Shown here in pieces: positions 1-64,000 of a DNA stretch of 64,000 nt. The stretch spans positions 124,001 through 188,000 of the forward strand of contig NZ_AUIS01000005.1 of the NCBI RefSeq assembly GCF_000423825.1, written 5' to 3'. The stretch comes from Thermithiobacillus tepidarius DSM 3134 (GTDB taxonomy: Bacteria > Pseudomonadota > Gammaproteobacteria > Acidithiobacillales > Thermithiobacillaceae). The notes under the pieces were generated by a model that worked only from the letters and a program-made list of their open reading frames with translations, searched no databases and was not told where the DNA came from. Numbering within the stretch: position 1 is the stretch's first letter; the number at the start of each line of letters is the position of its first letter. The position numbers and the translations under genes are program-made.

Positions 1-411
1 AACGGCAATCCGCCCCTGATCAACGAGGACGGCTACCAGCAGCGCGATTTCGTCAGCGTCTACGACGTGGCCCGCGCCTGCCGCCTGGCCCTGGAGGTGC
101 CGGAGGCGGCGGACCAGGTCTTCAACATCGCCAGCGGCAACCAGTACACCATCCGCGAGGTGGCCGAGCGCATGGCCGTGGCCCTGGGCAAGCCGCAGAT
201 CCGGCCGGAGATCACCGGCAAGTACCGGGTCGGCGACATCCGCCACTGCGTGGCCGACATCGGCCATGCCCGCCGGGTGCTCGGCTACGAGCCGCGGGTG
301 AGCCTGGAGGAGGGGCTGGTCGAGCTGGCCGAGTGGCTGGAAGGCCAGAGCGCCGTGGACCGCGTGGCCGAGGCGCGCGCCGAACTGGCCATGCGGGGAC
401 TGGCCCTATGA
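1..411 (+). CDS. NAD-dependent sugar epimerase/dehydratase, C-terminal part
   Basis: The reading frame is open from the first base, so the gene begins outside the window and only about 136 C-terminal residues are seen. The visible part fits the substrate-binding half of an extended SDR sugar epimerase: QRDFVSVYDVARA, then FNIASGN, then a C-terminal helix region with VLGYEPRVSLEEGL. In this family RDFxxVxDVA and FN(I/V)xxG are standard landmarks. The Rossmann motif and the Tyr-x3-Lys pair would lie upstream. Its TGA overlaps the next ATG by 4 bp (ATGA), so it is translationally coupled to the glycan genes downstream. The exact sugar substrate cannot be read. Confidence 0.85.
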   Translation, partial: NGNPPLINEDGYQQRDFVSVYDVARACRLALEVPEAADQVFNIASGNQYTIREVAERMAVALGKPQIRPEITGKYRVGDIRHCVADIGHARRVLGYEPRVSLEEGLVELAEWLEGQSAVDRVAEARAELAMRGLAL

Positions 412-2399
412 CACAGCCGATCGTAGGCCTGGTGGAGTGGTTCCGGCCCGGCGAGCATGAGCGCGTGGAGCGCGTGCTCGCCGACTTGCGCAGCCTGGGC
501 GTGAAGGATCTGCGCGTCGGCGTGTCCTGGGCGGACTGGTTCTCGGCGGACGGCGAGGCCTGGTACCGCTGGCTGTTGCCGCGCTTGGCGCAGGAGGTGA
601 GGATCCTGCCCTGCTTTCTCGACGCCCTGCCTTTCCTGAACGCGGTCACCCGCCTGACGCGCCCGCCCCACGAGCCCGAGGCCTATGCCGACTGGATCGA
701 GCTCTTCATCGCCCGCCACGGCCAGACCTTCGAGTGGCTGGAGCTGTGGATCGATCCCTTCCTGCGGCAGCCGGACGCGGCGCTGGATGCCGGCGAGCAG
801 GTGTGCTTCAGCGAGATGCTGAGCGACGCCGCCCGCCGGGCCCGCAAGCAGGGCAAGAAGATCGTCCTGGGCGGCCTCAGCCCGCGCTACCCCAAGTGGC
901 TGCAGGTGCTGGCCGGCCATGGCCTGCTGGCGCACGTGGATGCGCTGGGCCTGCACGCCTTTCCGGGCACCTACGATTTCCAGTGGGAGGGCTGGCCCGA
1001 TGCCGTCGACCGGCTGCGCGGCATGCTGGCCGGGCCGGGCGCGCAGCCGGAGATCTGGATCAGCGAAACGGGCTACGCCACCGTGCGCCATGACGAGCGC
1101 CAGCAGCTGCGCGAATTCCTTGCCGCCCTGGACGCCCCGGTGACGCGGGTCTACTGGTACGGCCTGGAGGACCGGCCCGTGCCGGCCGAGGCGGGCGATT
1201 ATCAGGACGAGCGCGCGGCCCATTTCGGCCTGCGCCAGGCCGACGGCGCCCCCAAGCTGCTGTTCCGCCTGTGGGCGACGGGCGGCCTGGACGGCGTGCG
1301 CGAGGCGGCCTGGATGACCCGGCAGTGGCGGGCGAGCCGCGAGCGCGTGGCGCTCATCACCGGCGGCGCCGGCTTCATCGGCACCAATCTGGCCCATCGG
1401 CTGCTCGGCATGGGGCGGCCGGTGCTGATCCTGGACAACCTGGCCCGCCCCGGCGTGGAGCGCAACCTGCAGTGGCTGCGCGACACCCACGGCGAGCGTG
1501 CCCGCTTCCAACTGGCCGACATGCGCGATGCCGGCGCCGTGCGCGAGGCGGTGGCGCGGGCGGAGCAGGTCTACCACCTGGCGGCGCAGGTCGCCGTCAC
1601 CACCAGCCTGGTCAACCCCCTGCACGATTTCCAGGTCAACGCCCTGGGCACCATCAATCTGCTGGAGGCGGTGCGCGCCCAGGACGCGCCGCCGCCGGTG
1701 CTCATCACGTCCACCAACAAGGTCTACGGCGCCCTGGAGCAGGTGGGCCTGCGCCTGCACGGCAAGCGCTACGAGCCCGAGCAGGACCTGCTGCGCGGCC
1801 GCGGCATCGGCGAGGAGGCGCCGCTGGACTTCCACAGCCCCTACGGCTGCTCCAAGGGCGCGGCGGACCAGTACGTGCTCGACTACGCCCGTTCCTTCGG
1901 GCTGGCCACCGCCGTGTTCCGCATGAGCTGCATCTACGGCCCGCACCAGTTCGGCACCGAGGACCAGGGCTGGGTGGCCCACTTCCTGATCCGCGCCATC
2001 GAGGATCAGCCCATCACCCTCTACGGCGACGGCATGCAGGTGCGCGACGTGCTCTTCGTGGAGGACCTGGTGGACGCCCTGCTGCTGGCCATGGAGCGCA
2101 TGGACGCCCTGTCCGGCCAGGCCTTCAACATGGGCGGCGGGCCGGCCAACAGCGTGAGCCTGCTGGAGCTCATCGAGCTCATTGCCGAGCTGCACGGCGG
2201 CACGCCCGACTACCGCTTCGGCCCCTGGCGCGTGGGCGACCAGCGCTACTACGTGTCCGACACCCGCAAGTTCCAGGCCGCCACCGGCTGGCAGCCGCGC
2301 GTGGACGTGCGCACCGGCGTGCGGCGGCTCTACGAGTGGCTGCTGGCCAGCCGCGGGCTGGCGCCCCGGCGCCCGAAAACAGCGGAGGCAATGCGATGA
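408..2399 (+). CDS. Glycoside-hydrolase-like domain fused to NDP-sugar epimerase
   Basis: A 663-residue two-domain protein. Residues 1-295 form a GH39/GH-A-type TIM-barrel-like domain: LRVGVSWADW (35-44), WLELWIDP (110-117), GGLSP (155-159), LHAFP (182-186), WISETG (217-222) and VYWYGLED (248-255). Residues 312-650 are an extended SDR: GGAGFIG (319-325), STNKVYG (435-441) and SPYGCSK with Y479 and K483. STNKVYG is typical of CDP-paratose/tyvelose 2-epimerases. In clan A hydrolases the acid/base lies in an N-E pair; here the pair is I115-D116, while the nucleophile-position E220 is kept, so hydrolysis may be weak or replaced by binding. The start overlaps the upstream stop by 4 bp and the end overlaps the radical SAM gene by 4 bp. 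The domain is homologous to the permuted protein at 23518-24441. Confidence 0.85.
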   Translation: MTQPIVGLVEWFRPGEHERVERVLADLRSLGVKDLRVGVSWADWFSADGEAWYRWLLPRLAQEVRILPCFLDALPFLNAVTRLTRPPHEPEAYADWIELFIARHGQTFEWLELWIDPFLRQPDAALDAGEQVCFSEMLSDAARRARKQGKKIVLGGLSPRYPKWLQVLAGHGLLAHVDALGLHAFPGTYDFQWEGWPDAVDRLRGMLAGPGAQPEIWISETGYATVRHDERQQLREFLAALDAPVTRVYWYGLEDRPVPAEAGDYQDERAAHFGLRQADGAPKLLFRLWATGGLDGVREAAWMTRQWRASRERVALITGGAGFIGTNLAHRLLGMGRPVLILDNLARPGVERNLQWLRDTHGERARFQLADMRDAGAVREAVARAEQVYHLAAQVAVTTSLVNPLHDFQVNALGTINLLEAVRAQDAPPPVLITSTNKVYGALEQVGLRLHGKRYEPEQDLLRGRGIGEEAPLDFHSPYGCSKGAADQYVLDYARSFGLATAVFRMSCIYGPHQFGTEDQGWVAHFLIRAIEDQPITLYGDGMQVRDVLFVEDLVDALLLAMERMDALSGQAFNMGGGPANSVSLLELIELIAELHGGTPDYRFGPWRVGDQRYYVSDTRKFQAATGWQPRVDVRTGVRRLYEWLLASRGLAPRRPKTAEAMR

Positions 2400-3697
2400 A
2401 ATACGCTCTGGTCAACCCCCACTGGCGCTTCGACGGCTCCATCTACTTCGGCTGTCCCGAGCCGCACCTGCCCCTGGAATACGGCTACGCCCGCCAGTTG
2501 CTGGAGGCGGAAGGGCACGAGGTGCTGCTGGTGGACGGCCACCTGGAGCAGCTGAGCCGCGAGGCCATCCGCGACCGGGTGGCGGACTTCGCGCCCGACT
2601 TCACCGTCGTCACCACCGCGCCCAGCTATCTCTTCTGGCGCTGCGCCCAGCCCGAGCTGCGCGTGCCCCAGGAAACGGTGCGCGATCTGCGCGCGGTCGG
2701 CGGCACCCTGATCGGCGTCGGCCCGCACGGCTCCAGCACGCCGGGCATCGTCCTGCAAAAGCTCGGCGTGGACGTGCTGGTCATGGGCGAGTGCGAGGAC
2801 GTCCTGCCGCAACTGGCCGAGCGCGACACCTGGCCCTTCCTGCAATCCATCTGCTACTGGCAGGACGGCCGGCCGCGCGTGCAGGGCGGCCCGCACGCCA
2901 CCGACATGAGCCTGCTGCCGGCCCTGCGCTGGCCGGATGCGCTGGTGCGCCGCCACGGCCACCACCACCATCGCTTCGACGGCGCGCCCCAGGGCCCGGG
3001 CGCCGAGATGGAGGCCTCGCGCGGCTGTCCCTATCACTGCAGCTTCTGCGCCAAGGACAACTTCCGCGACCAGTACCGCCGCCGGCCGCTGGCGGTGGTG
3101 CTGGAGGAGCTGGACGGCCTCATCGCCCAGGGCGTCGAGTACATCTACTTCATCGACGAGATCTTCCTGCCCAACCGGGAGCTTCTGGAGGCGCTGGCGG
3201 CACGGCCGGTGAAGTTCGGCGTGCAGACCCGCATTGATCTCTGGAAGCCCGACATGATCGACCTCCTGGGCCGGGCCGGCTGCGTGTCCATCGAGGCGGG
3301 CGTGGAGAGCATCAGCGAGGAGGGGCGGCAACTGCTCGACAAGAACTGCCGGCTGTCCACCCCCGAGCTGGCCGAGCGCCTGATCCACGCCAAGCGGCTG
3401 GTGCCCTTCGTCCAGGCCACCCTGATGGAGTCCAAGGTGGACGACATGGAGGCCGTGGAGGCCTGGCGCGCCCACCTGCAGGCGCACGGCGTCTGGGCCA
3501 ACAAGCCGGTGCCGCTCTTCGCCTATCCCGGCTCGCCCGACTACCGCAAGCGCTGGGGCGCGCCCGACGACCAGGCCTGGGAGCGGGCCCACGCCGACTA
3601 TCTGGCCCAGTTCAGCGAATTCAGCGACATCCAGACGGAGCAGCCTCTGCCCCTGTCCCTGCTGGAGCTGTGCGAGGCCGAGCGCCGGGCGCCCTGA
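2396..3697 (+). CDS. B12-binding radical SAM protein of a glycan cluster
   Basis: 433 residues. The first about 190 look like a cobalamin-binding Rossmann domain (PLEYGYARQLLEAEGHEV, then GGTLIGVGPHG). The radical SAM core has CxxxCxxC as C211, C215 and C218 (GCPYHCSFCAK), which would bind the [4Fe-4S] cluster. FIDEIFLPN and SIEAGVES are typical later strands of the barrel. Class B radical SAM enzymes of this layout perform methyl transfer or other carbon-centred chemistry; the substrate here is unknown. A histidine-rich stretch (HGHHHHR, about 188-193) lies in the linker before the core. I recall a TIGRFAM family of such proteins tied to oligosaccharide clusters, but could not check it. The ATG overlaps the upstream TGA, and its own stop overlaps the next start by 1 bp. 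Confidence 0.85.
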   Translation: MKYALVNPHWRFDGSIYFGCPEPHLPLEYGYARQLLEAEGHEVLLVDGHLEQLSREAIRDRVADFAPDFTVVTTAPSYLFWRCAQPELRVPQETVRDLRAVGGTLIGVGPHGSSTPGIVLQKLGVDVLVMGECEDVLPQLAERDTWPFLQSICYWQDGRPRVQGGPHATDMSLLPALRWPDALVRRHGHHHHRFDGAPQGPGAEMEASRGCPYHCSFCAKDNFRDQYRRRPLAVVLEELDGLIAQGVEYIYFIDEIFLPNRELLEALAARPVKFGVQTRIDLWKPDMIDLLGRAGCVSIEAGVESISEEGRQLLDKNCRLSTPELAERLIHAKRLVPFVQATLMESKVDDMEAVEAWRAHLQAHGVWANKPVPLFAYPGSPDYRKRWGAPDDQAWERAHADYLAQFSEFSDIQTEQPLPLSLLELCEAERRAP

Positions 3698-4860
3698 TGC
3701 CGTCCGCCGCCCGCCCCCGGCGCATCCTGATGACCGCCGACACCGTCGGCGGGGTCTGGGTCTATGCCCTGGAGCTGGCGCGCGCCCTGGCGCCCCACGG
3801 CGTGGAAGTGGCGCTCGCCACCATGGGCGCGCCCCTGCGTCCGGCGCAATGGGCGGCGGCGCGCCGCCTGCCCAATCTCACGGTGCACGAGAGTGATTTC
3901 CGCCTCGAATGGATGGAGGCGCCCTGGGCGGACGTGGCGCGCGCCGGCACCTGGCTCATGGAGCTCGAAGAACGGATTCGCCCCGACCTGGTGCACCTGA
4001 ACGGCTACGCCCACGGCGCCCTGCCCTGGCACGCGCCCACCCTGGTGGTGGGCCACTCCTGCGTGCTGTCCTGGTGGCGGGCGGTGCGCGGCGAGGACGC
4101 CCCGCCGGCCTGGCAGCGCTACCGCGAGGCGGTGGCGCGCGGCCTGCGGGCGGCGGACCGGGTGGCGGCGCCCACCCGCGCCATGCTGGCGGCCCTGGAA
4201 TGGCACTACGGCCCGCTGCCCGCCGCCCGCGTGCTGCCCAACGGCCGGGCGGCGGCCGAGTTCGCGCCGCAGCCCAAGGCAAGCTACATCTTCGCCGCCG
4301 GCCGCCTCTGGGACGAGGCCAAGAACATCGGCGCCCTGGCCCGCGTCGCGCCGCAACTGCCCTGGCCCGTGTGGGTGGCCGGCGACACCCGCCACCCGGA
4401 CGGCGGCGAGTGCGAGACCGGCGCCGTGCGCGCCCTGGGCCGCCTCGATCAGGCGGCGCTCGCCGGCTGGCTCGGCCGCGCCGCCATCTATGCCCTGCCG
4501 GCCCGCTACGAGCCCTTCGGGCTGTCGGTGCTGGAGGCGGGTCTGGCCGGCTGCGCCCTGGTGCTGGGCGACATTCCCAGCCTGCGCGAGCTGTGGGACG
4601 GCGCCGCCTGCTTCGTGGACCCCCAGGACCCGGACGCCCTGGGCGCGGCGCTGACGGCGCTATGCCGCGACGAAGGGCGGCGGGCCCGCTTGGCCGCCGC
4701 GGCCCGCGCCCGCGCCCTGGGCTTCGGCCGCGAGCGCATGGCGGCGGCCTACCTGGACGCCTACGGCGAGCTGCTGAGCGAGCGCGCCGCGCTGCTGGGC
4801 GCCATGGAACGACTCCCGGCCGCCGGCCTGAGCGGCTGCGCGCCGGGGCCCATGCATTGA
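3697..4860 (+). CDS. GT4-family glycosyltransferase
   Basis: 387 residues with a GT-B fold pattern. The N-terminal domain begins LMTADTVGGVWVYALELARAL, where the glycine-rich loop is typical for GT4. The C-terminal nucleotide-sugar half shows AAGRLWDEAKN, then LPARYEPFGLSVLEAGLAGCALV, the E-x7-E type motif of retaining GT4 enzymes. The start ATG at 3697 shares one base with the upstream TGA (TGATG), so it is coupled to the radical SAM gene. It should act on a cytoplasmic sugar nucleotide; donor and acceptor are not evident. No membrane segment is seen. Confidence 0.85.
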   Translation: MPSAARPRRILMTADTVGGVWVYALELARALAPHGVEVALATMGAPLRPAQWAAARRLPNLTVHESDFRLEWMEAPWADVARAGTWLMELEERIRPDLVHLNGYAHGALPWHAPTLVVGHSCVLSWWRAVRGEDAPPAWQRYREAVARGLRAADRVAAPTRAMLAALEWHYGPLPAARVLPNGRAAAEFAPQPKASYIFAAGRLWDEAKNIGALARVAPQLPWPVWVAGDTRHPDGGECETGAVRALGRLDQAALAGWLGRAAIYALPARYEPFGLSVLEAGLAGCALVLGDIPSLRELWDGAACFVDPQDPDALGAALTALCRDEGRRARLAAAARARALGFGRERMAAAYLDAYGELLSERAALLGAMERLPAAGLSGCAPGPMH

Positions 4861-4893
4861 ACGACAAAACCTAGAGCAAAGGGAGGCCAGCGC

Positions 4894-6012
4894 TTGCGTA
4901 TCGTCCTGTTCTACCATTCCCTGGTGTCCGACTGGAACCACGGCAATGCCCACTTCCTGCGCGGCGTGGCGAGCGAGCTCCTGCGCCGCGGCCACGAGGT
5001 GCACGTCTACGAGCCCGCCGACGGCTGGAGCCGCGCCAACCTGCTGGCCGAACACGGCGAGAGCGCGCTGGACGGCTTCCACGCCGCCTATCCGGGGCTG
5101 CGCAGCCGGCTCTACGACGAGCGCAGCCTCGATCTCGACGCGGCCCTGGACGGCGCCGGCCTGGTGCTGGTGCACGAGTGGAACACGCATGAACTGGTGC
5201 GGCGCATCGGCGCGCACCGCGCCCGCACGGGCGGCTACCGCCTGCTCTTCCACGACACCCACCACCGCGCCGCGACCGACCCCGCCGCCATGGCCGCCTA
5301 CGACTTGCGCCATTACGACGGCGTGCTGGCCTTCGGCGGCGTGATCCGCGACCTCTATCTGGCCCAGGGCTGGGCGGCGCGCGCCTGGACCTGGCACGAG
5401 GCCGCCGACGTGCGGGTGTTCCGGCCGCTCGACGGCGAGGAGAAGGCGGGCGATCTCGTCTGGATCGGCAACTGGGGCGACGAGGAGCGCACGGCCGAGC
5501 TGCACGAATTCCTGCTGGGGCCGGTCAAGGCCCTGGGCCTCGATGCGCGCATCCACGGCGTACGCTATCCGGCGCACGCGCTCGCCGCGCTGCGCGAGGC
5601 CGGCATCGACTACGGCGGCTGGCTGCCCAACCACGCCGCGCCGGCCGCCTTCGCCCGCTACCGCGTCACCGTGCACGTGCCGCGCCGGCCCTACGCGCGG
5701 GCGCTGCCAGGCATTCCCACCATCCGCCCCTTCGAGGCCCTGGCCTGCGGCATCCCGCTGGTCTCCGCCCCCTGGGAGGACGCCGAAGGCCTCTTCACCC
5801 CCGGCGCGGACTACCTCGTGGCCCGCAATGGCGCCGAGATGCAGGCCCACCTGCGCATGCTGCTGGCCGATGCCGACGCCGCCCGCGCCCTGGCCGAGCG
5901 CGGCCGCCAGACCATCCTGGCGCGCCACACCTGCGCCCACCGGGTGGACGAGCTGCTGGACATCCACGCCGAGCTGGAGGGCCTGCCGGCGCGGCAGGCG
6001 GCGCTGGCATGA
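4894..6012 (+). CDS. CgeB-like glycosyltransferase (paralogue 1)
   Basis: 372 residues, TTG start chosen because GGGAGG stands about 7 bp upstream and the protein aligns from LRIVLFYHSLVSDW. It belongs to the same paralogous set as the genes at 6009, 30209 and 33089, all starting with a strand followed by S-x-W and an N/H-G pair, then RG and GHxVxxxE. The C-terminal part (TIRPFEALACGIPLVSAPWED, then LVARNGAEM) matches the Glyco_trans_1_2/CgeB type of GT-B enzyme. It follows the GT4 gene after 33 bp and overlaps the next gene by 4 bp. Substrate unknown. Confidence 0.8.
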   Translation: MRIVLFYHSLVSDWNHGNAHFLRGVASELLRRGHEVHVYEPADGWSRANLLAEHGESALDGFHAAYPGLRSRLYDERSLDLDAALDGAGLVLVHEWNTHELVRRIGAHRARTGGYRLLFHDTHHRAATDPAAMAAYDLRHYDGVLAFGGVIRDLYLAQGWAARAWTWHEAADVRVFRPLDGEEKAGDLVWIGNWGDEERTAELHEFLLGPVKALGLDARIHGVRYPAHALAALREAGIDYGGWLPNHAAPAAFARYRVTVHVPRRPYARALPGIPTIRPFEALACGIPLVSAPWEDAEGLFTPGADYLVARNGAEMQAHLRMLLADADAARALAERGRQTILARHTCAHRVDELLDIHAELEGLPARQAALA

Positions 6013-7130
6013 GCGCCGGCCTGCGCATCGCCTTCTTCGGCTCCAGCCTCGTCTCCGCCTACTGGAACGGCGCGGCCACCTACTACCGCGGCATCATCCG
6101 CGCCCTGCACGAGCGCGGCCACCGCGTCACCTTCTACGAGCCCGACGCCTACGGCCGCCAGCAGCACCGCGACATCCCCGACCCCGGCTGGGCGCGGGTG
6201 GTGGTCTATCCCGGCGAGGGCGAGGACGGCGTGCGCCGGGCCCTGGCGGACGCGCGCGGCGCGGACCTCGTCGTCAAGGCCAGCGGCGTCGGCGTCTTCG
6301 ACGCGCTGCTGGAGGCCGCCGTGCTGGACATGCAGGGACCGGCCACCCTGGTCGCCTTCTGGGACGTGGACGCGCCCGCCACCCTCGACCGCGTGCAGCA
6401 CGATCCCGCCGACCCCTTCCGCGCCCTCATCCCGCGCTACGACCTCATCCTCACCTACGGCGGCGGCGACCCGGTGGTCAACGCCTACACCGCCCTCGAC
6501 GCGCGCCAGTGCGTGCCCGTCTACAACGCCCTCGACCCGGCCACCCACCACCCGGTGCCGCCGGACCCGCGCTTCGACGGCGACCTCGCCTTCCTCGGCA
6601 ACCGCCTGCCCGACCGCGAGGCGCGGGTGGAGGAGTTCTTCCTCAAGGCCGCCGCCGCGCTGCCGGACAAGCGCTTTCTCCTGGGCGGCAACGGCTGGGG
6701 CGACAAGCCCCTGCCGCCCAACGTCCGCTATCTCGGCCACGTCTACACCGCCGACCACAACGCCCTCAACTGCACCCCGCGCGCCGTGCTCAACATCAGC
6801 CGCGAAAGCATGGCCCGCTACGGCTTCTCGCCGGCCACCCGCGTCTTCGAAGCCGCCGGCGCCGGCGCGTGCCTCATCACCGACCACTGGGAAGGCATCG
6901 AATGCTTCCTGGAGCCCGACCGCGAGATCCTCGTGGCCCGCGACGGCGACGCAGTCGCCGAACACCTCCGCGCCCTCACCTCCGAGCGCGCCCGCGCCAT
7001 CGGCCAAGCCGCCCTGCGCCGCGTCCTCGCCGAACACACCTACGCCCACCGGGCGGCACAGGTGGAGGCGCTGCTGATGGGGAAGCGGGAGGGCAAGAGG
7101 GCGGGGGTGCTGGGGCGCAGGCTGGGCTGA
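6009..7130 (+). CDS. CgeB-like glycosyltransferase (paralogue 2)
   Basis: 373 residues. The N-terminus has the set's signature (IAFFGSSLVSAYWNGAATYY, then RGIIRALHERGHRVTFYEPD). The C-terminal sugar-nucleotide half has TRVFEAAGAGACLITDHWEG and ILVARDGDAV. The ATG overlaps the preceding TGA by 4 bp. The last about 20 residues are Lys/Gly/Arg-rich and diverge from the paralogues. This is the last gene of the left half of the glycan locus; the integron island follows directly, so a continuation of the operon may have been displaced. Confidence 0.8.
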   Translation: MSAGLRIAFFGSSLVSAYWNGAATYYRGIIRALHERGHRVTFYEPDAYGRQQHRDIPDPGWARVVVYPGEGEDGVRRALADARGADLVVKASGVGVFDALLEAAVLDMQGPATLVAFWDVDAPATLDRVQHDPADPFRALIPRYDLILTYGGGDPVVNAYTALDARQCVPVYNALDPATHHPVPPDPRFDGDLAFLGNRLPDREARVEEFFLKAAAALPDKRFLLGGNGWGDKPLPPNVRYLGHVYTADHNALNCTPRAVLNISRESMARYGFSPATRVFEAAGAGACLITDHWEGIECFLEPDREILVARDGDAVAEHLRALTSERARAIGQAALRRVLAEHTYAHRAAQVEALLMGKREGKRAGVLGRRLG

Positions 7131-7682
7131 GCCGGCGCCTGATCGAGGGGAGCAGGCAGAGCGGGCGGCGCGCGCCTGAGCTTGCCCCCGTTGGATTTCG
7201 CAATCTCAGCCCAATCTTGTCTCAACAGCCTTCCTGCCTCGCCCAGCCACCAAGCTTGCCGGCCGCCTCGCGCACAGCAGGTGGTCCAGCCAGGACAGCG
7301 ACTGCTTCAGCACCGCGCGAAAAGCCGCGCCGCCCAGCCTCGCCTTGACTTGCACTCGCCATCCCGCCGCCCCTCGTTCCAGAGGCGGCGCTTGCCATGA
7401 AACAGGATACAGCCCCCACAATCCAGCCCGACACGCCTGCTCCGTGCATGGGCTATAATGCCTGCATGGATGGGGTCCTTGGCTTGATCCAGCCGCTTTG
7501 GTTTGGGATGGCCGGTTGGCGTGACGGCAACTTTGGTGGTCTGATCCGCTTTTTCATTAGGGTGTGTAACAAAGGCGATCTGGCGATATGTGCCGGTGGG
7601 GTTAATGCGTATGGGTGTTACACGCTATGTTGGTGTAAAATAATGCACCTGTTAGGGTGGCTAATAGAAAGTTAGGGCTACT
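7131..7682. other. Gene-poor junction between glycan locus and cassette array
   Basis: 552 bp without a convincing gene. The first about 300 bp keep the high GC of the flank; after about 7440 the sequence becomes AT-richer. A perfect -10 hexamer TATAAT lies at 7454-7459 (+), but no good -35 stands at the right spacing. An 8-bp exact inverted repeat, GTGTAACA/TGTTACAC, spans about 7564-7623 and could be a degenerate attC or attI stem. Short open frames on both strands here (for example 7206-7421 minus and 7397-7675 plus) match nothing I recognise. An integron integrase would be expected in this position and is not present. Confidence 0.5.
7671..7677 (+). other. Integron core site GTTAGGG at the head of the array
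   Basis: GTTAGGG, agreeing with GTTRRRY except at the last base, stands 6 bp before the ATG of the first cassette gene. A second GTTAGGG is at 7651. In an integron, the first cassette is joined to attI at such a site, so this is either the attI crossover point or the 3' end of a lost cassette's attC. No integrase gene is nearby to decide. Confidence 0.4.
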
Positions 7683-8203
7683 ATGGAACTCCTCGGAAAC
7701 CACAAGGTGACATTCGATTTACTTCGTTCAATAGCGATCGAATGTCATGCGCTTGATGTGGCTGCGTATCACTTATTTGTTGACAGTACGCATTTGGAGG
7801 GAGTCGAAAAAACCAAAGAAATTTACGAGGAGCTTATGACGTCTCTGCTTCTCAATCTTGCCATTTCACTGCGCACGAAGTTCTATCAGGGTCTCGACCA
7901 CCGCACCACAATCCCATTTGTTTCCTACTGCGGGTTTCTTTTCAAGTACGCAAATAACCAAGAAGAAACCGTTAATTTCTCTATCAAGGATGTTTGCGAC
8001 AAGATTGTTCACGCCGATTCAGTTTCAAGGTATATGGAACCGGAGATACGACATCCAACGACATCTTTTCGCAAGATCTTCGCAGCAACTCCACGTGGGA
8101 ATTATCAATGTCAGTCAATCTGTTTACCGAGGCTGTGCTGAACTGGATACACCACACAGAGACAAACCCACCATCCATTTCGTGTTCGGAGATTGCACAA
8201 TGA
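7683..8203 (+). pseudogene. Cassette gene 1, unknown function, probably frameshifted
   Basis: The frame starting at ATG 7683 runs well (MELLGNHKVTF, then DVCDKIVHADSVSRYMEP) but its 3' end to 8141 looks unnatural. Another frame takes over from about 8060 with a natural-looking tail (STWELSMSVNLFTEAVLNWI) and stops at TGA 8201-8203, in a 4-bp overlap with the lipoprotein ATG. The simplest reading is one protein of about 170 residues broken by an indel between about 8040 and 8080. A sequencing error would give the same picture. No known domain is recognised. It sits 6 bp after a GTTAGGG core site, as cassette genes do. Confidence 0.5.
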
Positions 8204-8616
8204 AATACACCCCAGTTCTATTGCTCGGCTTGCTGCTAACCGCATGTGCTACGAGTTTCGATACTTTTGACCGCGCCTTACCAAAACTGAAGGGCCAAAA
8301 TATCAAAGTCGCAATTAATTATCTTGGCATTCCAGACCAGGAGTACGTGGTCGCAGGGAAAAAAGTGTATGTTTGGAGTACCACCGGAACCAACCCATTT
8401 CCGACCGCCGTTACGACCACGACCGACGGCACAGCGGGGAATAAACCATTCAAGGCTACATCAACAACTTACGCTTACGATCCCACCCCTCTTGGTTGCA
8501 AAGTCAAAATAGCCACTGACAACGAAATCGTAACCAACATTGAGTACGACGGAAATAATGGTCCTTGCTTCAAATATTCCGAGCGATTGAAGCCTCTTCT
8601 GGATGGGGCTAGCTAG
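8200..8616 (+). CDS. Cassette-encoded lipoprotein
   Basis: 138 residues. The N-terminus MKYTPVLLLGLLLTACATSF is a lipoprotein signal with lipobox LTAC, so the mature protein should be anchored through the cysteine. The rest contains a KVYVWSTTGTN segment, a Thr-rich stretch (TAVTTTTDGT) and a C-terminal Cys pair in PLGCKVKIA and GPCFKY that could form a disulfide. It overlaps the preceding gene by 4 bp with no attC between, so the two form one two-gene cassette ending at the attC of 8633. Function unknown. Confidence 0.75.
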   Translation: MKYTPVLLLGLLLTACATSFDTFDRALPKLKGQNIKVAINYLGIPDQEYVVAGKKVYVWSTTGTNPFPTAVTTTTDGTAGNKPFKATSTTYAYDPTPLGCKVKIATDNEIVTNIEYDGNNGPCFKYSERLKPLLDGAS

Positions 8617-8632
8617 CCGTGGTGGCAATCAG

Positions 8633-8713
8633 CCCTAACAATCGCTTCGAGAGGGACGCTCCGCCAGCAAGCTTCGCTTGCTGCCTCCGCGCCCCTCAAG
8701 CGAAACGTTAGGC
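8633..8713 (+). repeat. attC site 1
   Basis: Bounded by CCCTAAC (8633-8639) and GTTAGGC (8707-8713), fitting the attC inverse core and core. The arms TCGCTTCGAGAGGGACGC and GCGCCCCTCAAGCGA are imperfect inverted repeats, and the centre holds a small palindrome around CAAGCTTCGCTTG. Length 81 bp is normal. The near-identical left arm recurs at 10229. Confidence 0.85.
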
Positions 8714-8731
8714 TGAACACAAAGGAAACAA

Positions 8732-9298
8732 ATGAACACACGGAATCTACTTGTTCTGCCAGATGATTTGCCGGTCCCTGAAGATGATGGTGCATGCGCC
8801 CATCTGGAAGGGATGAATATGCCTACCATCGCTCTGGCAAGTACTTCAGGCGCCAAGATAAACCTTGGGCTTGAGGATGGAATATCCGTCGTTTATTTTT
8901 ACCCCATGACCGGGAGGCCGGATGCACCTCCGATGGTTGGTTGGAACGAGATCCCTGGCGCAAGAGGGTGTACGCCACAATCCTGTTCGTTTCGTGACCA
9001 TCATTCTGACCTTCTCAATATAGGGGCCAAGGTATACGGCGTCAGCTCGCAATCATCGGAAGACCAGAAAGAAGCTGTTCAGCGCCTCCATTTGCCTTTT
9101 GAGTTATTGAGCGACAGCAGCTTTGAGTTGGCAACCGCATTGAGGCTGCCTACGTTCAAATACAACTCCTTACGCCTCATCAAAAGGCTCACCCTCATTA
9201 TTAAAAACGGTTCGATACGCAAAGTGTTCTATCCAGTTTTTCCGCCAAACGAAAATGCCGCCAATGTCATCGCTTGGCTTCAGAAAAACGATGCCTAA
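8732..9298 (+). CDS. Cassette-encoded peroxiredoxin (AhpC/TSA, PrxQ-like)
   Basis: 188 residues. VVYFYPMTGRP (53-63), GARGCTPQSCSFRD with C80 and C85, and KVYGVSSQSSEDQKE identify a thioredoxin-fold peroxiredoxin. The cysteine in the TPxxC position (C85) is the likely peroxidatic residue, with C80 five residues earlier as in some Prx proteins. It would reduce hydrogen or organic peroxides in the cytoplasm with thiol reductants. The start is 19 bp after the attC core, with AAGGAA upstream. Its TAA lies inside the next attC, the usual cassette geometry. Confidence 0.85.
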   Translation: MNTRNLLVLPDDLPVPEDDGACAHLEGMNMPTIALASTSGAKINLGLEDGISVVYFYPMTGRPDAPPMVGWNEIPGARGCTPQSCSFRDHHSDLLNIGAKVYGVSSQSSEDQKEAVQRLHLPFELLSDSSFELATALRLPTFKYNSLRLIKRLTLIIKNGSIRKVFYPVFPPNENAANVIAWLQKNDA

Positions 9299-9370
9299 CA
9301 CTGCATTCCACCCGACCCACTACAGAGGGCTTAGCCCGCTTCCGTGGTCGGGTGAATTTGAACGTTAGGG
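9293..9370 (+). repeat. attC site 2
   Basis: GCCTAAC (9293-9299) and GTTAGGG (9364-9370) bound a 78-bp site. The arms CACCCGACCAC-like and GTGGTCGGGTG pair well, and the central TACAGAGGGCTTAGCCCGCT also occurs in the attC at 11120. The upstream gene's stop codon is contained in the inverse core. Confidence 0.9.
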
Positions 9371-9382
9371 CTTAAGGACATA

Positions 9383-10234
9383 ATGGCAACGTGGTTCGAA
9401 CAAAACGCAGTTGATCTGATCGGCCATGCTTTGACGGTTGTTGGAATCGTTGCTGCCGCCGTAACTGTAGTCTGGCAGCTTGGTCGCCAACATAAGAGTT
9501 CACTCATGCTCCAGCGAGATAACGCCAGAGAAGAACTGAAGCTTCGGTTGCATGAAATTCTTACCAAAAAGGTAAGAAAGTTATCGAACGCAAATGTCCA
9601 CGCGGCCATGTACGCGTACATGATTCCGTTCAACGTCGAGAATTATCAAAGGCAAATTGCACAGGGGTTGCAACCGGCCCCTATTAAGGAGCGTGCGCCG
9701 GAATTTTCACGGCTACATACAGAAGCAAACAATGCGCTTATTGAACTCATCCAGGAATTTGAGGCTTGGTCCATAGCTTTTCCTGGTATTGAGGTCTTTC
9801 AGGTAGCATTGAACGCCGCGAATCATGATGCTCGGGAAGCGTTTGTCCCATTGTTTACCGCACTCCTTCGGGTGCTGCCCATGGACCCGCCGGAAAACGC
9901 GCCACCGAACATGCCGAGACCTCTAGTGCCCGGTCCGATATCCAAGGATGAGTATGAACAGTTAAAAATATTGGTGGGGAGGTACAAGGAAGCGATGGAT
10001 GACATCGGCAGTTATGTTCATGATCTTACTATTGAGTCGCAAAACAAGCTGTTATCAGGTCTTTTCGAGCGTCGCGTACCTCTGAGGCAACCAATCGATC
10101 CGAAACTAAAAGTAATTACCACCCACCCGGAAAAGGCTGAGCAATTGTTGCGCTATTTTGAGAATGAGACACCCTGGGGGAAATCTAAACGTGACACGGA
10201 AGCTAGCGTCAAGGCAAAGCTTGGGGAGCCCTAA
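9383..10234 (+). CDS. Cassette-encoded membrane-anchored protein, unknown
   Basis: 283 residues, beginning 12 bp after the attC core. One N-terminal hydrophobic helix (about 10-32, LIGHALTVVGIVAAAVTVVW) is followed by a charged, coiled-coil-prone stretch (RDNAREELKLRLHEILTKK) and a long soluble helical region. A Pro-rich segment (DPPENAPPNMPRP) lies near residue 175. The topology suggests a short periplasmic tail and a cytoplasmic body, or the reverse. The cassette gene at 11206 has the same plan but no clear sequence match. No family recognised. Confidence 0.75.
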   Translation: MATWFEQNAVDLIGHALTVVGIVAAAVTVVWQLGRQHKSSLMLQRDNAREELKLRLHEILTKKVRKLSNANVHAAMYAYMIPFNVENYQRQIAQGLQPAPIKERAPEFSRLHTEANNALIELIQEFEAWSIAFPGIEVFQVALNAANHDAREAFVPLFTALLRVLPMDPPENAPPNMPRPLVPGPISKDEYEQLKILVGRYKEAMDDIGSYVHDLTIESQNKLLSGLFERRVPLRQPIDPKLKVITTHPEKAEQLLRYFENETPWGKSKRDTEASVKAKLGEP

Positions 10235-10287
10235 CAATCGCTTCGAGAGGGACTCGCTACGTCGGCGCTTCGTGCGAAATGCATGAA
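10229..10287 (+). repeat. attC site 3, truncated
   Basis: CCCTAACAATCGCTTCGAGA is the same left arm as attC site 1 (8633), preceded by the stop of the 9383 gene. After about 35 bp the resemblance stops and no partner GTTRRRY core follows; at 10288 a terminal-inverted-repeat element begins. The site therefore appears to have lost its right half. Confidence 0.7.
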
Positions 10288-10400
10288 ATGGGGTCAGGTC
10301 TCACATTTTACATCTTTCTGTTGTACCTACTGGACCGATCTCTACAGAAAGTGGGGACCCGGCTGGCCGCGGTGTAGGAATGTTAGACCTGACCCCACTG
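10288..10400. mobile_element. Short terminal-inverted-repeat element, copy 1
   Basis: About 113 bp with ends TGGGGTCAGGTCTCACATTT and, on the other strand, GTGGGGTCAGGTCTAACATT. The core GGGGTCAGGTCT is exact in both ends. It encodes nothing. Internal GACCCGGCTGGC is shared with the second copy at 13581. Ends of the GGGGTCAG type are common next to REP-associated tyrosine (Y1) transposase systems, so it may be moved in trans by such an enzyme; this is inference. It lies at the broken edge of attC site 3. Confidence 0.65.
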
Positions 10401-10474
10401 ACCGAAGATTGGTATAGCGCTTTTCGTGTTCGCGTCTGTCGCGTAGAGCGCGAGCATGGTTTCTGAAATTCGCT
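10401..10474 (+). pseudogene. Remnant 3' end of a lost cassette gene
   Basis: Between the repeat element and the next attC a reading frame reads TEDWYSAFRVRVCRVEREHGF and then TGA, ending just before the GCCCAAC inverse core at 10475. Position and stop placement suit the tail of a cassette gene whose body was removed when the repeat element arrived. The fragment is too short to identify. Confidence 0.4.
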
Positions 10475-10543
10475 GCCCAACCCATCATTCCAGTGGACTG
10501 CCAAAAGCTTCGCTTTTGCCGCTGCTGAACTCACATGTTGGGC
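10475..10543 (+). repeat. attC site 4
   Basis: GCCCAAC (10475-10481) and GTTGGGC (10537-10543) are exact complements, 69 bp apart end to end. A central hairpin GCCAAAAGC-TTC-GCTTTTGCC forms the variable terminal structure. It ends the cassette remnant and precedes the kinase-like gene. Confidence 0.8.
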
Positions 10544-10546
10544 GGC

Positions 10547-11113
10547 ATGGAGAGCAGATCAGTGAGCAAAATGCCTGAGATGAGGCGAGTTGCAGTTTTT
10601 GGCAATGCTGGCGGCGGCAAATCAACGCTAGCTCGGCAACTGGCCAGCATTACCCGCTTGCCGCTGCACTCACTCGACACCATCAAATACAAGCCTGGTG
10701 GCGGTGAGGTGCCTCACAACGAGTACCTTCGGATTCATTCCGAACTCATACGCGGAGACAGGTGGATCATTGACGGGTTCGGCTGCGTGCCATCCGCCTG
10801 GGAACGTTTCTCGGCTGCTGACACGTTGATCTACGTCGACCTACCTCTATTCACGCATTACGTCTGGGTGACAAAGCGTCTTGTAAAGGGTCTTGTCGTC
10901 ACGCCCGAGGGGTGGCCTGAGAATAGTCCGATATGGCGCGGCACATTGAACAGCTATCGCGTACTTCGGCTCTGTCATGAAAAATTGACACCCAAATACC
11001 GGCAGTTGGTTGCAGAGCAGACCACTCACAAGCGAGTGCATCACTTGACATCGCCTAAGGCCATGAAGACTTTTGTTCGGGCTATTACCGATGAATATTC
11101 CGGTATCCGGTGA
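10547..11113 (+). CDS. Cassette-encoded P-loop kinase-like protein (FlaR/adenylate-kinase type)
   Basis: 188 residues from ATG 10547; an alternative in-frame ATG at 10571 would begin MPEMRRVAVFG and fit the family better. The Walker A motif GNAGGGKST is followed by LPLHSLDTIKYKPG and DRWIIDGFG, the layout of small P-loop proteins annotated as DNA topology modulation (FlaR-related) or adenylate-kinase-like. DTLIYVDLPL is the likely Walker B strand. These proteins bind ATP; the true substrate is generally unproved. It begins 3 bp after an attC core and ends just before the next. Confidence 0.75.
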   Translation: MESRSVSKMPEMRRVAVFGNAGGGKSTLARQLASITRLPLHSLDTIKYKPGGGEVPHNEYLRIHSELIRGDRWIIDGFGCVPSAWERFSAADTLIYVDLPLFTHYVWVTKRLVKGLVVTPEGWPENSPIWRGTLNSYRVLRLCHEKLTPKYRQLVAEQTTHKRVHHLTSPKAMKTFVRAITDEYSGIR

Positions 11114-11119
11114 AATGAC

Positions 11120-11197
11120 GCCCAACCCTGCGCTCCAGCCGACCGGCTACAGAGGGCTTTGCCCGCTTCCGCCGTCGGCTGAGCTGGTGCGTTAGGT
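11120..11197 (+). repeat. attC site 5
   Basis: GCCCAAC (11120-11126) to GTTAGGT (11191-11197), 78 bp. The arms CAGCCGACCGGC and GCCGTCGGCTG pair, and the centre TACAGAGGGCTTTGCCCGCT is nearly identical to attC site 2, so these two cassettes probably share an origin of their recombination sites. Confidence 0.9.
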
Positions 11198-11205
11198 TTC
11201 ACAAA

Positions 11206-11787
11206 GTGGATACCGCTACCGTTGGCCTTGTCGGTGCAGTCCTTGGTGCCGCTGGTGCGCTCTCAACAGTCTTCTTAACGCATCGCTTCACACAGAAGCG
11301 AGAAGAACAGAAGTACGAGCGAGAGCGAGAACAAGAAAATGATCGCTGGTTGAGAGATCAAAGGCAGACGTGCTATCACAACGCTGTCAAATATCTAATT
11401 CGAGTGCGTGCTATTGGTGCCTACGTCAAGAACACCAAGACAGTCAAACTTCCCGAAGATGCACCGCTTAGTTGGTACGACGACATTTCTGAGGCAAATG
11501 CTTGGCTAACGTCGTTGCACTACTACTGCGGTGATGACTACCACGACGACATTGGTGAGGTGTCTACTGAATTCCTGAACCTCTCCAACTGGCTAATAGG
11601 CTTCCGCCCGACGGGCACCATTTCCAAGAAACAGTTTTTGCATATTCTTTCGTCGGACGGCAAGCTTGACTACCAAGAGTTTGTGGACCTCATGCTTCAA
11701 ATAGAAAACGTTATTTCCAATTGTGCCCGCCAGGAGTTCAAGCTTGGCCCAAGACCGGAATTTTCTTCGCTGCAAAATGAGATATAA
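11206..11787 (+). CDS. Cassette-encoded membrane-anchored coiled-coil protein, unknown
   Basis: 193 residues from GTG 11206, 8 bp after the attC core. An N-terminal transmembrane helix (about 5-25, VGLVGAVLGAAGALSTVFL) leads into a highly charged coiled-coil-like stretch (KREEQKYEREREQENDRW, about 31-48). The C-terminal part is soluble and acidic (YYCGDDYHDDIGEVS). The plan matches the 9383 cassette gene. The stop is inside or beside the next attC. No family recognised. Confidence 0.7.
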   Translation: MDTATVGLVGAVLGAAGALSTVFLTHRFTQKREEQKYEREREQENDRWLRDQRQTCYHNAVKYLIRVRAIGAYVKNTKTVKLPEDAPLSWYDDISEANAWLTSLHYYCGDDYHDDIGEVSTEFLNLSNWLIGFRPTGTISKKQFLHILSSDGKLDYQEFVDLMLQIENVISNCARQEFKLGPRPEFSSLQNEI

Positions 11788-11846
11788 CCTTACAGTCGAG
11801 TGGCCTGTGCGAAAAGCTGCACAGGCCACTCGCTTCCACGTTAGAA
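11782..11846 (+). repeat. attC site 6 (degenerate cores, long stem)
   Basis: The inverse core is degenerate (ATATAAC) and the core is GTTAGAA (11840-11846). Between them GAGTGGCCTGTGC and GCACAGGCCACTC form an exact 13-bp stem. The site separates two + strand genes as the others do. Confidence 0.7.
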
Positions 11847-11850
11847 CTTC

Positions 11851-12558
11851 ATGACACAGAATGGCTTCGTAAAAGTAAGCTTTGGCAAGGCAGAGTTATC
11901 CGCCTTTAAAAGTGCCGTCTTACGGAACAGGCCTTACCAGGAGCGCGTCAGTATCGCCCTGGCGATTCGTCTGGCCAATGCCTCCGCTGAAAACATTGAT
12001 GTCTTCTCCGTCTTAGATGAGCTCGACTATCTGGAGGGCATCAAGTCGTCATCCCGAATAAAGAAAGAGGCACAATTTCGGAAGCCACCACTTCAAGGCT
12101 TTTGGCACAAGCATTTCTTCTCAGCAAGGCACCTCATCAAGAATGTGAGCGTTCGTTGGAATCTTGAAAGCGGCAACAAGGATCTTTCAGTAATGATTGA
12201 GGACGTTGCAAACGAGTATGGAGAAGACCCGGATCTATGGCCAAACGTACTGACACATCGACTCGTAGTTGAAGGATTTGAAGATCGGGCCAGCCGTGGC
12301 TTAACTGGCGATTGGATCGTTTACGCAAAGCATGAAGAGCAGAATTTTACCTTGACCTTGCGACTCACAATGAAGGGCTTCAACCTGAGCAGTTGCTTCA
12401 AAAGCTACGAAATGGATGCCATACAGAATTCTCGTTCATCTTTGATTGAGAAGATTCTAGCTAGTCGTTCAACGGGACTGCCTTCGGCCAGCCACTTAAC
12501 TCTAACGTTATGCTCCAGGATGGGGAAATGCCGTACCAAACACGAATTGAAAATATAG
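11851..12558 (+). CDS. Cassette-encoded protein of unknown function reading through its attC
   Basis: 235 residues from ATG 11851, 4 bp after the attC core. The first about 200 residues look like a folded soluble protein (VSIALAIRLANAS, ENIDVFSVLDELDYLEG). The last about 33 residues are translated from the attC at 12454-12513 and from the start of the next gene, with which it overlaps by tens of bases, because the usual stop in the attC inverse core is absent. The native tail was probably shorter. No family recognised. Confidence 0.65.
   Translation: MTQNGFVKVSFGKAELSAFKSAVLRNRPYQERVSIALAIRLANASAENIDVFSVLDELDYLEGIKSSSRIKKEAQFRKPPLQGFWHKHFFSARHLIKNVSVRWNLESGNKDLSVMIEDVANEYGEDPDLWPNVLTHRLVVEGFEDRASRGLTGDWIVYAKHEEQNFTLTLRLTMKGFNLSSCFKSYEMDAIQNSRSSLIEKILASRSTGLPSASHLTLTLCSRMGKCRTKHELKI
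12454..12513 (+). repeat. attC site 7 (mutated inverse core)
   Basis: The right half TTAACTCTAACGTTATGC ends in core GTTATGC (12507-12513). The left half contains TCGTTCAACGGGACTGCC, a typical attC left arm, preceded by ATTCTAGC where CCTAAC would be expected. TTCGGCC forms the loop. The altered left core removes the stop that normally ends the upstream gene. Confidence 0.6.
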
Positions 12559-13061
12559 ATCTCGCGGATGTGCCATTTGCGGATGATCTTTTGGAGGCGT
12601 TCGACGAGCGATGTTTTCAAATTGTTGAGACCTTTTTGGGCTCTGTTGATTTGTCTAAAGTTCGAGGCTGTTATCACCCTGACTACGCCGGGATGACTTG
12701 GGGCCAACTAAAGCCAGTGCTGGGTTCCGTAGAGGGTGATAGGAACGATCCGAAAGTTGCGTTTCAATCTCTGAAGCGGGCCGTCGACAATGCAAAAGAC
12801 CTTCATCGAAATCCGGACTGCTACCTAGGCAAAGACGAAAAGGACCATTGGTCATTTTATGAGCTCTCTGGGGAATACTTCATAAGCTCGGGAGTGCATA
12901 GAACGGTAATCGGAAGATTCTTCTTCTGGTTGAATGGTCTGCCTCCGCTAGTTCATGGGGTCTCCGTTACACGCCTGAAGGCTGCTACCCCCAAAATGGT
13001 TGTAGAAGATGAACGTCAGCTCAGCATTGCAGAGAGGATCAAGCATGCTCTTTTTGGATAA
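12528..13061 (+). CDS. Cassette-encoded protein of unknown function
   Basis: 177 residues from ATG 12528, chosen because AGGATGGGG stands just upstream; ATG 12510, inside the attC core, is in frame and adds six residues. The sequence is soluble with aromatic-rich stretches (GCYHPDYAGMTWGQLK, HWSFYELSGEYFISSG, RFFFWLNGLPPLVHG). It ends just before the attC at 13063. No domain recognised. Confidence 0.65.
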   Translation: MPYQTRIENIDLADVPFADDLLEAFDERCFQIVETFLGSVDLSKVRGCYHPDYAGMTWGQLKPVLGSVEGDRNDPKVAFQSLKRAVDNAKDLHRNPDCYLGKDEKDHWSFYELSGEYFISSGVHRTVIGRFFFWLNGLPPLVHGVSVTRLKAATPKMVVEDERQLSIAERIKHALFG

Positions 13062-13062
13062 A

Positions 13063-13131
13063 GCATAACACTGCACTTCAGCCGACATTGGACCGCTCCG
13101 CAGCCCTCTGCCGCTGAGCTTGGCGTTGTGC
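13063..13131 (+). repeat. attC site 8
   Basis: GCATAAC (13063-13069) to GTTGTGC (13125-13131), 69 bp. CTGCACTTCAGCCGAC in the left arm resembles attC sites 2 and 5. The arms CACTTCAGC and GCTGAGCTTGG pair imperfectly. Confidence 0.75.
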
Positions 13132-13156
13132 ACCCTTTATCAGATAGGAGTCTTTT

Positions 13157-13570
13157 GTGAATGCAAAGTATTCTGGGCAGTGTCTTTGTGGGGAGATAAG
13201 CTATTCAGTTGATATTGAGCCAGTGTTTGCTGGAAATTGTCATTGCAAAGACTGTCAAAGGTCATCAGGCAGTGCATTCATTCCAGCGATGATTTTTCCT
13301 GAAAAAGATGTTGTTGTTTCAGGTGAAGTAAAATACTTCGAGTCTCAGGCAGACAGCGGAAATATGCACAAAAGAGGTTTTTGCCCGAATTGTGGCTCTC
13401 AATTGTTTGCTCGATTCAGCAATATGCCAGGAATGCTGGGTATAAAGGCTGGAACTTTAAATGACTCATCGAATTATGTTCCAAAGTTAGATTTCCATGT
13501 GGGTAGTGCTGCACCTTGGGACTTTATGAACCCAGAGCTACCTAAAAAGCAAGGGACAGCACAAGGCTAA
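13157..13570 (+). CDS. Cassette-encoded GFA/CENP-V-type zinc protein
   Basis: 137 residues from GTG 13157, with AGGAG about 9 bp upstream. CLCGEISYSV, CHCKDCQRSSGS and FCPNCGSQLF give the cysteine pattern of the GFA family: C9 and C11, C28, C30 and C33, C76 and C79. The fold binds one or two zinc ions. The family name comes from glutathione-dependent formaldehyde-activating enzyme, but most members have no proved reaction. It is the last cassette seen; no attC follows, and a repeat element begins 10 bp after the stop. Confidence 0.85.
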   Translation: MNAKYSGQCLCGEISYSVDIEPVFAGNCHCKDCQRSSGSAFIPAMIFPEKDVVVSGEVKYFESQADSGNMHKRGFCPNCGSQLFARFSNMPGMLGIKAGTLNDSSNYVPKLDFHVGSAAPWDFMNPELPKKQGTAQG

Positions 13571-13580
13571 GGAAGCGCGA

Positions 13581-13695
13581 AACAGGGTCAGGTCTAACAT
13601 TCCTACACCCTTCGGCTACATTTCCTGCGTGGCTCGACCGTCAAAAAGTTGCGACCCGGCTGGCGATGGTGCAGGAATCTGACAACTGATCCTGT
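13581..13695. mobile_element. Short terminal-inverted-repeat element, copy 2
   Basis: About 115 bp. The left end AACAGGGTCAGGTCTAACAT and the complement of the right end AACAGGATCAGTTGTCAGAT are imperfect inverted repeats continuing to CCTACACC/CCTGCACC. GACCCGGCTGGC inside is shared with copy 1 at 10288. It replaces the attC expected after the GFA cassette gene and marks the right edge of the low-GC island. Confidence 0.65.
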
Positions 13696-13749
13696 TGACG
13701 GACTGAGCCAATCCAGCCCGGCGGCCAAGGAACCTAAACAAAAACACCC

Positions 13750-14562
13750 CTACCTTACCCCCACCCCCAAGCGGGCAGGCCAGTGGATCTCCACCGGGCC
13801 TGCGCCGAATTCGCTTTCGAGCCTCGCCACGAGCTCCTTGGAGAGCGCTTCCCACTCAGCGGGAGGGAGCTTCTGCTTCAGGAGCGCCACCGGGGCGGAG
13901 CTGCGTACGTTGGACTCCCAGAAGGCGTGTATGGAGGGGTAGGCGTTGCGGTGCGCGGTGGTGTGGATCTCGACTTCGTGAAAGCCCGCGTCCGTCATTT
14001 CCAGCCGGAATTCCTCGACATCGGCCAGCGGCCCTTTCCCTGATGCGAACGGCAGGCCGGGCAGGCAGGCGCGCAGGGTGTCGAAGAGGGCGGCCATGAG
14101 CGGGACCTGATCGAGGGGCGCCCAGCTGGATACCACGGCGCGGCGGCCGGGACGCAGCACGCGCGCGAGTTCGCGGAAGCCCGCCGCCCGGTCCGGGAAG
14201 AACATCAGGCCGAACATGGAGAAGGCGGCGTCGAAGCTGGCCTCGGCAAAGGGCAGGGACTGGGCGTCGGCCTGGTGGATGTCGACATTGCCGATCCCCG
14301 CTTCGGCGGCGCGGCGGCGCAGTTGCGCCACCATGGCTTCGGCGAAGTCCACGGCGACCACGCGCTCCGCCGCCGCGGCCACCTGCAGCGACAGCGTGCC
14401 CGGACCGGCGGCCACGTCGAGCACGTGGGCCCGGGCGGGCAGCCGGCCGAGCGCGATGGCATCGCGGGCGTAAAGGGCAAAGATCGGCAGCAGATCGGCC
14501 ACGTAGCCGGCGGCGATGGTGTTCCAGGGGCCGGGCTGGGCCAGGGGGCTGGGTTGCGGCAT
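13750..14562 (-). CDS. Class I SAM-dependent methyltransferase
   Basis: 270 residues. HVLDVAAGPGTLSLQVA is motif I of a Rossmann methyltransferase; VVAVDFAEAMV follows with the acidic SAM-ribose residue, then ADAQSLPFAEASFDAAFSMFGLMFFPD and RELARVLRPGRRAVVSSW. This is the Methyltransf_11/ubiE-like layout for small molecules. The substrate is unknown. It starts 45 bp downstream of the MAPEG gene on the same strand, so the two may be co-transcribed. Base composition is back to that of the flanks. Confidence 0.85.
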   Translation of the reverse strand: MPQPSPLAQPGPWNTIAAGYVADLLPIFALYARDAIALGRLPARAHVLDVAAGPGTLSLQVAAAAERVVAVDFAEAMVAQLRRRAAEAGIGNVDIHQADAQSLPFAEASFDAAFSMFGLMFFPDRAAGFRELARVLRPGRRAVVSSWAPLDQVPLMAALFDTLRACLPGLPFASGKGPLADVEEFRLEMTDAGFHEVEIHTTAHRNAYPSIHAFWESNVRSSAPVALLKQKLPPAEWEALSKELVARLESEFGAGPVEIHWPARLGVGVR

Positions 14563-14607
14563 GGCGGCTGTCCTGTAAAACGTGTGGCTTGAGGGCGATG
14601 CTGCGCG

Positions 14608-15024
14608 TCAGGCGAGAAAGTGCGCCAGGAAACGGACGGTCCAATAGGCGGCGATGGCGTACTGGATCAGGAAAAAGCCGAAGCGGATCAACACCGCGGC
14701 GGCGCTGGTGGACAGCAGGTGGACCGTGGACTGGGCGATGCGGCTGGCCAGCAGCACGAGCGCCAGGGGGTCGGTGATGCCGGTGGTGTCGGTGGCGAGG
14801 GCGAGCAGGAGCAGGCCGCCGATGAAGGGAAAGCTCTCGTAGACGTTGGCGTGGGCCCGGCACAGCCGGCCCGAGAACGGCGAGACGTCCGAGCCGTCGG
14901 GACGGAAGCTGTTGGCCGGCTTGTTCTGCAGGACCGAGACCGACACGCGCAGCACGGCGATCCCTCCCAGGAGCAGCAAGGTCCAAGCAATGTAGCCAAG
15001 CAGCGCGATCGCGGTGGCGTTCAT
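14608..15024 (-). CDS. MAPEG-family integral membrane protein
   Basis: 138 residues with four predicted membrane helices (about 5-27, 65-82, 86-107 and 112-135). RVSVSVLQNKPANSF and RAHANVYESFPFI are MAPEG landmarks (RAxxNxxE with a Pro nearby). MAPEG proteins act on eicosanoids or glutathione in eukaryotes; bacterial ones may have glutathione transferase or peroxidase activity. The next gene downstream is a methyltransferase. A Shine-Dalgarno GGAGGA stands upstream of the ATG. Confidence 0.85.
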   Translation of the reverse strand: MNATAIALLGYIAWTLLLLGGIAVLRVSVSVLQNKPANSFRPDGSDVSPFSGRLCRAHANVYESFPFIGGLLLLALATDTTGITDPLALVLLASRIAQSTVHLLSTSAAAVLIRFGFFLIQYAIAAYWTVRFLAHFLA

Positions 15025-15154
15025 CGATCCTCCTCCGTGTTGTTATTGTCGCCGTGGACGCAGGCCGTGCCGCGTCATCCGAGTATAGCCGGGCCGGACG
15101 GACTTGGGCTGATCCTGGCTCGGCGCCGGCGATGGAGGGAGGATGCGGCCAGGC

Positions 15155-15715
15155 TCAATGGCTGGCCTTGCCGAGCTTGGGACAGGGCCGGTCCGCCAGC
15201 CGGGTGTCGCAGACCTGCACGGAGCGGAGATAACGGGTCCACTGCACGACCTGCGCTTTGGACGGCTCGAATTTGAAGGCTTTCTGCACGAGGTAGAAGC
15301 TGTCGTTGCCCTGGATGGCCTTGAACCAGGTGTTTTCGGGCTTGCCCGTGCTCCGGTTGAGCGGGCAGTGCTGGATCCAGACGGCGAACGGGTAGCCGTT
15401 CTCGCGCCCCTCGGCGACGCTGGCGAAGGTGGCGCCTGGACAGGAGCCGGTCCACAGCGTTTGCATGCGGTCGCGGAAGCCTTGGGGCGTGGCGCTTTTC
15501 AGGGACAGGAAGATCTGGGTGGTGAGCATTTCCGACCAGTCGTGCACGGACTCGCCTCGGGGCACCATTTCGGTGAGGAGCATGTTGCCCTTGCGGGCCT
15601 GGAAATCGATTTTGTAGCCCGGCGGCAGGTCCTGGATGAGGTTTTCATCCTGCAGTTGCGCCCAGGATGTTTGCGCGGCCAGCAGCAGCGCGGCCATGAG
15701 CAGGAAGAGTCGCAT
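15155..15715 (-). CDS. Exported protein of unknown function
   Basis: 186 residues. The chosen ATG at 15715 gives a clean signal peptide (MRLFLLMAALLLAAQTSWAQ, cleavage after SWA). The mature part has IDFQARKGNMLLTEMVP, a TGSCPGATF segment, WIQHCPLN and VQVCDTRLADRPCPK; the four or more cysteines suggest disulfides in the periplasm. A GG-A-G type ribosome binding site precedes the start. No family name can be given with confidence. Confidence 0.75.
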   Translation of the reverse strand: MRLFLLMAALLLAAQTSWAQLQDENLIQDLPPGYKIDFQARKGNMLLTEMVPRGESVHDWSEMLTTQIFLSLKSATPQGFRDRMQTLWTGSCPGATFASVAEGRENGYPFAVWIQHCPLNRSTGKPENTWFKAIQGNDSFYLVQKAFKFEPSKAQVVQWTRYLRSVQVCDTRLADRPCPKLGKASH

Positions 15716-15781
15716 GCAGCCTCCAGAAAAGTAAGGATGAAAAGCGTACCGCATCGGTGCGGTCCGCCGCGCGAGGGCGCC

Positions 15782-16705
15782 TCAAGCAGCCGCCAGCCAC
15801 ATCAAGGCCCCCGTGCCCGCCGCCAGGAACACCAGCAGGTGCACCCAGGCCCAGCGGGTATAGCGGCCGGCGAGCTGGCGGGGCGGGAGGTTGGCGATGA
15901 GGTAGGGGCGGCCGTCGGTCGGGGCGCGCAGGGTGTGGATGCCGTCCTGGCGCCGGAATTGGGCGTGCTGGCGCTCGACCTCCGTCCGGGCCGCCGCGCG
16001 GGCCGCTTCCCACTCGTCCTGGTCGATGTGGCCGCTGCCGTCGGCGTCGAAGCGCTGAAGCAGGCGCGGCTGGTCGCGCTTCCAGTCTTCCAGCAGCAGG
16101 CGCAGGTCGAGCTCGGAATCGAGGGCGGCGGTGCTGCCGCTGATCGAGGTGAAGTGGCCGATGGCGTAGAGCGGGTCGAGGGGGGCCAGGTACCATTCAG
16201 TGCAGCGCCGCCCGTCCTCGTACCAGGTGCGCTGGTGGCGGGTGACCACTTCCGCGCCGCTCGGGTCGACGAGGCATTGGCCGCTATCGTCCTGCAGGAT
16301 GAAGCTCTGGTCGCTGCGGCCTTCGCTCACCAGGCGCCACTTGCCCTGGGCGTCGCGTTCCTCGATGCGGTAGCGGAACCAGGCGTGGCCGACGCCGAGG
16401 GCCAGTTCCTGCGCGCGCAGGCCGAGCGGCGGGAAGCCGGACGGCAGCACGCAGCGGCCGGTCAGCTCCACGTAGCCCTGGGGCGCGGAGGCGACGCGGG
16501 CGGTGGGGGTGTCGAGGATGGCGCGCCGGCGCCGGATGGCGCCCAGCCAGGCGAGCAGGGCGAGGGCGGCCACGCCCCCCAGGGCCACGCCCCCCAGGGC
16601 CGCGGCCCGGACGCGGGGCGCGTCGGTCCAGAGGGCCAGCAGGAGCAGCGCGCCCTGGGCGCCGGTGCGGGCGAGCAGGGCGGCGGGGAGGCGCGGCGCG
16701 GGCAC
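15782..16705 (-). CDS. GIDE-like membrane protein with EF-hand
   Basis: 307 residues from GTG 16705. Two N-terminal hydrophobic helices (about 17-27 and 37-57) and one at the C-terminus (about 286-305) frame a soluble region with GYVELTGRC, WFRYRIEER and DQSFILQDDSGQCLVDPSGAEV, the pattern of the GIDE domain of bacterial relatives of MUL1-type E3 ligases. No RING domain is present. DADGSGHIDQDEW (about 221-233) is a canonical calcium-binding EF-hand loop. It is 25 bp downstream of the lemA-like gene; GIDE-like and LemA genes are often neighbours. Confidence 0.75.
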   Translation of the reverse strand: MPAPRLPAALLARTGAQGALLLLALWTDAPRVRAAALGGVALGGVAALALLAWLGAIRRRRAILDTPTARVASAPQGYVELTGRCVLPSGFPPLGLRAQELALGVGHAWFRYRIEERDAQGKWRLVSEGRSDQSFILQDDSGQCLVDPSGAEVVTRHQRTWYEDGRRCTEWYLAPLDPLYAIGHFTSISGSTAALDSELDLRLLLEDWKRDQPRLLQRFDADGSGHIDQDEWEAARAAARTEVERQHAQFRRQDGIHTLRAPTDGRPYLIANLPPRQLAGRYTRWAWVHLLVFLAAGTGALMWLAAA

Positions 16706-16730
16706 CGGAGCTGCCGGGGCGGCGCGCCGC

Positions 16731-17303
16731 TCAGCCGAAGAGCGCCTTCAGGTCCGGGTCCTTTTTCTCGTCCGCCTGGAAATCCAGCAGCCGGAAGGCG
16801 GGGAAGGAGAACCAGCCGGCGATGAGGCTGTCCGGGAACTGCTCGATGCGCACGTTGTTGATGTTGACGCTTTCGTTGTAGAACTCGCGGCGGTCGGCGA
16901 TGGCGTTTTCCAGCCCGGTGATGCGCTCGCGCAGGTGGCGGAAGTTTTCGTTGGCCTGCAGTTCGGGATAGGCCTCGGCCAGCGCGAAGATCTGTCCGAG
17001 CCCTTGGCGCAGCGCTGTTTCCGCCAGGCCCAGGGCGGCAACGTCCTCGGCCTGGCGCGCGCTGGCCACCCGGGCGCGCGCCTGGATCACGCGCTCCAGG
17101 GTGTCCTGCTCGAATTTCATGTACTGGCGGCAGACCTCCACCAGCTTGGGCAGCTCGTCGTGGCGCTGCTTGAGCAGGACGTCGATGTTGGACCAGGCCT
17201 TGCGCACGTTGTGCTTGATGGCGACCAGGCTGTTGTAGGTGACGATCACGTAGATGGCCAGGGCCACGGCGACGGCGAGCAGGAAGTAGGCGGCGGCGTT
17301 CAT
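16731..17303 (-). CDS. LemA family protein
   Basis: 190 residues from ATG 17303, with AAAGGAAAG upstream. One N-terminal membrane helix (about 4-22) is followed by YNSLVAIKHNVRKAWSNIDVLLKQRHDELPKLVE, the diagnostic LemA stretch seen here in pieces, and by NENFRHLRERI and FYNESVNINN. LemA proteins are membrane-anchored helical bundles of unclear role, often paired with peptidases or GIDE-like proteins, as here. Confidence 0.92.
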   Translation of the reverse strand: MNAAAYFLLAVAVALAIYVIVTYNSLVAIKHNVRKAWSNIDVLLKQRHDELPKLVEVCRQYMKFEQDTLERVIQARARVASARQAEDVAALGLAETALRQGLGQIFALAEAYPELQANENFRHLRERITGLENAIADRREFYNESVNINNVRIEQFPDSLIAGWFSFPAFRLLDFQADEKKDPDLKALFG

Positions 17304-17479
17304 GGGCTTTCCTTTGTGGTGCTGTCCCGCAAGGGGTTCTTTTTTGTGACGGCGATCGTGCTGAATATTAGTACAGCGCCGCCGTTTTGCCAGCGGCGCG
17401 CTTCCGCTTGGCACCGGCGCCGCGTAAGATGAGGCGATGCGAAGCGATCCGTTTCTCCGTCTGCACCGGGCCCCGGGCC

Positions 17480-18130
17480 ATGCCGGGTGAGCAGGAGGGC
17501 GTCGTCAAGTTCGAGCTGCGCTTCACGCCGGCGCCGCCCGTGGCGCCGGACTGGGTGCGCGAGCTCAGCGCCTGGCGCCGCATCCTCCATCTCACCGGCC
17601 TCGTCGGCCGCGACCCACAGCGCTACGGCGGCGTCGGCTATGGCAACGTCAGCCGCCGTCTGCCCGCGGCGCACGCCGGCGCCCAGCCGCGCTTTCTCAT
17701 CAGCGGCACGCAGACGGGGCACCTGCCCGTGCTGGATGCCGGCCACTACGCCACCGTGCTGGCGTGCCATCCCGAAGGCAACCGCATCGTCGCCGAGGGG
17801 CCGGTCCACCCGTCCTCCGAGGCCATGACCCACGGCGTGCTCTACGCCCTCGATGAAGCCGTGCAGTACGTGATGCACGTGCACTCGCCCGAGATCTGGC
17901 GCCACGCCCGCGCCCTCGGCCTGCCCGCTACCCCCGCCGACGTGGCCTACGGCACGCCGGCCATGGCCGAGGCGGTGCGGCGGCTGTTGCGCGACGGCCC
18001 TGCGCGCGAGCGGAGCATCTTCGCCATGGCCGGCCACGAGGACGGCATCATCGCCTTCGGCCGCAGCGCCGAGGAGGCGGGGCAAATTCTCCTGCGGCAT
18101 CTGGCCCGCGCTTTCCGGTTGGAGGGCTGA
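17480..18130 (+). CDS. Class II aldolase/adducin family protein
   Basis: 216 residues from ATG 17480; an earlier in-frame ATG at 17429 is possible. GYGNVSRRLP, FLISGTQTG, PVHPSSEAMTHGVLY and MHVHSPEIW match the class II aldolase fold, where His pairs of the HVHS motif and a later histidine (AGHEDG) bind a divalent metal. Known members cleave or epimerise phosphorylated sugars such as fuculose- or ribulose-phosphate. The specificity is not readable. It stands alone, divergent from the lemA-like gene. Confidence 0.85.
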   Translation: MPGEQEGVVKFELRFTPAPPVAPDWVRELSAWRRILHLTGLVGRDPQRYGGVGYGNVSRRLPAAHAGAQPRFLISGTQTGHLPVLDAGHYATVLACHPEGNRIVAEGPVHPSSEAMTHGVLYALDEAVQYVMHVHSPEIWRHARALGLPATPADVAYGTPAMAEAVRRLLRDGPARERSIFAMAGHEDGIIAFGRSAEEAGQILLRHLARAFRLEG

Positions 18131-18272
18131 GCGGGCGGACCAAAGCCTGACGGACCAAAGCCGCAGGTCTCCCCGCTTGCAGGAACTTCTCTGCTGATTT
18201 CCCCTCAGAAACGCTTATTTATCGGCGTCGGTCCGGTTTCCGCCTTTCTGCCAAAGCCGGGCGAAGGAGGAG

Positions 18273-20582
18273 ATGATGCAGGAGACCAGGGACAGCATCA
18301 GCGACATCTGGGGCGAGCGTACCCCCTATGTCGGGGACTGGCCGGTACGGGTGGACGAACGCACGCTGGCGGCGCCGGAACGCTGGGTGCAATCGGCTTG
18401 CGTGCTGTGTTCCAACGGCTGCGCGCTGGACATCGGCGTGCGCGATGGGCGCATCGTCGGGGTGCGCGGCCGGGCGGTGGACATCGTCAACCGCGGGCGC
18501 CTCGGCCCCAAGGGACTGCACAGCTGGGAGGCGAACAACAGCCCCGACCGCCTGACCCATCCGCTCATCCGCCGCAACGGCCGGCTCGAGCGCGCCAGCT
18601 GGGACGAGGCCATGGACCTGATCGTGCGGCGCTCCCAAGAGATCATCCGCGAGCACAGCAGCGGGGCGATCGGCTTCTACACCAGCGGTCAGCTCTTCAT
18701 CGAGGAGTATTACACCTTGGCCGTCATCGGCAAGGCGGGCCTGGGCACGCCGCACATGGACGGCAATACCCGCCTGTGCACCGCCACGGCCGCCGCCGCC
18801 CTCAAGGAAAGCTTCGGCAGCGACGGCCAGCCGGGCAGCTACGACGATCTCGACACCACCGAGGCCATCCTGCACGTGGGCCACAACATCGCTTCCCAGC
18901 AGACGGTGCTGTGGATGCGCATCCTCGACCGCCGCCGCGGTCCCAACCCGCCCAAGCTGGTGGTCATCGACCCGCGCCGTACCTTCACCGCGGCGGAGGC
19001 CGACATCCACCTGGCGCCGCGCGTGGGCACCAACGTGCCGGTAATGAACGGCCTGCTGCATCTCATCATCGAAGCCGGGCAGATCGACCGTGCTTTCATC
19101 GAGGCCCACACTATCGGCTTCGACAATCTGCGGCAGGTGGTGAGCCAGTGGTCGCCCGAGCGCGTGGAGGCGCTGGCCGGCGTGCCCGCCGCGCAACTGC
19201 GCGAGGCGGCGCACATTCTCGGCGGGGCGCGCAGTCTGGTGTCCAGCGTGCTGCAGGGTGTCTATCAGTCCATGCAGGCCACCGCGGCGGCGGTGCAGGT
19301 CAACAACCTGCACATCATCCGCGGCCTGATCGGCAAGCCGGGCTGCGGCATCCTGCAGATGAACGGCCAGCCCACCGCCCAGAACACCCGCGAGTGCGGC
19401 GCCGACGGCGACATGCCCGGCTTTCGCAACTGGGGCAACCATGAGCACATTGCCCAGTTGGCGCGCCTGTGGAACGTGGATATCGACCGCATTCCCCACT
19501 GGAGCCCGCCCACCCACGCCATGCAGATCTTCCGCTACGCGGAGCAGGGTTCTATCAAGCTCCTGTGGATCAGCGCCACCAATCCCGCCGTGTCCATGCC
19601 GGACCTGCCGCGCATCCGTCGGATACTGGGCCGCGACGATCTCTTCGTGGTGGTGCAGGACGCTTTCCTCACCGAGACCACCGAGTTTGCCGATGTGGTC
19701 CTGCCCGCCGCCATCTGGGGCGAGAAGACCGGCACTTTCACCAACGTGAGCCGGACCGTGCACATCTCTCGCAAGGCGGTGGAGCCGCCCGGCGCGGCGC
19801 GTGCGGACCTGGACATCTTCCTGGACTACGCGCAGCGCATGGATTTCCGCGACAAGGACGGCGCGCCGCTGATCCAGTGGCAGGACGCGGAGGGTGCCTT
19901 CGAGGCCTGGAAGGCCTGTACCCGCGGCCGGCCCTGCGACTACAGCGGCATGAGCTACGCCAAGCTGAGCGAGGGCTCCGGCATCCAGTGGCCCTGCAAC
20001 GAGCGCTATCCCGACGGTACGCCCCACCTCTACACCGATGGCGTGTTCAACACCGCCGCCGATTACTGCGAGACCTACGGCCAGGATTTCGACACCGGCG
20101 CTTCGGTGCCGCAAGAGGAATACCGCGCCCACGACCCCCAAGGCCGCGCGCTCATCAAGGCTGCCGATTACCGGCCGCCCCATGAGCTGCCGGACGACGA
20201 CTATCCCCTGTGGCTCACCACCGGGCGCTTGGTCTATCACTTCCATACCCGCACCAAGACCGGGCGCGCGCCCTCCCTCTATGAGGCCGCGCCGGATGCC
20301 TACGTGCAGCTCTCGCCGGAGGACGCCGCCCGCTACGGCATCGGCAACGGCGACTGGGTGGAGGTGGAATCGCGCCGCGGCCGGGTGGTGGAGCCGGCCC
20401 GCATCGGCGACATCGAGCCGGGCCTGGTCTTCATTCCCTTCCACTACGGCTACTGGGACAAGCCCGAGCGCGCCCGCGCGGCCAACGAGCTGACCCTGAC
20501 CGAGTGGGACCCGGTGAGCAAGCAGCCCCATTTCAAGTACGCGGCCGTGCGCATCCGCAAGGTGGAAGCGCCCAGGAGATGA
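18273..20582 (+). CDS. Molybdopterin oxidoreductase (nitrate reductase/formate dehydrogenase-like)
   Basis: 769 residues with GGAGGAG before the start. CVLCSNGC gives C43, C46 and C50 for an N-terminal iron-sulfur cluster; the fourth ligand expected in GRLCPKG is Gly78 (GRLGPKG). Later landmarks are DGNTRLCTATAAAALKESFG (about 167-186), VVIDPRRTFTA, GKPGCGILQMNGQPTAQN and a C-terminal molydopterin-dinucleotide domain (TTGRLVYHFHTRTKTGR, IPFHYGYWD). The Mo ligand is probably the cysteine in NTRLC. I recall GRLGPKG as recurrent in one subgroup, so the loss may be genuine. Next to it are a small helical protein, an FNT channel and an HPP protein, which suggests formate or nitrite/nitrate chemistry. 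Confidence 0.88.
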   Translation: MMQETRDSISDIWGERTPYVGDWPVRVDERTLAAPERWVQSACVLCSNGCALDIGVRDGRIVGVRGRAVDIVNRGRLGPKGLHSWEANNSPDRLTHPLIRRNGRLERASWDEAMDLIVRRSQEIIREHSSGAIGFYTSGQLFIEEYYTLAVIGKAGLGTPHMDGNTRLCTATAAAALKESFGSDGQPGSYDDLDTTEAILHVGHNIASQQTVLWMRILDRRRGPNPPKLVVIDPRRTFTAAEADIHLAPRVGTNVPVMNGLLHLIIEAGQIDRAFIEAHTIGFDNLRQVVSQWSPERVEALAGVPAAQLREAAHILGGARSLVSSVLQGVYQSMQATAAAVQVNNLHIIRGLIGKPGCGILQMNGQPTAQNTRECGADGDMPGFRNWGNHEHIAQLARLWNVDIDRIPHWSPPTHAMQIFRYAEQGSIKLLWISATNPAVSMPDLPRIRRILGRDDLFVVVQDAFLTETTEFADVVLPAAIWGEKTGTFTNVSRTVHISRKAVEPPGAARADLDIFLDYAQRMDFRDKDGAPLIQWQDAEGAFEAWKACTRGRPCDYSGMSYAKLSEGSGIQWPCNERYPDGTPHLYTDGVFNTAADYCETYGQDFDTGASVPQEEYRAHDPQGRALIKAADYRPPHELPDDDYPLWLTTGRLVYHFHTRTKTGRAPSLYEAAPDAYVQLSPEDAARYGIGNGDWVEVESRRGRVVEPARIGDIEPGLVFIPFHYGYWDKPERARAANELTLTEWDPVSKQPHFKYAAVRIRKVEAPRR

Positions 20583-20594
20583 CAGGAGGCGACG

Positions 20595-21053
20595 ATGCAC
20601 GTGGGACATTATCTGGAACTGCTGCGCGCGAGCGAGCAGCAATTGGCCGACGCCCTGCTGGCGGTGGCCGGGCAGCACGGTGATGAGCCGGACATCGAAC
20701 AGACCTGCCGGTTGCTGGCCGCCTGGTCGCAGGATGCCGGCCAGGTGCTGGCGCCGCTGGTGACGCGCTACGCCACCGAGGCGCCCGGTGAGCCGGAGCG
20801 CCTGCATCAGGCCCTGTTCCGCGGCGTGCGCCGCGGCAACCTGGCGCTGGTGCGCGATCTGCACGACCTGTATCTGCTGGCCCAAGAGGTGCAGCTGTCC
20901 GCCGGCGTATTATCGCAGGCGGCCCGGGCGCTGCGGGATCAGGAGCTGCTGGCCGCCTGCGAGAGCATTGGCGCCCAGAGCAAGCGCCAACTCGACTGGC
21001 TGCTGACCCGCATCCGCCAGGCCGCCCCCCAGGCCCTGGTGGTCGCCGCCTGA
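20595..21053 (+). CDS. Small all-helical protein, unknown
   Basis: 152 residues, 12 bp after the molybdoenzyme with AGGAGG at the start, so in the same operon. The sequence is almost entirely amphipathic helix (LELLRASEQQLADALLAVA, LLAAWSQDAGQVLAPLV, LHDLYLLAQEVQLSAGVLSQAARAL), a pattern of a four-helix bundle such as ferritin- or hemerythrin-like folds, but no clear metal-binding motif is visible. It may be an accessory or chaperone for the oxidoreductase. Function unknown. Confidence 0.75.
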   Translation: MHVGHYLELLRASEQQLADALLAVAGQHGDEPDIEQTCRLLAAWSQDAGQVLAPLVTRYATEAPGEPERLHQALFRGVRRGNLALVRDLHDLYLLAQEVQLSAGVLSQAARALRDQELLAACESIGAQSKRQLDWLLTRIRQAAPQALVVAA

Positions 21054-21059
21054 CCGGCC

Positions 21060-21926
21060 GTGCCCCGCGAGGAGATGCGGCCTAACGGCCAGGCGCACGG
21101 CGCCTTCAAGCCCGATCCGGGCCTGGAGGCGGCGGAGCAGGCGGAGATCGAGGAGCGCAGCGCCCCGCGGCCGCTGGTGGTGCATGAGGTGATCCGGCGG
21201 GAGGGGGAGAGCGAGCTGGCGCGCTCCTCATCGGCCCTGGCCTGGTCGGGGCTGGCGGCGGGGCTGTCCATGGGTTTCTCCCTGGTGGCGCAAGGTCTGC
21301 TGCAGGCCCACCTGCCGGATGCGTTCTGGCGCCCGCTGGTGGTCAAGCTCGGCTACAGCGTCGGCTTTCTGATCGTCATTCTCGGCCGCCAGCAGCTCTT
21401 CACCGAGAACACCCTGACGCCGATCCTGGTGTTATTGGCGCGTCCGCGCGGCAGCGTCCTGCTCAACGTGCTGCGGCTGTGGAGTGTGGTGCTGGCCACC
21501 AACCTGCTGGGCGCGCTGCTCTTTGCCGTGGCGGTCGGCCACAGCGACGTGTTCGCGCCGCCGGTGCAGCAGGCCTTTCTGGAGATCGGCCGCGAGAGCC
21601 TGGCGGGCGACTTCTGGACGGTGCTGCTGCGCGGCATCTTCGCCGGCTGGCTGATCGCGCTCATGGTCTGGCTGCTGCCCGCCGCCGAGACGGCGCGGGT
21701 CAGCATCATCACCCTGCTGACCTTCCTGGTCGGCCTGGGCGGTTTGGCCCACATCGTCGCCGGTTCGGTGGAGGCCCTCTACGTGGTCGTCGTCGGCCAG
21801 GCGGCCTGGGCGGATTATCTGCGCTTCATGTTGCCCACCCTGCTGGGCAATGTTCTCGGCGGCGTGGCCCTGGTGGCGGCGCTGAACCACGCCCAGGTCG
21901 TGTCCGGCGACAAGGCGGCGGAATGA
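21060..21926 (+). CDS. Formate/nitrite transporter (FNT) family channel
   Basis: 288 residues from GTG 21060. A hydrophilic N-terminal tail of about 55 residues precedes six membrane helices. SMGFSLVAQGLL, GFLIVILGRQQLFTENTL and NLLGALLF are FNT landmarks; FTENT lies in the characteristic broken helix region. FNT channels move formate, nitrite or hydrosulfide across the inner membrane. It overlaps the HPP gene by 4 bp and follows the molybdoenzyme by two genes, consistent with supply or removal of its substrate. Confidence 0.85.
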   Translation: MPREEMRPNGQAHGAFKPDPGLEAAEQAEIEERSAPRPLVVHEVIRREGESELARSSSALAWSGLAAGLSMGFSLVAQGLLQAHLPDAFWRPLVVKLGYSVGFLIVILGRQQLFTENTLTPILVLLARPRGSVLLNVLRLWSVVLATNLLGALLFAVAVGHSDVFAPPVQQAFLEIGRESLAGDFWTVLLRGIFAGWLIALMVWLLPAAETARVSIITLLTFLVGLGGLAHIVAGSVEALYVVVVGQAAWADYLRFMLPTLLGNVLGGVALVAALNHAQVVSGDKAAE

Positions 21927-22480
21927 GTACCCAGCAGCGCACTGGAACCGCCAAGCGGCAACACTGGCCCGCCGCCGTGCCCGATGCGGTCTGGGCGCCG
22001 CTGGTGGCTGGATTGCTCATGCTGGCGGTGGGCACGGTCGGGCTGCTGGCCCATGAGCCCTGGATCTTCCCGAGCCTGGGCCCCACCGCTTTCCTGCAGG
22101 CTGAAACGCCGGAGAGCAGGAGTGCGCGCTTCTACAACACGGTGGTCGGGCATCTGCTCGGCCTGGGCGCCGGCCTGGCGGCGGTTTTCCTCCTGGGCGC
22201 GGATCAGGCGCCCGCCGTGCTGTCCAGCCATGATCTGACCAGGCCACGGCTTTGGGCCGCGGTGCTGGCAGTGGCCCTGACCCTGCTGCTGGGCTATCTC
22301 TTGCGGGCTTCGCACCCGCCGGCCGCCGCCACCACCCTGCTGGTGGCCCTGGGCAGCCTGAAGCCCGACTGGGAAATGGTGCAGACGGTGATGGTCGGCG
22401 TGCTGATCCTGGCGATTCTGGGGGATCTCCTGCGGCGCGTGCGCATCGGGGAGTGGCCCTTGCGGGCAGCCCGCGACTAA
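21923..22480 (+). CDS. HPP family membrane protein
   Basis: 185 residues. WIFPSLGPTAFL (about 46-57) and SHPPAAATTLLVALGS (about 129-144) are the two signature motifs of the HPP family, with four membrane helices. HPP proteins of cyanobacteria and chloroplasts have been linked to nitrite transport. The ATG overlaps the FNT stop (ATGA). Its 3' end overlaps the convergent VanZ-like gene by 4 bp. Confidence 0.85.
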   Translation: MSTQQRTGTAKRQHWPAAVPDAVWAPLVAGLLMLAVGTVGLLAHEPWIFPSLGPTAFLQAETPESRSARFYNTVVGHLLGLGAGLAAVFLLGADQAPAVLSSHDLTRPRLWAAVLAVALTLLLGYLLRASHPPAAATTLLVALGSLKPDWEMVQTVMVGVLILAILGDLLRRVRIGEWPLRAARD

Positions 22481-22893
22481 GCGCCCCGCGCGGGCAGGCG
22501 CCGCTCGATGGCGGGCAGCAGCCCGGCCAGCCAGCTCCGGCCGAGCAGCCAGCCGGTCAGCACGCCGAGGCCGTTGGCCAGCATGTCGGCATAGTCGAAG
22601 AGACGATAGCCGGTGAGGCCCTGCAGGAATTCGAGCAGCACGCCCAGGCCGATGAAGGCGCCGCCCAGGAGCCGCTGCGCGCCCGGGTGCGGGTACAGTT
22701 GCGTGAAGAGCAGCATCAGCAGCAGATAGGCGCCGAAGTGCTCCAGCTTGTCCACCGGCAGTTCGGTGTCCGGCAGCAGCGGGTCGGCGGTGAGGGAGAA
22801 GTAGACGATGGCGGCCAGCAGCAGCCAGCCCAGCGCCTTCCACAGCCTGACGCGCCGCAGCGCCGGATTGCTGGCGAACCAGGCTCTGGACAT
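22477..22893 (-). CDS. VanZ-like membrane protein
   Basis: 138 residues with three or four hydrophobic helices. DKLEHFGAYLLLMLLF and FLQGLTGYRLFDYADMLANGLGVLTG match the VanZ-like family (K-x2-H in the first motif, E-x-Q and D-x2-D/N in the second). VanZ itself confers low teicoplanin resistance; most homologues have no known role. The position between the histidine phosphatase and the HPP gene gives no clear clue. Confidence 0.8.
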   Translation of the reverse strand: MSRAWFASNPALRRVRLWKALGWLLLAAIVYFSLTADPLLPDTELPVDKLEHFGAYLLLMLLFTQLYPHPGAQRLLGGAFIGLGVLLEFLQGLTGYRLFDYADMLANGLGVLTGWLLGRSWLAGLLPAIERRLPARGA

Positions 22894-22904
22894 GCCGGCG
22901 AAGC

Positions 22905-23504
22905 TCAGGACAGTGCCCCGCTGTCGTTGAGGCGCAAAATGACCGCGCCGTGGTCGTGCAGGTCGAGCACGCTGACGGAGGCGGGGCTGATTTCCAGGCG
23001 CAGGAAGAAGTCGAGCGGCATGCCGGCGTAGTGGAGCAGGACGGCGCGCAGCGGGTCGGCGTGGCTGACCACGGCCACGTAGTCGTCGGGATGCCTGGCA
23101 TGCAGCCGTTCCAGGGTCGCCGCCATGCGCGCCTGCACCTCGCCCATCAGCTCGCCGCCGGGGGCGCGGGTGCCGCTGCGGAAGCGGTTGAAGCGCTGCC
23201 AGAGCGGGTCGTCGTGCAGCTCGGCGAAGCGGCGGCCGGTCCAGGCGCCGATGTCGATCTCGTTGAGCCCGTCCTCGATGCGCACTTCCTGGCCAAGCCG
23301 GCGGGCGAGCGGGGCCGCCGTTGCCCGGGCCCGCTCCAGCGGGCTGCTGTAGAGGGCGGCGATGGGCAGGCCCGCCAAGCGTTCGGCCAGGGCCTCGGCC
23401 TGGCGGCGGCCGGCATCGTTGAGGTGCACGCCGGGCAGGCGACCGCTCAGCACGTGGCCCACGTGCTCGGTGAGGCCGTGGCGGATCAGCAGGAAGCGGG
23501 TCAT
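22905..23504 (-). CDS. Histidine phosphatase (phosphoglycerate mutase-like)
   Basis: 199 residues. LIRHGLTE (6-13) supplies the catalytic His of the RHG motif; SSPLERARATA and the second His in VVSHADPLRAVL complete the active site. Family members remove phosphate from small metabolites, including sugar phosphates and alpha-ribazole phosphate. It lies 13 bp upstream end-to-start from the permuted GH-like gene on the same strand and may belong to the glycan operon, for example to dephosphorylate a glycosylated inositol phosphate. That link is inference. Confidence 0.85.
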   Translation of the reverse strand: MTRFLLIRHGLTEHVGHVLSGRLPGVHLNDAGRRQAEALAERLAGLPIAALYSSPLERARATAAPLARRLGQEVRIEDGLNEIDIGAWTGRRFAELHDDPLWQRFNRFRSGTRAPGGELMGEVQARMAATLERLHARHPDDYVAVVSHADPLRAVLLHYAGMPLDFFLRLEISPASVSVLDLHDHGAVILRLNDSGALS

Positions 23505-23517
23505 GCAGGGGGCCCGG

Positions 23518-24441
23518 CTAGCCGGACTGAGCCAGGCTGGGGCGCGGCAGCGCCTGGTTTTCCTGCAGCACGTAACGGCGCACCATCTGCACGGCGAACT
23601 CGGCGAACTCCTCCGGCACCTGGGGCGGGCTGGTGTGGCACTCGCGCCGGCCGCGCGAGGGCGGCGTGAAGCAGAGGGTGACGGTGACGTCGAAGTCGCT
23701 CAGGGCGTCCATCTGCCGGTCGAACCACTCCACGGCGTTGGGCCGGTGCCAGTCGGCCCAGCTCAGGCCGGTGCGCAGCTTCTTCACGCCCAGGCGGCGC
23801 AGCCAGTCCACGGCGAAGTCCAGGCGGTGGTCCTCGAAATGGAACCATTGGCACAGGCCGAGCGCCGGATTGAAGTGCTCGATGGCGGGCTTGGGGCTGC
23901 CGTCGGCGCGGATCAGGCCCATGTAGAAATGGCGGTAATAGGCGCTGCCCTCGCTTTCCTTGTGGCGCGTGGTGGCTTCCCAGGCGGGCGGCAGGTCCAG
24001 CAGACTGTACCAGAAAACCCGCTCCACGTGGCCGAGCAGCAGCTCCGTGGTGCGCTGCAGGCCGAAGACCTGCACCTCGTCCGCGCCGAAGGTGGACACC
24101 CCTACCTCCGTCACCCACACGGGCAGTCCGGCCACCGCTTCGATCTCCGCGATCTTCTGCGGCCACTCGTTGATCTGCCAGTGGTTCCAGTCCAGCGGAA
24201 AGCCATGCACCGCCACCACGTCCATGTGCTCCAGCAGGCCATAGCCCTTCAGGCGATTGATGAAGCGCTCGTCGATGGGCGAGATGCCGCCCAGCACGCG
24301 GGTCAGGGCCGGGCATTCAGCGTGCACCGCCTCCGCCGCCAGTTGCGTCATACGCGCGTATTCCCGCCACTCGGGGTCCATCTGGAAATCCCAGTGCGAG
24401 AGGTTGTTGGGTTCGTTCCAGAACTTGATGGCCTCGATCAC
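23518..24441 (-). CDS. Circularly permuted glycoside-hydrolase-like protein
   Basis: 307 residues from GTG 24441, which overlaps the methyltransferase stop as GTGA. The protein begins directly with IKFWNEPNN (E10 in the acid/base position of GH39/clan A enzymes), then GGISPIDERF (51-60), AVHGFPLDWNHW, WVTEVGVS with E112 as the likely nucleophile, and VFWYSLLDLP. Only after that comes GLCQWF then LRRLGVKKLRTGLSWADW (214-231), which in the 408-2399 protein is N-terminal. So the first strands of the barrel are at the C-terminus. Both catalytic glutamates are present, unlike in the 408-2399 protein. There is no signal peptide, so it probably works in the cytoplasm. Confidence 0.8.
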   Translation of the reverse strand: MIEAIKFWNEPNNLSHWDFQMDPEWREYARMTQLAAEAVHAECPALTRVLGGISPIDERFINRLKGYGLLEHMDVVAVHGFPLDWNHWQINEWPQKIAEIEAVAGLPVWVTEVGVSTFGADEVQVFGLQRTTELLLGHVERVFWYSLLDLPPAWEATTRHKESEGSAYYRHFYMGLIRADGSPKPAIEHFNPALGLCQWFHFEDHRLDFAVDWLRRLGVKKLRTGLSWADWHRPNAVEWFDRQMDALSDFDVTVTLCFTPPSRGRRECHTSPPQVPEEFAEFAVQMVRRYVLQENQALPRPSLAQSG

Positions 24442-25226
24442 GCTTCGCCCTCCCACCAGATGCCGCGTTGGTGTTTTTCGATTTCGGCCGGCACGGGGCG
24501 GCAGATCCATACCTCGGCTTCCGGGTGCTCCAGCAGCTCGAAGCCGGCGCTGCGCAGCATGGCCTCGGCGGCGGCGCGGTTGGGAATCCACCAGTTGGTG
24601 ATGTCGCCGGCGTAGCGCTTTTCGATGAAGTACATGCAGGGGAAATCGGGGCTCTGGAACGGCGCCGTGTCCCAGAAGGACAGGTCTTCCGGCACCGGCG
24701 TCGCCTGGTCCGAACCGCGCAGCATGCTCTGGAAGACCAAGCGCTCGCGCACCACCGGGGCGATCTTGTCCAGGGCCAGCAGGGGGTGGCGCAGGTGGTA
24801 GAGCACGCCCATGAAGAGCACGTAGTCGAACTGCTCGCCGAGCTGGTCCACCTCGTAGACGCTCATCCGGCGGAACTCGATGTCCAGGCCGTGGACCTCG
24901 GCCGCGAAGCGCGCCTGGTGCAGGTACATGTCCTCGGTGTCGATGGCGAGCACCCGCTCGGCGCCGCGGCGCTTCATCTCGATGGAGTAGAAGCCGCCGT
25001 TGCAGCCGATGTCGAGCACGCTCTTGCCGCTCAGGTCGGCGGGGATCTGCGCGGCGAAGCGCTGCCACTTGACGTTGGGGTAGTCCCCCAGGAAGTGTTC
25101 GGGCGCGGTCCAGACGCCGCCGAGGTTGAGGTTGTGAAACCAGGGGCCGAGCTGCTGCAGGCGCTCGCGGATGGCCGCCTGCGACATCCCGAAGCTGCTG
25201 CCGATCTCCTCTCGCGAAATGCTCAT
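24438..25226 (-). CDS. SAM-dependent methyltransferase of the glycan cluster
   Basis: 262 residues. GPWFHNLNLGGVWTAPEH at the N-terminus and SVLDIGCNGGFYSIEMKRRG (about 69-88) resemble CmoB-like methyltransferases acting on large or polar substrates; VLAIDTEDMYLHQARFA and FMGVLYHLRHPLLALD follow. The N-terminal region before the SAM fold is typical of the family I recall as an oligosaccharide-cluster methyltransferase, not verified here. The last base of the stop overlaps the start of the GH-like gene. GGGAGGAA lies upstream of the ATG. It may O-methylate the glycan. Confidence 0.85.
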   Translation of the reverse strand: MSISREEIGSSFGMSQAAIRERLQQLGPWFHNLNLGGVWTAPEHFLGDYPNVKWQRFAAQIPADLSGKSVLDIGCNGGFYSIEMKRRGAERVLAIDTEDMYLHQARFAAEVHGLDIEFRRMSVYEVDQLGEQFDYVLFMGVLYHLRHPLLALDKIAPVVRERLVFQSMLRGSDQATPVPEDLSFWDTAPFQSPDFPCMYFIEKRYAGDITNWWIPNRAAAEAMLRSAGFELLEHPEAEVWICRPVPAEIEKHQRGIWWEGEA

Positions 25227-25410
25227 AGGGCCTGGGTTCCTCCCGTGTTGGTCATGACCCGGATCACGCGTGAACGGACACCATAGCAGGATTGGCGCGG
25301 CCGTTTAACGAACCATCGTCCTATTTACCCGCCGCCTGGCCGTCCGGCGGATGGGCGCGGAGGCGAACGGCGGCTATGCTGCAAGCGAGTACGGATACGA
25401 CGGAGCGCCT

Positions 25411-26196
25411 ATGCCGACTGGAAAACGTGAACTGGTGATCGCCCCTCATCCCGACGACGAGGCCTTGGGCCTCGGCGCCTATCTGCGCGAGCGGCGGCCG
25501 GCCGCCGTGGTCTTTCTTACCGATGGCGTGCCGCGCGACAGCCGCTTCTTCGCCAAGACGGTGGCGGAGATGACGCCCGAGGCGTACCGGGCCGTGCGCC
25601 GCCAGGAGGCGCAGGCCGCGGCGGCGCACTACGGCCTGGACCCGGCCGCGCTGTTTTTCCTGGACGTGCCGGACATGGAAGCCTTCCGCGAGCTGGCGCA
25701 GCTGGAGCGGGCGCTGGGCGCCATCGTCGATGCCGTCCGCCCGGAGGTGATCTGGTCGCCGGCCTACGAGGGCGGCCATCCGGACCATGACGCGGCGGCC
25801 TTCCTGGCCGCCCGCCAGGCGGCCCGCAGCGGCGCCGCCCATTGGGAATACGCCCTCTACCACTTCCACCACGGCATGCAGCAGCTCTCCTTCCTCGGCC
25901 GCGATCCCGGCATCCCGCGGCCCTTGAGCCTCAGCGAGATGGCCTACAAAAAGGAACTGCTGGCCCTCTACGCCTCGCAAAGCAGCACCCTGGGCATGTT
26001 CCGCACCAACGTGGAGCGCTATCGCCGCGCCCCCGCCTACGATTTCAGCCGCCGCCCGGTGGCCGGCCGTACCCTCTACGAGACCTGGGGCTGGCCGATC
26101 ACCGGCGACATGCTGGCGCGGGCCTTCGCCGATTTCCAGAACGGGATCGCGCCCGCCGCAGCGCTGGGCGGCGCCCGGGTCGTGCCGCTGCACTGA
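25411..26196 (+). CDS. PIG-L family N-deacetylase
   Basis: 261 residues from ATG 25411. IAPHPDDEALG (H13, D15, D16, E17) is the zinc-binding and catalytic motif, and GGHPDHDAAA the third ligand region. Relatives include MshB (deacetylates GlcNAc-inositol), BshB and the GPI enzyme PIG-L, all removing acetyl from an N-acetylhexosamine. It is the only + strand gene in this half of the glycan locus and is divergent from the methyltransferase. With inositol-phosphate synthase nearby, a GlcNAc-inositol-like substrate is plausible. Confidence 0.88.
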   Translation: MPTGKRELVIAPHPDDEALGLGAYLRERRPAAVVFLTDGVPRDSRFFAKTVAEMTPEAYRAVRRQEAQAAAAHYGLDPAALFFLDVPDMEAFRELAQLERALGAIVDAVRPEVIWSPAYEGGHPDHDAAAFLAARQAARSGAAHWEYALYHFHHGMQQLSFLGRDPGIPRPLSLSEMAYKKELLALYASQSSTLGMFRTNVERYRRAPAYDFSRRPVAGRTLYETWGWPITGDMLARAFADFQNGIAPAAALGGARVVPLH

Positions 26197-26202
26197 TCCC
26201 TC

Positions 26203-27207
26203 TCAGTTGGCCAGCGCCCGATACAGGCTCAGGTAGTCCATCGCCATGCGCTGGCTGGAGAAATGCTGTTGGGCATGGCGGCGGCAGGCGTTGCCGTCGA
26301 TCTCGCCCAGCCGGGCCAGGGCGTTCGCCATGGCGATGCCGTCTTCCGCCACGAAGCCCGTCTTGCCGTCCACCACCACCTCCGGCAGGGCGCCGCGCCG
26401 GAAGCAGATCACCGGCGTGCCGCAGGCCGCCGCCTCCATCGCCACCAGGGAGCTGGTCTCCTCCACCTCCGACGGAATGAGCACGCAGCGCGCCCGGCGC
26501 AGCAGTTCGCGCTTGAGCGCCGCCGTGGGGCTGTCGATGAAGGTCACGCCCCGTCCCAGGTGCGGCCGGATGGCGGCGTCGAAGTAGCGGACGTGGCTGT
26601 CGAAGCGGTACACCTTGCCGGCGATGACCAGCGGCAGGCCGGCCGCGCGCGTGGCGGCAACGGCGTGATGAAAGCCCTTTTCCGGGCAGACGCGGCCGAT
26701 GCACAGGGCGAAGTCGGCGCGCCGCCCGCCGGGGCGGAAGCGGTGCAGGTCGATGCCGTTGGGAACGACCGGCCACGCCCAGGCGGCGACGTGGTCGGCA
26801 TATTGGGCGCGCTGGCTGCGGGAGACCAGATTGTAGTGCCGGCCCGGCCCGAGCGCCGGCGCCTCGCCGAGCAGGCTGCGGGTGAGGTGCAGGGTGCTGA
26901 GCACGGGCGGGCCGCCCGGCCAGTGGCGAATGCCGCTGCCCTGGTCGTGGATGAGATCGAAGTGCTCGCGGGCCAGCAGCCTTTTCAGGGCGGTTTCGTG
27001 GGCCCGGCAGGAGGTCTCGAAGTCGGCGTTGGCCGGCGCGCTCGGCACCAGCCGGCCGGCCACCCGCGAGCCGGCCCGCGCCAGCACCACCGACTTGTGG
27101 CCGAGCGCCGTCAGCTCGCGATCCAGCAGGGCCAGGATCTGCTCCGTGCCGCCGGCGCTGGCGGTGGATACCGGCTCGAAGGGATAGGCGACCTGCAGGA
27201 TCTTCAT
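26203..27207 (-). CDS. GT4-family glycosyltransferase
   Basis: 334 residues. STASAGGTEQILALLDREL forms the N-terminal acceptor and phosphate-binding loop; LCIGRVCPEKGFHHAVAA and SEVEETSSLVAMEAAACGTPVI, with a glutamate spacing as in retaining GT4 enzymes, mark the donor half. The ATG at 27207 overlaps the stop of the GNAT-like gene by 4 bp. It converges on the PIG-L gene with 6 bp between. MshA, which joins GlcNAc to inositol-1-phosphate, belongs to the same large family, but GT4 alone does not prove that reaction. Confidence 0.85.
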   Translation of the reverse strand: MKILQVAYPFEPVSTASAGGTEQILALLDRELTALGHKSVVLARAGSRVAGRLVPSAPANADFETSCRAHETALKRLLAREHFDLIHDQGSGIRHWPGGPPVLSTLHLTRSLLGEAPALGPGRHYNLVSRSQRAQYADHVAAWAWPVVPNGIDLHRFRPGGRRADFALCIGRVCPEKGFHHAVAATRAAGLPLVIAGKVYRFDSHVRYFDAAIRPHLGRGVTFIDSPTAALKRELLRRARCVLIPSEVEETSSLVAMEAAACGTPVICFRRGALPEVVVDGKTGFVAEDGIAMANALARLGEIDGNACRRHAQQHFSSQRMAMDYLSLYRALAN

Positions 27208-28175
27208 GGGCAGGCAACCGCTGTGCGTTCGGCGCGGTCGAGCCCGGCGCGCAGGCGCACCAGCGGCAGGCGGTCGTCGTGCCAGCGCAGCTTGTACCAC
27301 TGCTCGCCGGTCAGGAAGTTGACCCTTGGCACCGCCTGCGCCGCGGCACGCTCGAGCACGTCCCAGAGCAGTACGGTGCCCGGCGACTCCTTGGCGAAAC
27401 GCGGCTCGTAGACGGTGAAGTATAGATGCCAGCAGTCCGGCTCGGCGAAGTACAGCACGGCGGCGGCGAAGCGCCCGTCGATGGACAGGATCTCCAGGCG
27501 CAGCAGGCCGCCCAGGTGCCGGCGTGCCAGGAGCGCCAGCCAGCGCTCATGGCAGCCGTCGGCGAAGAGGTCCTCCTGGCCTGTCGCCTGCAGATTGGCC
27601 CGCTTCAGGCGAAAGGCGGCGGCGAGCAGGGCGCGCGCTTCATCGTAATCGCGCAGGGCCCGCACCCGTCCGCCGCGCCCCAGCAGGCGGCGGTGGCGGT
27701 AAGCGCTGCGCGGATGCGCCGCGCGCAGATCCGCCGCGGACCAGCGGCCCGTGTGCAGCAGCGGCATGGCGCTGAAATCTTCCTGCGTCAGGCGCGAGTC
27801 GAGGGCGGCCAGGCAGCGGGCCAGCGGGCCATCGGCGCTGGTCGCCGCCACCTCCAGGCTGGCGCAGCCGATCCGGCGCATGCCCTGGGCGATGTCGGCC
27901 ACCGGCGGCTCGCCCTCCAGCAGCATGTCGAGCCGGTCGAAGGCGCCGCTGCCGAGCACGCGCAGCCGCTCGCCGTCGCGATACAGGGGCAGCAGAGCGC
28001 GGCCGCGGCCGTTTTCCGCCTCGATGACGGCCAGCTCGCGGCCGGCCCCGAAGGCGCGCCACCAGGCCAGGGCCAGGTCGTAGCGCTGGAACAGGCTCGG
28101 GGCCGCCGCTTCCAGGGCCTGCCAGTGCGCGCGCAGCGCGCCCAAGCCGCTGCGGCCGTTCAGGATGCGGATCAT
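27204..28175 (-). CDS. GNAT-like (BioF2/FemAB-type) transferase, paralogue A
   Basis: 323 residues from ATG 28175. HWQALEAAAPSLFQRYDLALAWW and VIEAENGRGRALLPL open the protein; the C-terminal half (RRLLGRGGRVRAL, RLEILSIDGRFAAAVLYF, YEPRFAKESPGTVLLW) is the Acetyltransf_6-type GNAT fold. It is clearly paralogous to the gene at 28968. Members of this group transfer acyl or aminoacyl groups in exopolysaccharide and related clusters. It overlaps both neighbours by 4 bp, so the three are translated as one unit. Confidence 0.8.
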   Translation of the reverse strand: MIRILNGRSGLGALRAHWQALEAAAPSLFQRYDLALAWWRAFGAGRELAVIEAENGRGRALLPLYRDGERLRVLGSGAFDRLDMLLEGEPPVADIAQGMRRIGCASLEVAATSADGPLARCLAALDSRLTQEDFSAMPLLHTGRWSAADLRAAHPRSAYRHRRLLGRGGRVRALRDYDEARALLAAAFRLKRANLQATGQEDLFADGCHERWLALLARRHLGGLLRLEILSIDGRFAAAVLYFAEPDCWHLYFTVYEPRFAKESPGTVLLWDVLERAAAQAVPRVNFLTGEQWYKLRWHDDRLPLVRLRAGLDRAERTAVACP

Positions 28176-28915
28176 GCCGCGACCACGGGCGAACGGCCGG
28201 CCAGACTGGCGATGGCGGCCCGGTAGCCCTCGATGGTGCCGACGTCGTGGTAACTTTCCCCGGCCGGCACGCCCACGGCCCGGCCACCCCGGCGCAGGTA
28301 TTCGTTGACGAGGGTGCCGATGTATTCGTCGCCGCGGCCCGGCTCCTGCCACAGGGCGTGCAGCGCGCGGAATACCGGCACCGGCATGCGGAAGGCGCCC
28401 CAGACCCAGTGGGTGCGCGGGCGTGCGGCCTTGACCTGGATTTCCTCCACGCTGCCGTCCGCGCGGGTCACCACGGCGTCGAACTGATCGGGCCGCTCCA
28501 CCGGAAAGAGCAGAAAGGACAGTTCATCCGCCGGCAGCAGCGCCAGGCCCTCGGCCGGAAACCAGACCGTGTCCGGCAGGCCGATCAGCACCTCCTCGCC
28601 GTCGTGGCCCATGGCCGCCGCGCGGAACAAGGCGTCGCAGAGGCCCAGCGGCTGCTCCTGCACCACATAGCAGAAGCGCCGCGCTTCCGCGTGGCGCGCG
28701 TAGTACTGCATGATGTCCGTCTTGCCCGGCGAGATGACGAAGCAGATGCGCTCCGCCCCCGCCAGGATCATGCGCTCCACCAGGTACTCGCTCACCGCCT
28801 TGGAGCGCTCGACGCCGTGCTCGTCCAGGCGGCTGCCCACCGGCAGCATCTCCTTGGAAAAGGCCAGGGGCTGGATGCGGGTGCCGGCCCCGGCGGCGGG
28901 AATGATGCCAAGCAT
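28172..28915 (-). CDS. Sugar-1-phosphate nucleotidyltransferase
   Basis: 247 residues, with GAGGAGG before the ATG. GIIPAAGAGTRIQPLAFSKEMLPVG is the nucleotide-binding signature of the NTP_transferase family; VQEQPLGLCDALFRA and LIGLPDTVWFP (Asp in the metal position) agree with glucose-1-phosphate thymidylyl- or uridylyltransferases, and SYHDVGTIEGYRAA is the usual C-terminal sugar motif. It probably makes a dTDP- or UDP-sugar for the cluster's glycosyltransferases. The stop overlaps the GNAT-like gene by 4 bp. Confidence 0.85.
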   Translation of the reverse strand: MLGIIPAAGAGTRIQPLAFSKEMLPVGSRLDEHGVERSKAVSEYLVERMILAGAERICFVISPGKTDIMQYYARHAEARRFCYVVQEQPLGLCDALFRAAAMGHDGEEVLIGLPDTVWFPAEGLALLPADELSFLLFPVERPDQFDAVVTRADGSVEEIQVKAARPRTHWVWGAFRMPVPVFRALHALWQEPGRGDEYIGTLVNEYLRRGGRAVGVPAGESYHDVGTIEGYRAAIASLAGRSPVVAA

Positions 28916-28967
28916 GCGTGCCTCCTCGCTCGATGACCCTGCGGCGCTGAGTCGATCGCGCCGTGCG

Positions 28968-30191
28968 TTATCCCTTGCGGGCTTCCTGCGCCATGTGCTC
29001 TGCCGGCGCGGCGCGCACCGGGCGATACGCGCCGGCCTGCTCCGTGCGCAGTTCCGTTGCTTCAATGGAAATCAGGGGCAGGACGTCGTCCTGCCAGGCC
29101 GCCTTGTGTGCGTCCTCGCCGGCGCCGAAATTGAGCACGGGCAGCTTTTGCTCCACCGCGCGCTCGATCACCTCCCACATCAGCACCGTGCCCGGCGACT
29201 GCTTGGCGAAACGCGGCTCGTAGGCGGTGAAGTAGCCGCGCCAGCAGTCCCGCTGGTCGAAGTACACGGTGCAGGCGGCGAATTGATCGTCGATGCTCAG
29301 GACGAGCAGATGCACCCAGTCGCCCAGGCGGCGCCGGACCATGCCCAGCAGCCAGTGTTCGTAGCGCCGGTCCGCGTAGAGGGTAGGGCGTCCCAGCCGC
29401 CGCTGCTGGGCGCGCTTCAGCTCGAAGGCGTGGCGCAGGATGCGGCTGGCCTCGCCGCGGTCGAGGACGGCTTGGATCCGGCCGCCGCGGCGCAGCAGGC
29501 GTCGGTGCTCCTTGGCGGTGCGCGGATGGGCCTTGCGCAAGGCCTCCAGCTGCAGGCGCCGGGCGTGCAGCAGCGGCATGGTCTTGGCGCGGCGCTGGAA
29601 CACGCGTCCGAAGAGCTGCGGCAGGATTTGCGCCAGCTGGCTGCCCGGCGAGGCGCTGTCGACGATCAGGCGTTGGCAGTTGAGCCGGCGCAGGCCCTGC
29701 GCCAGTTCGGCCACCGGGACGTCGCCCTGGACCAGCAGATCCATCTCGTCGAAGACGTTCTCGCCGATCAGGCGGCATTGGGTGCCGCGCGCGCGGATGC
29801 CCAGCCGTTCCAGGGCGCGCACGCCGTACATCAGGGCGTGATAGCGCCGGGACGGGCCCAGCCGGTTGAACAGGCGCATGGCGGAAGTGCGCGGCCATTT
29901 GCCGCAGGGTTCCACCAGCAGGGGCAGCAGGGCGCGGCCGCGGCCGTTCTCCGCCTCGATGAGCACCAGATTGCGGTGCAGGCCGAAGAAAGCGGCCCAT
30001 TCCCGCGCAAAGTCGTAGCGCTGGAAGATGTGCGGGGCGTGGGCCTCCAGCGCCTGCCAGTGCACGGCGGCTTGCGCCAGTCCGGCGCGCCCGTGCAGCA
30101 GGCGGACCGTGCCGCCGGGGCGCTCGGGCGAGCCGTTGATGAGGTGATAATGCGAAAGGGGTGTTTGCGCGTCCGGGTGTAAGTCGGGCAT
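28968..30191 (-). CDS. GNAT-like (BioF2/FemAB-type) transferase, paralogue B
   Basis: 407 residues from ATG 30191, preceded by AAAAGG; a second ATG at 30197 is in frame. HWQALEAHAPHIFQRYDFAREW, LIEAENGRGRALLPL and the C-terminal YEPRFAKQSPGTVLMWEVIERA align with the 27204 protein. A longer N-terminus and middle (residues about 110-180) distinguish it. The pair suggests two acyl or aminoacyl additions, or two acceptors, in one pathway. It lies between the nucleotidyltransferase (52 bp) and the glycosyltransferase (17 bp). Confidence 0.8.
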   Translation of the reverse strand: MPDLHPDAQTPLSHYHLINGSPERPGGTVRLLHGRAGLAQAAVHWQALEAHAPHIFQRYDFAREWAAFFGLHRNLVLIEAENGRGRALLPLLVEPCGKWPRTSAMRLFNRLGPSRRYHALMYGVRALERLGIRARGTQCRLIGENVFDEMDLLVQGDVPVAELAQGLRRLNCQRLIVDSASPGSQLAQILPQLFGRVFQRRAKTMPLLHARRLQLEALRKAHPRTAKEHRRLLRRGGRIQAVLDRGEASRILRHAFELKRAQQRRLGRPTLYADRRYEHWLLGMVRRRLGDWVHLLVLSIDDQFAACTVYFDQRDCWRGYFTAYEPRFAKQSPGTVLMWEVIERAVEQKLPVLNFGAGEDAHKAAWQDDVLPLISIEATELRTEQAGAYRPVRAAPAEHMAQEARKG

Positions 30192-30208
30192 GACCATCCT
30201 TTTGCGGG

Positions 30209-31315
30209 TTAGGAAGAAATCGCGCTGGGTGCCGCTGCTTCCGTTGCTTCGCACAGGGCCGTCAGTTCGCGCGCCCGGTTGGCGCCGGTATGCTCGGCCA
30301 GGGTGCGCTCGCGGGCGGCGCCGGCCACCCGTGCCAGCTCGGCGTCGCTCAGACCCAGGATGGCATCGGCCTCCTCGGCGCTGCGCGCCACCAGGATCTC
30401 CTCGCCCGGCGCGAAGAATTGCTCCATGCCCGGCCACGGATCCGACAGGATGGGCGTGCCGCAACTGGCGGCCTCGAAGAGGCGCGGCGAGGGCGAGTAG
30501 CCCACTTCGGCCATGGCGGCGCGGGTGACGTTCAAGGTCAGGCGGCTGGCGCAGTAGAAGCCCGCGTGCTCGGCGGGGTCGAGATGCCAGCGCATCCACA
30601 CGTTGGCCGGCCAGTCGATGCCCCAGGGGTACATGGAGCCGACCACGAAGAAACGCTCGTCCGGGCGTCGCCGGGCGGGCTCGATGAGCAGCCGTTCCAA
30701 GGCCGGCTGGCGGTCCGGCGCATAGGTGCCGAGATAGCCCAGGGTGCAGCGCAGCTCATCGGGCGCGGCCACCGGCGCATGCAGCTCGGGGTCCACGGAA
30801 CAGTACAGCGGCGCGGCGCGGCGCGCCCCCCAGCGCGTACTGATCTCCTCCAGCATCGGCCCGCCGGTGAAGGACAGGTAAAGGTCGAATTCGGGAATCA
30901 GCGCCGGAGTGAGGTAGTGCACCCCGTCGGCGACGGCGACCCCGTGTTCGCGCAGGGCGGCCAGGGTGACCGGCGTGTCCAGGTCGTAGAAGACGCGCAG
31001 GAGACGCGCGCTGTCGAGCACCAGTCGGCAGGCCGCCAAGCCGTCGGCGCAGTAGGAGGTGACCAGGGCCACGTCGGCGCCCCGCAGCGCGGCGCGCGCG
31101 CGCGGCAGCACGGTTTCCCAGTCCGGGTAGAGCACCAGGTCGCAGAACGGCGGATCGGGCAGGTCGCGCTTCTCGGCGTAATAGGGCACGTCGCGCTCGA
31201 AGAAGGTGACCTGATGGCCGTCGCGATGCAAGGCCTTGAGCAAGCCGCGCCAGGTGGTGGCGTGACCGTTGGCCCAGGCCGACGAGACGGTCAGGCCGAA
31301 AATCACCAGCTTCAT
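30209..31315 (-). CDS. CgeB-like glycosyltransferase (paralogue 3)
   Basis: 368 residues. VIFGLTVSSAWANGHATTWR, then GHQVTFFERDVPYY and RDLPDPPF are shared closely with the 33089 protein. TLGYLGTYAPDRQPALERLL, LNVTRAAMAEVGYSPSPRLF and SCGTPILSDPWPGMEQFF mark the C-terminal donor half. It is probably cytoplasmic with no membrane helices. Donor and acceptor unknown. Confidence 0.82.
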   Translation of the reverse strand: MKLVIFGLTVSSAWANGHATTWRGLLKALHRDGHQVTFFERDVPYYAEKRDLPDPPFCDLVLYPDWETVLPRARAALRGADVALVTSYCADGLAACRLVLDSARLLRVFYDLDTPVTLAALREHGVAVADGVHYLTPALIPEFDLYLSFTGGPMLEEISTRWGARRAAPLYCSVDPELHAPVAAPDELRCTLGYLGTYAPDRQPALERLLIEPARRRPDERFFVVGSMYPWGIDWPANVWMRWHLDPAEHAGFYCASRLTLNVTRAAMAEVGYSPSPRLFEAASCGTPILSDPWPGMEQFFAPGEEILVARSAEEADAILGLSDAELARVAGAARERTLAEHTGANRARELTALCEATEAAAPSAISS

Positions 31316-31370
31316 GCCGCACTCCTCGTGTCATGGCAGACGCCGCCGCGGCGGCTCGTGCCGGGGACGT

Positions 31371-32720
31371 TCAGACGCCGGCGGTCTTCGTGCTTTCGTA
31401 GGGCGAGGCCTGCGGATAATCCAGCAGGGCGCTCGCGGACAGGCTGCGCAGCCGCTCCATGAGCCGTTCGTGCTGCACGAAGAGGTCATGCTCGGCCGGT
31501 ACGCCCGCGTCGGTCATCGGCGATTTGAAGTAGAAGGACAACCAGTCCTGGATGCCGCCCAGGCCGGCGCGCTGCGCCAGATCCAGCAGCAGGATGAGAT
31601 CCAGCGCCACTGGGGCGGCCAGGATCGAGTCCTTGCACAGGAAGTCCACCTTGATCTGCATGCTCTGTCCGAGCCAGCCGAAGATGTCGATGTTGTCCCA
31701 GCCCTCCTTGGCATCGCCGCGCGGCGGGTAGTACTCGATCCGGACCTTGTGATAGTAGTTGCCGTACAGGTCGGGATAGCGCGCCGGTTGCAAGATGCCA
31801 TCGAGCACGGAGCTCTTGCTCAGCTCCTTGGTGCGGAAGGAACCCGGGTCGTCCAGCACCTCGCCGTCGCGGTTGCCGAGAATGTTGGAGGAAAACCAGC
31901 CGTTCAGGCCCAGCATGCGCGCCTTCAGGCCGGGGGCCAGGATGGTCTTCATCAGCGTCTGCCCTGTCTTCAGGTCCTTGCCGGCGATCGCCACCCCGCG
32001 CCGTTCCGCCAGCGCCATCAGCGCCGGCACGTCCACCGCCAGGTTGGGGGCGCCGTTGCCGAAGGGGATGCCCTGCATCAGAGCGGCGTAGGCGTAGATC
32101 ATGGACGGTGAGATTTCCGGGGCGTTCCGCTTCAGGCCTTCCTCGAAGGCCTCCAGCGTCTCGTGCACCGGGCTAGGCTGCAGGTAGGTCTCCGTGGAGC
32201 CGCACCAGAGCATCACCGCGCGTTGCAGTCCGTGCTCGCCCAGGAAGCCTTCCGTGTCCCGCATCAGCGCCTCGGCCAAGTGCATCTTGCTCGGCCCGGT
32301 CTTCACGTGGGTGCCGTGCAGGTTGCGTACGTAGGTCTGGTCGAAGACCCCCGGCCAGGGCCGCAGGCGCTCCATCTCCTTGCGTACCGGCGCCAGCATC
32401 TCGCGCGACAGCACGCCGGCGGCGCAGGCGGTCTGGTAGGCGTTGTCCGGGAAGATGTCCCAGCCGCCGAAGACCAGGTCGTCCAAGGCGGCCAGCGGCA
32501 CCAGTTCCCTGATCGGCACGGCGGTTCCGTCGTCCCGCTCGATCTCCTGCATCTGCGTCAGCGAGCCGTAGGGCTTGGCGAAGCGCTTGTTGATGAGATG
32601 GACGCCGGCGACGAGCGTGGTCGCCACCGCGCCCATGCCGGGCAGCAGGACGCCCAGCGGGCCCTGGGCGGGCGCGATGACGCGGGTCGGGTGCGGTTCA
32701 AACGAGCGCAGCTCGTTCAT
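31371..32720 (-). CDS. myo-Inositol-1(3)-phosphate synthase
   Basis: 449 residues from ATG 32720, with AGGGAGG 6 bp upstream; a TTG two codons earlier is also in frame. GVLLPGMGAVATTLVAGV is the NAD-binding Gly-rich loop, followed by FGGWDIFPDNAYQTA, MLWCGSTETYLQ, GKDLKTGQTLMKT and SSNILGNRDG, the inositol-phosphate synthase landmarks. The enzyme converts glucose-6-phosphate to inositol-phosphate with bound NAD. In bacteria it usually feeds inositol lipids, compatible solutes or mycothiol; its place in a glycosyltransferase cluster suggests that inositol is a building block of the product. Confidence 0.9.
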   Translation of the reverse strand: MNELRSFEPHPTRVIAPAQGPLGVLLPGMGAVATTLVAGVHLINKRFAKPYGSLTQMQEIERDDGTAVPIRELVPLAALDDLVFGGWDIFPDNAYQTACAAGVLSREMLAPVRKEMERLRPWPGVFDQTYVRNLHGTHVKTGPSKMHLAEALMRDTEGFLGEHGLQRAVMLWCGSTETYLQPSPVHETLEAFEEGLKRNAPEISPSMIYAYAALMQGIPFGNGAPNLAVDVPALMALAERRGVAIAGKDLKTGQTLMKTILAPGLKARMLGLNGWFSSNILGNRDGEVLDDPGSFRTKELSKSSVLDGILQPARYPDLYGNYYHKVRIEYYPPRGDAKEGWDNIDIFGWLGQSMQIKVDFLCKDSILAAPVALDLILLLDLAQRAGLGGIQDWLSFYFKSPMTDAGVPAEHDLFVQHERLMERLRSLSASALLDYPQASPYESTKTAGV

Positions 32721-33088
32721 GGACAACCTCCCTGAGCAGTGCCGTGCCGGCGGATTTCTGGCTGTGTCTTGATGCGGCCGCGCAGCGCCTGGCTGCCGGG
32801 CGGAGGGCGGAAGCGCGCGGCTGCAGTGCTTTTGCCGGTACAGGAAAGTACGTTTCGTGGCGACTATTCTGCTTTGCCCGGCCTAATCTCTGAATCAGAC
32901 GAAGGTAGGGAAGCCCGGCCGAGCCTGGTCGGCCGTTTCCAAAAGCGGCTCCGCTGCGCTACCCTGACAGACAGATAGCGTCCGATTCGCTACAATCCGG
33001 AGCCAACCACCCCAAAGCGAGGAGAATACCGGGTGCCCGCCACGCTGAGATCTGCCGTCCCCTTGCCCCAGGCCGTCGGGGAGGCTCT
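32721..33088. other. Divergent intergenic region
   Basis: 368 bp between the inositol-phosphate synthase (- strand) and a glycosyltransferase (+). It must hold both promoters. A TACAAT hexamer at 32991-32996 (+) is the best -10 candidate for the glycosyltransferase, but CTGACA upstream is spaced at 21 bp, so it is weak. A hairpin-like GGCCGAGCCTGGTCGGCC lies at about 32918-32935. Nothing else is recognised. Confidence 0.4.
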
Positions 33089-34177
33089 GTGAATCCCGCA
33101 TCGCTGCGCATCGTCATTCTGGGTCTGTCCATCACCTCGTCCTGGGGCAACGGCCACGCCACCACCTACCGCGGGCTGGTGCGCGAGCTGGTCGGGCGCG
33201 GTCACCAGGTGCTCTTCCTGGAGCGCGACGTGCCCTGGTACGCGGCCAACCGCGATCTGCCCCGGCCCCCCTATGGCCGCACCGAGCTGTATCCCGACCT
33301 GGCCACGCTGAAGGCGCGCTTCGCCGACGAGGTGCGCGAGGCCGATCTGGTGATCGTGGGTTCCTACGTGCCGGAGGGCGTGGCGGTGGGCGAATGGGTC
33401 ACGGCCACGGCCCGCGGCGCCACCGCCTTCTACGACATCGACACGCCCGTGACCCTGGCCAAGCTGGCCCAGGGCGATGAGGAGTACCTGAGCCCGGCCC
33501 TGATCGCCCGCTACCAGCTCTATCTGTCCTTCACCGGCGGGCCCATCCTGGAGCACATCGAAACGACCTACGGCGCGTCCATGGCCCGGCCCCTGTACTG
33601 CTCCGTCGACCCGGCGCTCTATTACCCGGAGGCGGTCGCCCACGACTGGGATCTCGGCTACATGGGCACCTACAGCGCCGACCGCCAGCCGCCGCTCGAC
33701 CGCTTGCTGGTCGAGCCGGCGCGACGCTGGCCCGCCGGCCGCTTCGTGGTGGCCGGCCCGCAGTATCCCGCCGACATCCTCTGGCCGGCCAACGTGCAGC
33801 GCATCGAGCACCTGCCGCCCAGCCGTCACCGCGCCTTCTACAACGCCCAGCGCTTCACCCTGAACATCACGCGGGCGGACATGGTGCGGGTGGGCTACTC
33901 GCCCAGCGTGCGCCTTTTCGAGGCGGCGGCCTGCGCCGTGCCCATCATCAGCGATTACTGGGAAGGGCTCGACACCTTCTTCGCCTTCGACCGCGAGATC
34001 CTCATCGCCCGCGCCCCCGAGGACACCCTGGGCTATCTGCGCGAAGTGCCCGAGGCGGAACGCCTGGCCATCGGCCGGCGCGCCCGCGAGCGCGTGCTGG
34101 CCGGCCACACCGCCGCCCATCGCGCCGCCGAGCTGGAGGGCTACGCGCAAGAGCTGCTGGGCCGGCAGTGCGCATGA
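33089..34177 (+). CDS. CgeB-like glycosyltransferase (paralogue 4)
   Basis: 362 residues from GTG 33089. IVILGLSITSSWGNGHATTYR, GHQVLFLERDVPWY, LSFTGGPILEHIE, GYMGTYSADRQPPLDRLL and LFEAAACAVPIISDYWEGL align almost along the whole length with the 30209 protein, the closest pair of the four paralogues. It is divergent from the rest of region 2 and 14 bp before glrK, so it marks the right edge of the glycan locus. Confidence 0.82.
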   Translation: MNPASLRIVILGLSITSSWGNGHATTYRGLVRELVGRGHQVLFLERDVPWYAANRDLPRPPYGRTELYPDLATLKARFADEVREADLVIVGSYVPEGVAVGEWVTATARGATAFYDIDTPVTLAKLAQGDEEYLSPALIARYQLYLSFTGGPILEHIETTYGASMARPLYCSVDPALYYPEAVAHDWDLGYMGTYSADRQPPLDRLLVEPARRWPAGRFVVAGPQYPADILWPANVQRIEHLPPSRHRAFYNAQRFTLNITRADMVRVGYSPSVRLFEAAACAVPIISDYWEGLDTFFAFDREILIARAPEDTLGYLREVPEAERLAIGRRARERVLAGHTAAHRAAELEGYAQELLGRQCA

Positions 34178-34191
34178 CCTGAAGCACCCGC

Positions 34192-35646
34192 ATGACCTTC
34201 TATCGTCCCAAGTCCCTGCTCAGGCTCACCCTGGTGGGCTTTTCGCTGGTGTCGCTGCCGCTGATCCTGGCCCTGGTTACGGCGCTGGTCTACGTGGACC
34301 GGCTGGCGGGCCAGAGCCAGCGCGCCGTCTACCAGGCGGTGCAGGCCATCCGCAACAGCCAGGTGGTCGGGGAGCAGGTCAGGACCATGGAGCGTTCGGC
34401 CCGCCAGTATCTGGTGCTGGGTGATCCCAGCTTCCTGGACAACTTCCTGGACGCCCACGCCCAGTTCCAGCAGACCGTGCTGCGCTTGGACGAGCTGCCG
34501 CTGGAGGAGTCGCAACGCAGCCAGCTGCAGAATCTGGTCGAAGTGGAGCGGCGCATTCACGAAACCTTGCGGAGCAACCCGCCGGACGCGGAGATCAGCG
34601 CGGCCGTGGTCCAGGACTTCGCGCTGCTGAACGAGCAGGCGCGGGCCATCCTGGCCGAGAGCAACCGCCTCATCGACCGCGAGGTGGACGCGATGCAAAG
34701 CTCCGCCCTGCGCGCCCAGCAGGTCCTGGTCTGGCAGGCGCTGGCGCTGATTCCGGGCACGCTGATCTTCGTCGGGCTGTTCACCGTCCTGATCACCCGC
34801 CCCATCCGCCAGATCGACAAGGCCATCCATCAGCTCGGCGACGGCCGCTTCGCCGACGAGATCGACATCAGCGGGCCGGAGGACTTGCGCAGCGTCGGCA
34901 AGCGGCTGGACTGGCTGCGCCGCCGCCTGCTGGATCTGGAGGAGGAAAAGAACAAGTTCCTGCGCCATGTCTCCCACGAGCTCAAGACGCCGCTGACCGC
35001 CCTGCGCGAAGGCACCGATCTGCTGGCGGAGGAGGTGGTCGGCCCGCTCAACGGCGAGCAGCGCGAGGTGGCCGGCATCCTGCAGCAGAATTGCCTTTAT
35101 CTGCAGAAGCTCATCGAGGACCTCTTGAACTTCAGCGTGGCCCAGGCCCGCAGCGCCACCCTGGAGCTGCGCCCGGTGCACCTGAAGGCGCTCATCACCG
35201 CGGTGGCCGAGACGCACCGGCTGGCCGCCAAGGCCAAGCAGTTGCAGCTGGGGCTGGAGCTGGACGACATCAGCCTGGTGGGGGATCAGGACAAGCTGCG
35301 CACGGTCGTGGACAATCTCGTATCCAACGCGGTGAAATACTGTCCCCCGCGTGGCCGGGTGGAAATCTACCTACGCGCGGAGCTGGGCTTCGCCATCATC
35401 GACGTGATCGACACCGGACCGGGCATCGCGGCCACGGACAAGGACAAGCTCTTCGATGCCTTCTATCAGGGCCAGGCCGTGGCCGAGGGCCCGGTGCAGG
35501 GCACCGGCATCGGCTTGTCCATCGCCAAGGAGTTCGTGCTGGCGCACCACGGCCGGATCGAGATCATTGAAAGCACCCCCGTCGGGGCCCATTTCCGGGT
35601 GACCCTGCCCTTGCATCAAGAGCCCGTCGAGAAGGAAACACTATGA
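34192..35646 (+). CDS. glrK: Sensor histidine kinase, GlrK/QseE-like
   Basis: 484 residues. Membrane helices at about 11-35 and 180-202 enclose a helical periplasmic sensor domain; a HAMP region follows (TRPIRQIDKAIHQLGDGRF). HisKA has FLRHVSHELKTPL with H262 as the phosphorylation site, and the HATPase has NLVSNAVKY, DTGPGIA and GTGIGLSIAKEF. Gene order kinase, QseG-like lipoprotein, response regulator is that of glrK-qseG-glrR. The stop overlaps the lipoprotein start by 4 bp. GlrK of enterobacteria responds to envelope state and controls glmY-type RNA genes through sigma-54. Confidence 0.88.
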   Translation: MTFYRPKSLLRLTLVGFSLVSLPLILALVTALVYVDRLAGQSQRAVYQAVQAIRNSQVVGEQVRTMERSARQYLVLGDPSFLDNFLDAHAQFQQTVLRLDELPLEESQRSQLQNLVEVERRIHETLRSNPPDAEISAAVVQDFALLNEQARAILAESNRLIDREVDAMQSSALRAQQVLVWQALALIPGTLIFVGLFTVLITRPIRQIDKAIHQLGDGRFADEIDISGPEDLRSVGKRLDWLRRRLLDLEEEKNKFLRHVSHELKTPLTALREGTDLLAEEVVGPLNGEQREVAGILQQNCLYLQKLIEDLLNFSVAQARSATLELRPVHLKALITAVAETHRLAAKAKQLQLGLELDDISLVGDQDKLRTVVDNLVSNAVKYCPPRGRVEIYLRAELGFAIIDVIDTGPGIAATDKDKLFDAFYQGQAVAEGPVQGTGIGLSIAKEFVLAHHGRIEIIESTPVGAHFRVTLPLHQEPVEKETL

Positions 35647-36281
35647 AGGCCCGTTTCAGGCACGCTTGGCGCGCATTGCCCCTGTTGGCTGCCGCCCTGC
35701 TGGGCGGCTGCGCCGGCCTGCAGCCGGCGCCCTCGGTCCAGCAGCGCATTTTCGAGCAAAACAAGGACCCCGCCACATATTTGGACTATTTTAATCGTAT
35801 CAGGACCCTGTCGCCCGAAGAGCTGAAGCTCGAGTACGTGCTGGCCGAAAGCAGCTTCCTGAAGACCGGCTCCACGGCCGACCGCTTGCGCCTGGTCTTG
35901 GTGCTGATGCTGCCCGGCACCCCGTTCCAGGACAGCGATCGCGCTGCCGCCCTGCTGAACGGCGCCTTCCTGCCGGAAGCGACCCAGAGCCGGGAGTTGG
36001 CCAACTTCGTGAAATTTCTGGAGACCGTGACCGCCGAGGCGAGCCGGCAGGAAAAACGGATCAGCGGCCTGCGCGCGGAGAACAGGCGCCTGGCCGAGCG
36101 GGTTGAAGCCCTGAACAGCGATCGCGCGGCGGAGAAGAAGAAACAGGAGGAACGCTATGACGCGCTGGAGCAGAAGCTGAAGCTGGAGCAGAAACGGGCG
36201 GAAAACGCGGAAAAGCAACTGGAAGCCCTGAAGAACATCGAGAAAAGCCTTATCCAAAGACGGGTGGCCCCGCGACGATGA
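35643..36281 (+). CDS. QseG-like lipoprotein
   Basis: 212 residues. The signal LPLLAAALLGGCAGLQP carries a lipobox with the acceptor cysteine. The middle has YLDYFNRIRTLSPEELKLEY and FVKFLETVTAEASRQEKRI, and the last about 80 residues are a strong coiled coil (LRAENRRLAERVEAL, KKKQEERYDALEQKLKLEQ). QseG interacts with GlrK in the periplasm in E. coli; similar position and size here support the same role. It overlaps glrK and the receiver gene by 4 bp each. Confidence 0.78.
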   Translation: MKARFRHAWRALPLLAAALLGGCAGLQPAPSVQQRIFEQNKDPATYLDYFNRIRTLSPEELKLEYVLAESSFLKTGSTADRLRLVLVLMLPGTPFQDSDRAAALLNGAFLPEATQSRELANFVKFLETVTAEASRQEKRISGLRAENRRLAERVEALNSDRAAEKKKQEERYDALEQKLKLEQKRAENAEKQLEALKNIEKSLIQRRVAPRR

Positions 36282-36664
36282 ATGAAAAGACCATTTTGCT
36301 GGTAGACGACGATCCCGACTTGCTCCGCCTCCTGTCCCTGCGGCTCGGTGCCGCCGGTTACACCGTGGTGGTGGCCGACAGCGGCGAGGAGGCCCTGGCC
36401 CGCCTGCCCTCCGTCCGTCCCCAGCTCGTCATTACCGACCTGCGCATGGGCGGCATGGACGGCTTGGCCCTCTTCGATGCCATCCATCGCCAGCATCCCT
36501 CCCTGCCGGTGATCCTGCTGACCGCCCACGGCTCCATCCCCGATGCCGTCACCGCCACCAACCGCGGCGTCTTCGGTTTTCTGAGCAAACCCTTCAACGG
36601 CAAGGTGCTGCTGGCCGAAGTGGAGCGGGCGCTCACGCAGCCGGACTTGGCCCCGTTCCCCTGA
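36278..36664 (+). CDS. Receiver-only remnant of a GlrR-type response regulator
   Basis: 128 residues only. ILLVDDDPDLLRLL, LVITDLRMGG with phosphoacceptor D54, LLTAHGSIPDA and FLSKPFNGK with K104 are a complete receiver domain close to GlrR. Full GlrR is about 440 residues with a sigma-54 AAA+ domain and a Fis-type helix-turn-helix; here the frame stops at TGA 36662-36664 just after the receiver, and no AAA+ sequence (GESGTGKE type) follows in any frame before the rhodanese. The protein could act as a phosphate sink or by protein contact, or be a truncated allele. Confidence 0.85.
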   Translation: MNEKTILLVDDDPDLLRLLSLRLGAAGYTVVVADSGEEALARLPSVRPQLVITDLRMGGMDGLALFDAIHRQHPSLPVILLTAHGSIPDAVTATNRGVFGFLSKPFNGKVLLAEVERALTQPDLAPFP

Positions 36665-36901
36665 GCCGCGGATGCGCGCCCGGGCGGACTGGCGCCGCCT
36701 GCCCACTGCCGCCCGCCGGGCTCCTCCTTGTCGACCGCTGACGAATCCTGTCGCGCAGGAACAACATCGCCTCCACAGAGTCTTAGTTGCCACAGGCGTG
36801 CGGCCGCCGTGCCGGCGGACCGTGATTTGCATCGTCTGGCAGCAGCGATTCGGACAACTATTAGAGCTTTGCTGAATGGTTCGCCATTCGAGGAGGAGGT
36901 G

Positions 36902-37342
36902 ATGGATACGGCCCTGGCCCACAGCTTCAACCCGGAGCAACTGCATCTGGACCCGACCCGGGCGTGGGAGCTCCAAAACGCGGGGGCGGGCGTCATCGTC
37001 GACGTGCGCTTGCCGCAAGAGCGGGAGTGGTTCGCGCAGATTCCCGGCGCCATCACGTTGCCGCTGGACTGCCTGCAGCATCTGGCGGGCTTCGGTGAGC
37101 ATCCGCTGGACAGCGGCGGCGAGCACCTGGAGCCGCAGGAGCGGCGTACCCTGCTGTCCATGCTCATGCACCATGCCAGTGCAGGCACGGCACTGCTGCT
37201 GTTCTGCGCCCGCGGCGACCGCAGCCTGGAAGCCGCCCAGATCCTGCGCGACCTGGGCTATCTCCGCGCCTACTGCGTCGCCGGGGGCCTGCACACCTGG
37301 GAGCAGCGCGGCCTGCCGTTGATTCGGCCGGGGGATGTTTAG
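36902..37342 (+). CDS. Rhodanese-like protein
   Basis: 146 residues from ATG 36902 with AGGAGGAGG directly upstream. VIVDVRLPQEREW, IPGAITLPL and LLLFCARGDRSLEAA define a single rhodanese domain; C102 is the catalytic cysteine that would carry persulfide sulfur. A 25-residue insertion between the two halves (HLAGFGEHPLDSGGEHLEP) lengthens it relative to the about 105-residue GlpE type. Role could be sulfur transfer in a sulfur-metabolising host; no partner gene is adjacent. Confidence 0.85.
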   Translation: MDTALAHSFNPEQLHLDPTRAWELQNAGAGVIVDVRLPQEREWFAQIPGAITLPLDCLQHLAGFGEHPLDSGGEHLEPQERRTLLSMLMHHASAGTALLLFCARGDRSLEAAQILRDLGYLRAYCVAGGLHTWEQRGLPLIRPGDV

Positions 37343-37687
37343 GGGGCGGAATGGCCCGACAGGATCGCAGGTTCCGCCCCTGGCCGTAGGAGCGAGCCAG
37401 CTCGCTCCTGCATCGCTGCGCTCAGGCAGGCGCTCGCTCGTTTCCCGCGGCCGTTGCGGTGCTCGGCGGGACAACGGGGTGAAAACCGCCAACCCCAAGC
37501 CCCGCTGCCGCCATTGGCGGTAGGAGCAAGTTCGCTCGCGATCAATCATGCCAGCCGCCCGCGCATCGCGGGCCAGCCTGCTCCTGCACGCCCACGAGCC
37601 AGCGCAGCCCCAGCCGCTCATGTCCGCCCCTTTGTTCAAACCCGCCGCAAGCGTTATAATTCTTGGATTCTTCCCCCGGAGTACCCC
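37343..37687. repeat. REP-type repeats upstream of leuC
   Basis: No gene. A palindromic REP unit GTAGGAGCGAGCCAGCTCGC lies at 37386-37412. A second, GTAGGAGCAAGTTCGCTCGC from 37520, faces an inverted partner ending in CTGCTCCTGC at about 37588, forming a BIME-like pair. The sequence before the second unit (CCCCGCTGCCGCCATTGGCG) recurs at 42213-42232. The leuC promoter occupies the end of the region. Confidence 0.75.
37632..37660 (+). promoter_or_regulatory. Sigma-70-type promoter for leuC
   Basis: TTGTTC at 37632-37637 and TATAAT at 37655-37660 are 17 bp apart. The start codon is 27 bp downstream, with GGAG between, giving a leader of about 20 nt. No leader peptide with leucine codons is seen in so short a leader. 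Confidence 0.7.
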
Positions 37688-39130
37688 ATGCTTGGCAAGA
37701 CGCTCTACGACAAGATCTGGGAGCAGCACGTGGTCGCCACCGAGGGCGACGCGACCCTGCTCTACATCGACCGCCAACTGATCCACGAGGTCACCAGCCC
37801 GCAGGCCTTCGAAGGGCTGCGCGTGGCCGGGCGCAAACCGTGGCGCGTGGACGCCAACGTCGCCGTGCCCGACCACAACGTGCCCACCATCGGCCGTGAA
37901 CAGGGCATCGCCGACCCCGTGTCGCGCCTGCAGGTCGAGACCCTGGACCGCAACTGCGCCGAGTTCGGCATCGAAGAGTTCGCCATGGGCGATGTGCGCC
38001 AGGGCATCGTCCACGTCATCGCCCCGGAGCAGGGGCTCACCCTGCCGGGCATGACCGTGGTCTGCGGCGACTCCCACACCGCCACCCACGGCGCGCTGGG
38101 GGCGCTGGCCTTCGGCATCGGCACCTCCGAGGTGGAGCACGTGCTCGCCACCCAATGCCTGTGGACCCAGAAGACCAAATCCATGCGCATCCGCGTGGAG
38201 GGCGAGCTGCCCGCCGGCTGCACCGCCAAGGACATCGTGCTGGCCGTCATCGGCAAGATCGGCACCGCCGGCGGCACCGGCTACACCATCGAATTCGCCG
38301 GCCCGGCCATCGAGGCGCTCTCCATCGAGGGGCGCATGACCGTGTGCAACATGGCCATCGAGGCGGGTGCCCGCGCTGGCATGGTGGCGGTGGACGACAA
38401 GACCATCGACTACGTCAAAGGCCGGCCCTTCGCGCCCCAAGGCGCGCTGTGGGAACAGGCCGTGGCTGCCTGGCGCGAGCTGCGCAGCGATCCGGACGCC
38501 GTTTTCGACCGGGAGGTGGTGCTGGACGCCGCCGAAATCCAGCCGCAGGTCACCTGGGGCACCAGTCCGGAGATGGTGGTCGGCATCAACGACCGCGTGC
38601 CCGATCCGGCCCGGGAGCCCGATCCCGTGCGCCGGCACGCCATGGAGCAGGCCCTGGCCTACATGGGTCTGGAAGCCAACACCCCCATGACCGCCATCGC
38701 TATCGACAAGGTCTTCATCGGCTCCTGCACCAATGCCCGCATCGAGGACCTGCGCGCCGCCGCCGCCGTCGCCAAGGGCCACAAGGTGGCGCCCCACGTC
38801 AAGCAGGCGCTGGTGGTGCCCGGCTCGGGCCTGGTCAAGCGCCAAGCCGAGGCCGAGGGTCTGGACCGCATCTTCAAGGAGGCCGGCTTCGAGTGGCGCG
38901 ATCCCGGCTGCTCCATGTGCCTGGCCATGAACGCCGACCGCCTGGAGCCCGGCGAGCGTTGCGCCGCCACCAGCAACCGCAACTTCGAAGGCCGCCAGGG
39001 CAAGGGCGGACGCACCCATCTGGTCAGCCCCGCCGTGGCCGCCGCCGCGGCCATTGCCGGCCATTTCGTGGATGTGCGCGCCTGGGAGCCGCTCGAAAGC
39101 CTCGAAGACGAAGAGCAACAGGCCGTATAA
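37688..39130 (+). CDS. leuC: 3-isopropylmalate dehydratase large subunit
   Basis: 480 residues, a normal length. [40 protein letters not shown] in pieces, [12 protein letters not shown] and GCSMCLAMN are aconitase-superfamily motifs; the cysteines of SCTN and CSMC bind the [4Fe-4S] cluster. With LeuD it isomerises 2-isopropylmalate to 3-isopropylmalate in leucine synthesis, in the cytoplasm. The leuD start is 123 bp downstream. No leuB follows within the window. Confidence 0.97.
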
Positions 39131-39253
39131 CCCAATTCAAGATCGGCTCCGGGACCGTGGCGTGGGCGCGAGCTGGCTCGCGATCACGCCGCCCGGGGAG
39201 CGGATTGCAGGTCAAAGGCGCACGATAGCGCCCAGCGAACCCGGAGTGACAGC

Positions 39254-39901
39254 ATGCAACCCTTTACGACCCTCACCGCCCTGGTGGTGCCCCTGGATCG
39301 TCCCAACGTGGACACGGATGCGATCATCCCCAAGCAGTTCCTGAAGACCATCCAGCGCACCGGGCTCGGGATCAACCTCTTCGACGAGTGGCGCTATCTG
39401 GATCACGGCGAGCCGGGCCAGGATCCCAAGAGTCGCCAGCCCAACCCGGATTTCGTGCTCAACCAGTCCCGCTACCAGGGCGCGCAGATCCTGCTGGCGC
39501 GCGAGAACTTCGGCTGCGGCTCCAGCCGCGAGCACGCCCCCTGGGCGCTGGCCGACTACGGCATCCGCGCCATCATCGCGCCGAGCTTCGCCGACATCTT
39601 CTACAACAACTGCTTCAAGAACGGCATCCTGCCCGTGCGCCTGCCGGCCGAGGTGGTCGACCATCTGTTCCAGGAGGTGGAGGCCAATCCCGGCTACGCG
39701 CTCACCGTCGATCTGGAGGCGCAGCAAGTGCGCACGCCCGGCGGCGGCGTCCATCCCTTCGAGATCGCGCCGCATCACCGGCACAATCTGCTGCACGGCC
39801 TGGACGACATCGGCCTCACCCTGCAGCACGCCGAGTCCATCCGCGCCTACGAGGCCCGGCGCCGCCAGGAGGCTCCCTGGCTCTTTGCCTCGCGCGCCTG
39901 A
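39254..39901 (+). CDS. leuD: 3-isopropylmalate dehydratase small subunit
   Basis: 215 residues. [13 protein letters not shown] and [14 protein letters not shown] are the substrate-binding signatures of the aconitase swivel domain. It partners LeuC encoded just upstream. The 123-bp gap to leuC contains a partial REP-like palindrome (GCGCGAGCTGGCTCGCGAT, about 39166-39184), which may modulate the ratio of the two subunits. The downstream neighbours are small unknown proteins rather than leuB. Confidence 0.97.
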
Positions 39902-40007
39902 ATTTGCTATTTTAAAGTTCTATCCAACTTTAGGCGGCCGCAGACGTGCCCGGATACGGCGCATCCGCGGCCGCTTGCGGACTTTTGCCAATCTTTGGGA
40001 GCAGAAA

Positions 40008-40145
40008 ATGGCTGATCATCACGACGTCAAAGAGCCCGCCACCACCGGGCAGATCGTTCTTTCCATCCTCGGCGGCGCCTTCCCCGTGCTGCTGGCCCTG
40101 TTCCTGGTCTACGAACTGGTCGGCACCTTCGCCACCCGCTACTGA
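40008..40145 (+). CDS. Small single-span membrane protein
   Basis: 45 residues from ATG 40008, with GGGAG about 8 bp upstream. A hydrophilic start (MADHHDVKEPATTGQ) is followed by one hydrophobic helix (about 17-38, IVLSILGGAFPVLLALFLVY) and a short tail ELVGTFATRY. The good ribosome binding site and clean helix support a real gene. No family recognised. Confidence 0.6.
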   Translation: MADHHDVKEPATTGQIVLSILGGAFPVLLALFLVYELVGTFATRY

Positions 40146-40202
40146 TCAGATGCCGGCCTCGCGGCGCACGCCGCCGGGTCGGCGCCCTCCGCGAGGCTTG
40201 GC

Positions 40203-40529
40203 ATGGTAGAAGACAGTTCCTTCATCGACCATAACCTCAGTTTCGACGAGGCCAATCCGCTCAATCCCGATGCCGTCGTTCTCGAAGGCGTGACCCGCAA
40301 GGGCAAGCCGTGCCGGCTCATCGACAACACGGCCAGCGCGCCCCGCGACGAGATGCAGGAGCTTCTGCAGGCCCTCATCGAACAGGACAAGTTCGGGCCC
40401 GGCGGCCTGTCCGCGGCGGGCGGCAACACTATCACCCTCGGCATGCCCGAGAGCGCCCACGTACAACTGGGCGACAAGCTCTACCGGCTCATCATCTTCG
40501 ACTACGAGGCCCGGCTGGAGCCCTTCTGA
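40203..40529 (+). CDS. Small soluble protein, unknown
   Basis: 108 residues. The sequence is acidic and soluble (MVEDSSFIDHNLSFDEANPL, GVTRKGKPCRLIDNT, LITLGMPESAHV-like strand, YRLIIFDYEARLEPF). No motif recognised. GTG- or ATG-initiated frames agree at 40203. It lies 57 bp after the small membrane protein on the same strand. Confidence 0.6.
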   Translation: MVEDSSFIDHNLSFDEANPLNPDAVVLEGVTRKGKPCRLIDNTASAPRDEMQELLQALIEQDKFGPGGLSAAGGNTITLGMPESAHVQLGDKLYRLIIFDYEARLEPF

Positions 40530-40541
40530 GCCGCGCCGGGG

Positions 40542-40715
40542 TCAGTGGCTGTGGCCTGACTTGCCCTTGGTCACCGAGATGATGATCCCGATCCCCACCA
40601 TGCCCACCACGATGATGCCTGTCCAGGTGGGGCTCAGCCCGGCCATGATGAGGCCGTAGCCCACCGCCGCCGTAAAGATCAGCCAACCGATCAAGATCAT
40701 CGACACCCATTGCAT
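40542..40715 (-). CDS. Small two-span membrane protein
   Basis: 57 residues from ATG 40715, with GAGGAGGAG upstream. Two hydrophobic helices (about 4-22 and 27-47, with the loop GLSPTWT) and a Lys/His tail (TKGKSGHSH). Convergent with the 40203 gene, 12 bp apart. No family recognised. Confidence 0.6.
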   Translation of the reverse strand: MQWVSMILIGWLIFTAAVGYGLIMAGLSPTWTGIIVVGMVGIGIIISVTKGKSGHSH

Positions 40716-41052
40716 GGCGTGCTCCTCCTCTGTTGGATAAGGGGACAAGGTTCGCTTGGCCCATCTTGAGCGCCTCTCCTACCGAACGAAAGAGCAAAAA
40801 GGTGGAGCGGAGCATGCGGGCCGTGACCGAGGCTGGGGGAGGGCGAAGCCAGCGCAAGCGGCCGCAGGCGCGGGCTTGCCTGCGATCCGATGGGGGGCGG
40901 TCCATTGCAGGGGGCGGCGGGCCTGGCCCCGCGTCTGAACTGCCGTCCCCCTGCAGACTCTAAGAGAATTGCACGATTTGAATGGACCCGCGCCAGCGGG
41001 TTGAGCGGTTTGACGTCAGCCGGAACGCAACGATCAAGACAGGAGATGAGTC
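40716..41052. other. Intergenic region
   Basis: 337 bp between a - strand small gene and the + strand BON gene. AAGACAGGAGATGAGTC just before 41053 supplies the Shine-Dalgarno. No promoter with good hexamers and no repeat is recognised. Confidence 0.4.
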
Positions 41053-41532
41053 ATGAAAAAAACCATGGGTTTGCTGTTCAGCGCCGGCCTCGGCGCCGGC
41101 TTGATGTACCTCTTCGATCCCGAGCGCGGCCAGCAGCGCCGCGCACAGATGCGCGACAAGGCCAGCAGCGCGGCCAACAAGGCGACCGACACCGTCAACA
41201 AGTTTTCGGAAGACATGATGAACCGCACGCGCGGTCTGGGTTCGGAGCTGCGGGCCCGCATGAAGCGGGAGCCGGTCGAGGACAGCATCCTGGTCGAGCG
41301 CATTCACGCCGCCATCGGCCGCCTGACCAGCCATCCCAGCGCCATCCAGGTGGAGGTCCAGGAGGGTCAGGTCACCTTGAGCGGGCCCATTCTGGCCGAC
41401 GAGGCGCAGGCGCTCATCGACCGGATCGAGAACCTGCGCGGCGTCGCCGGCGTGGTCGATCAGCTGGAGCGCCACGCGGAAGCGGGCAGCGTGCCCGGCC
41501 TGCAGGGCGAGCCCGCCGGCGGCGTGCACTAG
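41053..41532 (+). CDS. BON-domain protein with YtxH-like N-terminus
   Basis: 159 residues. The N-terminus (MGLLFSAGLGAGLMYLFDPERGQQRRAQMRDKA in parts) is a glycine-rich membrane helix followed by a DPERG motif as in YtxH-like proteins. Residues about 76-145 form a BON domain (ILVERIHAAIGRL, VQEGQVTLSGPIL, IENLRGVAGVVDQL) that may bind lipid or support envelope integrity. AGGAGATG upstream supplies the ribosome binding site. Single gene. Confidence 0.82.
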   Translation: MKKTMGLLFSAGLGAGLMYLFDPERGQQRRAQMRDKASSAANKATDTVNKFSEDMMNRTRGLGSELRARMKREPVEDSILVERIHAAIGRLTSHPSAIQVEVQEGQVTLSGPILADEAQALIDRIENLRGVAGVVDQLERHAEAGSVPGLQGEPAGGVH

Positions 41533-41717
41533 CGGGCGGGTGCAGGCCGCGCCGGGCGAGGCTCCTGGCGCACAGCGGGGCGGCAGGAGCCGTCCCGCCA
41601 TCCGCAGCCTGGCGTCAACTCCCTTCCGGCGCGGTTTGGTTTCTGCTTCGGGGAGGTCGGGCCGCTATCGGGATCTGCGGATTCCCGAGCCGCCCGTGCC
41701 CGGATTTGGCCCTTCCT

Positions 41718-41984
41718 CTATCCGCCGTTGTCCAGTCCCTTTTGCAGCAATTCGCCCACCAACTCGTTCAAGCCGATCCGGCGCTCCTGCGCCAAGTCCT
41801 GGAGCCGCTTCACCAATTCGCCGTTGAGCTTGACGGCGAACGGCACCAGCCCGAGCGCCCGATCGCGCTCGCGCTGCTCGCGTCGGCTGATGGCCGCGTC
41901 CTTGGGCCGCCCGGCCGTCGCCGGACCTTGCATTTGGCTTTTGATCTTCAAGCCCTTGTGTTTTTCCAGGTCGGTTCTTTTCAT
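41718..41984 (-). CDS. Small basic conserved protein, possibly DNA-binding
   Basis: 88 residues from ATG 41984. MKRTDLEKHKGLKIKSQM is followed by a basic stretch (RRERQRERD-like, SRREQRERDRALG) and a short LNGELVKRLQDLAQERRIGLNELVGELLQKGL, which has the strand-helix-helix look of a ribbon-helix-helix protein. I recall similar small proteins in proteobacteria without a known role. Start alternatives upstream are unlikely because the sequence there is repeat-like. Confidence 0.6.
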   Translation of the reverse strand: MKRTDLEKHKGLKIKSQMQGPATAGRPKDAAISRREQRERDRALGLVPFAVKLNGELVKRLQDLAQERRIGLNELVGELLQKGLDNGG

Positions 41985-42728
41985 TCGGCAAGTCCGTTTA
42001 AAGCGAGTGTCGATGTTTGAAGCGTGTGTTGGGTTGAGCGGTGCGAAGCCCAACCTGCGGGAGGTTTATCGAGTTTGGGTGTCGGGGGGGGGTCCGACGG
42101 CAACCTGCTTTTTCTTGAGCGCACAAAGGCAGGCAAAAAGAATGCGCCCCGTTGTCCCGCCACGCGCTGCTTCCCCGCCGCCCCGGCGCGGCAAAGGACA
42201 GGAACGGCAAAACCCCGCTGCCGCCACCGGCGGTAGGAGCGGGCTTGCCCGCGATGGCTGGCCGATCGGCACAGTGGATCGCGAGCAAGCTCGCTCCTAC
42301 GAGCCAGGATGCCAGTTCGCCAGGATTCGGCACGGTACCGCAACCGTCCGGCATGCCCGCTCCGGGCGGGCGCGGGCCGGGTGAGGGGGCACGGCGAACA
42401 CCGATCATCGCCCTGCGGCCGTGGTGCCGCCGCCGGTCGCAGGAGCGGGCTTGCCCGCGATCATATGGTGCGGGGGAGACAAAATCCTGGGCAAGCCCGC
42501 TCCTCCCCCGCTGCGAGGCCAGGGTTCCGGGTGGATGCCAGCCGCTGTCGGCGCGTTTTCCGCCGCGAATCCGCCAATGCACCGCTTGGGCAGTGCACGC
42601 ATGCCATGAATCCCTGCGCGTGGACAAGCGTTGACGGGCGCGAACCGGCTTGCGAGTGCCTTCGGGCAAGCGGCACGGCTCTTCGGATCCGGCCTGGCTG
42701 AATTACGTGCCGCTTGACCCGTTGGAGC
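41985..42728. repeat. Composite REP/BIME repeat, copy 1
   Basis: 744 bp without a gene. TTGGGTTGAGCGGTGCGAAG closing with CCCAA at 42030-42054 is a strong hairpin. A BIME pair spans 42233-42300 (GTAGGAGCGGGCTTGCCCGC ... CTCGCTCCTAC) and another 42439-42505. Between them GGGCGCGGGCCGGGTGAGGG and ATCATCGCCCTGCGG are shared with the intergenic region at 50.6-50.8 kb, in the same order. The whole arrangement therefore recurs at two loci. Confidence 0.75.
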
Positions 42729-43394
42729 TCAGAAATGCGGCTTATGGGTCTGCACGCCGCTGTCGCCGCCCACCAGCAGCACGTCCGCCCGGCGCTTGGC
42801 GAAGACGCCGTTGTCCAGCACGCCCGGGATGTTGTTGATCTCCTTTTCCAGGTTCACCGGGTCGGTGAAATCGAGGCCGACCACGTCCAGGATGACGTTG
42901 CCGTTGTCGGTGGTCACGCCTTGGCGCAGGGTGGGATTGCCCCCCATCTTGACCAGTTGCCGGGCCACGTAGGAGCGGGCGAAGGGGAGGACCTCGACGG
43001 GCAGGGGGAACTGGCCGAGCATGCCTTTTTCCTTGCTGTCGTCGACGATGCAGATGAACTGGCGCGAGGCGCTGGCGACGATCTTTTCGCGGGTCAGCGC
43101 CGCGCCGCCGCCCTTGATCATGCGGAAGTAGGGATCGATCTCGTCGGCGCCGTCCACGTAGACCGGGATATCACCGGTCTGGTTGAGGTCGAGCACGGTC
43201 AGGCCGGCGGCCTTGAGGCGCTGCTCGGTGGCGATGCTGGAGGCGACGTAGCCTTCCACGTCGATGCGCGACTGGCTCAGGGCATCGATGAAGAAGTTGA
43301 CGGTGGACCCGGTGCCCACGCCCACGATCATGCCGGGCTTGATGTAGGCCAGCGCGGCGTGGGCAGCGGCTTTCTTTTTCTCGTTGACATCCAT
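42729..43394 (-). CDS. rpiA: Ribose-5-phosphate isomerase A
   Basis: 221 residues, standard length. [51 protein letters not shown] and GNVILDV are RpiA signatures; the aspartates of DGADEID and the glutamate and lysine near [10 protein letters not shown] are catalytic. It interconverts ribose-5-phosphate and ribulose-5-phosphate. AAGGAG precedes the ATG, and a ten-unit heptamer repeat begins 19 bp upstream of the start, so its expression could vary with repeat number. Confidence 0.97.
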
Positions 43395-43412
43395 GGCTTG
43401 CTCCTTGGTAAG

Positions 43413-43482
43413 GTGATTCGTGATTCGTGATTCGTGATTCGTGATTCGTGATTCGTGATTCGTGATTCGTGATTCGTGATTC
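43413..43482. repeat. Heptanucleotide tandem repeat (GTGATTC)x10 upstream of rpiA
   Basis: Ten exact copies of GTGATTC in a row, 70 bp. The array lies between the rpiA ribosome binding site and the next gene, 19 bp from the rpiA start codon. Downstream flank TTTCACGACTCACGTGTCAC resembles the flank of the second array at 52153. Seven is not a multiple of three, so changes in copy number shift any frame through it. Confidence 0.95.
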
Positions 43483-43524
43483 GTGAGCCGTCCGTCCGCC
43501 TTTCACGACTCACGTGTCACGGCC

Positions 43525-44271
43525 TCAATGGCGGCAGGCCCCGCAACCGCTCGGGCAGGCCTTCTGCAGTTCCTTGACCACGGCATAGGCCAGCGCACGG
43601 GCGGAGGCCGGGTTCTGTCCGGTGAAGAGATTGCGGTCCACCACGACCTTCTCGCCCCAGGCGGAGCCCGGCTCGGGCTGCGCGCCGGCCGCGCGCAGGG
43701 CGCTTTCCAATTCGTAGTCGAGCTTGCCGGCCAGCTCGGTCTGCGCCTCCTCGGCGTTGCTGAAGCAGGTGCTGCGATAGCCGGCGAAGAGCCAGCGGCC
43801 CTGCTCGTCGCGGGCGCCCAGCAGGGCGGCGGGACCGTGGCAGAGGGCGGCGATGGGCTTGCCGGCCCGCTGCATGCCGCGCAGGATGCGCGCCACCTGC
43901 GGGTCCTTGTCCAGATCCGCCATGGGGCCGTGGCCGCCGGGAAAGAAGACGGCGTCGTAATGCTGCAGGGCGGCGTCGTCCAGGGCCTCCAGCGCCAGCG
44001 GCGCGTCCAGCCCCTCGATCATGTCGAGCTGGTCCTTGAGGTTGGCGACCCGCCCGAGGTCGCCGCCGAACTGGGCTGGGTCCAGGCTCAGGGGGTCGGC
44101 ATGGGGCGGCCGACCGCCGGGCGTGGCGATGTCCACCTGAATCCCGTTCTCGGTAAAGCTATAATAGGGCTCGACCACTTCTTCGGCCCAGTAGCCGGTC
44201 GGATGCTCGCTGCCGTCCCGGAGGCGGATGCGATCGGCGGCGCTGAGGATCATGAGTACGCGAAGCTGCAT
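43525..44271 (-). CDS. DJ-1/PfpI (Hsp31-like) protein
   Basis: 248 residues. FFPGGHGPMADL and IAALCHGPAAL, with the nucleophile-elbow Cys, define a class I glutamine amidotransferase-like protein of the Hsp31/glyoxalase III type; YWAEEVVEPYYSFTENGIQVDIATPGG fits the N-terminal half. Such proteins can have glyoxalase III, deglycase-like or chaperone activity. The C-terminal tail CPSGCGACRH is unusual and cysteine-rich, perhaps metal-binding. Single gene, divergent from the pseudouridine synthase. Confidence 0.85.
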   Translation of the reverse strand: MQLRVLMILSAADRIRLRDGSEHPTGYWAEEVVEPYYSFTENGIQVDIATPGGRPPHADPLSLDPAQFGGDLGRVANLKDQLDMIEGLDAPLALEALDDAALQHYDAVFFPGGHGPMADLDKDPQVARILRGMQRAGKPIAALCHGPAALLGARDEQGRWLFAGYRSTCFSNAEEAQTELAGKLDYELESALRAAGAQPEPGSAWGEKVVVDRNLFTGQNPASARALAYAVVKELQKACPSGCGACRH

Positions 44272-44333
44272 GTCTGACTCCCATCGTCCCTGCCGGGGTC
44301 GTTGCAGGGCACTACGAAAATTAGACCCATTAT

Positions 44334-45080
44334 ATGCCGCGCCTGCTCCTTCTTCACAAGCCCTATGACGTGCTGTGCCAGTTCACTGACGACGCCGGCC
44401 GGACCACGCTGGCCGATTACGTGCCCGTGCCCGGCGTGTACCCGGCCGGCCGGCTGGATCGCGACAGCGAGGGCCTGCTGCTGCTCACCGATGACGGCGC
44501 TTTGCAGGCCTTTCTGAGCAATCCGCGCTACAAGCTGCCGAAGACCTATTGGGTGCAGGTGGAGGGCGAGATCGGCGACGCGGCCCTGGCCCGGCTGGAG
44601 GCGGGCGTGCCTCTGGAAGGAAAGATGACCCGGCCGGCCCGCGCCCGGCGCCTGGAGCCGCCTGCGGTGCCGCCGCGCGACCCGCCGATCCGCTTTCGCA
44701 AAAGCGTGCCCACTTCCTGGTTGGAGCTCGTGCTGACCGAAGGCCGCAATCGCCAAGTGCGGCGCATGACCGCGGCGGTGGGCTTCCCCACGCTGCGCCT
44801 GATCCGGGTGGCCATCGGTCCTTTGGCTCTGGCCGGGCTGGCGCCGGGGGCGTACCGTGAGGCCACGGCCTCGGAATGGGCTGCTTTGAACTATAAGTCT
44901 CCTTCCTCCAATCCCAAGGGAAATGCTCGCCATGGATACGCAAACCTTGAACGAGTTCAGGGCGATTCTGGAGCAGCGACGCGCCGAACTGACGGAGGCC
45001 GTCCGCCAGCATCTGCTCAGCAGCGACTATCTCGCCGCGCCGCGCAGCATGGACGACGGCGCCCGCGATCCCGCCGATGA
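44334..45080 (+). CDS. rluE: RluE-like 23S rRNA pseudouridine synthase with C-terminal extension
   Basis: 248 residues. [30 protein letters not shown] with the catalytic aspartate in GRLDxxSEG, and [25 protein letters not shown] identify a RsuA/RluB/E/F-type synthase without S4 domain, as in RluE. The natural end should be near [12 protein letters not shown] (about residue 186); instead the frame stays open to 45080 and overlaps the TraR/DksA gene by about 150 bp. The extra about 60 residues look like translation of an alternative frame and are probably non-functional. Confidence 0.85.
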
Positions 45081-45318
45081 GTCCGTCGCGGATCTGGCCA
45101 GCGACATCACCTTGCAGCGCAGCGTGGGCGAGGGCCTGGAACTGGCCGAGGTGCAGCGCGCGCTGGATCGCATGGGCCGGGGCGAGTATGGATACTGCGT
45201 GGACTGCGGTGAGGAGATTCCCATCGAGCGCCTGCGGGTACAGCCGACGGCGGTGCGCGACGTGCGCTGTCAGACCCTTTTCGAGCAGGCCAACGAGAAG
45301 CAGACGCCCAATCTCTGA
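44932..45318 (+). CDS. TraR/DksA-family zinc-finger protein
   Basis: 128 residues from ATG 44932, with AAGGGA upstream. An N-terminal coiled coil (residues about 6-80) is followed by a C4-type finger region: C89 and C92 ([10 protein letters not shown]), then [15 protein letters not shown], where the third ligand position is D110 and the fourth is C113. DksA-like proteins bind RNA polymerase's secondary channel. The change to Asp may still allow metal binding. It is nested in the 3' end of the pseudouridine synthase frame. Confidence 0.85.
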
Positions 45319-45591
45319 TGCAGCGCTCGCCGGGGTTCCGTTGCCGGGCATTGCATTCCGCACCCGGTGAGGGTACCTTTTGCCTCCTGTATGTCGGCAC
45401 CGGCGGCCAGCCGCCGGTGCCGCGTATCCGTCAACCTTTCCCGCTTTGCAGCGTTTTGATCAAATCCCTCAAGTGAACGAGCGGTGGGCCCGGGCCCAGC
45501 AAGCCCTGAGCAAGGGCATCCGCTGCCCGTTGCCGTCAGGCACGGGCGAAGCAAGCCGCTGGATGAGGTCCCCTCCGGAGGAACAACAAGA

Positions 45592-47502
45592 ATGACCCAC
45601 GCCGGCATGGCTGTGCACGTCAGTTATGATCCCACCCTGGTCATGCTTTCCATTGTGGTCGCCATCGGCGCTTCCTACACCGCGCTCGAACTCGCCGGGC
45701 GTCTCGCCGCCGTGCAGGGCCGACTGCGCCTGATATGGCTGCTGGGCGGCGCCGCGGCCATGGGCATCGGCATCTGGTCGATGCACTTCATCGGCATGAT
45801 GGCGATGCAAATGCCCGTGCCCATGCGCTACGATCCCGACCTGACCATCCTGTCCATGCTCATCGCCGTCGGCGCTTCGGGCGTGGCGCTCTTCACCGCC
45901 GGCCGGCGCCTCATGGGGACGGCCCCCCTGCTGGTCGGTGGCATGTTCATGGGTGCCGGCATTGCCGCCATGCACTACATCGGCATGGCAGCCATGCGCA
46001 TGCCCGTCGTGATCAGCTATCGGCCCGGTCTCTTCATTGCTTCCATTCTGATTGCCGTCAGCGCCTCCGTTGCCGCCCTGTGGCTGGCTTTCCATCTGCG
46101 CGGCGAGACGCTGGCCCGCTGGAGCTGGAAAAAGATCGGCAGTGCGGCGGGCATGGGCGTGGCCATCGCCGGCATGCACTACACGGGAATGCAGGCTGCC
46201 ATCTTCACGCCGCTGGGCCGGAGCGCCAGCCAGGCACTGCCGGGCATGGGCATCGACAAGCTGGGCGCCGCGGCGCTCGGCTTCGCTTCCCTATTCGTGC
46301 TCGCCATCGCCGTCATCAGCGCGTACAAGGAATACCTACAACGCGAGCGGGAATTGAGCAAGGATCGCCTGCTGCGCGAGGCCCAGGAGTTCCGCGACCG
46401 GGTGATGCACAGCGTCACCAATGCCATCGTCGCGCTGGACCGGCAGGGTCGCTTTACCCTCGCCAACCGCCGTACCGCCGAGATGACCGGCTATGCCCCC
46501 GAGGAGCTCATCGGCCAGCCCTTCTCCCGGTTTTTCCGGTCGGACGCCCTGGCGGGCATGGAGGCGCACTTTGCCCAAATAACCAGTCAGGGCAGCGAAG
46601 TGCGCGATTACGAGACGGAGCTGCTGTGTCGGGACGGCAGCGTCCGTGCGGTCAGCATCAGCATGGCGCCCCTGCGGCAAGGCGGGCGCGTCGTGGGGGT
46701 GGTGGGCACGGCGGAGGACATCAGCGAACGCAAGCGCGCGGAAGCCGCCATCCGCCAGTTGAACGCCGAGCTGGAGCAGCGGGTGGCGGAGCGGACAGCG
46801 GAGCTGACCGCCGTCAATGCCGAGCTGATGGCCCTGAACCGCGAGCTGGAGGCCTTCAGCTACTCGGTGTCCCACGACCTGCGCGCGCCCCTGCGGGCGA
46901 TCCACGGCTTTAGCCAGGTGTTGCTGGAGGACTACAACGGCAAGCTGGATTCGGACGGGCAGAAGTACCTGGAACGGGTGTTGAACGCCAGCCAGCGCAT
47001 GGGCCAGCTCATCGACGACCTGCTGAGCCTGTCGCGCATCACCCGCAGCGAGATGCATCGCGAGCCGGTGAACCTGAGCATGCTGGCGCACGGGATTGCC
47101 GCGGCGCTGCAAGCGGAGCAGCCGACGCGTCGGGTGAATTTCGTCATCGAGCCGGAGGTGACGGCCCACGGCGATCCCCGCCTGCTGGAGATCCTGCTGG
47201 ACAACCTGCTGGGCAACGCCTGGAAGTTCACCGGCAAGCGAAACAATGCCCGCATCGAGTTCGGCGTGCGGGAGGAGGCGGGGGAGCGGGTCTACTTCGT
47301 GCGCGACAACGGCGCCGGCTTCGACATGGCCTATGCCGACAAGCTCTTCGGCGCCTTCCAGCGCCTGCACGGCGTAACGGAGTTCGAGGGCACCGGCATC
47401 GGCCTGGCCATCGTGCAGCGCGTCATCGATCGCCACGGTGGCCGCATCTGGGCCGAGGGGGCGGTGGAACAGGGCGCTGCCTTCTACTTCACCTTGGAGT
47501 AG
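45592..47502 (+). CDS. MHYT-PAS-histidine kinase
   Basis: 636 residues from ATG 45592, with GGAGGA 9 bp upstream. Seven membrane helices in residues 5-245 contain the three MHYT-type motifs ([35 protein letters not shown]), proposed to sense a diatomic gas or copper. A PAS domain follows (about 265-380, [14 protein letters not shown]), then a coiled coil, HisKA ([19 protein letters not shown], His near 427) and HATPase ([24 protein letters not shown]). No response regulator is adjacent, so the partner is encoded elsewhere. Confidence 0.9.
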
Positions 47503-47579
47503 CCGCGGACAGCCCGCGGCGTGGCCGGAAAAGCCGCTGGGCCGCCCTTGCACAGCGGCCCTGCGGCAGCGATGAGTGG

Positions 47580-47650
47580 AGCGGGTGATGGGAATCGAAC
47601 CCACGTCATGAGCTTGGGAAGCTCAGGTTCTACCATTGAACTACACCCGC
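47580..47650 (-). tRNA. tRNA-Gly (anticodon CCC)
   Basis: On the - strand GCGGGTG pairs with CACCCGC as acceptor stem. The D arm is GTTC-AATGGTA-GAAC, the anticodon stem TGAGC/GCTCA encloses loop TTCCCAA with anticodon CCC, and the T arm is GTGGG-TTCGATT-CCCAT. CCA is not encoded. The length of 71 nt fits tRNA-Gly. Confidence 0.93.
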
Positions 47651-47743
47651 ATGGAGAAGCTGCGCTACAATGCTATTGCCGACCTCGTGGAAATTCAAGT
47701 CCGACTTCTTGACCCCGGCCCGTTTGCCGCATAGCATCACTGC

Positions 47744-47947
47744 ATGCGAATTTTCTTAAACGGGACCGAATATCCCCTGGATCTTCCCCTGACCATCGCC
47801 GAGCTCCTCGACCGGCTGAATCTGGCCGGCAAGCGGGTGGCCGTGGAGCTGAACCTGCAGATCGTGCCGCGCAGCCAGCACGCGGACACGCGCCTGCAGG
47901 ACGGCGACCGGGTGGAGATCGTGCACGCCATCGGCGGCGGCGCCTGA
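47744..47947 (+). CDS. thiS: ThiS sulfur carrier protein with an extra C-terminal alanine
   Basis: 67 residues. MRIFLNGTEYPLDLPLTIAELLDRL, VAVELNLQIVPRSQH and IVHAIGGG are ThiS landmarks. The chain ends GGGA, one residue beyond the di-glycine that is adenylated and thiocarboxylated in standard ThiS. It supplies sulfur for the thiazole of thiamine, with ThiG encoded 50 bp downstream. No TPP riboswitch is seen upstream. Confidence 0.92.
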   Translation: MRIFLNGTEYPLDLPLTIAELLDRLNLAGKRVAVELNLQIVPRSQHADTRLQDGDRVEIVHAIGGGA

Positions 47948-47997
47948 TGCCCGCCGGTCCCGTAAAAGCCGAACCTTCATCTTTTTAGGATCTCGCC

Positions 47998-48783
47998 ATG
48001 CCACACTCCCACGATCCCCTCGTTATCGCCGGGCGCGAATACCGCTCCCGCTTGCTGGTCGGCACGGGCAAGTACAAGGACCTGCAGGAGACCCGGGCCG
48101 CCATCGAGGCTTCGGGGGCGGAGATCGTGACCGTGGCCATCCGCCGGACCAACCTCGGCCAGAACCCAGACGAGCCCAATCTGCTGGACGTGATCTCGCC
48201 CGAGCGGTACACCATCCTGCCCAACACCGCGGGCTGCTACAGCGCCGAGGACGCTGTGCGCACCTGCCGGCTGGCCCGCGAGCTGGGCGGCTGGGAGCTC
48301 GTGAAGCTGGAGGTGATCGGCGATCCCAAGACCCTGTTCCCGGACATGGTGGAAACCTTCAAGGCCGCGGAGGTGTTGATCAAGGACGGCTTCCAGGTGA
48401 TGGTCTACGCCACCGACGACCCGGTGGCCTGCAAGCACTTCGAGGAGATGGGCTGCGTGGCGGTCATGCCGCTGGCCGCGCCCATCGGTTCGGGCCTCGG
48501 CATCCGCAACCCCTACAACCTCAAGCTGATCCTGGAACAGGCCCGGGTGCCCATCCTGGTGGACGCCGGCGTGGGCACGGCCTCTGACGTGGCCATCGCC
48601 CTGGAGCTGGGCTGCGACGGCGTGCTGTTGAACACCGCCATTGCCGCCGCCCGCGACCCGGTGCTCATGGCCCGGGCCATGAGGCTCGGCGTGGAAGCCG
48701 GGCGGGCCGCCTTCCTGGCCGGCCGCATGCCGAAGAAGCTCTACGCCACCGCCAGCAGTCCGCTCGACGGCACGTTCTTCTAG
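47998..48783 (+). CDS. thiG: Thiazole synthase
   Basis: 261 residues. [34 protein letters not shown] in parts, [14 protein letters not shown] and [32 protein letters not shown] are typical; the lysine of VKLEV forms the imine with deoxyxylulose-phosphate. It makes the thiazole phosphate of thiamine from DXP, dehydroglycine and ThiS thiocarboxylate. It follows thiS in the same operon. Confidence 0.97.
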
Positions 48784-49253
48784 GCACAGGAAGCGGCAGG
48801 CTGGCACCCTGCCGCCTGATTGGTGGAAGCGTCAAAAATCGGGTTGTTTCTTGAAAATCACAAAAATACCCCATTATTTCCACCCTATCCCGCTGAAGAA
48901 CCCCGTCCTTCCCAGAGTTGCCTGCCCGTTCTGTTGTTCCCATTCTCCATGCAGAGTCGCCGGCCCTCGGCTATCGGCCCTTTGTTCCACCTCTCTCCCG
49001 GTGCTTTGGGCGCCCCTTTGTCATGATACAAACGTTACATTTCCCCAACTCGGGAATGCGGTAACCTTTTCTCCCTCCAAAGGCTGAGCAACTTTCCCGG
49101 ATCCGGGCAATCTAACTGGCAGGTTCGCGCCTCCCGGACCAGCGCCGCTGATCCGGCATGCGGATGCCGCTCGCCAGCAGGTCACTTCACAGCCTCCCTC
49201 GCAGTTTTCCCGGCGGAGGCGGATAAGCTGTAAGCATGCGAGAGGAGCAACAG
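48784..49253. other. Intergenic region before galU
   Basis: 470 bp. It has a short AT-rich part at 48838-48880 after thiG. GAGGAG stands 7 bp before the galU ATG. TTGTCA at 49018-49023 could be a -35 but no fitting -10 is present. No gene or repeat recognised. Confidence 0.4.
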
Positions 49254-50183
49254 ATGCAGACAGTCAGGAAGGCTGTTTTCCCCGTGGGCGGCATGGGCAC
49301 CCGTTTTCTGCCGGCGACCAAGGCCAGCCCGAAGGAGATGATGCCCATCGTCGACAAGCCGCTGATTCAGTACGCGGTGGAAGAGGCCATCGCCGCCGGC
49401 TGCGACCAGCTCATTTTCATCACCGGGCGCGGCAAATGGGCCATTACCGACCACTTCGACGTCTCCTACGAACTGGAAATGGAGCTGAAGCAGCGCGGCA
49501 AGCTGCAGCTGCTGGAGATGGTGCACAGCATCCTGCCGGACCACGTCTCCGCCGTCTTCATCCGCCAGCCGCGGCCCTTGGGTCTCGGCCACGCCGTGCA
49601 TTGCGCGCGCAGCGTCATCGGCGGCGAGCCCTTCGCGGTGCTGCTGGCGAGCAATCTGATGATGGCGCCGGAACCGGTGCTGGCCCAGATGATGACCCAG
49701 TACGAGCGCTTCAACACCGCCATCCTGGGCGTGCAGGAAGTGCCGCCGGCGGTGACCACCCAGTACGGCGTGGTGGAGGGACGGCCGTGCGACCATCACC
49801 TTTATCAGGTGACCGGCATCGTCGAGAAGCCCAAGGCGGAGGACGCGCCTTCCAATCTGGCGGTGATGGGCCGCTATATCCTGCCGGCGCGCATCTTCGA
49901 TCACCTGGAACAGATCCCCAAGGGCGCCGAAGGGGAGATCCAGCTCACCGACGCCATCGCCCGCCTGCTGGACGAGCAGCAGGTGCTGGCCTACCGCTTC
50001 CAGGGCAAGCGCTTCGACTGCGACTACAAGCTCGGTTACCTCAAGGCCACCATCGAATTCGCCGTGCAGCACCGGGACGTGGGCCACGGGTTCGCGGACT
50101 ACCTGCACGACTTGTGCGCCAGCGGGCGCTTTGCCAATCCGCTGGAGTCGGTGGAGCAGGAAGAAGAGCTGGTGGAGGACTGA
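49254..50183 (+). CDS. galU: GalU-like UTP-glucose-1-phosphate uridylyltransferase with altered metal site
   Basis: 309 residues from ATG 49254. FPVGGMGTRFLPATKASPKEMMPIVDKPLIQY in parts, ITGRGKWAITDHFD, QPRPLGLGHAV, QYGVVEG, GIVEKPKAEDAPSNLA and LGYLKATIEFA make it a GalU homologue. The metal-binding pair in FAVLLADDL of ordinary GalU is Ser133-Asn134 here (FAVLLASNLMMAPE). Canonical GalU makes UDP-glucose, a precursor for glycans. Loss of the Mg-ligating Asp may reduce or change activity, or another residue may replace it. Confidence 0.88.
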   Translation: MQTVRKAVFPVGGMGTRFLPATKASPKEMMPIVDKPLIQYAVEEAIAAGCDQLIFITGRGKWAITDHFDVSYELEMELKQRGKLQLLEMVHSILPDHVSAVFIRQPRPLGLGHAVHCARSVIGGEPFAVLLASNLMMAPEPVLAQMMTQYERFNTAILGVQEVPPAVTTQYGVVEGRPCDHHLYQVTGIVEKPKAEDAPSNLAVMGRYILPARIFDHLEQIPKGAEGEIQLTDAIARLLDEQQVLAYRFQGKRFDCDYKLGYLKATIEFAVQHRDVGHGFADYLHDLCASGRFANPLESVEQEEELVED

Positions 50184-50956
50184 TCTTTCGGATGCCCAGG
50201 GCTGGCAAGGTGGCGCAGGAGCGGCTGCAGTGAATTCGCTGCCGGATGGGGTTTGCAGCTTGGGCTGAGCGCCGCGAAGCCCAACCGGTTTGGCTTACTT
50301 TTGGTTGCTCACTGCGTTCGCTTTCGCTCTCGTTGCGCTCATGAAACGGGCAATGCCCGTTGCCTGAGGCGCCGCAGGATCCGACAGCGCAACGGTAATC
50401 TCCCGTTGGTCGTTTTGCCGTTCGCTGCGCTCACTCTCGCCTGCGGCTCGCGAAACTTCGCTGCGCTTGTTTTGCCGCTCCGGTGGGTCGCTCGCGGTTG
50501 CGCCTCGCGCAGCTCCCTCCGGTCGGTGTCTCTGATTGGCCCAAGAGCAAGGAAGCAAAGAGCAAGGCCGGCTGTCGCCCCTGGCTGTAGGAGCGAGCTT
50601 GCTCGCGATGGCTCGCCAATCGATATGGCTGATCGCGAGCAAGCTCGCTCCTACACACCAACATACCGGCCTGCCAAGCTTGGCATGGCACCGCAGCCGC
50701 CTGGAACACCCGCTCCCGCCGGGCGCGGGCCGGGTGAGGGGCGGCACGGCGAGCGCCTGATCATCGCCCTAGGGTCGTGCGGCCGCCCCTGTATCGCGGG
50801 CAAACCCGCTCCTACAATTGCAGGACGCCAGCGTGGCCGATCTGGCGCCAGGCTATGCCGAGGTTGTCGGAGCGGCCTCAGCCGCAGCCGTGGATATGCG
50901 GCCGAGGCCGCGCTCACGCTTGATTCCGCCCGATCCCCGCTTCAGCGAGGCGCCCG
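50184..50956. repeat. Composite REP/BIME repeat, copy 2
   Basis: 773 bp without a gene. The hairpin TTGGGCTGAGCGCCGCGAAG closing with CCCAA is at 50260-50284. A BIME pair covers 50587-50654 (GTAGGAGCGAGCTTGCTCGC ... CTCGCTCCTAC), then GGGCGCGGGCCGGGTGAGGG and ATCATCGCCCTAGGG, and a final half REP ACCCGCTCCTAC at about 50804-50815. The order matches copy 1 at 42.0-42.5 kb. Confidence 0.75.
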
Positions 50957-51367
50957 TCACTCCGGAGCAAGCCCGATGTCCATTTCTTCCACCTTTTTTC
51001 CTTCCAAGCGGAAAGCGCGCAGCTCCAGCACGCCTTTGGTATTCAGGGAAACGATCAGATAAAGCGCCTCCGGATAGGCGCTTTCGGCCAGGTCCGTGGC
51101 ACTAGGGTAGGCCGGCGCGTGCGGGTGGGAGTGGTAGATGGCAAAAAGCGTCTCACCGCTGTCGCGCATGGTTCGGAAAACGTCGATCTGGGCGCTTTCG
51201 TCCATGGCGAAGCGGCGCGGGTCGTGCAGGCGGTTGGGTACCGGGTAGAGGGTGGTGGGCTGTTCCCCGCGGGCGCCGATGAGGCCGCAGACCTCCTCGC
51301 CCGGGTGCTGCTGGGCCTGGGCCAGGACTTGATTGACGAGGGTGCGCGGCAGGCGAATCATGGGCAT
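50957..51367 (-). CDS. JAMM/MPN+ metalloprotease (Mov34 family)
   Basis: 136 residues from ATG 51367; ATG 51361 gives a 4-bp overlap. EEVCGLIGA supplies the catalytic glutamate near residue 25; YHSHPHAPAYPSATD gives H79, H81 and D92 as zinc ligands with S89. Small bacterial JAMM proteins cleave after the Gly-Gly of ubiquitin-like sulfur carriers, as Mec+ and QbsD do. It overlaps the ThiF/MoeB-like gene, so both are translated together. ThiS in this window carries an extra residue after its glycines. Confidence 0.9.
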   Translation of the reverse strand: MPMIRLPRTLVNQVLAQAQQHPGEEVCGLIGARGEQPTTLYPVPNRLHDPRRFAMDESAQIDVFRTMRDSGETLFAIYHSHPHAPAYPSATDLAESAYPEALYLIVSLNTKGVLELRAFRLEGKKVEEMDIGLAPE

Positions 51368-52143
51368 CGTGCCTTCTGGTCAGTGGAGGCTTGCCGGCTG
51401 CCGCAGACGGCGCAGGCGGGGTCCTTGGGCAGGCGCATGCGGCGCCATTCCTGGGTCAGGCCGTCCACCATCAGCACCTGGCCGGCCAGCGCCGACCCGA
51501 GGCCCGCCAGCAGCTTGACCGCTTCCAGCGCCTGCAAACTGCCGAGCAGGCCCACCATCGGGCCCAGGATGCCGCTGCGGGAGCAGGTATCCTCGCCGCT
51601 GTCCGCCAGATGGGGCGGATAGAGGCAGGCGTAGCAGGGACTGTCGGCCTGCCGGGGATCGAAGGTGTAGACCTGGCCCTCGAAGCGGATGGCGGCGGCG
51701 CTGATCAGCGGCTTGCCGGCGGCCCGGCAGGCGGCGTTGACGGCGAAGCGGCTGGCGAAGTTGTCGGTGCAGTCGAGCACCAGGTCCACCGCCGCCACCC
51801 AGGCCGGCAGCGTGTCGGCATCGGCAAAGGCCGGCAATACCCGCAGGCGCACGGCCGGATTCAGGGCACGCAGCCGCAGGGCGGCGGATTCGGCCTTGTT
51901 CATGCCCACATGGGCTTCGTCGTGGACGATCTGGCGTTGCAGGTTGCTCCAGTCGACGCGGTCGCCGTCCGCCAGCCGCAGCTCGCCGACGCCGGCGGCG
52001 GCCAGGTACTGGGCCACCGGCGAGCCCAGGCCGCCGAGCCCCAGGATCAGCACCCGGCTGGCCAGCAGCCGTTCCTGGCCCGCCACGTCGATGCCGGGCA
52101 GCAGGATCTGGCGGCTGTAGCGGAGGAGTTCCTGGTCGTCCAT
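51358..52143 (-). CDS. ThiF/MoeB/HesA-family adenylyltransferase
   Basis: 261 residues from ATG 52143. RYSRQILLPGIDVAGQERLL, LGLGGLGSPVAQYLAAAGVG (ATP site) and DNFASRFAVN are E1-like signatures. Zinc is bound by CYAC (about 203-206) and CAVCG near the end. The catalytic-cysteine region is DTCSRSGILGPMVG. It would adenylate the C-terminus of ThiS or MoaD. A five-unit heptamer repeat ends 10 bp upstream of the start, replacing a normal Shine-Dalgarno. Confidence 0.9.
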   Translation of the reverse strand: MDDQELLRYSRQILLPGIDVAGQERLLASRVLILGLGGLGSPVAQYLAAAGVGELRLADGDRVDWSNLQRQIVHDEAHVGMNKAESAALRLRALNPAVRLRVLPAFADADTLPAWVAAVDLVLDCTDNFASRFAVNAACRAAGKPLISAAAIRFEGQVYTFDPRQADSPCYACLYPPHLADSGEDTCSRSGILGPMVGLLGSLQALEAVKLLAGLGSALAGQVLMVDGLTQEWRRMRLPKDPACAVCGSRQASTDQKARCP

Positions 52144-52152
52144 GTGTGGTTT

Positions 52153-52187
52153 GTGATTCGTGATTCGTGATTCGTGATTCGTGATTC
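52153..52187. repeat. Heptanucleotide tandem repeat (GTGATTC)x5 upstream of the ThiF gene
   Basis: Five exact copies of GTGATTC. Downstream on the + strand lie two copies of TTTCACGACTCACGT. On the - strand the frame is open through the array (encoding repeated NHESRIT) into the ThiF-like gene from an upstream GTG at 52218, so copy number could decide whether an N-terminally extended form is made. Confidence 0.93.
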
Positions 52188-52233
52188 GGCTTTTCCCTGT
52201 TTGCGTTTCACGACTCACGTTTCACGACTCACC

Positions 52234-52692
52234 TCAAAAAGAGCCATAGGGGGTCTCGATGCGGTTGTCGCTGACGGGGATGCCCGTCTCGGCGGCGAAA
52301 TGCCCGGGCTGCACCTGCAGGCGTGCGTGATAGCGGTCCAGGATGTCGTCCAGCATCCACAGGATCTCGCTCGGATGCGCGGCGGTGCCGTTTTTCACCA
52401 GGTGGCGTATGTAAAGGGCCTCGCGGTCGACGCGCACCAGCAGGGGCAGCGGCAGTTCCAGCGGCGCAATGAAGCCATGCACCACCCATTCGATGGGGGT
52501 GGGAGGCTGGCCAGGCGCGATGCGCAGATCCACGCGGAAATGGCCGCCGCCGCCGGGTTGCTTGAGCAGTTCCTCGAACCAGCCGACAGGAAAGCCGGCG
52601 TGAACGATGAGCGTGCGCCGCGCGAAGCGCTCCAGGAAGCGCGCCTGGTGGCCGAAGGGGTCCGGGGGCGGGCACAGGGTGCTTGGGTTCAT
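52234..52692 (-). CDS. Conserved protein of unknown function
   Basis: 152 residues from ATG 52692. FARRTLIVHAGFPVGWFEELL, HFRVDLRIAPGQPPTPIEWVVHGFIAPLE in parts and ILWMLDDILDRYHARL show a soluble alpha/beta protein. No motif recognised. The flank at its 3' end is the TTTCACGACTCACGT repeat. Neighbours: permease upstream and ThiF/JAMM pair downstream, all on the - strand. Confidence 0.6.
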   Translation of the reverse strand: MNPSTLCPPPDPFGHQARFLERFARRTLIVHAGFPVGWFEELLKQPGGGGHFRVDLRIAPGQPPTPIEWVVHGFIAPLELPLPLLVRVDREALYIRHLVKNGTAAHPSEILWMLDDILDRYHARLQVQPGHFAAETGIPVSDNRIETPYGSF

Positions 52693-52751
52693 GAAAGTAT
52701 TCTGCTGACGATTGCCAGGCGGGTCAATCGCCCGGCTGGCGCTGGAGCGTT

Positions 52752-53840
52752 TCAGAGCTCGCGCCCGACCATCGCGTTCCTTTCCAGGATGCCTTCCAGC
52801 CACTCCCGCCAGACGGCGATGAGGATGGCCAGGATGACCGGGCCGATGAAGAGGCCGACCAGGCCGAAGGCGCCCAGGCCGCCCAGCACGCCGAACATGA
52901 CCAGCAGGAACGAGATCTTGGTGGCGCTGCTGATCACCAGCGGGCGGATGAGATTGTCCACCCAGCTTACCACCAGAGCGCCCCACAAAAAGAGACCAAT
53001 GCCGGACCAGGTGTGCCCTTCCACCAGCAGCCAGATGCTGACGCCGCCCCAGACGAAGGGGGTACCGAAGGGGATGAGGGCGACCAGGGCGGTGACGATG
53101 GCCAGGATCACCGGCGCCGCCACGCCGGCGACCCAATAGCCGAGGCCGGCCAGGAAGCCCTGGGCCAGGGCGGTGAGGATCAGGCCGTAGACCACCGCGC
53201 GCACGGTGCCGCCGATGGCGGAGAGATAATCGTGGGCACGCTCGCCGATCAGGCTGACGGCGATCAGGCGGATCTGCTGCAAGAGGCTCTCGCCGTGCCG
53301 ATACAGGAAGTAGGCGCTGAACAGGGTGATCACCGCCTTGGCGGCGATGCGGCCCACGCCGCCCAGGATGCCGGTCACGTACCCGGACCACTGGCCGGCC
53401 CACTGCAGGACCTGTTGGCCGAAGGCGGGCGTGCTGCGGATCAGTTGTTCCCACTGGCGCTGCAGGAGTTCCCCGACTACCGGAATGCCGCCCAGCAGTT
53501 CCGGGACGGAGTGCTCGCCGCTGGTGACGTAGGCATTGATCCGCTCGAAGGCCAGGGGCGCTTCCCGGGCCAGGGACAGGATCAGCCACAGGGTGGGCAG
53601 GATGAAGAGCAACGCCAGCGCGGCAGTCATGAGCAGGGCGGCGAGGCCGGCCCGCTCCTGCAGGCCGCTGCGCAGGGCCTGGTGGAGCGGCCAGGTCACG
53701 TAGACCAGGATGCCGGCCCAGGCCAGGGGAATGAGGAAGGGCCGCAGGACCACATAGGCCAGCGAGACCAGTCCGATGAAGGCGACGGCGAGAGCAACCC
53801 AGCGCCCCAGGATGCTCGTATCGACGTCGCCCAGTCTCAT
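52752..53840 (-). CDS. AI-2E family transporter (PerM-like)
   Basis: 362 residues from ATG 53840. About eight membrane helices with the two typical N-terminal ones (ALAVAFIGLVSLAYVVL, LAWAGILVYVTWPL) and the large loop between; the C-terminal part has PFGTPFVWGGVSIWLL and LGGLGAFGLVGLFIGPVILAI. The family includes TqsA (autoinducer-2 export) and sodium/proton antiporters; the substrate cannot be read. It begins 10 bp after the malic enzyme stop, likely an operon. Confidence 0.88.
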   Translation of the reverse strand: MRLGDVDTSILGRWVALAVAFIGLVSLAYVVLRPFLIPLAWAGILVYVTWPLHQALRSGLQERAGLAALLMTAALALLFILPTLWLILSLAREAPLAFERINAYVTSGEHSVPELLGGIPVVGELLQRQWEQLIRSTPAFGQQVLQWAGQWSGYVTGILGGVGRIAAKAVITLFSAYFLYRHGESLLQQIRLIAVSLIGERAHDYLSAIGGTVRAVVYGLILTALAQGFLAGLGYWVAGVAAPVILAIVTALVALIPFGTPFVWGGVSIWLLVEGHTWSGIGLFLWGALVVSWVDNLIRPLVISSATKISFLLVMFGVLGGLGAFGLVGLFIGPVILAILIAVWREWLEGILERNAMVGREL

Positions 53841-53850
53841 GACGGTCTCC

Positions 53851-55065
53851 TCACCGGCGGGCAACCCCGCTGTCCACGGCCGCCCGCGCCACCGCGCCGG
53901 ACACCCGCTCCAGCAGGCGCGGGTCGAGCGGCTTGGGAATGATGTAGTCCGGACCGAAGCTGAGCGCATCCACGTTGTAGGCCCGCAGCACCTCGGCGGG
54001 CACCGGCTCGTGGGCCAATTGCGCCAGCGCCTGCACCGCCGCGCTCAGCATGGCGTCGTTGATGGTGCGCGCCTGGGCATCCAGGGCGCCGCGGAAGATG
54101 AAGGGGAAGCCGAGCACGTTGTTGACTTGGTTCGGATAATCGGAGCGCCCGGTGGCCATGATGACGTCGGGGCGCACCGCCCGCGCCGCCGCCGGGGTGA
54201 TCTCCGGGTCCGGGTTGGCCAGGGCGAAGACGATGGGCCGGTCGGCCATCTGCGCCAGCAGTTCGGGCGGCAGGGCATTGGCGGCCGACACGCCGATGAA
54301 GACGTCGGCGCCGGGCAGTACGTCCGCCAGGCGGCGCGCGGCGGTATCCACGGCGAAGGGGCGGCTATAGTCGTTCAGGTCCGGGCGTCCCGCGTAGAGC
54401 ACGCCATCCTTGTCCACCAGTGTGATGTCTCGGGCGCCGAGGGTGCGCAGCATGCGCATGCTGGCCAGGCCGGCGGCGCCGGCGCCGAGGCAGACGATGC
54501 GCACCGCTTCCAGACGCTTGTCCACCAACTCCAGGGCGTTGAGCAGGGCGGCGGCGATAATCACCGCGGTGCCGTGCTGGTCGTCGTGGAAGACCGGGAT
54601 GTCCAGGCGCTCGCGCAGGGTGTTCTCGATGCGGAAGCAGTCGGGCGCGGCGATGTCTTCCAGGTTGATGCCGCCGAAGGTCGGGGCGATGGCGCTGACC
54701 ACGTCGATGAAGTGGTCGGCATCGCGCGCCTCCACCTCGATGTCGAAGACGTCGATATCGGCGAAGCGCTTGAACAGCACCGCCTTGCCTTCCATGACCG
54801 GCTTGCCCGCCAGGGGTCCCACGTTGCCCAACCCCAGCACCGCCGTGCCGTTGCTGATGACCGCCACCAGGTTGCCCTTGCTGGTGTAGCGGTAGGCGGC
54901 GTCCGGCTCGGCGGCGATGGCGCGCACCGGCTCGGCGACGCCGGGGGTATAGGCCAGGGACAGGTCGCCTTGGGTGGCGCAGGGCTTGCTGGACTGGACG
55001 CTGATCTTGCCGGGCCTGGGCTCGGCGTGGTAGCGCAAGGCGGCGCTGGCGAAATCCTGGTTCAT
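53851..55065 (-). CDS. NAD(P)-dependent malic enzyme, short form
   Basis: 404 residues. [29 protein letters not shown] (seen in parts) is the N-terminal signature; [24 protein letters not shown] holds the substrate/nucleotide loop, HDDQHGTA the metal region and [11 protein letters not shown] the NAD(P) fold. It decarboxylates malate to pyruvate. The phosphotransacetylase-like C-terminal domain of MaeB (about 330 residues) is absent, giving the compact bacterial type. The coenzyme is not decided here. Confidence 0.93.
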
Positions 55066-55096
55066 GGAGGCGTTTCCTGGGGTTTGTAGAACGAAG

Positions 55097-55615
55097 CTAG
55101 ACTAGCACATGATAAGCCGGAATTTCATTGGCTGATAGCCAGCGCTCGGCGATGTCCACCTGGGTGGGGCGCAGGGTGAGGACCAGGATCACCGCGCCGT
55201 CGGCCAGCTCCGCTTCCGCCAGGCCCCAGTCCTTCTTCGGCAGGCCGAAATCCTGCAGTTCATGGCTGCGGCTGGTCCGGAACAAGCGCCAGTAGAAGTG
55301 GGCGAACCAGCCCCACACGGCCCCGGACACCAGCATGCCGGGCAGCCACAGCCAATGGTTGCCCAGCAGCACGCCCGCGAGCCCGATGGGCAGGAAGGCG
55401 AGCGCGCCGCCCAGCACCCAACGCTTCGGCGAGCTGGGATGCGTCTGCCCGCCGCGCCATTGGGCGGCGTCGATCTCGCTGGGCAGTTCGCCGCTCAGGA
55501 TATGGATCTGCTGCGGCGCCAAGCCTTCGGGCAAGGGCTTGGCCAGGATCGGCGCCAGCTCCTCCAGGCTGTCCAGCCGCCCCAGCAGGATGTGGCATTC
55601 TTCGGGATTGCGCAT
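55097..55615 (-). CDS. Membrane protein of unknown function
   Basis: 172 residues from ATG 55615. Two hydrophobic helices (about 75-92 and 95-113, [40 protein letters not shown]) lie between an N-terminal [23 protein letters not shown] and a C-terminal [22 protein letters not shown]. The outer parts resemble a small alpha/beta regulatory domain. No name can be given. It is between malic enzyme and rpmE. Confidence 0.65.
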
Positions 55616-55631
55616 GGTGCTCCGCGCACGC

Positions 55632-55656
55632 AAAAAGGCGCCCAAAGGCGCCTTTT
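55632..55656 (-). terminator. Rho-independent terminator of rpmE
   Basis: On the - strand AAAAGGCGCC-TTT-GGCGCCTTTTT follows the rpmE stop by about 22 bp: a perfect GC-rich stem ending in a T-run. The A-run on the other side makes it possibly bidirectional. Confidence 0.88.
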
Positions 55657-55678
55657 CAAGCCATCCGCGGCATGGTCC

Positions 55679-55882
55679 TTACTTCATGCCATACTTCTGG
55701 CGGAACTTGTCGACCCGGCCGCCCGTGTCGAGCACCTTCTGCTTGCCCGTGTAGAAGGGATGGCAGAGGGAGCAGACATCGATGTGGAGATCCCGGCCGA
55801 CGGTGGAGCGCGTCGTGAACTCGCTGCCGCAGCTGCACGTGACCTTGATCTCGGAGTATTTGGGATGAATGTCGGCTTTCAT
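55679..55882 (-). CDS. rpmE: 50S ribosomal protein L31
   Basis: 67 residues. [18 protein letters not shown] and [14 protein letters not shown] match L31; C16, C18, C37 and C40 form the zinc-binding set of the zinc-containing type (not the YkgM type). The chain ends in a KYGMK tail. It has its own promoter and terminator. Confidence 0.97.
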
Positions 55883-55929
55883 GGTGTTGATCCTTGTTGA
55901 CGCATCAAGCGTGTAAACTCAAATCCGAA

Positions 55930-55958
55930 ATTATAAACGCGCGCCTTGCCTTCGTCCA
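55930..55958 (-). promoter_or_regulatory. Promoter of rpmE
   Basis: On the - strand TGGACG (55958-55953) and TATAAT (55935-55930) are spaced by 17 bp. The rpmE start is about 47 bp downstream, with AAGGA before it. Confidence 0.7.
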
Positions 55959-55998
55959 GATTGCGCCGCGCCCCCGCGCGAGGGCGCAGCGGCGCTCG

Positions 55999-57255
<1,257 letters not shown>

Positions 57256-57560
57256 GAGTGTAGATAGGGACGGACTCAAAGGGGTGGCTGTTGGAAATCT
57301 AAAGAATACGGGAATACCGCAGCAGGCCACTTGCCGGATCACCCGGGGCACGTTTTTCTTATGCTGTCCAGCACAGCCCTTTTTTATGTGAAGAGCGGAA
57401 CCTTATCGGGCGTGGGGAGGAAAGCAGCGGAACGGCAAGCGACTTGTTGGAATGGTTCAGAAAAATAACACTTCTGGATGAAAACCGCTAGTCCTCCGGA
57501 AGGCGGATCTATCGGCCCTGCCGGCAGGCGGACCGGCCGGGACGGACCCGGCCGTGCATC
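57256..57560. other. rho leader and trxA 3' region
   Basis: 305 bp. An exact stem CGGCCGGG/CCCGGCCG with loop ACGGA at 57534-57554 lies just after the trxA stop and may terminate trxA, though it has no T-run. The rest is the untranslated leader of rho; Rho autoregulates its leader in other bacteria. AAAAGGGCTGTGCTGGACAG on the - strand (about 57363-57382) could hold promoter elements, not clear. Confidence 0.4.
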
Positions 57561-57887
57561 CTACAGATTGGCATCCAGGAAGGAGGACAGCTGAGACTTG
57601 CTCAGTGCGCCCACCTTGGTGGCTTCGACCGCGCCGTTCTTGAAGAGCATCAGGGTGGGAATGCCGCGGATGCCGTACTTCGGCGGCGTCGCCGGATTCT
57701 CGTCGATGTTCAGCTTGGTCACCTTCAGGCGGTCGCCGTATTCCTTGACGATTTCGTCCAGGATGGGGGCGATCATCTTGCAGGGGCCGCACCATTCCGC
57801 CCAATAGTCCACCAGCACCGGCTTGTCGGACTTCAGTACTTCGCTTTCAAAGGTATCGTCGGTTAGATAAACAATGGCGTCGCTCAT
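57561..57887 (-). CDS. trxA: Thioredoxin
   Basis: 108 residues from ATG 57887. [17 protein letters not shown] carries the WCGPC active site; [27 protein letters not shown] with the cis-proline in GIPT is typical of TrxA. It reduces disulfides in the cytoplasm. trxA upstream of rho is the common gammaproteobacterial order. Confidence 0.97.
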
Positions 57888-57944
57888 AGAGCCATGTCTC
57901 CTCGGTTCGGGTCGGTGGCCTGGGGCCGGTTTATTATTGGAATC

Positions 57945-57973
57945 ATTTAAAAGCAAGCGCCTTGTCATTGCAA
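57945..57973 (-). promoter_or_regulatory. Candidate promoter of trxA
   Basis: On the - strand TTGCAA (57973-57968) and TTAAAT (57950-57945) with 17 bp between. It lies about 57 bp before the trxA start. Moderate match. Confidence 0.5.
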
Positions 57974-58088
57974 CCCGGGGCACAGGCAGTCAGGCGCTCC
58001 GCGGAGCGCTGCCGCTTCGCGTTGTTGTGGGCCAGCGGGTCAAGTTAATAGATACACCATGCCATATCCCTTGGCAAGGGCGCTCCGG

Positions 58089-59216
58089 CTAGGCCTGATC
58101 CGCCCCCACTGCTTCCGCCACCCGGCCAAAGCCGTCGCGATCCAGCAGGTTCAGCAGCTCGCGCTTGATCCGGCGGGCGATCTCCGGCCCTGCATAGATG
58201 AAGCCGGTGTAGACCTGCACCAGGCTGGCGCCGGCGCGGATCTTTTCGTAGGCATCCAAGCCGCTGCTCACGCCGCCCGCGCCGATGAGAGGCACGGCGC
58301 CACGGGTGATGCGCGCCAGGGTGCGGATCACCTCGGTGCTGCGCGCCCGCAGAGGCTGGCCGCTCAGGCCGCCGGCCTCGTCCGCGGGCCGGCGCAGGCC
58401 GTCACGGCCCAGGGTGGTGTTGGTGGCGATGAGGCCGTCGATCAGGGTGCGTTGGGCGCCGGGCGCCCCGTCGTCCCGGCTTCCTCCGGCAACCGCCAGC
58501 TCGCCGATGGCCTCCAGGTCTTCGGGGGCGAGGTCCGGGGCGATCTTGAGGAAGACGGGCAGGGGCGGGCGGCCGTGCTGCCCGGCCAGACGCCGGTTGG
58601 CGGCCTGGACGGCGGCCATCAGCTCGCGCAGGTAGTCGGCGCCCTGCAGCAGGCGCAAGCCGGGGGTGTTGGGGGAGCTGACGTTGACCACGCAGTAGTC
58701 GCCGTAGGGAAAGAGCTTGTCCAAAGCGGCCACGTAGTCCTGGGCGGCGTCCTCCAAGGCGGTCAACTTGTTCTTGCCGAGATTGATGCCGATGGGTACG
58801 GGCTGACGGCCCAGCCGCGCCAGCCGGCCCGCCACCATCTCGGCGCCGTCGTTGGGAAAGCCCATGCGGTTGATGATCGCCCCGTCGTCGGGCAGGCGGA
58901 AGATGCGCGGCTTCGGATTGCCGGGCTGCGGGCGCGGCGTGACCGTGCCGATCTCCACGAAGCCGAAGCCCAGTGCCGCCAGGGCGGGCACGGCACGGGC
59001 ATTCTTGTCGAAGCCGGCGGCCATGCCCATGGGATTGGGGAAACGGATGCCGCAGATCTCCTGGGCCAGGCGCGGGTCTTCCAACTGAAAATGGCTGCGC
59101 AGTGCGGCGCGGCTGACGGCGCAGCCGCCCGCCTTTTCCAGGGCGGCAATGGCCAGGTCATGGGCCTGCTCGGGATCGAGGCGGAAGACGGCGGGCTTGA
59201 GAAGCTGGTACAGCAT
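58089..59216 (-). CDS. pyrD: Dihydroorotate dehydrogenase (quinone), class 2
   Basis: 375 residues from ATG 59216. [22 protein letters not shown] at the N-terminus is the membrane-associating extension of class 2 enzymes; [43 protein letters not shown] with the catalytic serine region, and [28 protein letters not shown] in parts hold the FMN site. It oxidises dihydroorotate with quinone in pyrimidine synthesis. It starts 3 bp after hemF. An insertion [11 protein letters not shown] is seen before the LIATNTT strand. Confidence 0.96.
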
Positions 59217-59218
59217 GT

Positions 59219-60112
<894 letters not shown>

Positions 60113-60143
60113 TCACGCTCTTCGCTTGGGGTTTGGCCATAGC

Positions 60144-61781
60144 TTAATCCGCCGCGGCGGCCTTGGCGATAGCCTGGCTGAGCTGCGGGACCACCTGCTC
60201 CCGGCCCAGGCGCTCGAGCAGGCCGGCATTCTCCAGCTTGCGCAGCACGGTGGCGTTGGCCTGGCAGAGGATGACGCGGGTCTGCCGCTGCTGGAAGCGG
60301 CCGATGACTTCCTCCAGGGTCTGCAGGCCGGTGGCATCGATAAAGGGCACGCGGCCCAGGCACAGGATCACCGTGCGCACCCGCGCATGGATGCCGGCCA
60401 TGGTGCGCTCGAAGGTCTCCGCCGCGCCGAAGAAAAAGGGACCTTCGATGGTGTAGACCAAGGTGTCCGGCGGCAGGGCCGCGGGTGCCGCCGGGAACTC
60501 GGCGGCCAGCCGGTCCGCGTCGAGCCCCTCGATGCGGACGGTCTGGGCCATGCGATGCATGAAGAGCAGGGCGGCGAGCACGACGCCGACGTTGACCGCC
60601 ACCACCAGGTCGGCGAAGACCGTCAGGGAAAAGGTGATGAGCAGCACGATCACGTCGTTGCGCGGAGCGTGGCGGAGCATGTGCCAGAAGTGCCGCGCTT
60701 CGCTCATGTGGTAGGCCACCACGAAGAGGATGGCCGCCAGCGCGGCCAGCGGAATGTAGATCGCCAGCGGCGCCAGCACCAGGATGACCAGCAGCAGGGT
60801 CAGCGAGTGGACGATGGCCGCCACCGGACTGTTGCCGCCGTTGCGGATGTTGGTGGCGGTGCGGGCGATGGCGCCGGTGGCGGCAATGCCGCCGAAAAGC
60901 GGGGTGACGATGTTGGCGATGCCCTGGCCGATGAGTTCCTGGTTGGAGTCGTGCCGGGTGCCCGCCATGCCGTCGGCCACCACCGCCGAGAGCAGGGACT
61001 CGATGGCGCCCAGCATGGCGATGGTGATGGCCGGGCCGATGAGCTCCACCAGGCGGGTAAAGCTGATTTCCGGCATCTGCAGGGCGGGCAGGGCTTGCGG
61101 GATGCCGCCGAAGGCGCTGCCGATGGTGGCGACGCCGTCGAAGTGGAAGACGGCCTGCAGCGTGGTCACCGCCACCAGGGCCACCAGCGGGCCGGGCACG
61201 CGCTTGATCAGGCGCGGCGTGAGCACCAGCAGGGCCAAGGCCAGCAGCGCCAGGGCGGTGGTGGCCGGATGGAACTGGGGCAGCGCCTGCAGGAGGTGCC
61301 AGAGCTTCTGGTGGAAGTGTTCGCCGCCCGGCGCGGGGACGAGGCCGAAGAAGTCCTTCCACTGTCCGACCCAGATGATCACGGCGATCCCGGCAGTGAA
61401 GCCGACCACCACCGGATCGGGGATGTACTTGATCACGCCGCCCAGGCGCGCCAACCCCATGGCCAGCAGCAGGAAGCCCGCCATCATGGAGGCCAGCAGC
61501 AGGCCGTCGATGCCGTGTTGGGCGGCGATGGCCGCGAGGATGACGATGAAGGCGCCGGTTGGGCCGGAAATCTGCACCCGGCTGCCGCCGAAGAGCGCGG
61601 TCAGCAGGCCGGCGATGATGGCGGTGTAGAGCCCCTGTTCCGGCTTGGCGCCGGAAGCGATGGCGAAGGCCATGCCGAGCGGCAGCGCCACCACGCCGAC
61701 GATGATGCCGGCAACGATGTTGGGCAACAGGTGTTCCCGGCGCAGCAGGCCTGCGCGCCGGGCTTCCAGGATGGCAATCAC
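60144..61781 (-). CDS. SulP family anion transporter with STAS domain
   Basis: 545 residues from GTG 61781. About ten membrane helices begin NIVAGIIVGVVALPLGMAFAIASG, with PEQGLYTAIIAGLLTALFGGS and ISGPTGAF as SulP landmarks. The C-terminal about 110 residues (LVYTIEGPFFFGAAETFE, LGRVPFIDATGLQTLEEV) form a STAS domain with the DATGL motif. Substrate could be sulfate or bicarbonate; not readable. A 34-bp gap separates it from hemF. Confidence 0.92.
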   Translation of the reverse strand: MIAILEARRAGLLRREHLLPNIVAGIIVGVVALPLGMAFAIASGAKPEQGLYTAIIAGLLTALFGGSRVQISGPTGAFIVILAAIAAQHGIDGLLLASMMAGFLLLAMGLARLGGVIKYIPDPVVVGFTAGIAVIIWVGQWKDFFGLVPAPGGEHFHQKLWHLLQALPQFHPATTALALLALALLVLTPRLIKRVPGPLVALVAVTTLQAVFHFDGVATIGSAFGGIPQALPALQMPEISFTRLVELIGPAITIAMLGAIESLLSAVVADGMAGTRHDSNQELIGQGIANIVTPLFGGIAATGAIARTATNIRNGGNSPVAAIVHSLTLLLVILVLAPLAIYIPLAALAAILFVVAYHMSEARHFWHMLRHAPRNDVIVLLITFSLTVFADLVVAVNVGVVLAALLFMHRMAQTVRIEGLDADRLAAEFPAAPAALPPDTLVYTIEGPFFFGAAETFERTMAGIHARVRTVILCLGRVPFIDATGLQTLEEVIGRFQQRQTRVILCQANATVLRKLENAGLLERLGREQVVPQLSQAIAKAAAAD

Positions 61782-61846
61782 GTGCCGCTCCGTCGGGCTT
61801 GGAATGTGAAAAGAGAGGGGAAAGTCGCTTTATTGTAGGGCTTGCC

Positions 61847-62416
61847 CTAAGCGCCGCGCAAGACGCGGCCGCTGCGGGTATCGATGATGCGGCTCGGCTG
61901 CCTGGCCCGGCCGATGGGGCCGACCAGCACGGCGTCCACCCGCCGGCCCAGGCGGCGCCGGACCTCGGCGGCCGTGCGCGCCGGCCGTTGGCCGCCGGGA
62001 TTGGCGCTGGTGGACACCAGGGCCATGCGCGCGGCCCGGCAGAGATCCCGGGCCGGCGGATGGGCGTCCTCGCGCAGGGCGATGCCCGTGTGCCGGCCGC
62101 GCAGCCAGGGCGGGCAGCGGCGGCTGGCGGGCAGCACCAGGGTGACCGGGCCCGGCCAGCTGGCGTTCATCAGCTGGCGCATCTCGGCGGTGATGCCGCC
62201 GAGGTCCATGAAGGGCAGCAGTTGGCGGCGGCTGGCGCCGATCACGATGAGCCCCTTGCGCTGCGGGCGCTGCTTGAGGCGCAGCAGGCGCAGGACGGCG
62301 CGGCGGTTGAAGGGGTCGCAGCCCAGGCCGTAGCAGGAGGCGGTGGGATAGGCCACGACGCCGCCCCGGCGGATGACGTGGGCGACGCGCCCGAGCTGGC
62401 TGGCCCAGGTCTTCAT
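61847..62416 (-). CDS. tsaC: Threonylcarbamoyl-AMP synthase
   Basis: 189 residues from ATG 62416. GGVVAYPTASCYGLGCDPFN, RLKQRPQRKGLIVIG, WPGPVTLVLPAS and LVSTSANPGG match the short TsaC/YrdC type. It makes threonylcarbamoyl-AMP from threonine, bicarbonate and ATP for tRNA t6A37. The start overlaps purD by 4 bp. Confidence 0.93.
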   Translation of the reverse strand: MKTWASQLGRVAHVIRRGGVVAYPTASCYGLGCDPFNRRAVLRLLRLKQRPQRKGLIVIGASRRQLLPFMDLGGITAEMRQLMNASWPGPVTLVLPASRRCPPWLRGRHTGIALREDAHPPARDLCRAARMALVSTSANPGGQRPARTAAEVRRRLGRRVDAVLVGPIGRARQPSRIIDTRSGRVLRGA

Positions 62417-63687
62417 CGGGCTTCTTCCCGGGCAATCGCCCGGTAGCCGATGTCGTGGCGGTACTGCGCCCCGGGCCAACCGATCCGGTCGACGGCGGCG
62501 TAGGCGCGGGCCTGGGCATCGCGCACGCTGTCGCCCAGGGCGGTGACGCCCAGCACCCGGCCGCCGCTGGTGAGCACTTGGCCGCCCTTGAGTTCAGTGG
62601 CGGCATGAAAGACCTTGGCCGCGGGATCGGTGACCTGCGCCAGGCCGCTGATGACGTCGCCCTTGCGGACCTGCTCCGGATAGCCCACGGCGGCCATGAC
62701 CACGCAGAGGGCCGGGCGCGGATCCCAGGCCAAAGACTGGGCGGCCAGCCGGCCGTCCAGGGCGGCCTCCAACACCGCCACGAGATCGCTCTGCAGGCGC
62801 ATCAGGATGGGCTGGGTCTCAGGATCGCCCATGCGGCAGTTGAACTCCAGCACCTTGGGCTGGCCGTCCACGATCATGAGGCCGGCATAGAGAAAGCCGG
62901 TGTAGGGAATGCCCTCGGCGGCCAGGCCCTGGATGGTCGGCAGGATCACCTGCTCCATGATGCGCGCGTGGGTGGCGGCATCCACCACCGGCGCCGGGGA
63001 GTAGGCGCCCATGCCGCCGGTGTTGGGGCCGCGGTCGCCGTCCAGCAGGCGCTTGTGGTCCTGGGAGGTGGCCAGCGGCTGCACCTGGCCGTGGGCGGCG
63101 AGCACGATGAAGCTGGCCTCCTCGCCGGGCAGGAACTCCTCCACCACGATGCGGCCGCCCGGCTGCAGCCATTGGCGCGCGGCCTCCAGGGCCTGCGCCT
63201 GGGTCTCGGCGATGACCACGCCCTTGCCCGCCGCCAGCCCGTCGGCCTTGATCACCACCGGCAGGGAATGGTCGCGGATGTAGGCTTCCGCCGCGGGCAG
63301 CTCCTCGAAGTGCCGGTAGGCGGCGGTCGGGATGCGGTGGCGCGCCAGGAAGTCCTTGGCGAAGGCCTTGCTGCCTTCCAATTGCGCCGCCTGGGCACTG
63401 GGACCGAAGATGCGCAGGCCGGCGGCCTGGAAGGCGTCCACCACGCCGGCCACCAGCGGCGCCTCGGGACCGACCACCGTGAGATCGATGGCTTGCGCTT
63501 GCGCAAATGCCAGCAGGGCGGCGATGTCGGTGGCGGCGATGGCCACGTTCTGCACCTTGGGCTCCAGGGCCGTGCCGCCGTTGCCGGGAGCGCAGAAGAC
63601 CTGGGCGACCTGGGGCGACTGGGCCAGCTTCCAGGCCAGGGCATGCTCGCGGCCGCCGTTGCCGATGACGAGGACTTTTTTGTTCAT
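62413..63687 (-). CDS. purD: Phosphoribosylamine-glycine ligase
   Basis: 424 residues. VLVIGNGGREHALAWKLAQSP, VGPEAPLVAGVVD, GPSAQAAQLEGSKAFAK, VVIKADGLAAGKGVVIA (ATP-grasp) and GFLYAGLMI-VLEFNCRMGDPETQ are PurD signatures. It is the second step of purine synthesis. No purH or purM is in the window. The stop overlaps tsaC. Confidence 0.98.
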   Translation of the reverse strand: MNKKVLVIGNGGREHALAWKLAQSPQVAQVFCAPGNGGTALEPKVQNVAIAATDIAALLAFAQAQAIDLTVVGPEAPLVAGVVDAFQAAGLRIFGPSAQAAQLEGSKAFAKDFLARHRIPTAAYRHFEELPAAEAYIRDHSLPVVIKADGLAAGKGVVIAETQAQALEAARQWLQPGGRIVVEEFLPGEEASFIVLAAHGQVQPLATSQDHKRLLDGDRGPNTGGMGAYSPAPVVDAATHARIMEQVILPTIQGLAAEGIPYTGFLYAGLMIVDGQPKVLEFNCRMGDPETQPILMRLQSDLVAVLEAALDGRLAAQSLAWDPRPALCVVMAAVGYPEQVRKGDVISGLAQVTDPAAKVFHAATELKGGQVLTSGGRVLGVTALGDSVRDAQARAYAAVDRIGWPGAQYRHDIGYRAIAREEAR

Positions 63688-63850
63688 GGGTTGGCCTTTC
63701 TAGCAACTGGGAAAGGGATAGTTTAAAGCATCAGGCGGGGAGGAAAGTAGTCGGCGCCGGGCATGGTCTCCGGCTCCGTCCGAGGATGCAGGGAGGCGGC
63801 AACGGAAACGGCTATACTATCGAGGCGTCGCCGGGCACCGCGGGCCGTGC

Positions 63851-63880
63851 TTGACAGAGTGGGAGAGCTTGATCTATTTA
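63851..63880 (+). promoter_or_regulatory. Sigma-70-type promoter at the right edge
   Basis: A perfect TTGACA at 63851-63856 and TATTTA at 63875-63880 with 18 bp between. It drives the gene starting at 63926, 46 bp downstream. Confidence 0.65.
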
Positions 63881-63925
63881 AGAATATAAGGGTTTTATTA
63901 TCTTTTGTGTGGCGGGAGAGAAAGC

Positions 63926-64000
63926 ATGTCGCATCGCGCTATCACGTGGTTGTTTGCCGCCTTTCTCGCCGTGACGGCCACGGCGGCAGCCGCGGCGCCC
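63926..64000 (+). CDS. Start of an exported protein, cut by the window
   Basis: ATG 63926 follows GGGAGAGAAAGC. The 25 visible residues (MSHRAITWLFAAFLAVTATA, then AAAAP) look like a Sec signal peptide with an alanine-rich cleavage region. The rest is outside the window. Function cannot be told. Confidence 0.6.
   Translation, partial: MSHRAITWLFAAFLAVTATAAAAAP

Follow-up and report, generated by a model that had tools for sequence, protein, structure and literature searches.

The locus raises the question of whether a run of gene cassettes beside glycan genes of Thermithiobacillus tepidarius, in the stretch of 64,000 nucleotides analysed here (the window), ever had an integrase of its own. 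In a standard integron the integrase gene intI lies on the minus strand, followed by the attI site and the plus strand cassettes, which IntI inserts at attI via the folded bottom strand of attC. The sequence-only reading of the window had proposed a CALIN-type array beginning at 7671, without integrase and inserted in or beside the glycan locus.

Imperfect palindromes of 59 to 81 nt separate plus strand genes over positions 7671-13573. Seven attC sites were found by a covariance model (R2), all on the plus strand and within the array, in the same orientation as their cassettes, with scores of 32.3 to 51.1 bits (E 1e-9 to 3e-5) as opposed to 14.8 bits for the next best match in the whole 64-kb window. 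R2 was built from 17 attC of integrons of other genomes, excluding window sequences; these 17 were gathered with a first model (R1) made from six sites picked by eye, so R2 is independent in its sequences and not fully so in its design. As MAFFT alignment of full-length attC misaligned the variable loops, the model used the arms and a neutral loop. The arms covary, with 88% of cells paired compared to 73% in shuffles and 26-46% with the partner slid. With filters off, R2 gave no additional site above noise over 7100-14000; an Rfam scan found no integron feature, and the simple core pattern GCCTAAC..GTTAGGC had zero matches genome-wide. Beside the seven sites there are two truncated or decayed remnants: a 5' half at about 10229-10284, which shares 27 nt exactly with the beginning of attC 1, and an R'' core at 13578-13584. 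The GC content of the array is 0.493, compared to 0.73 and 0.68 in the flanks. The attC sites (with scores well above background), the lower GC of the cassettes and, from the ORF list, their plus strand orientation were thus all as had been read by eye. Stop codons inside the inverse core, also part of that reading, are present in three cassettes (9296-9298, 10232-10234 and 11785-11787) and are not a general rule.

Table. Features of the integron locus in the window and of related elements on contig C31.
Feature	Position	Strand	Details
Fossil intI, 5' part	7251-7549	-	indel-broken; 3' two thirds missing; nucleotide homology to C2 intI
attI-like region	7550-7679	+	two TTAGGGTNNNTAA direct repeats (7558, 7654); core AAAGTTAGGG at first cassette junction
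Cassette 1	7671-8713	+	ORF 7683-8141; ORF 8194-8616 (lipoprotein-like); attC 8633-8713, 37.3 bits
Cassette 2	8732-9370	+	peroxiredoxin-like gene 8732-9298 (AhpC-TSA, E 3.6e-13); attC 9293-9370, 45.8 bits
Cassette 3	9383-10284	+	ORF 9383-10234; 5'-half attC about 10229-10284
Palindromic element, about 120 bp, copy A	10285-10405	.	fold, copy alignment, genome-wide search; directly after attC 3 half-site
attC 4	10475-10543	+	42.8 bits; next after copy A, no ORF between
P-loop cassette	10535-11197	+	DNA topology modulation type gene 10535-11113; attC 11120-11197, 51.1 bits
Cassette	11206-11846	+	ORF 11206-11787; attC 11782-11846, 35.0 bits
Cassette	11851-12513	+	ORF from 11851 runs through attC 12455-12513 to 12558; attC 32.3 bits
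Cassette	12510-13131	+	ORF 12510-13061; attC 13063-13131, 36.0 bits
Last cassette	13125-13578	+	GFA-family gene 13157-13570 (E 9.8e-32); own attC lost after decayed R'' core
Palindromic element, copy B	13579-13702	.	68% identical to copy A; caps array
Palindromic copies on C31 (L161)	628-756, 2684-2806, 3051-3168, 3958-4074		similarity search with copy A
Y1 (RAYT-type) transposase	C31:4588-5451		PF01797, E 1.8e-10

The recognisable cassette products are a peroxiredoxin, a topology-modulation P-loop protein (NF005994, E 1.8e-20, under the cut-off of that family) and a GFA-family protein. The other cassette ORFs had no informative match: the second ORF of cassette 1 matches phrog_3716 (E 3e-20), and the ORF starting at 11851 matches phrog_33791 (E 9e-9) and has plasmid homologues without assigned function. 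The first ORF of cassette 1 is possibly frameshifted near 8030, as read from overlapping frames. In cassette 3 the model detected no complete attC, and the R'' core of the attC at 12455-12513 is degenerate (TTCTAGC). PADLOC gave no convincing match on the cassettes. The GFA cassette has homologues of 86-94% nucleotide identity in integron cassettes of genomes G003, G018, G014 and G013; the G003 cassette, 93.5% identical over 464 nt, has kept its attC and has an attC on either side and an integrase gene adjoining.

Upstream of the array there is no open intI gene, as the sequence-only reading had it, and contig C3, which carries the window, has no match to the integron integrase model TIGR02249. 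What that reading missed is a decayed 5' end of intI with an attI region at 7251-7679, so that the feature starts near 7251 and not at 7671. This segment is colinear with the intI 5' end and attI region of a second locus on contig C2, with 66% identity over 318 columns (E 5e-25) and 76% over 70 nt (E 3e-9). The local alignment score of the stump to C2 is 84, compared to at most 17 in 500 dinucleotide shuffles and 18 in other blocks of the window. Named bacteria (L095, L075, L084 and others) provide independent matches to 7251-7679 with the 5' ends of their intI genes, at a best E of 1e-10. In the attI-like region the last 66 nt are 71% identical to the sequence upstream of C2 intI and the spacer 54%, and the repeat pair is common to both loci, as read from sequence. 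Homology and the core-like junction make 7550-7679 a candidate recombination site, here called attI. The stump is on the minus strand, divergent from and directly before the first cassette, which is the canonical integron layout; what is left of intI can still be recognised next to the cassettes. At protein level tblastn with distant IntI proteins gave no signal above noise at the stump. The ends given for the stump are approximate, and its integrase is the presumed, though not provable, builder of this array.

The glycan genes (window 1-7082) match the sister genome G001 at 75%; there the match stops and other genes follow in G001. The array is therefore located where synteny breaks off next to the glycan genes, not at a clean insertion site, and the idea of an integrase-free array inserted in a glycan locus does not hold, since stump and attI region are kept. 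In G001 no integron integrase exceeds the cut-off, and there are a few attC-like sites at other places.

The TIGR02249 cut-off is exceeded at only one locus genome-wide, at the end of contig C2, where intI adjoins tadA-like and guaA-like genes (names read from translations). This gene is broken by an in-frame TAG (L015 8310-8312) and lacks model positions 47-76, about 30 codons of the N-terminal domain. The assembly thus has no intact integrase gene over the cut-off, neither on C3 nor on C2. C2 ends in one half of an IS5-like element, and the other half begins contig C31. When the flanks on C2 and C31 were joined, one open frame resulted across the junction, over which there is a weak alignment with a Halobacterium protein (E 3e-4), and from these sequence comparisons C31 very probably continues the C2 array. 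The first C2 cassette gene (L015 8727-9043 and L161 317-730) has an in-frame TGA and is split by the IS5-like insertion at the contig break. On C31 one weak attC only was found (17.6 bits), together with a GTTAGGC cassette core at 782 and degenerate cores; after the GTTAGGC core follows a gene with a GmrSD_N domain (DUF262, L161 886-2682), a possible restriction-type cassette. The search for a complete integron elsewhere in the genome thus led to a related one on C2/C31, itself incomplete and with a broken intI. In several relatives of the same order (G003, G006, G013, G017, G021 and G022) IntI matches are fragmentary or contain stops, and integrase decay may therefore be frequent in the order of the host. 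Contig C1 carries one good lone attC before a small ORF (L053 10701-10765, G000:C1:254701-254765). Directly preceding it are another RAYT-like gene and the REP-like palindrome GTTGGGCTTCGCGGCGCTCAGCCCAAC (L052 1070-1500), the arms of which resemble attC cores.

Seven attC sites with covarying arms, the homology of stump and attI region and the divergent orientation, together with the broken IntI of C2, a last cassette common to other integrons, low GC and a synteny break at the stump, make it highly likely that the region is a degenerated chromosomal integron. As an alternative, array and stump may stem from the C2 integron, part of which would have been duplicated or transposed to this site. 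The best match of the stump is indeed the C2 locus, which is also the sole match of the attI region; however, nucleotide identity is only 66-76% and no shared cassette was seen, so that any duplication from C2 would be old, and we regard this origin as unlikely. That the C2 IntI, acting in trans, deposited the array at a secondary site, or that recombination moved it, without the array ever having had an integrase of its own, would agree with the absence of an open intI gene nearby, with the related integron on C2/C31 and with Xanthomonas, where CALINs distant from the integrase locus are common (PMC12444791). Such deposition would not have brought along the intI 5' end and attI region that immediately precede the array, correctly ordered and oriented, and is thereby largely refuted and very improbable. 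That an intact integrase belongs here and was lost in a draft assembly, where the end of contig C2 does fall in an IS of an array, is hardly credible, as the array lies mid-way in a 203-kb contig and the passage from glycan gene to stump to cassettes is continuous and without a repeat.

CALINs are defined as at least two attC sites without an adjacent integrase gene and have been proposed to be degraded integrons (IntegronFinder 2.0, PMC9024848). With seven attC sites, no neighbouring integron integrase gene and no TIGR02249 match on its contig, the array is a CALIN by annotation rules, as had been claimed, and a degenerated integron by content, keeping a divergent intI stump and an attI-like region which, in distinction to the CALINs of that study, are still recognisable in nucleotides. 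Pseudogenes of intI with stop codons, frameshifts or deletions are frequent while cassettes persist (PMC2426708; in Xanthomonas, PMC12444791), and more than one integron per genome has been reported among such cases in the same works. The present genome shares both traits, but the locus in the window has decayed further, to the 5' third of intI only, undetectable as protein. Since degraded integrons and intI pseudogenes are already in the literature (PMC9024848, PMC2426708, PMC12444791), the locus is a well-preserved fossil of a known gene-capture system and no new system.

In the degenerated integron, a rearrangement next to the glycan genes probably removed the 3' two thirds of intI, and the remainder would have decayed by indels, leaving stump and attI region as the rest of the original integrase side. 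As there is no integrase in cis and the only IntI locus over the cut-off, on C2, is broken, the array would be frozen; we infer this state from a draft assembly in 43 contigs without an intact IntI. Past recombination activity, present inertness and the order of the decay events are likewise inferred.

The palindromic element of a RAYT-type transposase is present at one internal attC and at the array end. An exact-motif search implied very few copies; searching the whole genome for sequences similar to copy A raised the number, and still found none beyond the two integron arrays. The element was not found in the plasmid collection searched. Two copies come after a 5' attC half or core and two before a 3' core. 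Some copies have GTAG in both arms (e.g. GGTGTAGGAATG), the tetranucleotide that precedes the short hairpin of a canonical REP, a hairpin that is at most putative here. The transposase on C31 has element-like ends around it (4543-4598 and 5409-5462); with an IS200-like Y1 transposase gene and related palindromic repeats at its ends it resembles the REPtrons (TnpA-REP/RAYT and REP, PMC8266576), although in this genome the copies, of about 120 bp each, are few and occur in integron arrays only. A CALIN of Halorhodospira halochloris has an IS200/IS605 element directly downstream (PMC7923331), and there too an element dependent on single strands (Y1 transposase) ends an array without integrase; here, in contrast, the RAYT-type transposase is on another contig and the copies are short, non-autonomous and partly inside attC. 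The element motif adjoins a related RAYT in G072 too, and a RAYT homologue of 54% lies within the integron locus of G052, where a tandem series of GACCCCGGGATGAT-like units comes after it (L040 13100-13340).

As all detectable copies are in two arrays and several abut half-attC sites, the transposase and its copies could insert preferentially into attC hairpins, killing the sites and helping to freeze the arrays, a reading which we consider doubtful. General attC targeting by the RAYT family is not supported, since none of 27 homologous loci in relatives (1.5 kb to either side) contained an attC at E<=1. Most simply, one REPtron would have entered these arrays and spread locally; clustering close to the transposase gene has been described for REPtrons (PMC8266576). 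Were a link between RAYT and attC to hold in other genomes, it would add a new way in which arrays can freeze.

The locus shows how a CALIN can originate in place: the integrase decays and the cassettes stay. As the stump escapes standard protein-based annotation, comparing intI and attI regions as nucleotides could link some arrays counted as integrase-free to an integrase of their own that was lost.

Follow-up and report, generated by a model that had tools for sequence, protein, structure and literature searches.

The window, a stretch of 64,000 nucleotides from Thermithiobacillus tepidarius DSM 3134, contains an integron cassette array with the following features:

7250..7506, minus strand: remnant like the 5' end of intI with its upstream region, recognised by similarity to the intI of contig C2
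8633..8713, plus strand: intact attC (attC model E 9.7e-10)
9293..9370, plus strand: intact attC (attC model E 6.4e-11)
10229..10289, plus strand: lone left attC half (R''-L''), left-half matrix 18.2 bits, without a partner right half
10290..10401, plus strand: copy 1, TIR-dimer MITE of about 112 bp (GGGGTCAGGTCTCACATT ... AATGTTAGACCTGACCCC ACTGA)
10475..10543, plus strand: intact attC (attC model E 5.7e-11)
11120..11197, plus strand: intact attC (attC model E 5.8e-11)
11782..11846, plus strand: intact attC (attC model E 2.4e-8)
12455..12513, plus strand: degenerate attC (attC model E 0.049)
13063..13131, plus strand: intact attC (attC model E 1.3e-6)
13157..13570, plus strand: GFA-family cassette gene lacking its own attC (PF04828, E 9.8e-32)
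13584..13698, plus strand: copy 2, MITE of about 115 bp of the same family as copy 1, at the distal end of the array

Scanning for attC was performed with a bulge-aware scan (threshold 24, giving 2 matches in 400 kb of control sequence) and a covariance model. Six attC sites of the window are recognised by the attC model (E 6e-11 to 1e-6), which was built on 21 sites including six from the window; the training attCs of the model and of the half-site matrices come from the same genomes as those scanned. The remnant at 7250..7506 consists of two blocks (70 and 132 nt) that are 76% identical to the 5' region of the C2 intI, resembling the trace of a second integron whose integrase may have been lost. 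No match to Rfam was obtained across positions 7000-14500 of the window, and a PDB sequence search gave no match.

The first-pass annotation had described two copies of one short inverted-repeat element with similar ends and a common inner motif. Both copies are confirmed, and their ends are hairpin-forming. The copies are about 75% alike overall (right parts 74% over 61 nt, left parts 87% over 23 nt), GACCCGGCTGGC is present in both, and the left end of copy 2 is the exact reverse complement of a 25-bp stretch in copy 1. The ends of copy 1 pair with each other (95% over 19 bp), and its folding energy is -26.9 kcal/mol versus -14.1 kcal/mol for shuffled sequences (z -4.7).

Copy 1 had been placed at an attC deprived of its right half, and this placement holds. 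The left half that directly precedes it shares 27 identical nucleotides with the attC at 8633, and its 18.2 bits exceed the 99.9th percentile (15.6 bits) of 1500 random 150-bp windows. Its L'-R' half is missing at the point where copy 1 begins, and the half-site matrix found no right half on the stretch up to the next intact attC. The "gene remnant" noted earlier beside copy 1 lies to its right; this reading frame stays open for about 20 codons and then meets a stop. Copy 2, which begins 13 bp past the stop codon of the GFA cassette, had been said to stand where the attC of that cassette should be. The cassette indeed lacks an attC, but the best half-site within 150 bp on either side of copy 2 scores an unconvincing 8.0 bits (about the 95th percentile), so that "in place of attC" is correct only in the sense of an absence.

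The genome contains six miniature copies, two of them in the window and the other four on contig C31, together with a single full-length element. A Y1 transposase (RAYT/IS200-like) whose ends match, which the first-pass annotation had proposed to seek, does exist: its gene is located in the same genome at C31:4588-5454 (Pfam Y1_Tnp, PF01797, E 1.8e-10, 41.4 bits versus a cut-off of 23). The left parts of all six miniatures match the left end of this element better than any of 2000 shuffles, and the same is true for the right parts of five of the six (for the exception, e628, 70 of 2000 shuffles are as good). Both ends thus match those of the full-length element, the interior is deleted, and in the alignment the miniatures retain the codons with which the transposase gene begins and ends. 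The full-length element's own ends have decayed (GGGTTCAG on the left, GATCCTG on the right). All seven elements lie inside two integron cassette arrays, which make up about 0.4% of the genome, and are oriented as the cassettes are, the full-length one belonging not to the array of the window but to the other; across the 2.96-Mb genome the end matches with at most two mismatches number 10, all within these arrays.

The element belongs to an already known kind (HUH/Y1, related to TnpA_REP). Judged by alignment, the window hairpins are shrunken, presumably non-autonomous TIR-dimer forms of TIRYT/TIRtron. In the available text of Di Nocera et al. (2013, PMC3733652), TIRYT/TIRtron is described as a Y1 transposase gene with a C-terminal HTH, lying between GGGGWSAS inverted repeats that also occur as dimers. 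The dimers are found here as well, and GGGGTCAG, the end carried by the MITE copies and by the elements of the relatives, fits this consensus. The HTH is weak here, staying below the curated cut-offs both in the protein of this genome (HTH_38, E 0.017) and in its relatives (HTH_28, E 2e-4; HTH_23, E 5e-5). Unlike the elements of that description, the copies found here retain the two termini of the transposase gene and are confined to cassette arrays in this genome. In the classification of Quentin et al. (2018, PMC6006769), as far as its available text allows assignment, the element is probably a TnpA_REP of subclass 2.1. The NCBIfam model REP_Tyr_transpos matches the protein with E 2.5e-19, yet below the cut-off. 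The RAYT equivalog NF047646 (cut-off 80) gives 69.6 bits for the protein and 64.6 and 70.1 bits for two close relatives, and 96.4 bits for a protein from Sulfurimicrobium (locus L123). REPIN/RAYT systems likewise combine a hairpin-forming inverted-repeat doublet with a related transposase in single copy; they differ in copy number, six here instead of hundreds, and in the GTAG foot, which was found before or at the hairpin start in none of the six aligned copies.

The element was also considered as an attC in its own right, since the copy L009:3064-3155 carries GTCTAAC...GTTAGAC and is attC-like by a heuristic. This was set aside because the attC model gives no match and the six copies keep both flanks of their cores, which recombination would scramble.

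The distribution of the family was assessed in nine genomes with a close full-length TIRYT, namely the window genome and eight relatives, where at most 150 candidates were scored per genome and element ends less than 400 bp apart were merged, giving 66 units (the six copies of the window genome become five units by this merging). An attC is present within 1 kb of ten of the 66 (0.40 expected) and within 5 kb of 19 (1.41 expected). The enrichment of TIRYT-type elements in and near integron arrays is supported by these counts. In the window genome itself three of the five units are on C31, where the attCs are mostly half-sites, and none of the three is near an attC detected by the model. In two genomes, G032 and G036, every unit lies farther than 5 kb from an attC. 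The earlier proposal had named a majority of copies in ordinary DNA as the outcome speaking against it. Outside the window genome such a majority is found, 44 of 61 units having no detectable attC within 5 kb (across the nine genomes together, 47 of 66); the enrichment nevertheless remains more than tenfold.

Among Y1 genes, 9 of 46 RAYT-like ones lie within 2 kb of an attC (0.44 expected), versus none of 11 IS200-like ones. Unrelated rve-type IS give 2 of 43 within 2 kb (0.49 expected) and 7 of 43 within 5 kb (1.03 expected), so that the array effect is partly general. These IS counts, together with the many copies in DNA lacking a detectable attC in the other genomes, could be explained by random insertion followed by survival chiefly in arrays, whose DNA is dispensable. 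We regard this explanation as possible but on the unlikely side: at 2 kb the enrichment of RAYT-like genes is about 20-fold versus about 4-fold for rve-type IS, a difference that is marginal (P 0.051) and based on small numbers.

In a sample drawn by integrase (60 loci, 38 of them scanned for attC, nearly all others being shorter than 2500 bp), two intact RAYT-like genes lie within 5 kb of an attC where about 0.25 is reckoned from density, which lends the enrichment weak support. An integrase of TIGR02249 is present in all 8 genomes that have a full-length TIRYT at 68% identity or more, versus 2 of 31 others (39 of 40 loci used, L070 sharing its genome with L068), and is absent from two genomes with only partial TIRYT matches of 74-89% (G063 and G068). 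Because 137 of 369 genomes of the class (37%) carry such an integrase, the co-occurrence is less striking than it appears.

Bacteria rely on integrons as their main device for storing and shuffling captured genes. Some mobile elements, such as IS1111-attC elements and group IIC-attC introns, use attC as a specific target. The present elements resemble these in being found at attC; they employ other enzymes, and no attC specificity was detected in the relatives. An attC half is located no more than 200 bp away from 4 of the 78 element ends in the eight relatives; random windows drawn from these loci have one in 77 of 2000 cases, so that the ends show no excess. The preference for folded single-stranded attC proposed in the first-pass annotation, its alternative of array stabilisation through destroyed sites, and attC-specific targeting in general are not supported. 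A model of direct insertion into the attC hairpin, with inactivation of the site and stabilisation of the array, would agree with the window genome, where three of the six copies adjoin a lone attC half. It would also agree with a 51-bp hairpin of Nitrotoga (L134) that follows a left attC half cut close to the loop and with another RAYT-like element at the Sulfurimicrobium locus, whose start is a few bases away from an attC that lacks its R' box. We nevertheless hold it to be improbable, given the counts in the relatives and given that the half-site matrix detects no attC half beside copy 2, copies 2691 and 3958 or the full-length TIRYT. Moreover, array spacers are largely made of attC, and insertions into an array therefore often strike attC anyway.

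Of 12 RAYT-like genes with an attC within 5 kb, 11 have the orientation of the attC closest to them (10 of 11 loci), the orientation of the TIRYT of this genome being judged from a weak attC and the cassette genes. For the rve-type IS control the value is 3 of 7, giving P 0.006 versus one half and P 0.038 versus the control. The restriction of the bias to RAYT-like genes, again in small numbers, also speaks against random insertion with selective survival. Alternatively, the bias could result from replication geometry, if insertion occurs into the lagging-strand template and the orientation of arrays to the fork is fixed. According to the available text of PMC6006769, IS608 and ISDra2 prefer the lagging strand, which makes this conceivable; we give it a rather low probability.

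Co-orientation with cassettes is equally shown by captured genes, as would be observed if TIRYT and its MITEs rode in cassette bodies, which the integron integrase passed between genomes and multiplied inside arrays, with no insertion into the array. Other observations point the same way. The copies of this genome differ by about 18-30% from copy 1, so a single recent local burst did not produce them; in the 30 further genomes searched within the same order TIRYT is missing, and it was therefore probably acquired; and at locus L145 a segment with a MITE, an attC and a stretch of gene occurs twice. This duplicated segment, however, judged by eye, begins at the left end of the MITE and not at an attC core, and many array-near TIRYT genes are distal to the last recognisable attC, none having been found after them. 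Carriage by the integrase seems to us a doubtful explanation overall.

The explanation that we favour, with reasonable though far from full confidence, is that miniatures derived from TIRYT by internal deletion are inserted into arrays on one strand, attC being neither required nor clearly preferred. Deletion within a full-length TIRYT would produce a miniature with the first and last transposase codons, and the transposase could mobilise GGGGTCAG-type ends as single-stranded DNA of one strand only. Arrays would gain and retain such insertions far more often than the remaining chromosome, probably owing to exposed single strands and dispensable spacers. Half of an attC may at times be removed as a by-product, by the insertion itself or by a later deletion beside the element, and this loss would freeze the affected cassette.

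Removal or freezing of attC determines whether an array stays mobile. A bolder proposal, which we consider quite unlikely, is that for this HUH lineage arrays are a preferred strand-specific landing zone, owing to single-stranded DNA exposed by attC, and that miniature hairpins cutting attC pin cassettes in place. If true, a transposon would shape how fast an integron sheds its cassettes. The recurring link of single-stranded DNA transposons to cassette arrays, with its strand bias, offers a testable meeting of two systems based on folded single-stranded DNA. To our knowledge TIRYT mobility has hardly been studied, and cassette arrays provide a setting in which it can be sought.

No report linking TIRYT or RAYT with integron arrays was found in the open-access literature searched, and the word "integron" is absent from the available text of PMC6006769 and PMC3733652. 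The available text of PMC7923331 describes ISHahl1, of the IS200/IS605 family, adjoining an integrase-less array in Halorhodospira halochloris; this is a single case from a different subfamily, which has tnpB, and that text mentions no miniature copies in the array. Viral contigs gave no match to RAYT, and a search of plasmids gave one, 46% identical, from Legionella.

In the genome of T. tepidarius, all miniature elements (MITEs) derived from a TIRYT, i.e., a Y1 (HUH) transposase with terminal inverted repeats, lie in integron cassette arrays; in relatives, such elements are enriched near arrays, and the transposase genes are co-oriented with them. Sequence comparison confirmed that the window contains two copies of one inverted-repeat element, as proposed in the first-pass annotation: copy 1 (about 10290–10401, ~112 bp) and copy 2 (about 13584–13698, ~115 bp, after the GFA cassette) each have GGGTCAG-type ends and an internal GACCCGGCTGGC, and a long hairpin is predicted as the fold of copy 1. 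The array occupies 7.4–13.7 kb of the window, with six attC sites located by the covariance model and a seventh, degenerate one; of the cassette genes between them, one encodes an AhpC/TSA protein and another a GFA-family protein. Since the segment 7250–7506 is 76% identical to the start of an integrase gene located elsewhere in the same genome (contig C2), this array is probably an integron whose integrase was lost.

Six copies of the element occur in the genome (2.96 Mb, 43 contigs): besides the window's two, contig C31 carries four (at 628, 2691, 3046 and 3958). A whole-genome search for the conserved end (up to 2 mismatches) returned ten ends, every one within the six copies and none beyond them; the reversed pattern gave no match. 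Contig C31 starts with a piece of a cassette array, while the end of C2 carries the integrase gene (C2:207689–208537, locus L019; two separate matches with an in-frame TAG stop), an attI-like region and a cassette start interrupted by an IS end. Because C31 opens with the same IS end (~20 bp) that cuts the C2 cassette, the two contigs probably join. Within the C31 array, the large cassette gene at L009:886–2682 encodes a GmrSD_N (restriction endonuclease) domain and is followed by copy 2691 in place of an attC. The distal end of both arrays is a member of the element family (window 13584–13698; L009:4541–5461). Outside both arrays, an isolated strong attC (65 bits) is found at contig C1:254701–254765 (L200:5702–5766), close to an rve-type IS.

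A Y1 (RAYT/IS200-like) transposase with matching ends, the search for which had been suggested, is present in the same genome:

C31:4588–5454, Y1 transposase gene, 288 codons, at the distal end of the C31 array (Y1_Tnp E 1.8e-10)

It is the sole close member there, a second Y1 protein, on C1, being 30% identical. In each of the six copies, the left part aligns to the left flank and first codons of this gene, and the right part to its last codons and right flank (weakly in copy 628); these alignments show the copies to be internal-deletion derivatives of the transposase element. The full-length element itself may no longer be mobile, since its ends are decayed. The name TIRYT (loci: TIRtrons) was given by Di Nocera and colleagues to Y1 transposases with GGGGWSAS inverted repeats (PMC3733652), and Quentin and colleagues assigned most TIRYTs to their subclass 2.1, which has a helix-turn-helix at the C terminus (PMC6006769). 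The proteins described here probably belong to this subclass, with a weak C-terminal helix-turn-helix (matches below the curated cut-offs), and the GGGGTCAG ends of the relatives' elements fit the repeats; the element is accordingly assigned to this known kind.

A scan of the species-genome collection yielded 40 loci with a related transposase. Units (element ends merged if less than 400 bp apart) were counted in nine genomes, namely the eight that contain a full-length relative (identity 68% or higher) and that of the window; these contained 89 element-end matches (control: 2), and attC sites were located in the same genomes (E 0.01 or better for unit distances). Distances to an attC of up to 1 kb were recorded for ten of 66 units (0.40 expected), of up to 2 kb for 14 (0.67) and of up to 5 kb for 19 (1.41), so that elements sit in arrays more often than by chance. 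For most units (47 of the 66), no attC is detectable up to 5 kb away, and two of the nine genomes have no unit that close. In four of the eight relatives (G031, G033, G034, G037), an attC is found no more than 5 kb from a close-group transposase gene, and the transposase gene of the window's genome is inside an array. Transport of the elements within cassettes is a less likely alternative to insertion into arrays.

Y1 genes of the nine genomes were classified as RAYT-like (below 60 bits to PF01797) or IS200-like (above 75 bits), with rve-type IS as a control. Within 2 kb of an attC were found 9/46 RAYT-like (0.44 expected), 0/11 IS200-like (0.13) and 2/43 rve-type genes (0.49); within 5 kb the counts were 11/46 (0.90), 0/11 (0.28) and 7/43 (1.03). 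From these counts, IS in general are over-represented in arrays and RAYT-like genes somewhat more so (9/46 versus 2/43 at 2 kb, P 0.051). That arrays are a passive refuge is likewise a less likely alternative. Of the 11 RAYT-like genes within 5 kb, 10 point in the direction of the attC closest to them, compared with 3/7 for the rve-type control; with the gene of the window's genome, whose orientation was judged from a weak attC and cassette genes, this becomes 11/12 genes or, as two share a locus, 10/11 loci. In the exception (G034, contig C91), the nearest attC is opposite and weaker, and the next one is strong and co-oriented. Replication geometry is a further alternative, of about the same lower likelihood.

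An integrase-based sample, drawn from the 137 of 369 genomes of the class that have an integrase, gave 60 array sides, of which 38 were used, many contigs stopping at these sides. RAYT-like genes in loci L207, L248 and L249 and fragments in L232 have the orientation of the array; L242 contains a weak Y1 gene of opposite direction. Two intact RAYT-like genes (L207, L248) are within 5 kb of a model attC, against ~0.25 reckoned from density (104 listed Y1 matches over 117 Mb, with 282 kb of sequence inside the 5-kb range), which lends weak support to the association.

Direct targeting of attC by the element is the least supported of the alternatives. Incomplete sites do adjoin elements: copy 1 directly follows a lone left attC half (18.2 bits, half-site matrix), and each of copies 628 and 3046 is followed by an unpaired right half (13.8 and 16.9 bits, respectively), about 1 in 1000 random 150-bp windows exceeding 15.6 (left) or 11.4 bits (right). 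By eye, a left half cut near the loop precedes a 51-bp hairpin in Nitrotoga L134, and in Sulfurimicrobium L123 another RAYT-like element starts a few bases from an attC without R' box. The half-site matrices detected no such half within 150 bp of copies 2, 2691, 3958 or the transposase element. However, the general preference for attC suggested by the first-pass annotation was not borne out in the eight relatives, where an attC half was found no more than 200 bp from 4/78 ends, versus 77/2000 random windows of the same loci (56/2000 in control loci).

The transposase would act on one strand, by analogy with its IS200/IS605 relatives; arrays would supply single strands and tolerance of insertions, and attC halves would be lost by deletions adjoining an element. 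The open-access literature searched gave no account of integron arrays containing TIRYT or RAYT elements. The nearest precedent is an IS200/IS605 element of Halorhodospira halochloris, next to an array that lacks an integrase (PMC7923331); in the part of PMC8266576 consulted, TnpA_REP is likened to integron integrases solely in that both act on folded DNA.

At least one extra GGGTC is present within 70 bp upstream of 25/79 element ends, often as tandem repeats of flank and GGGGTCAG (left ends, loci L118–L161, e.g., L138:1698–1785, L145 minus strand 7000–6920, L154:8890–8920). This looks like stuttering, perhaps from abortive transposition rounds. In an Accumulibacter array (L145:4440–6240), a segment of MITE, attC and partial gene is duplicated, one breakpoint being, by eye, the MITE left end. 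In Sulfurimicrobium (L197:1–1292), a truncated integron integrase gene directly adjoins a RAYT-like gene.
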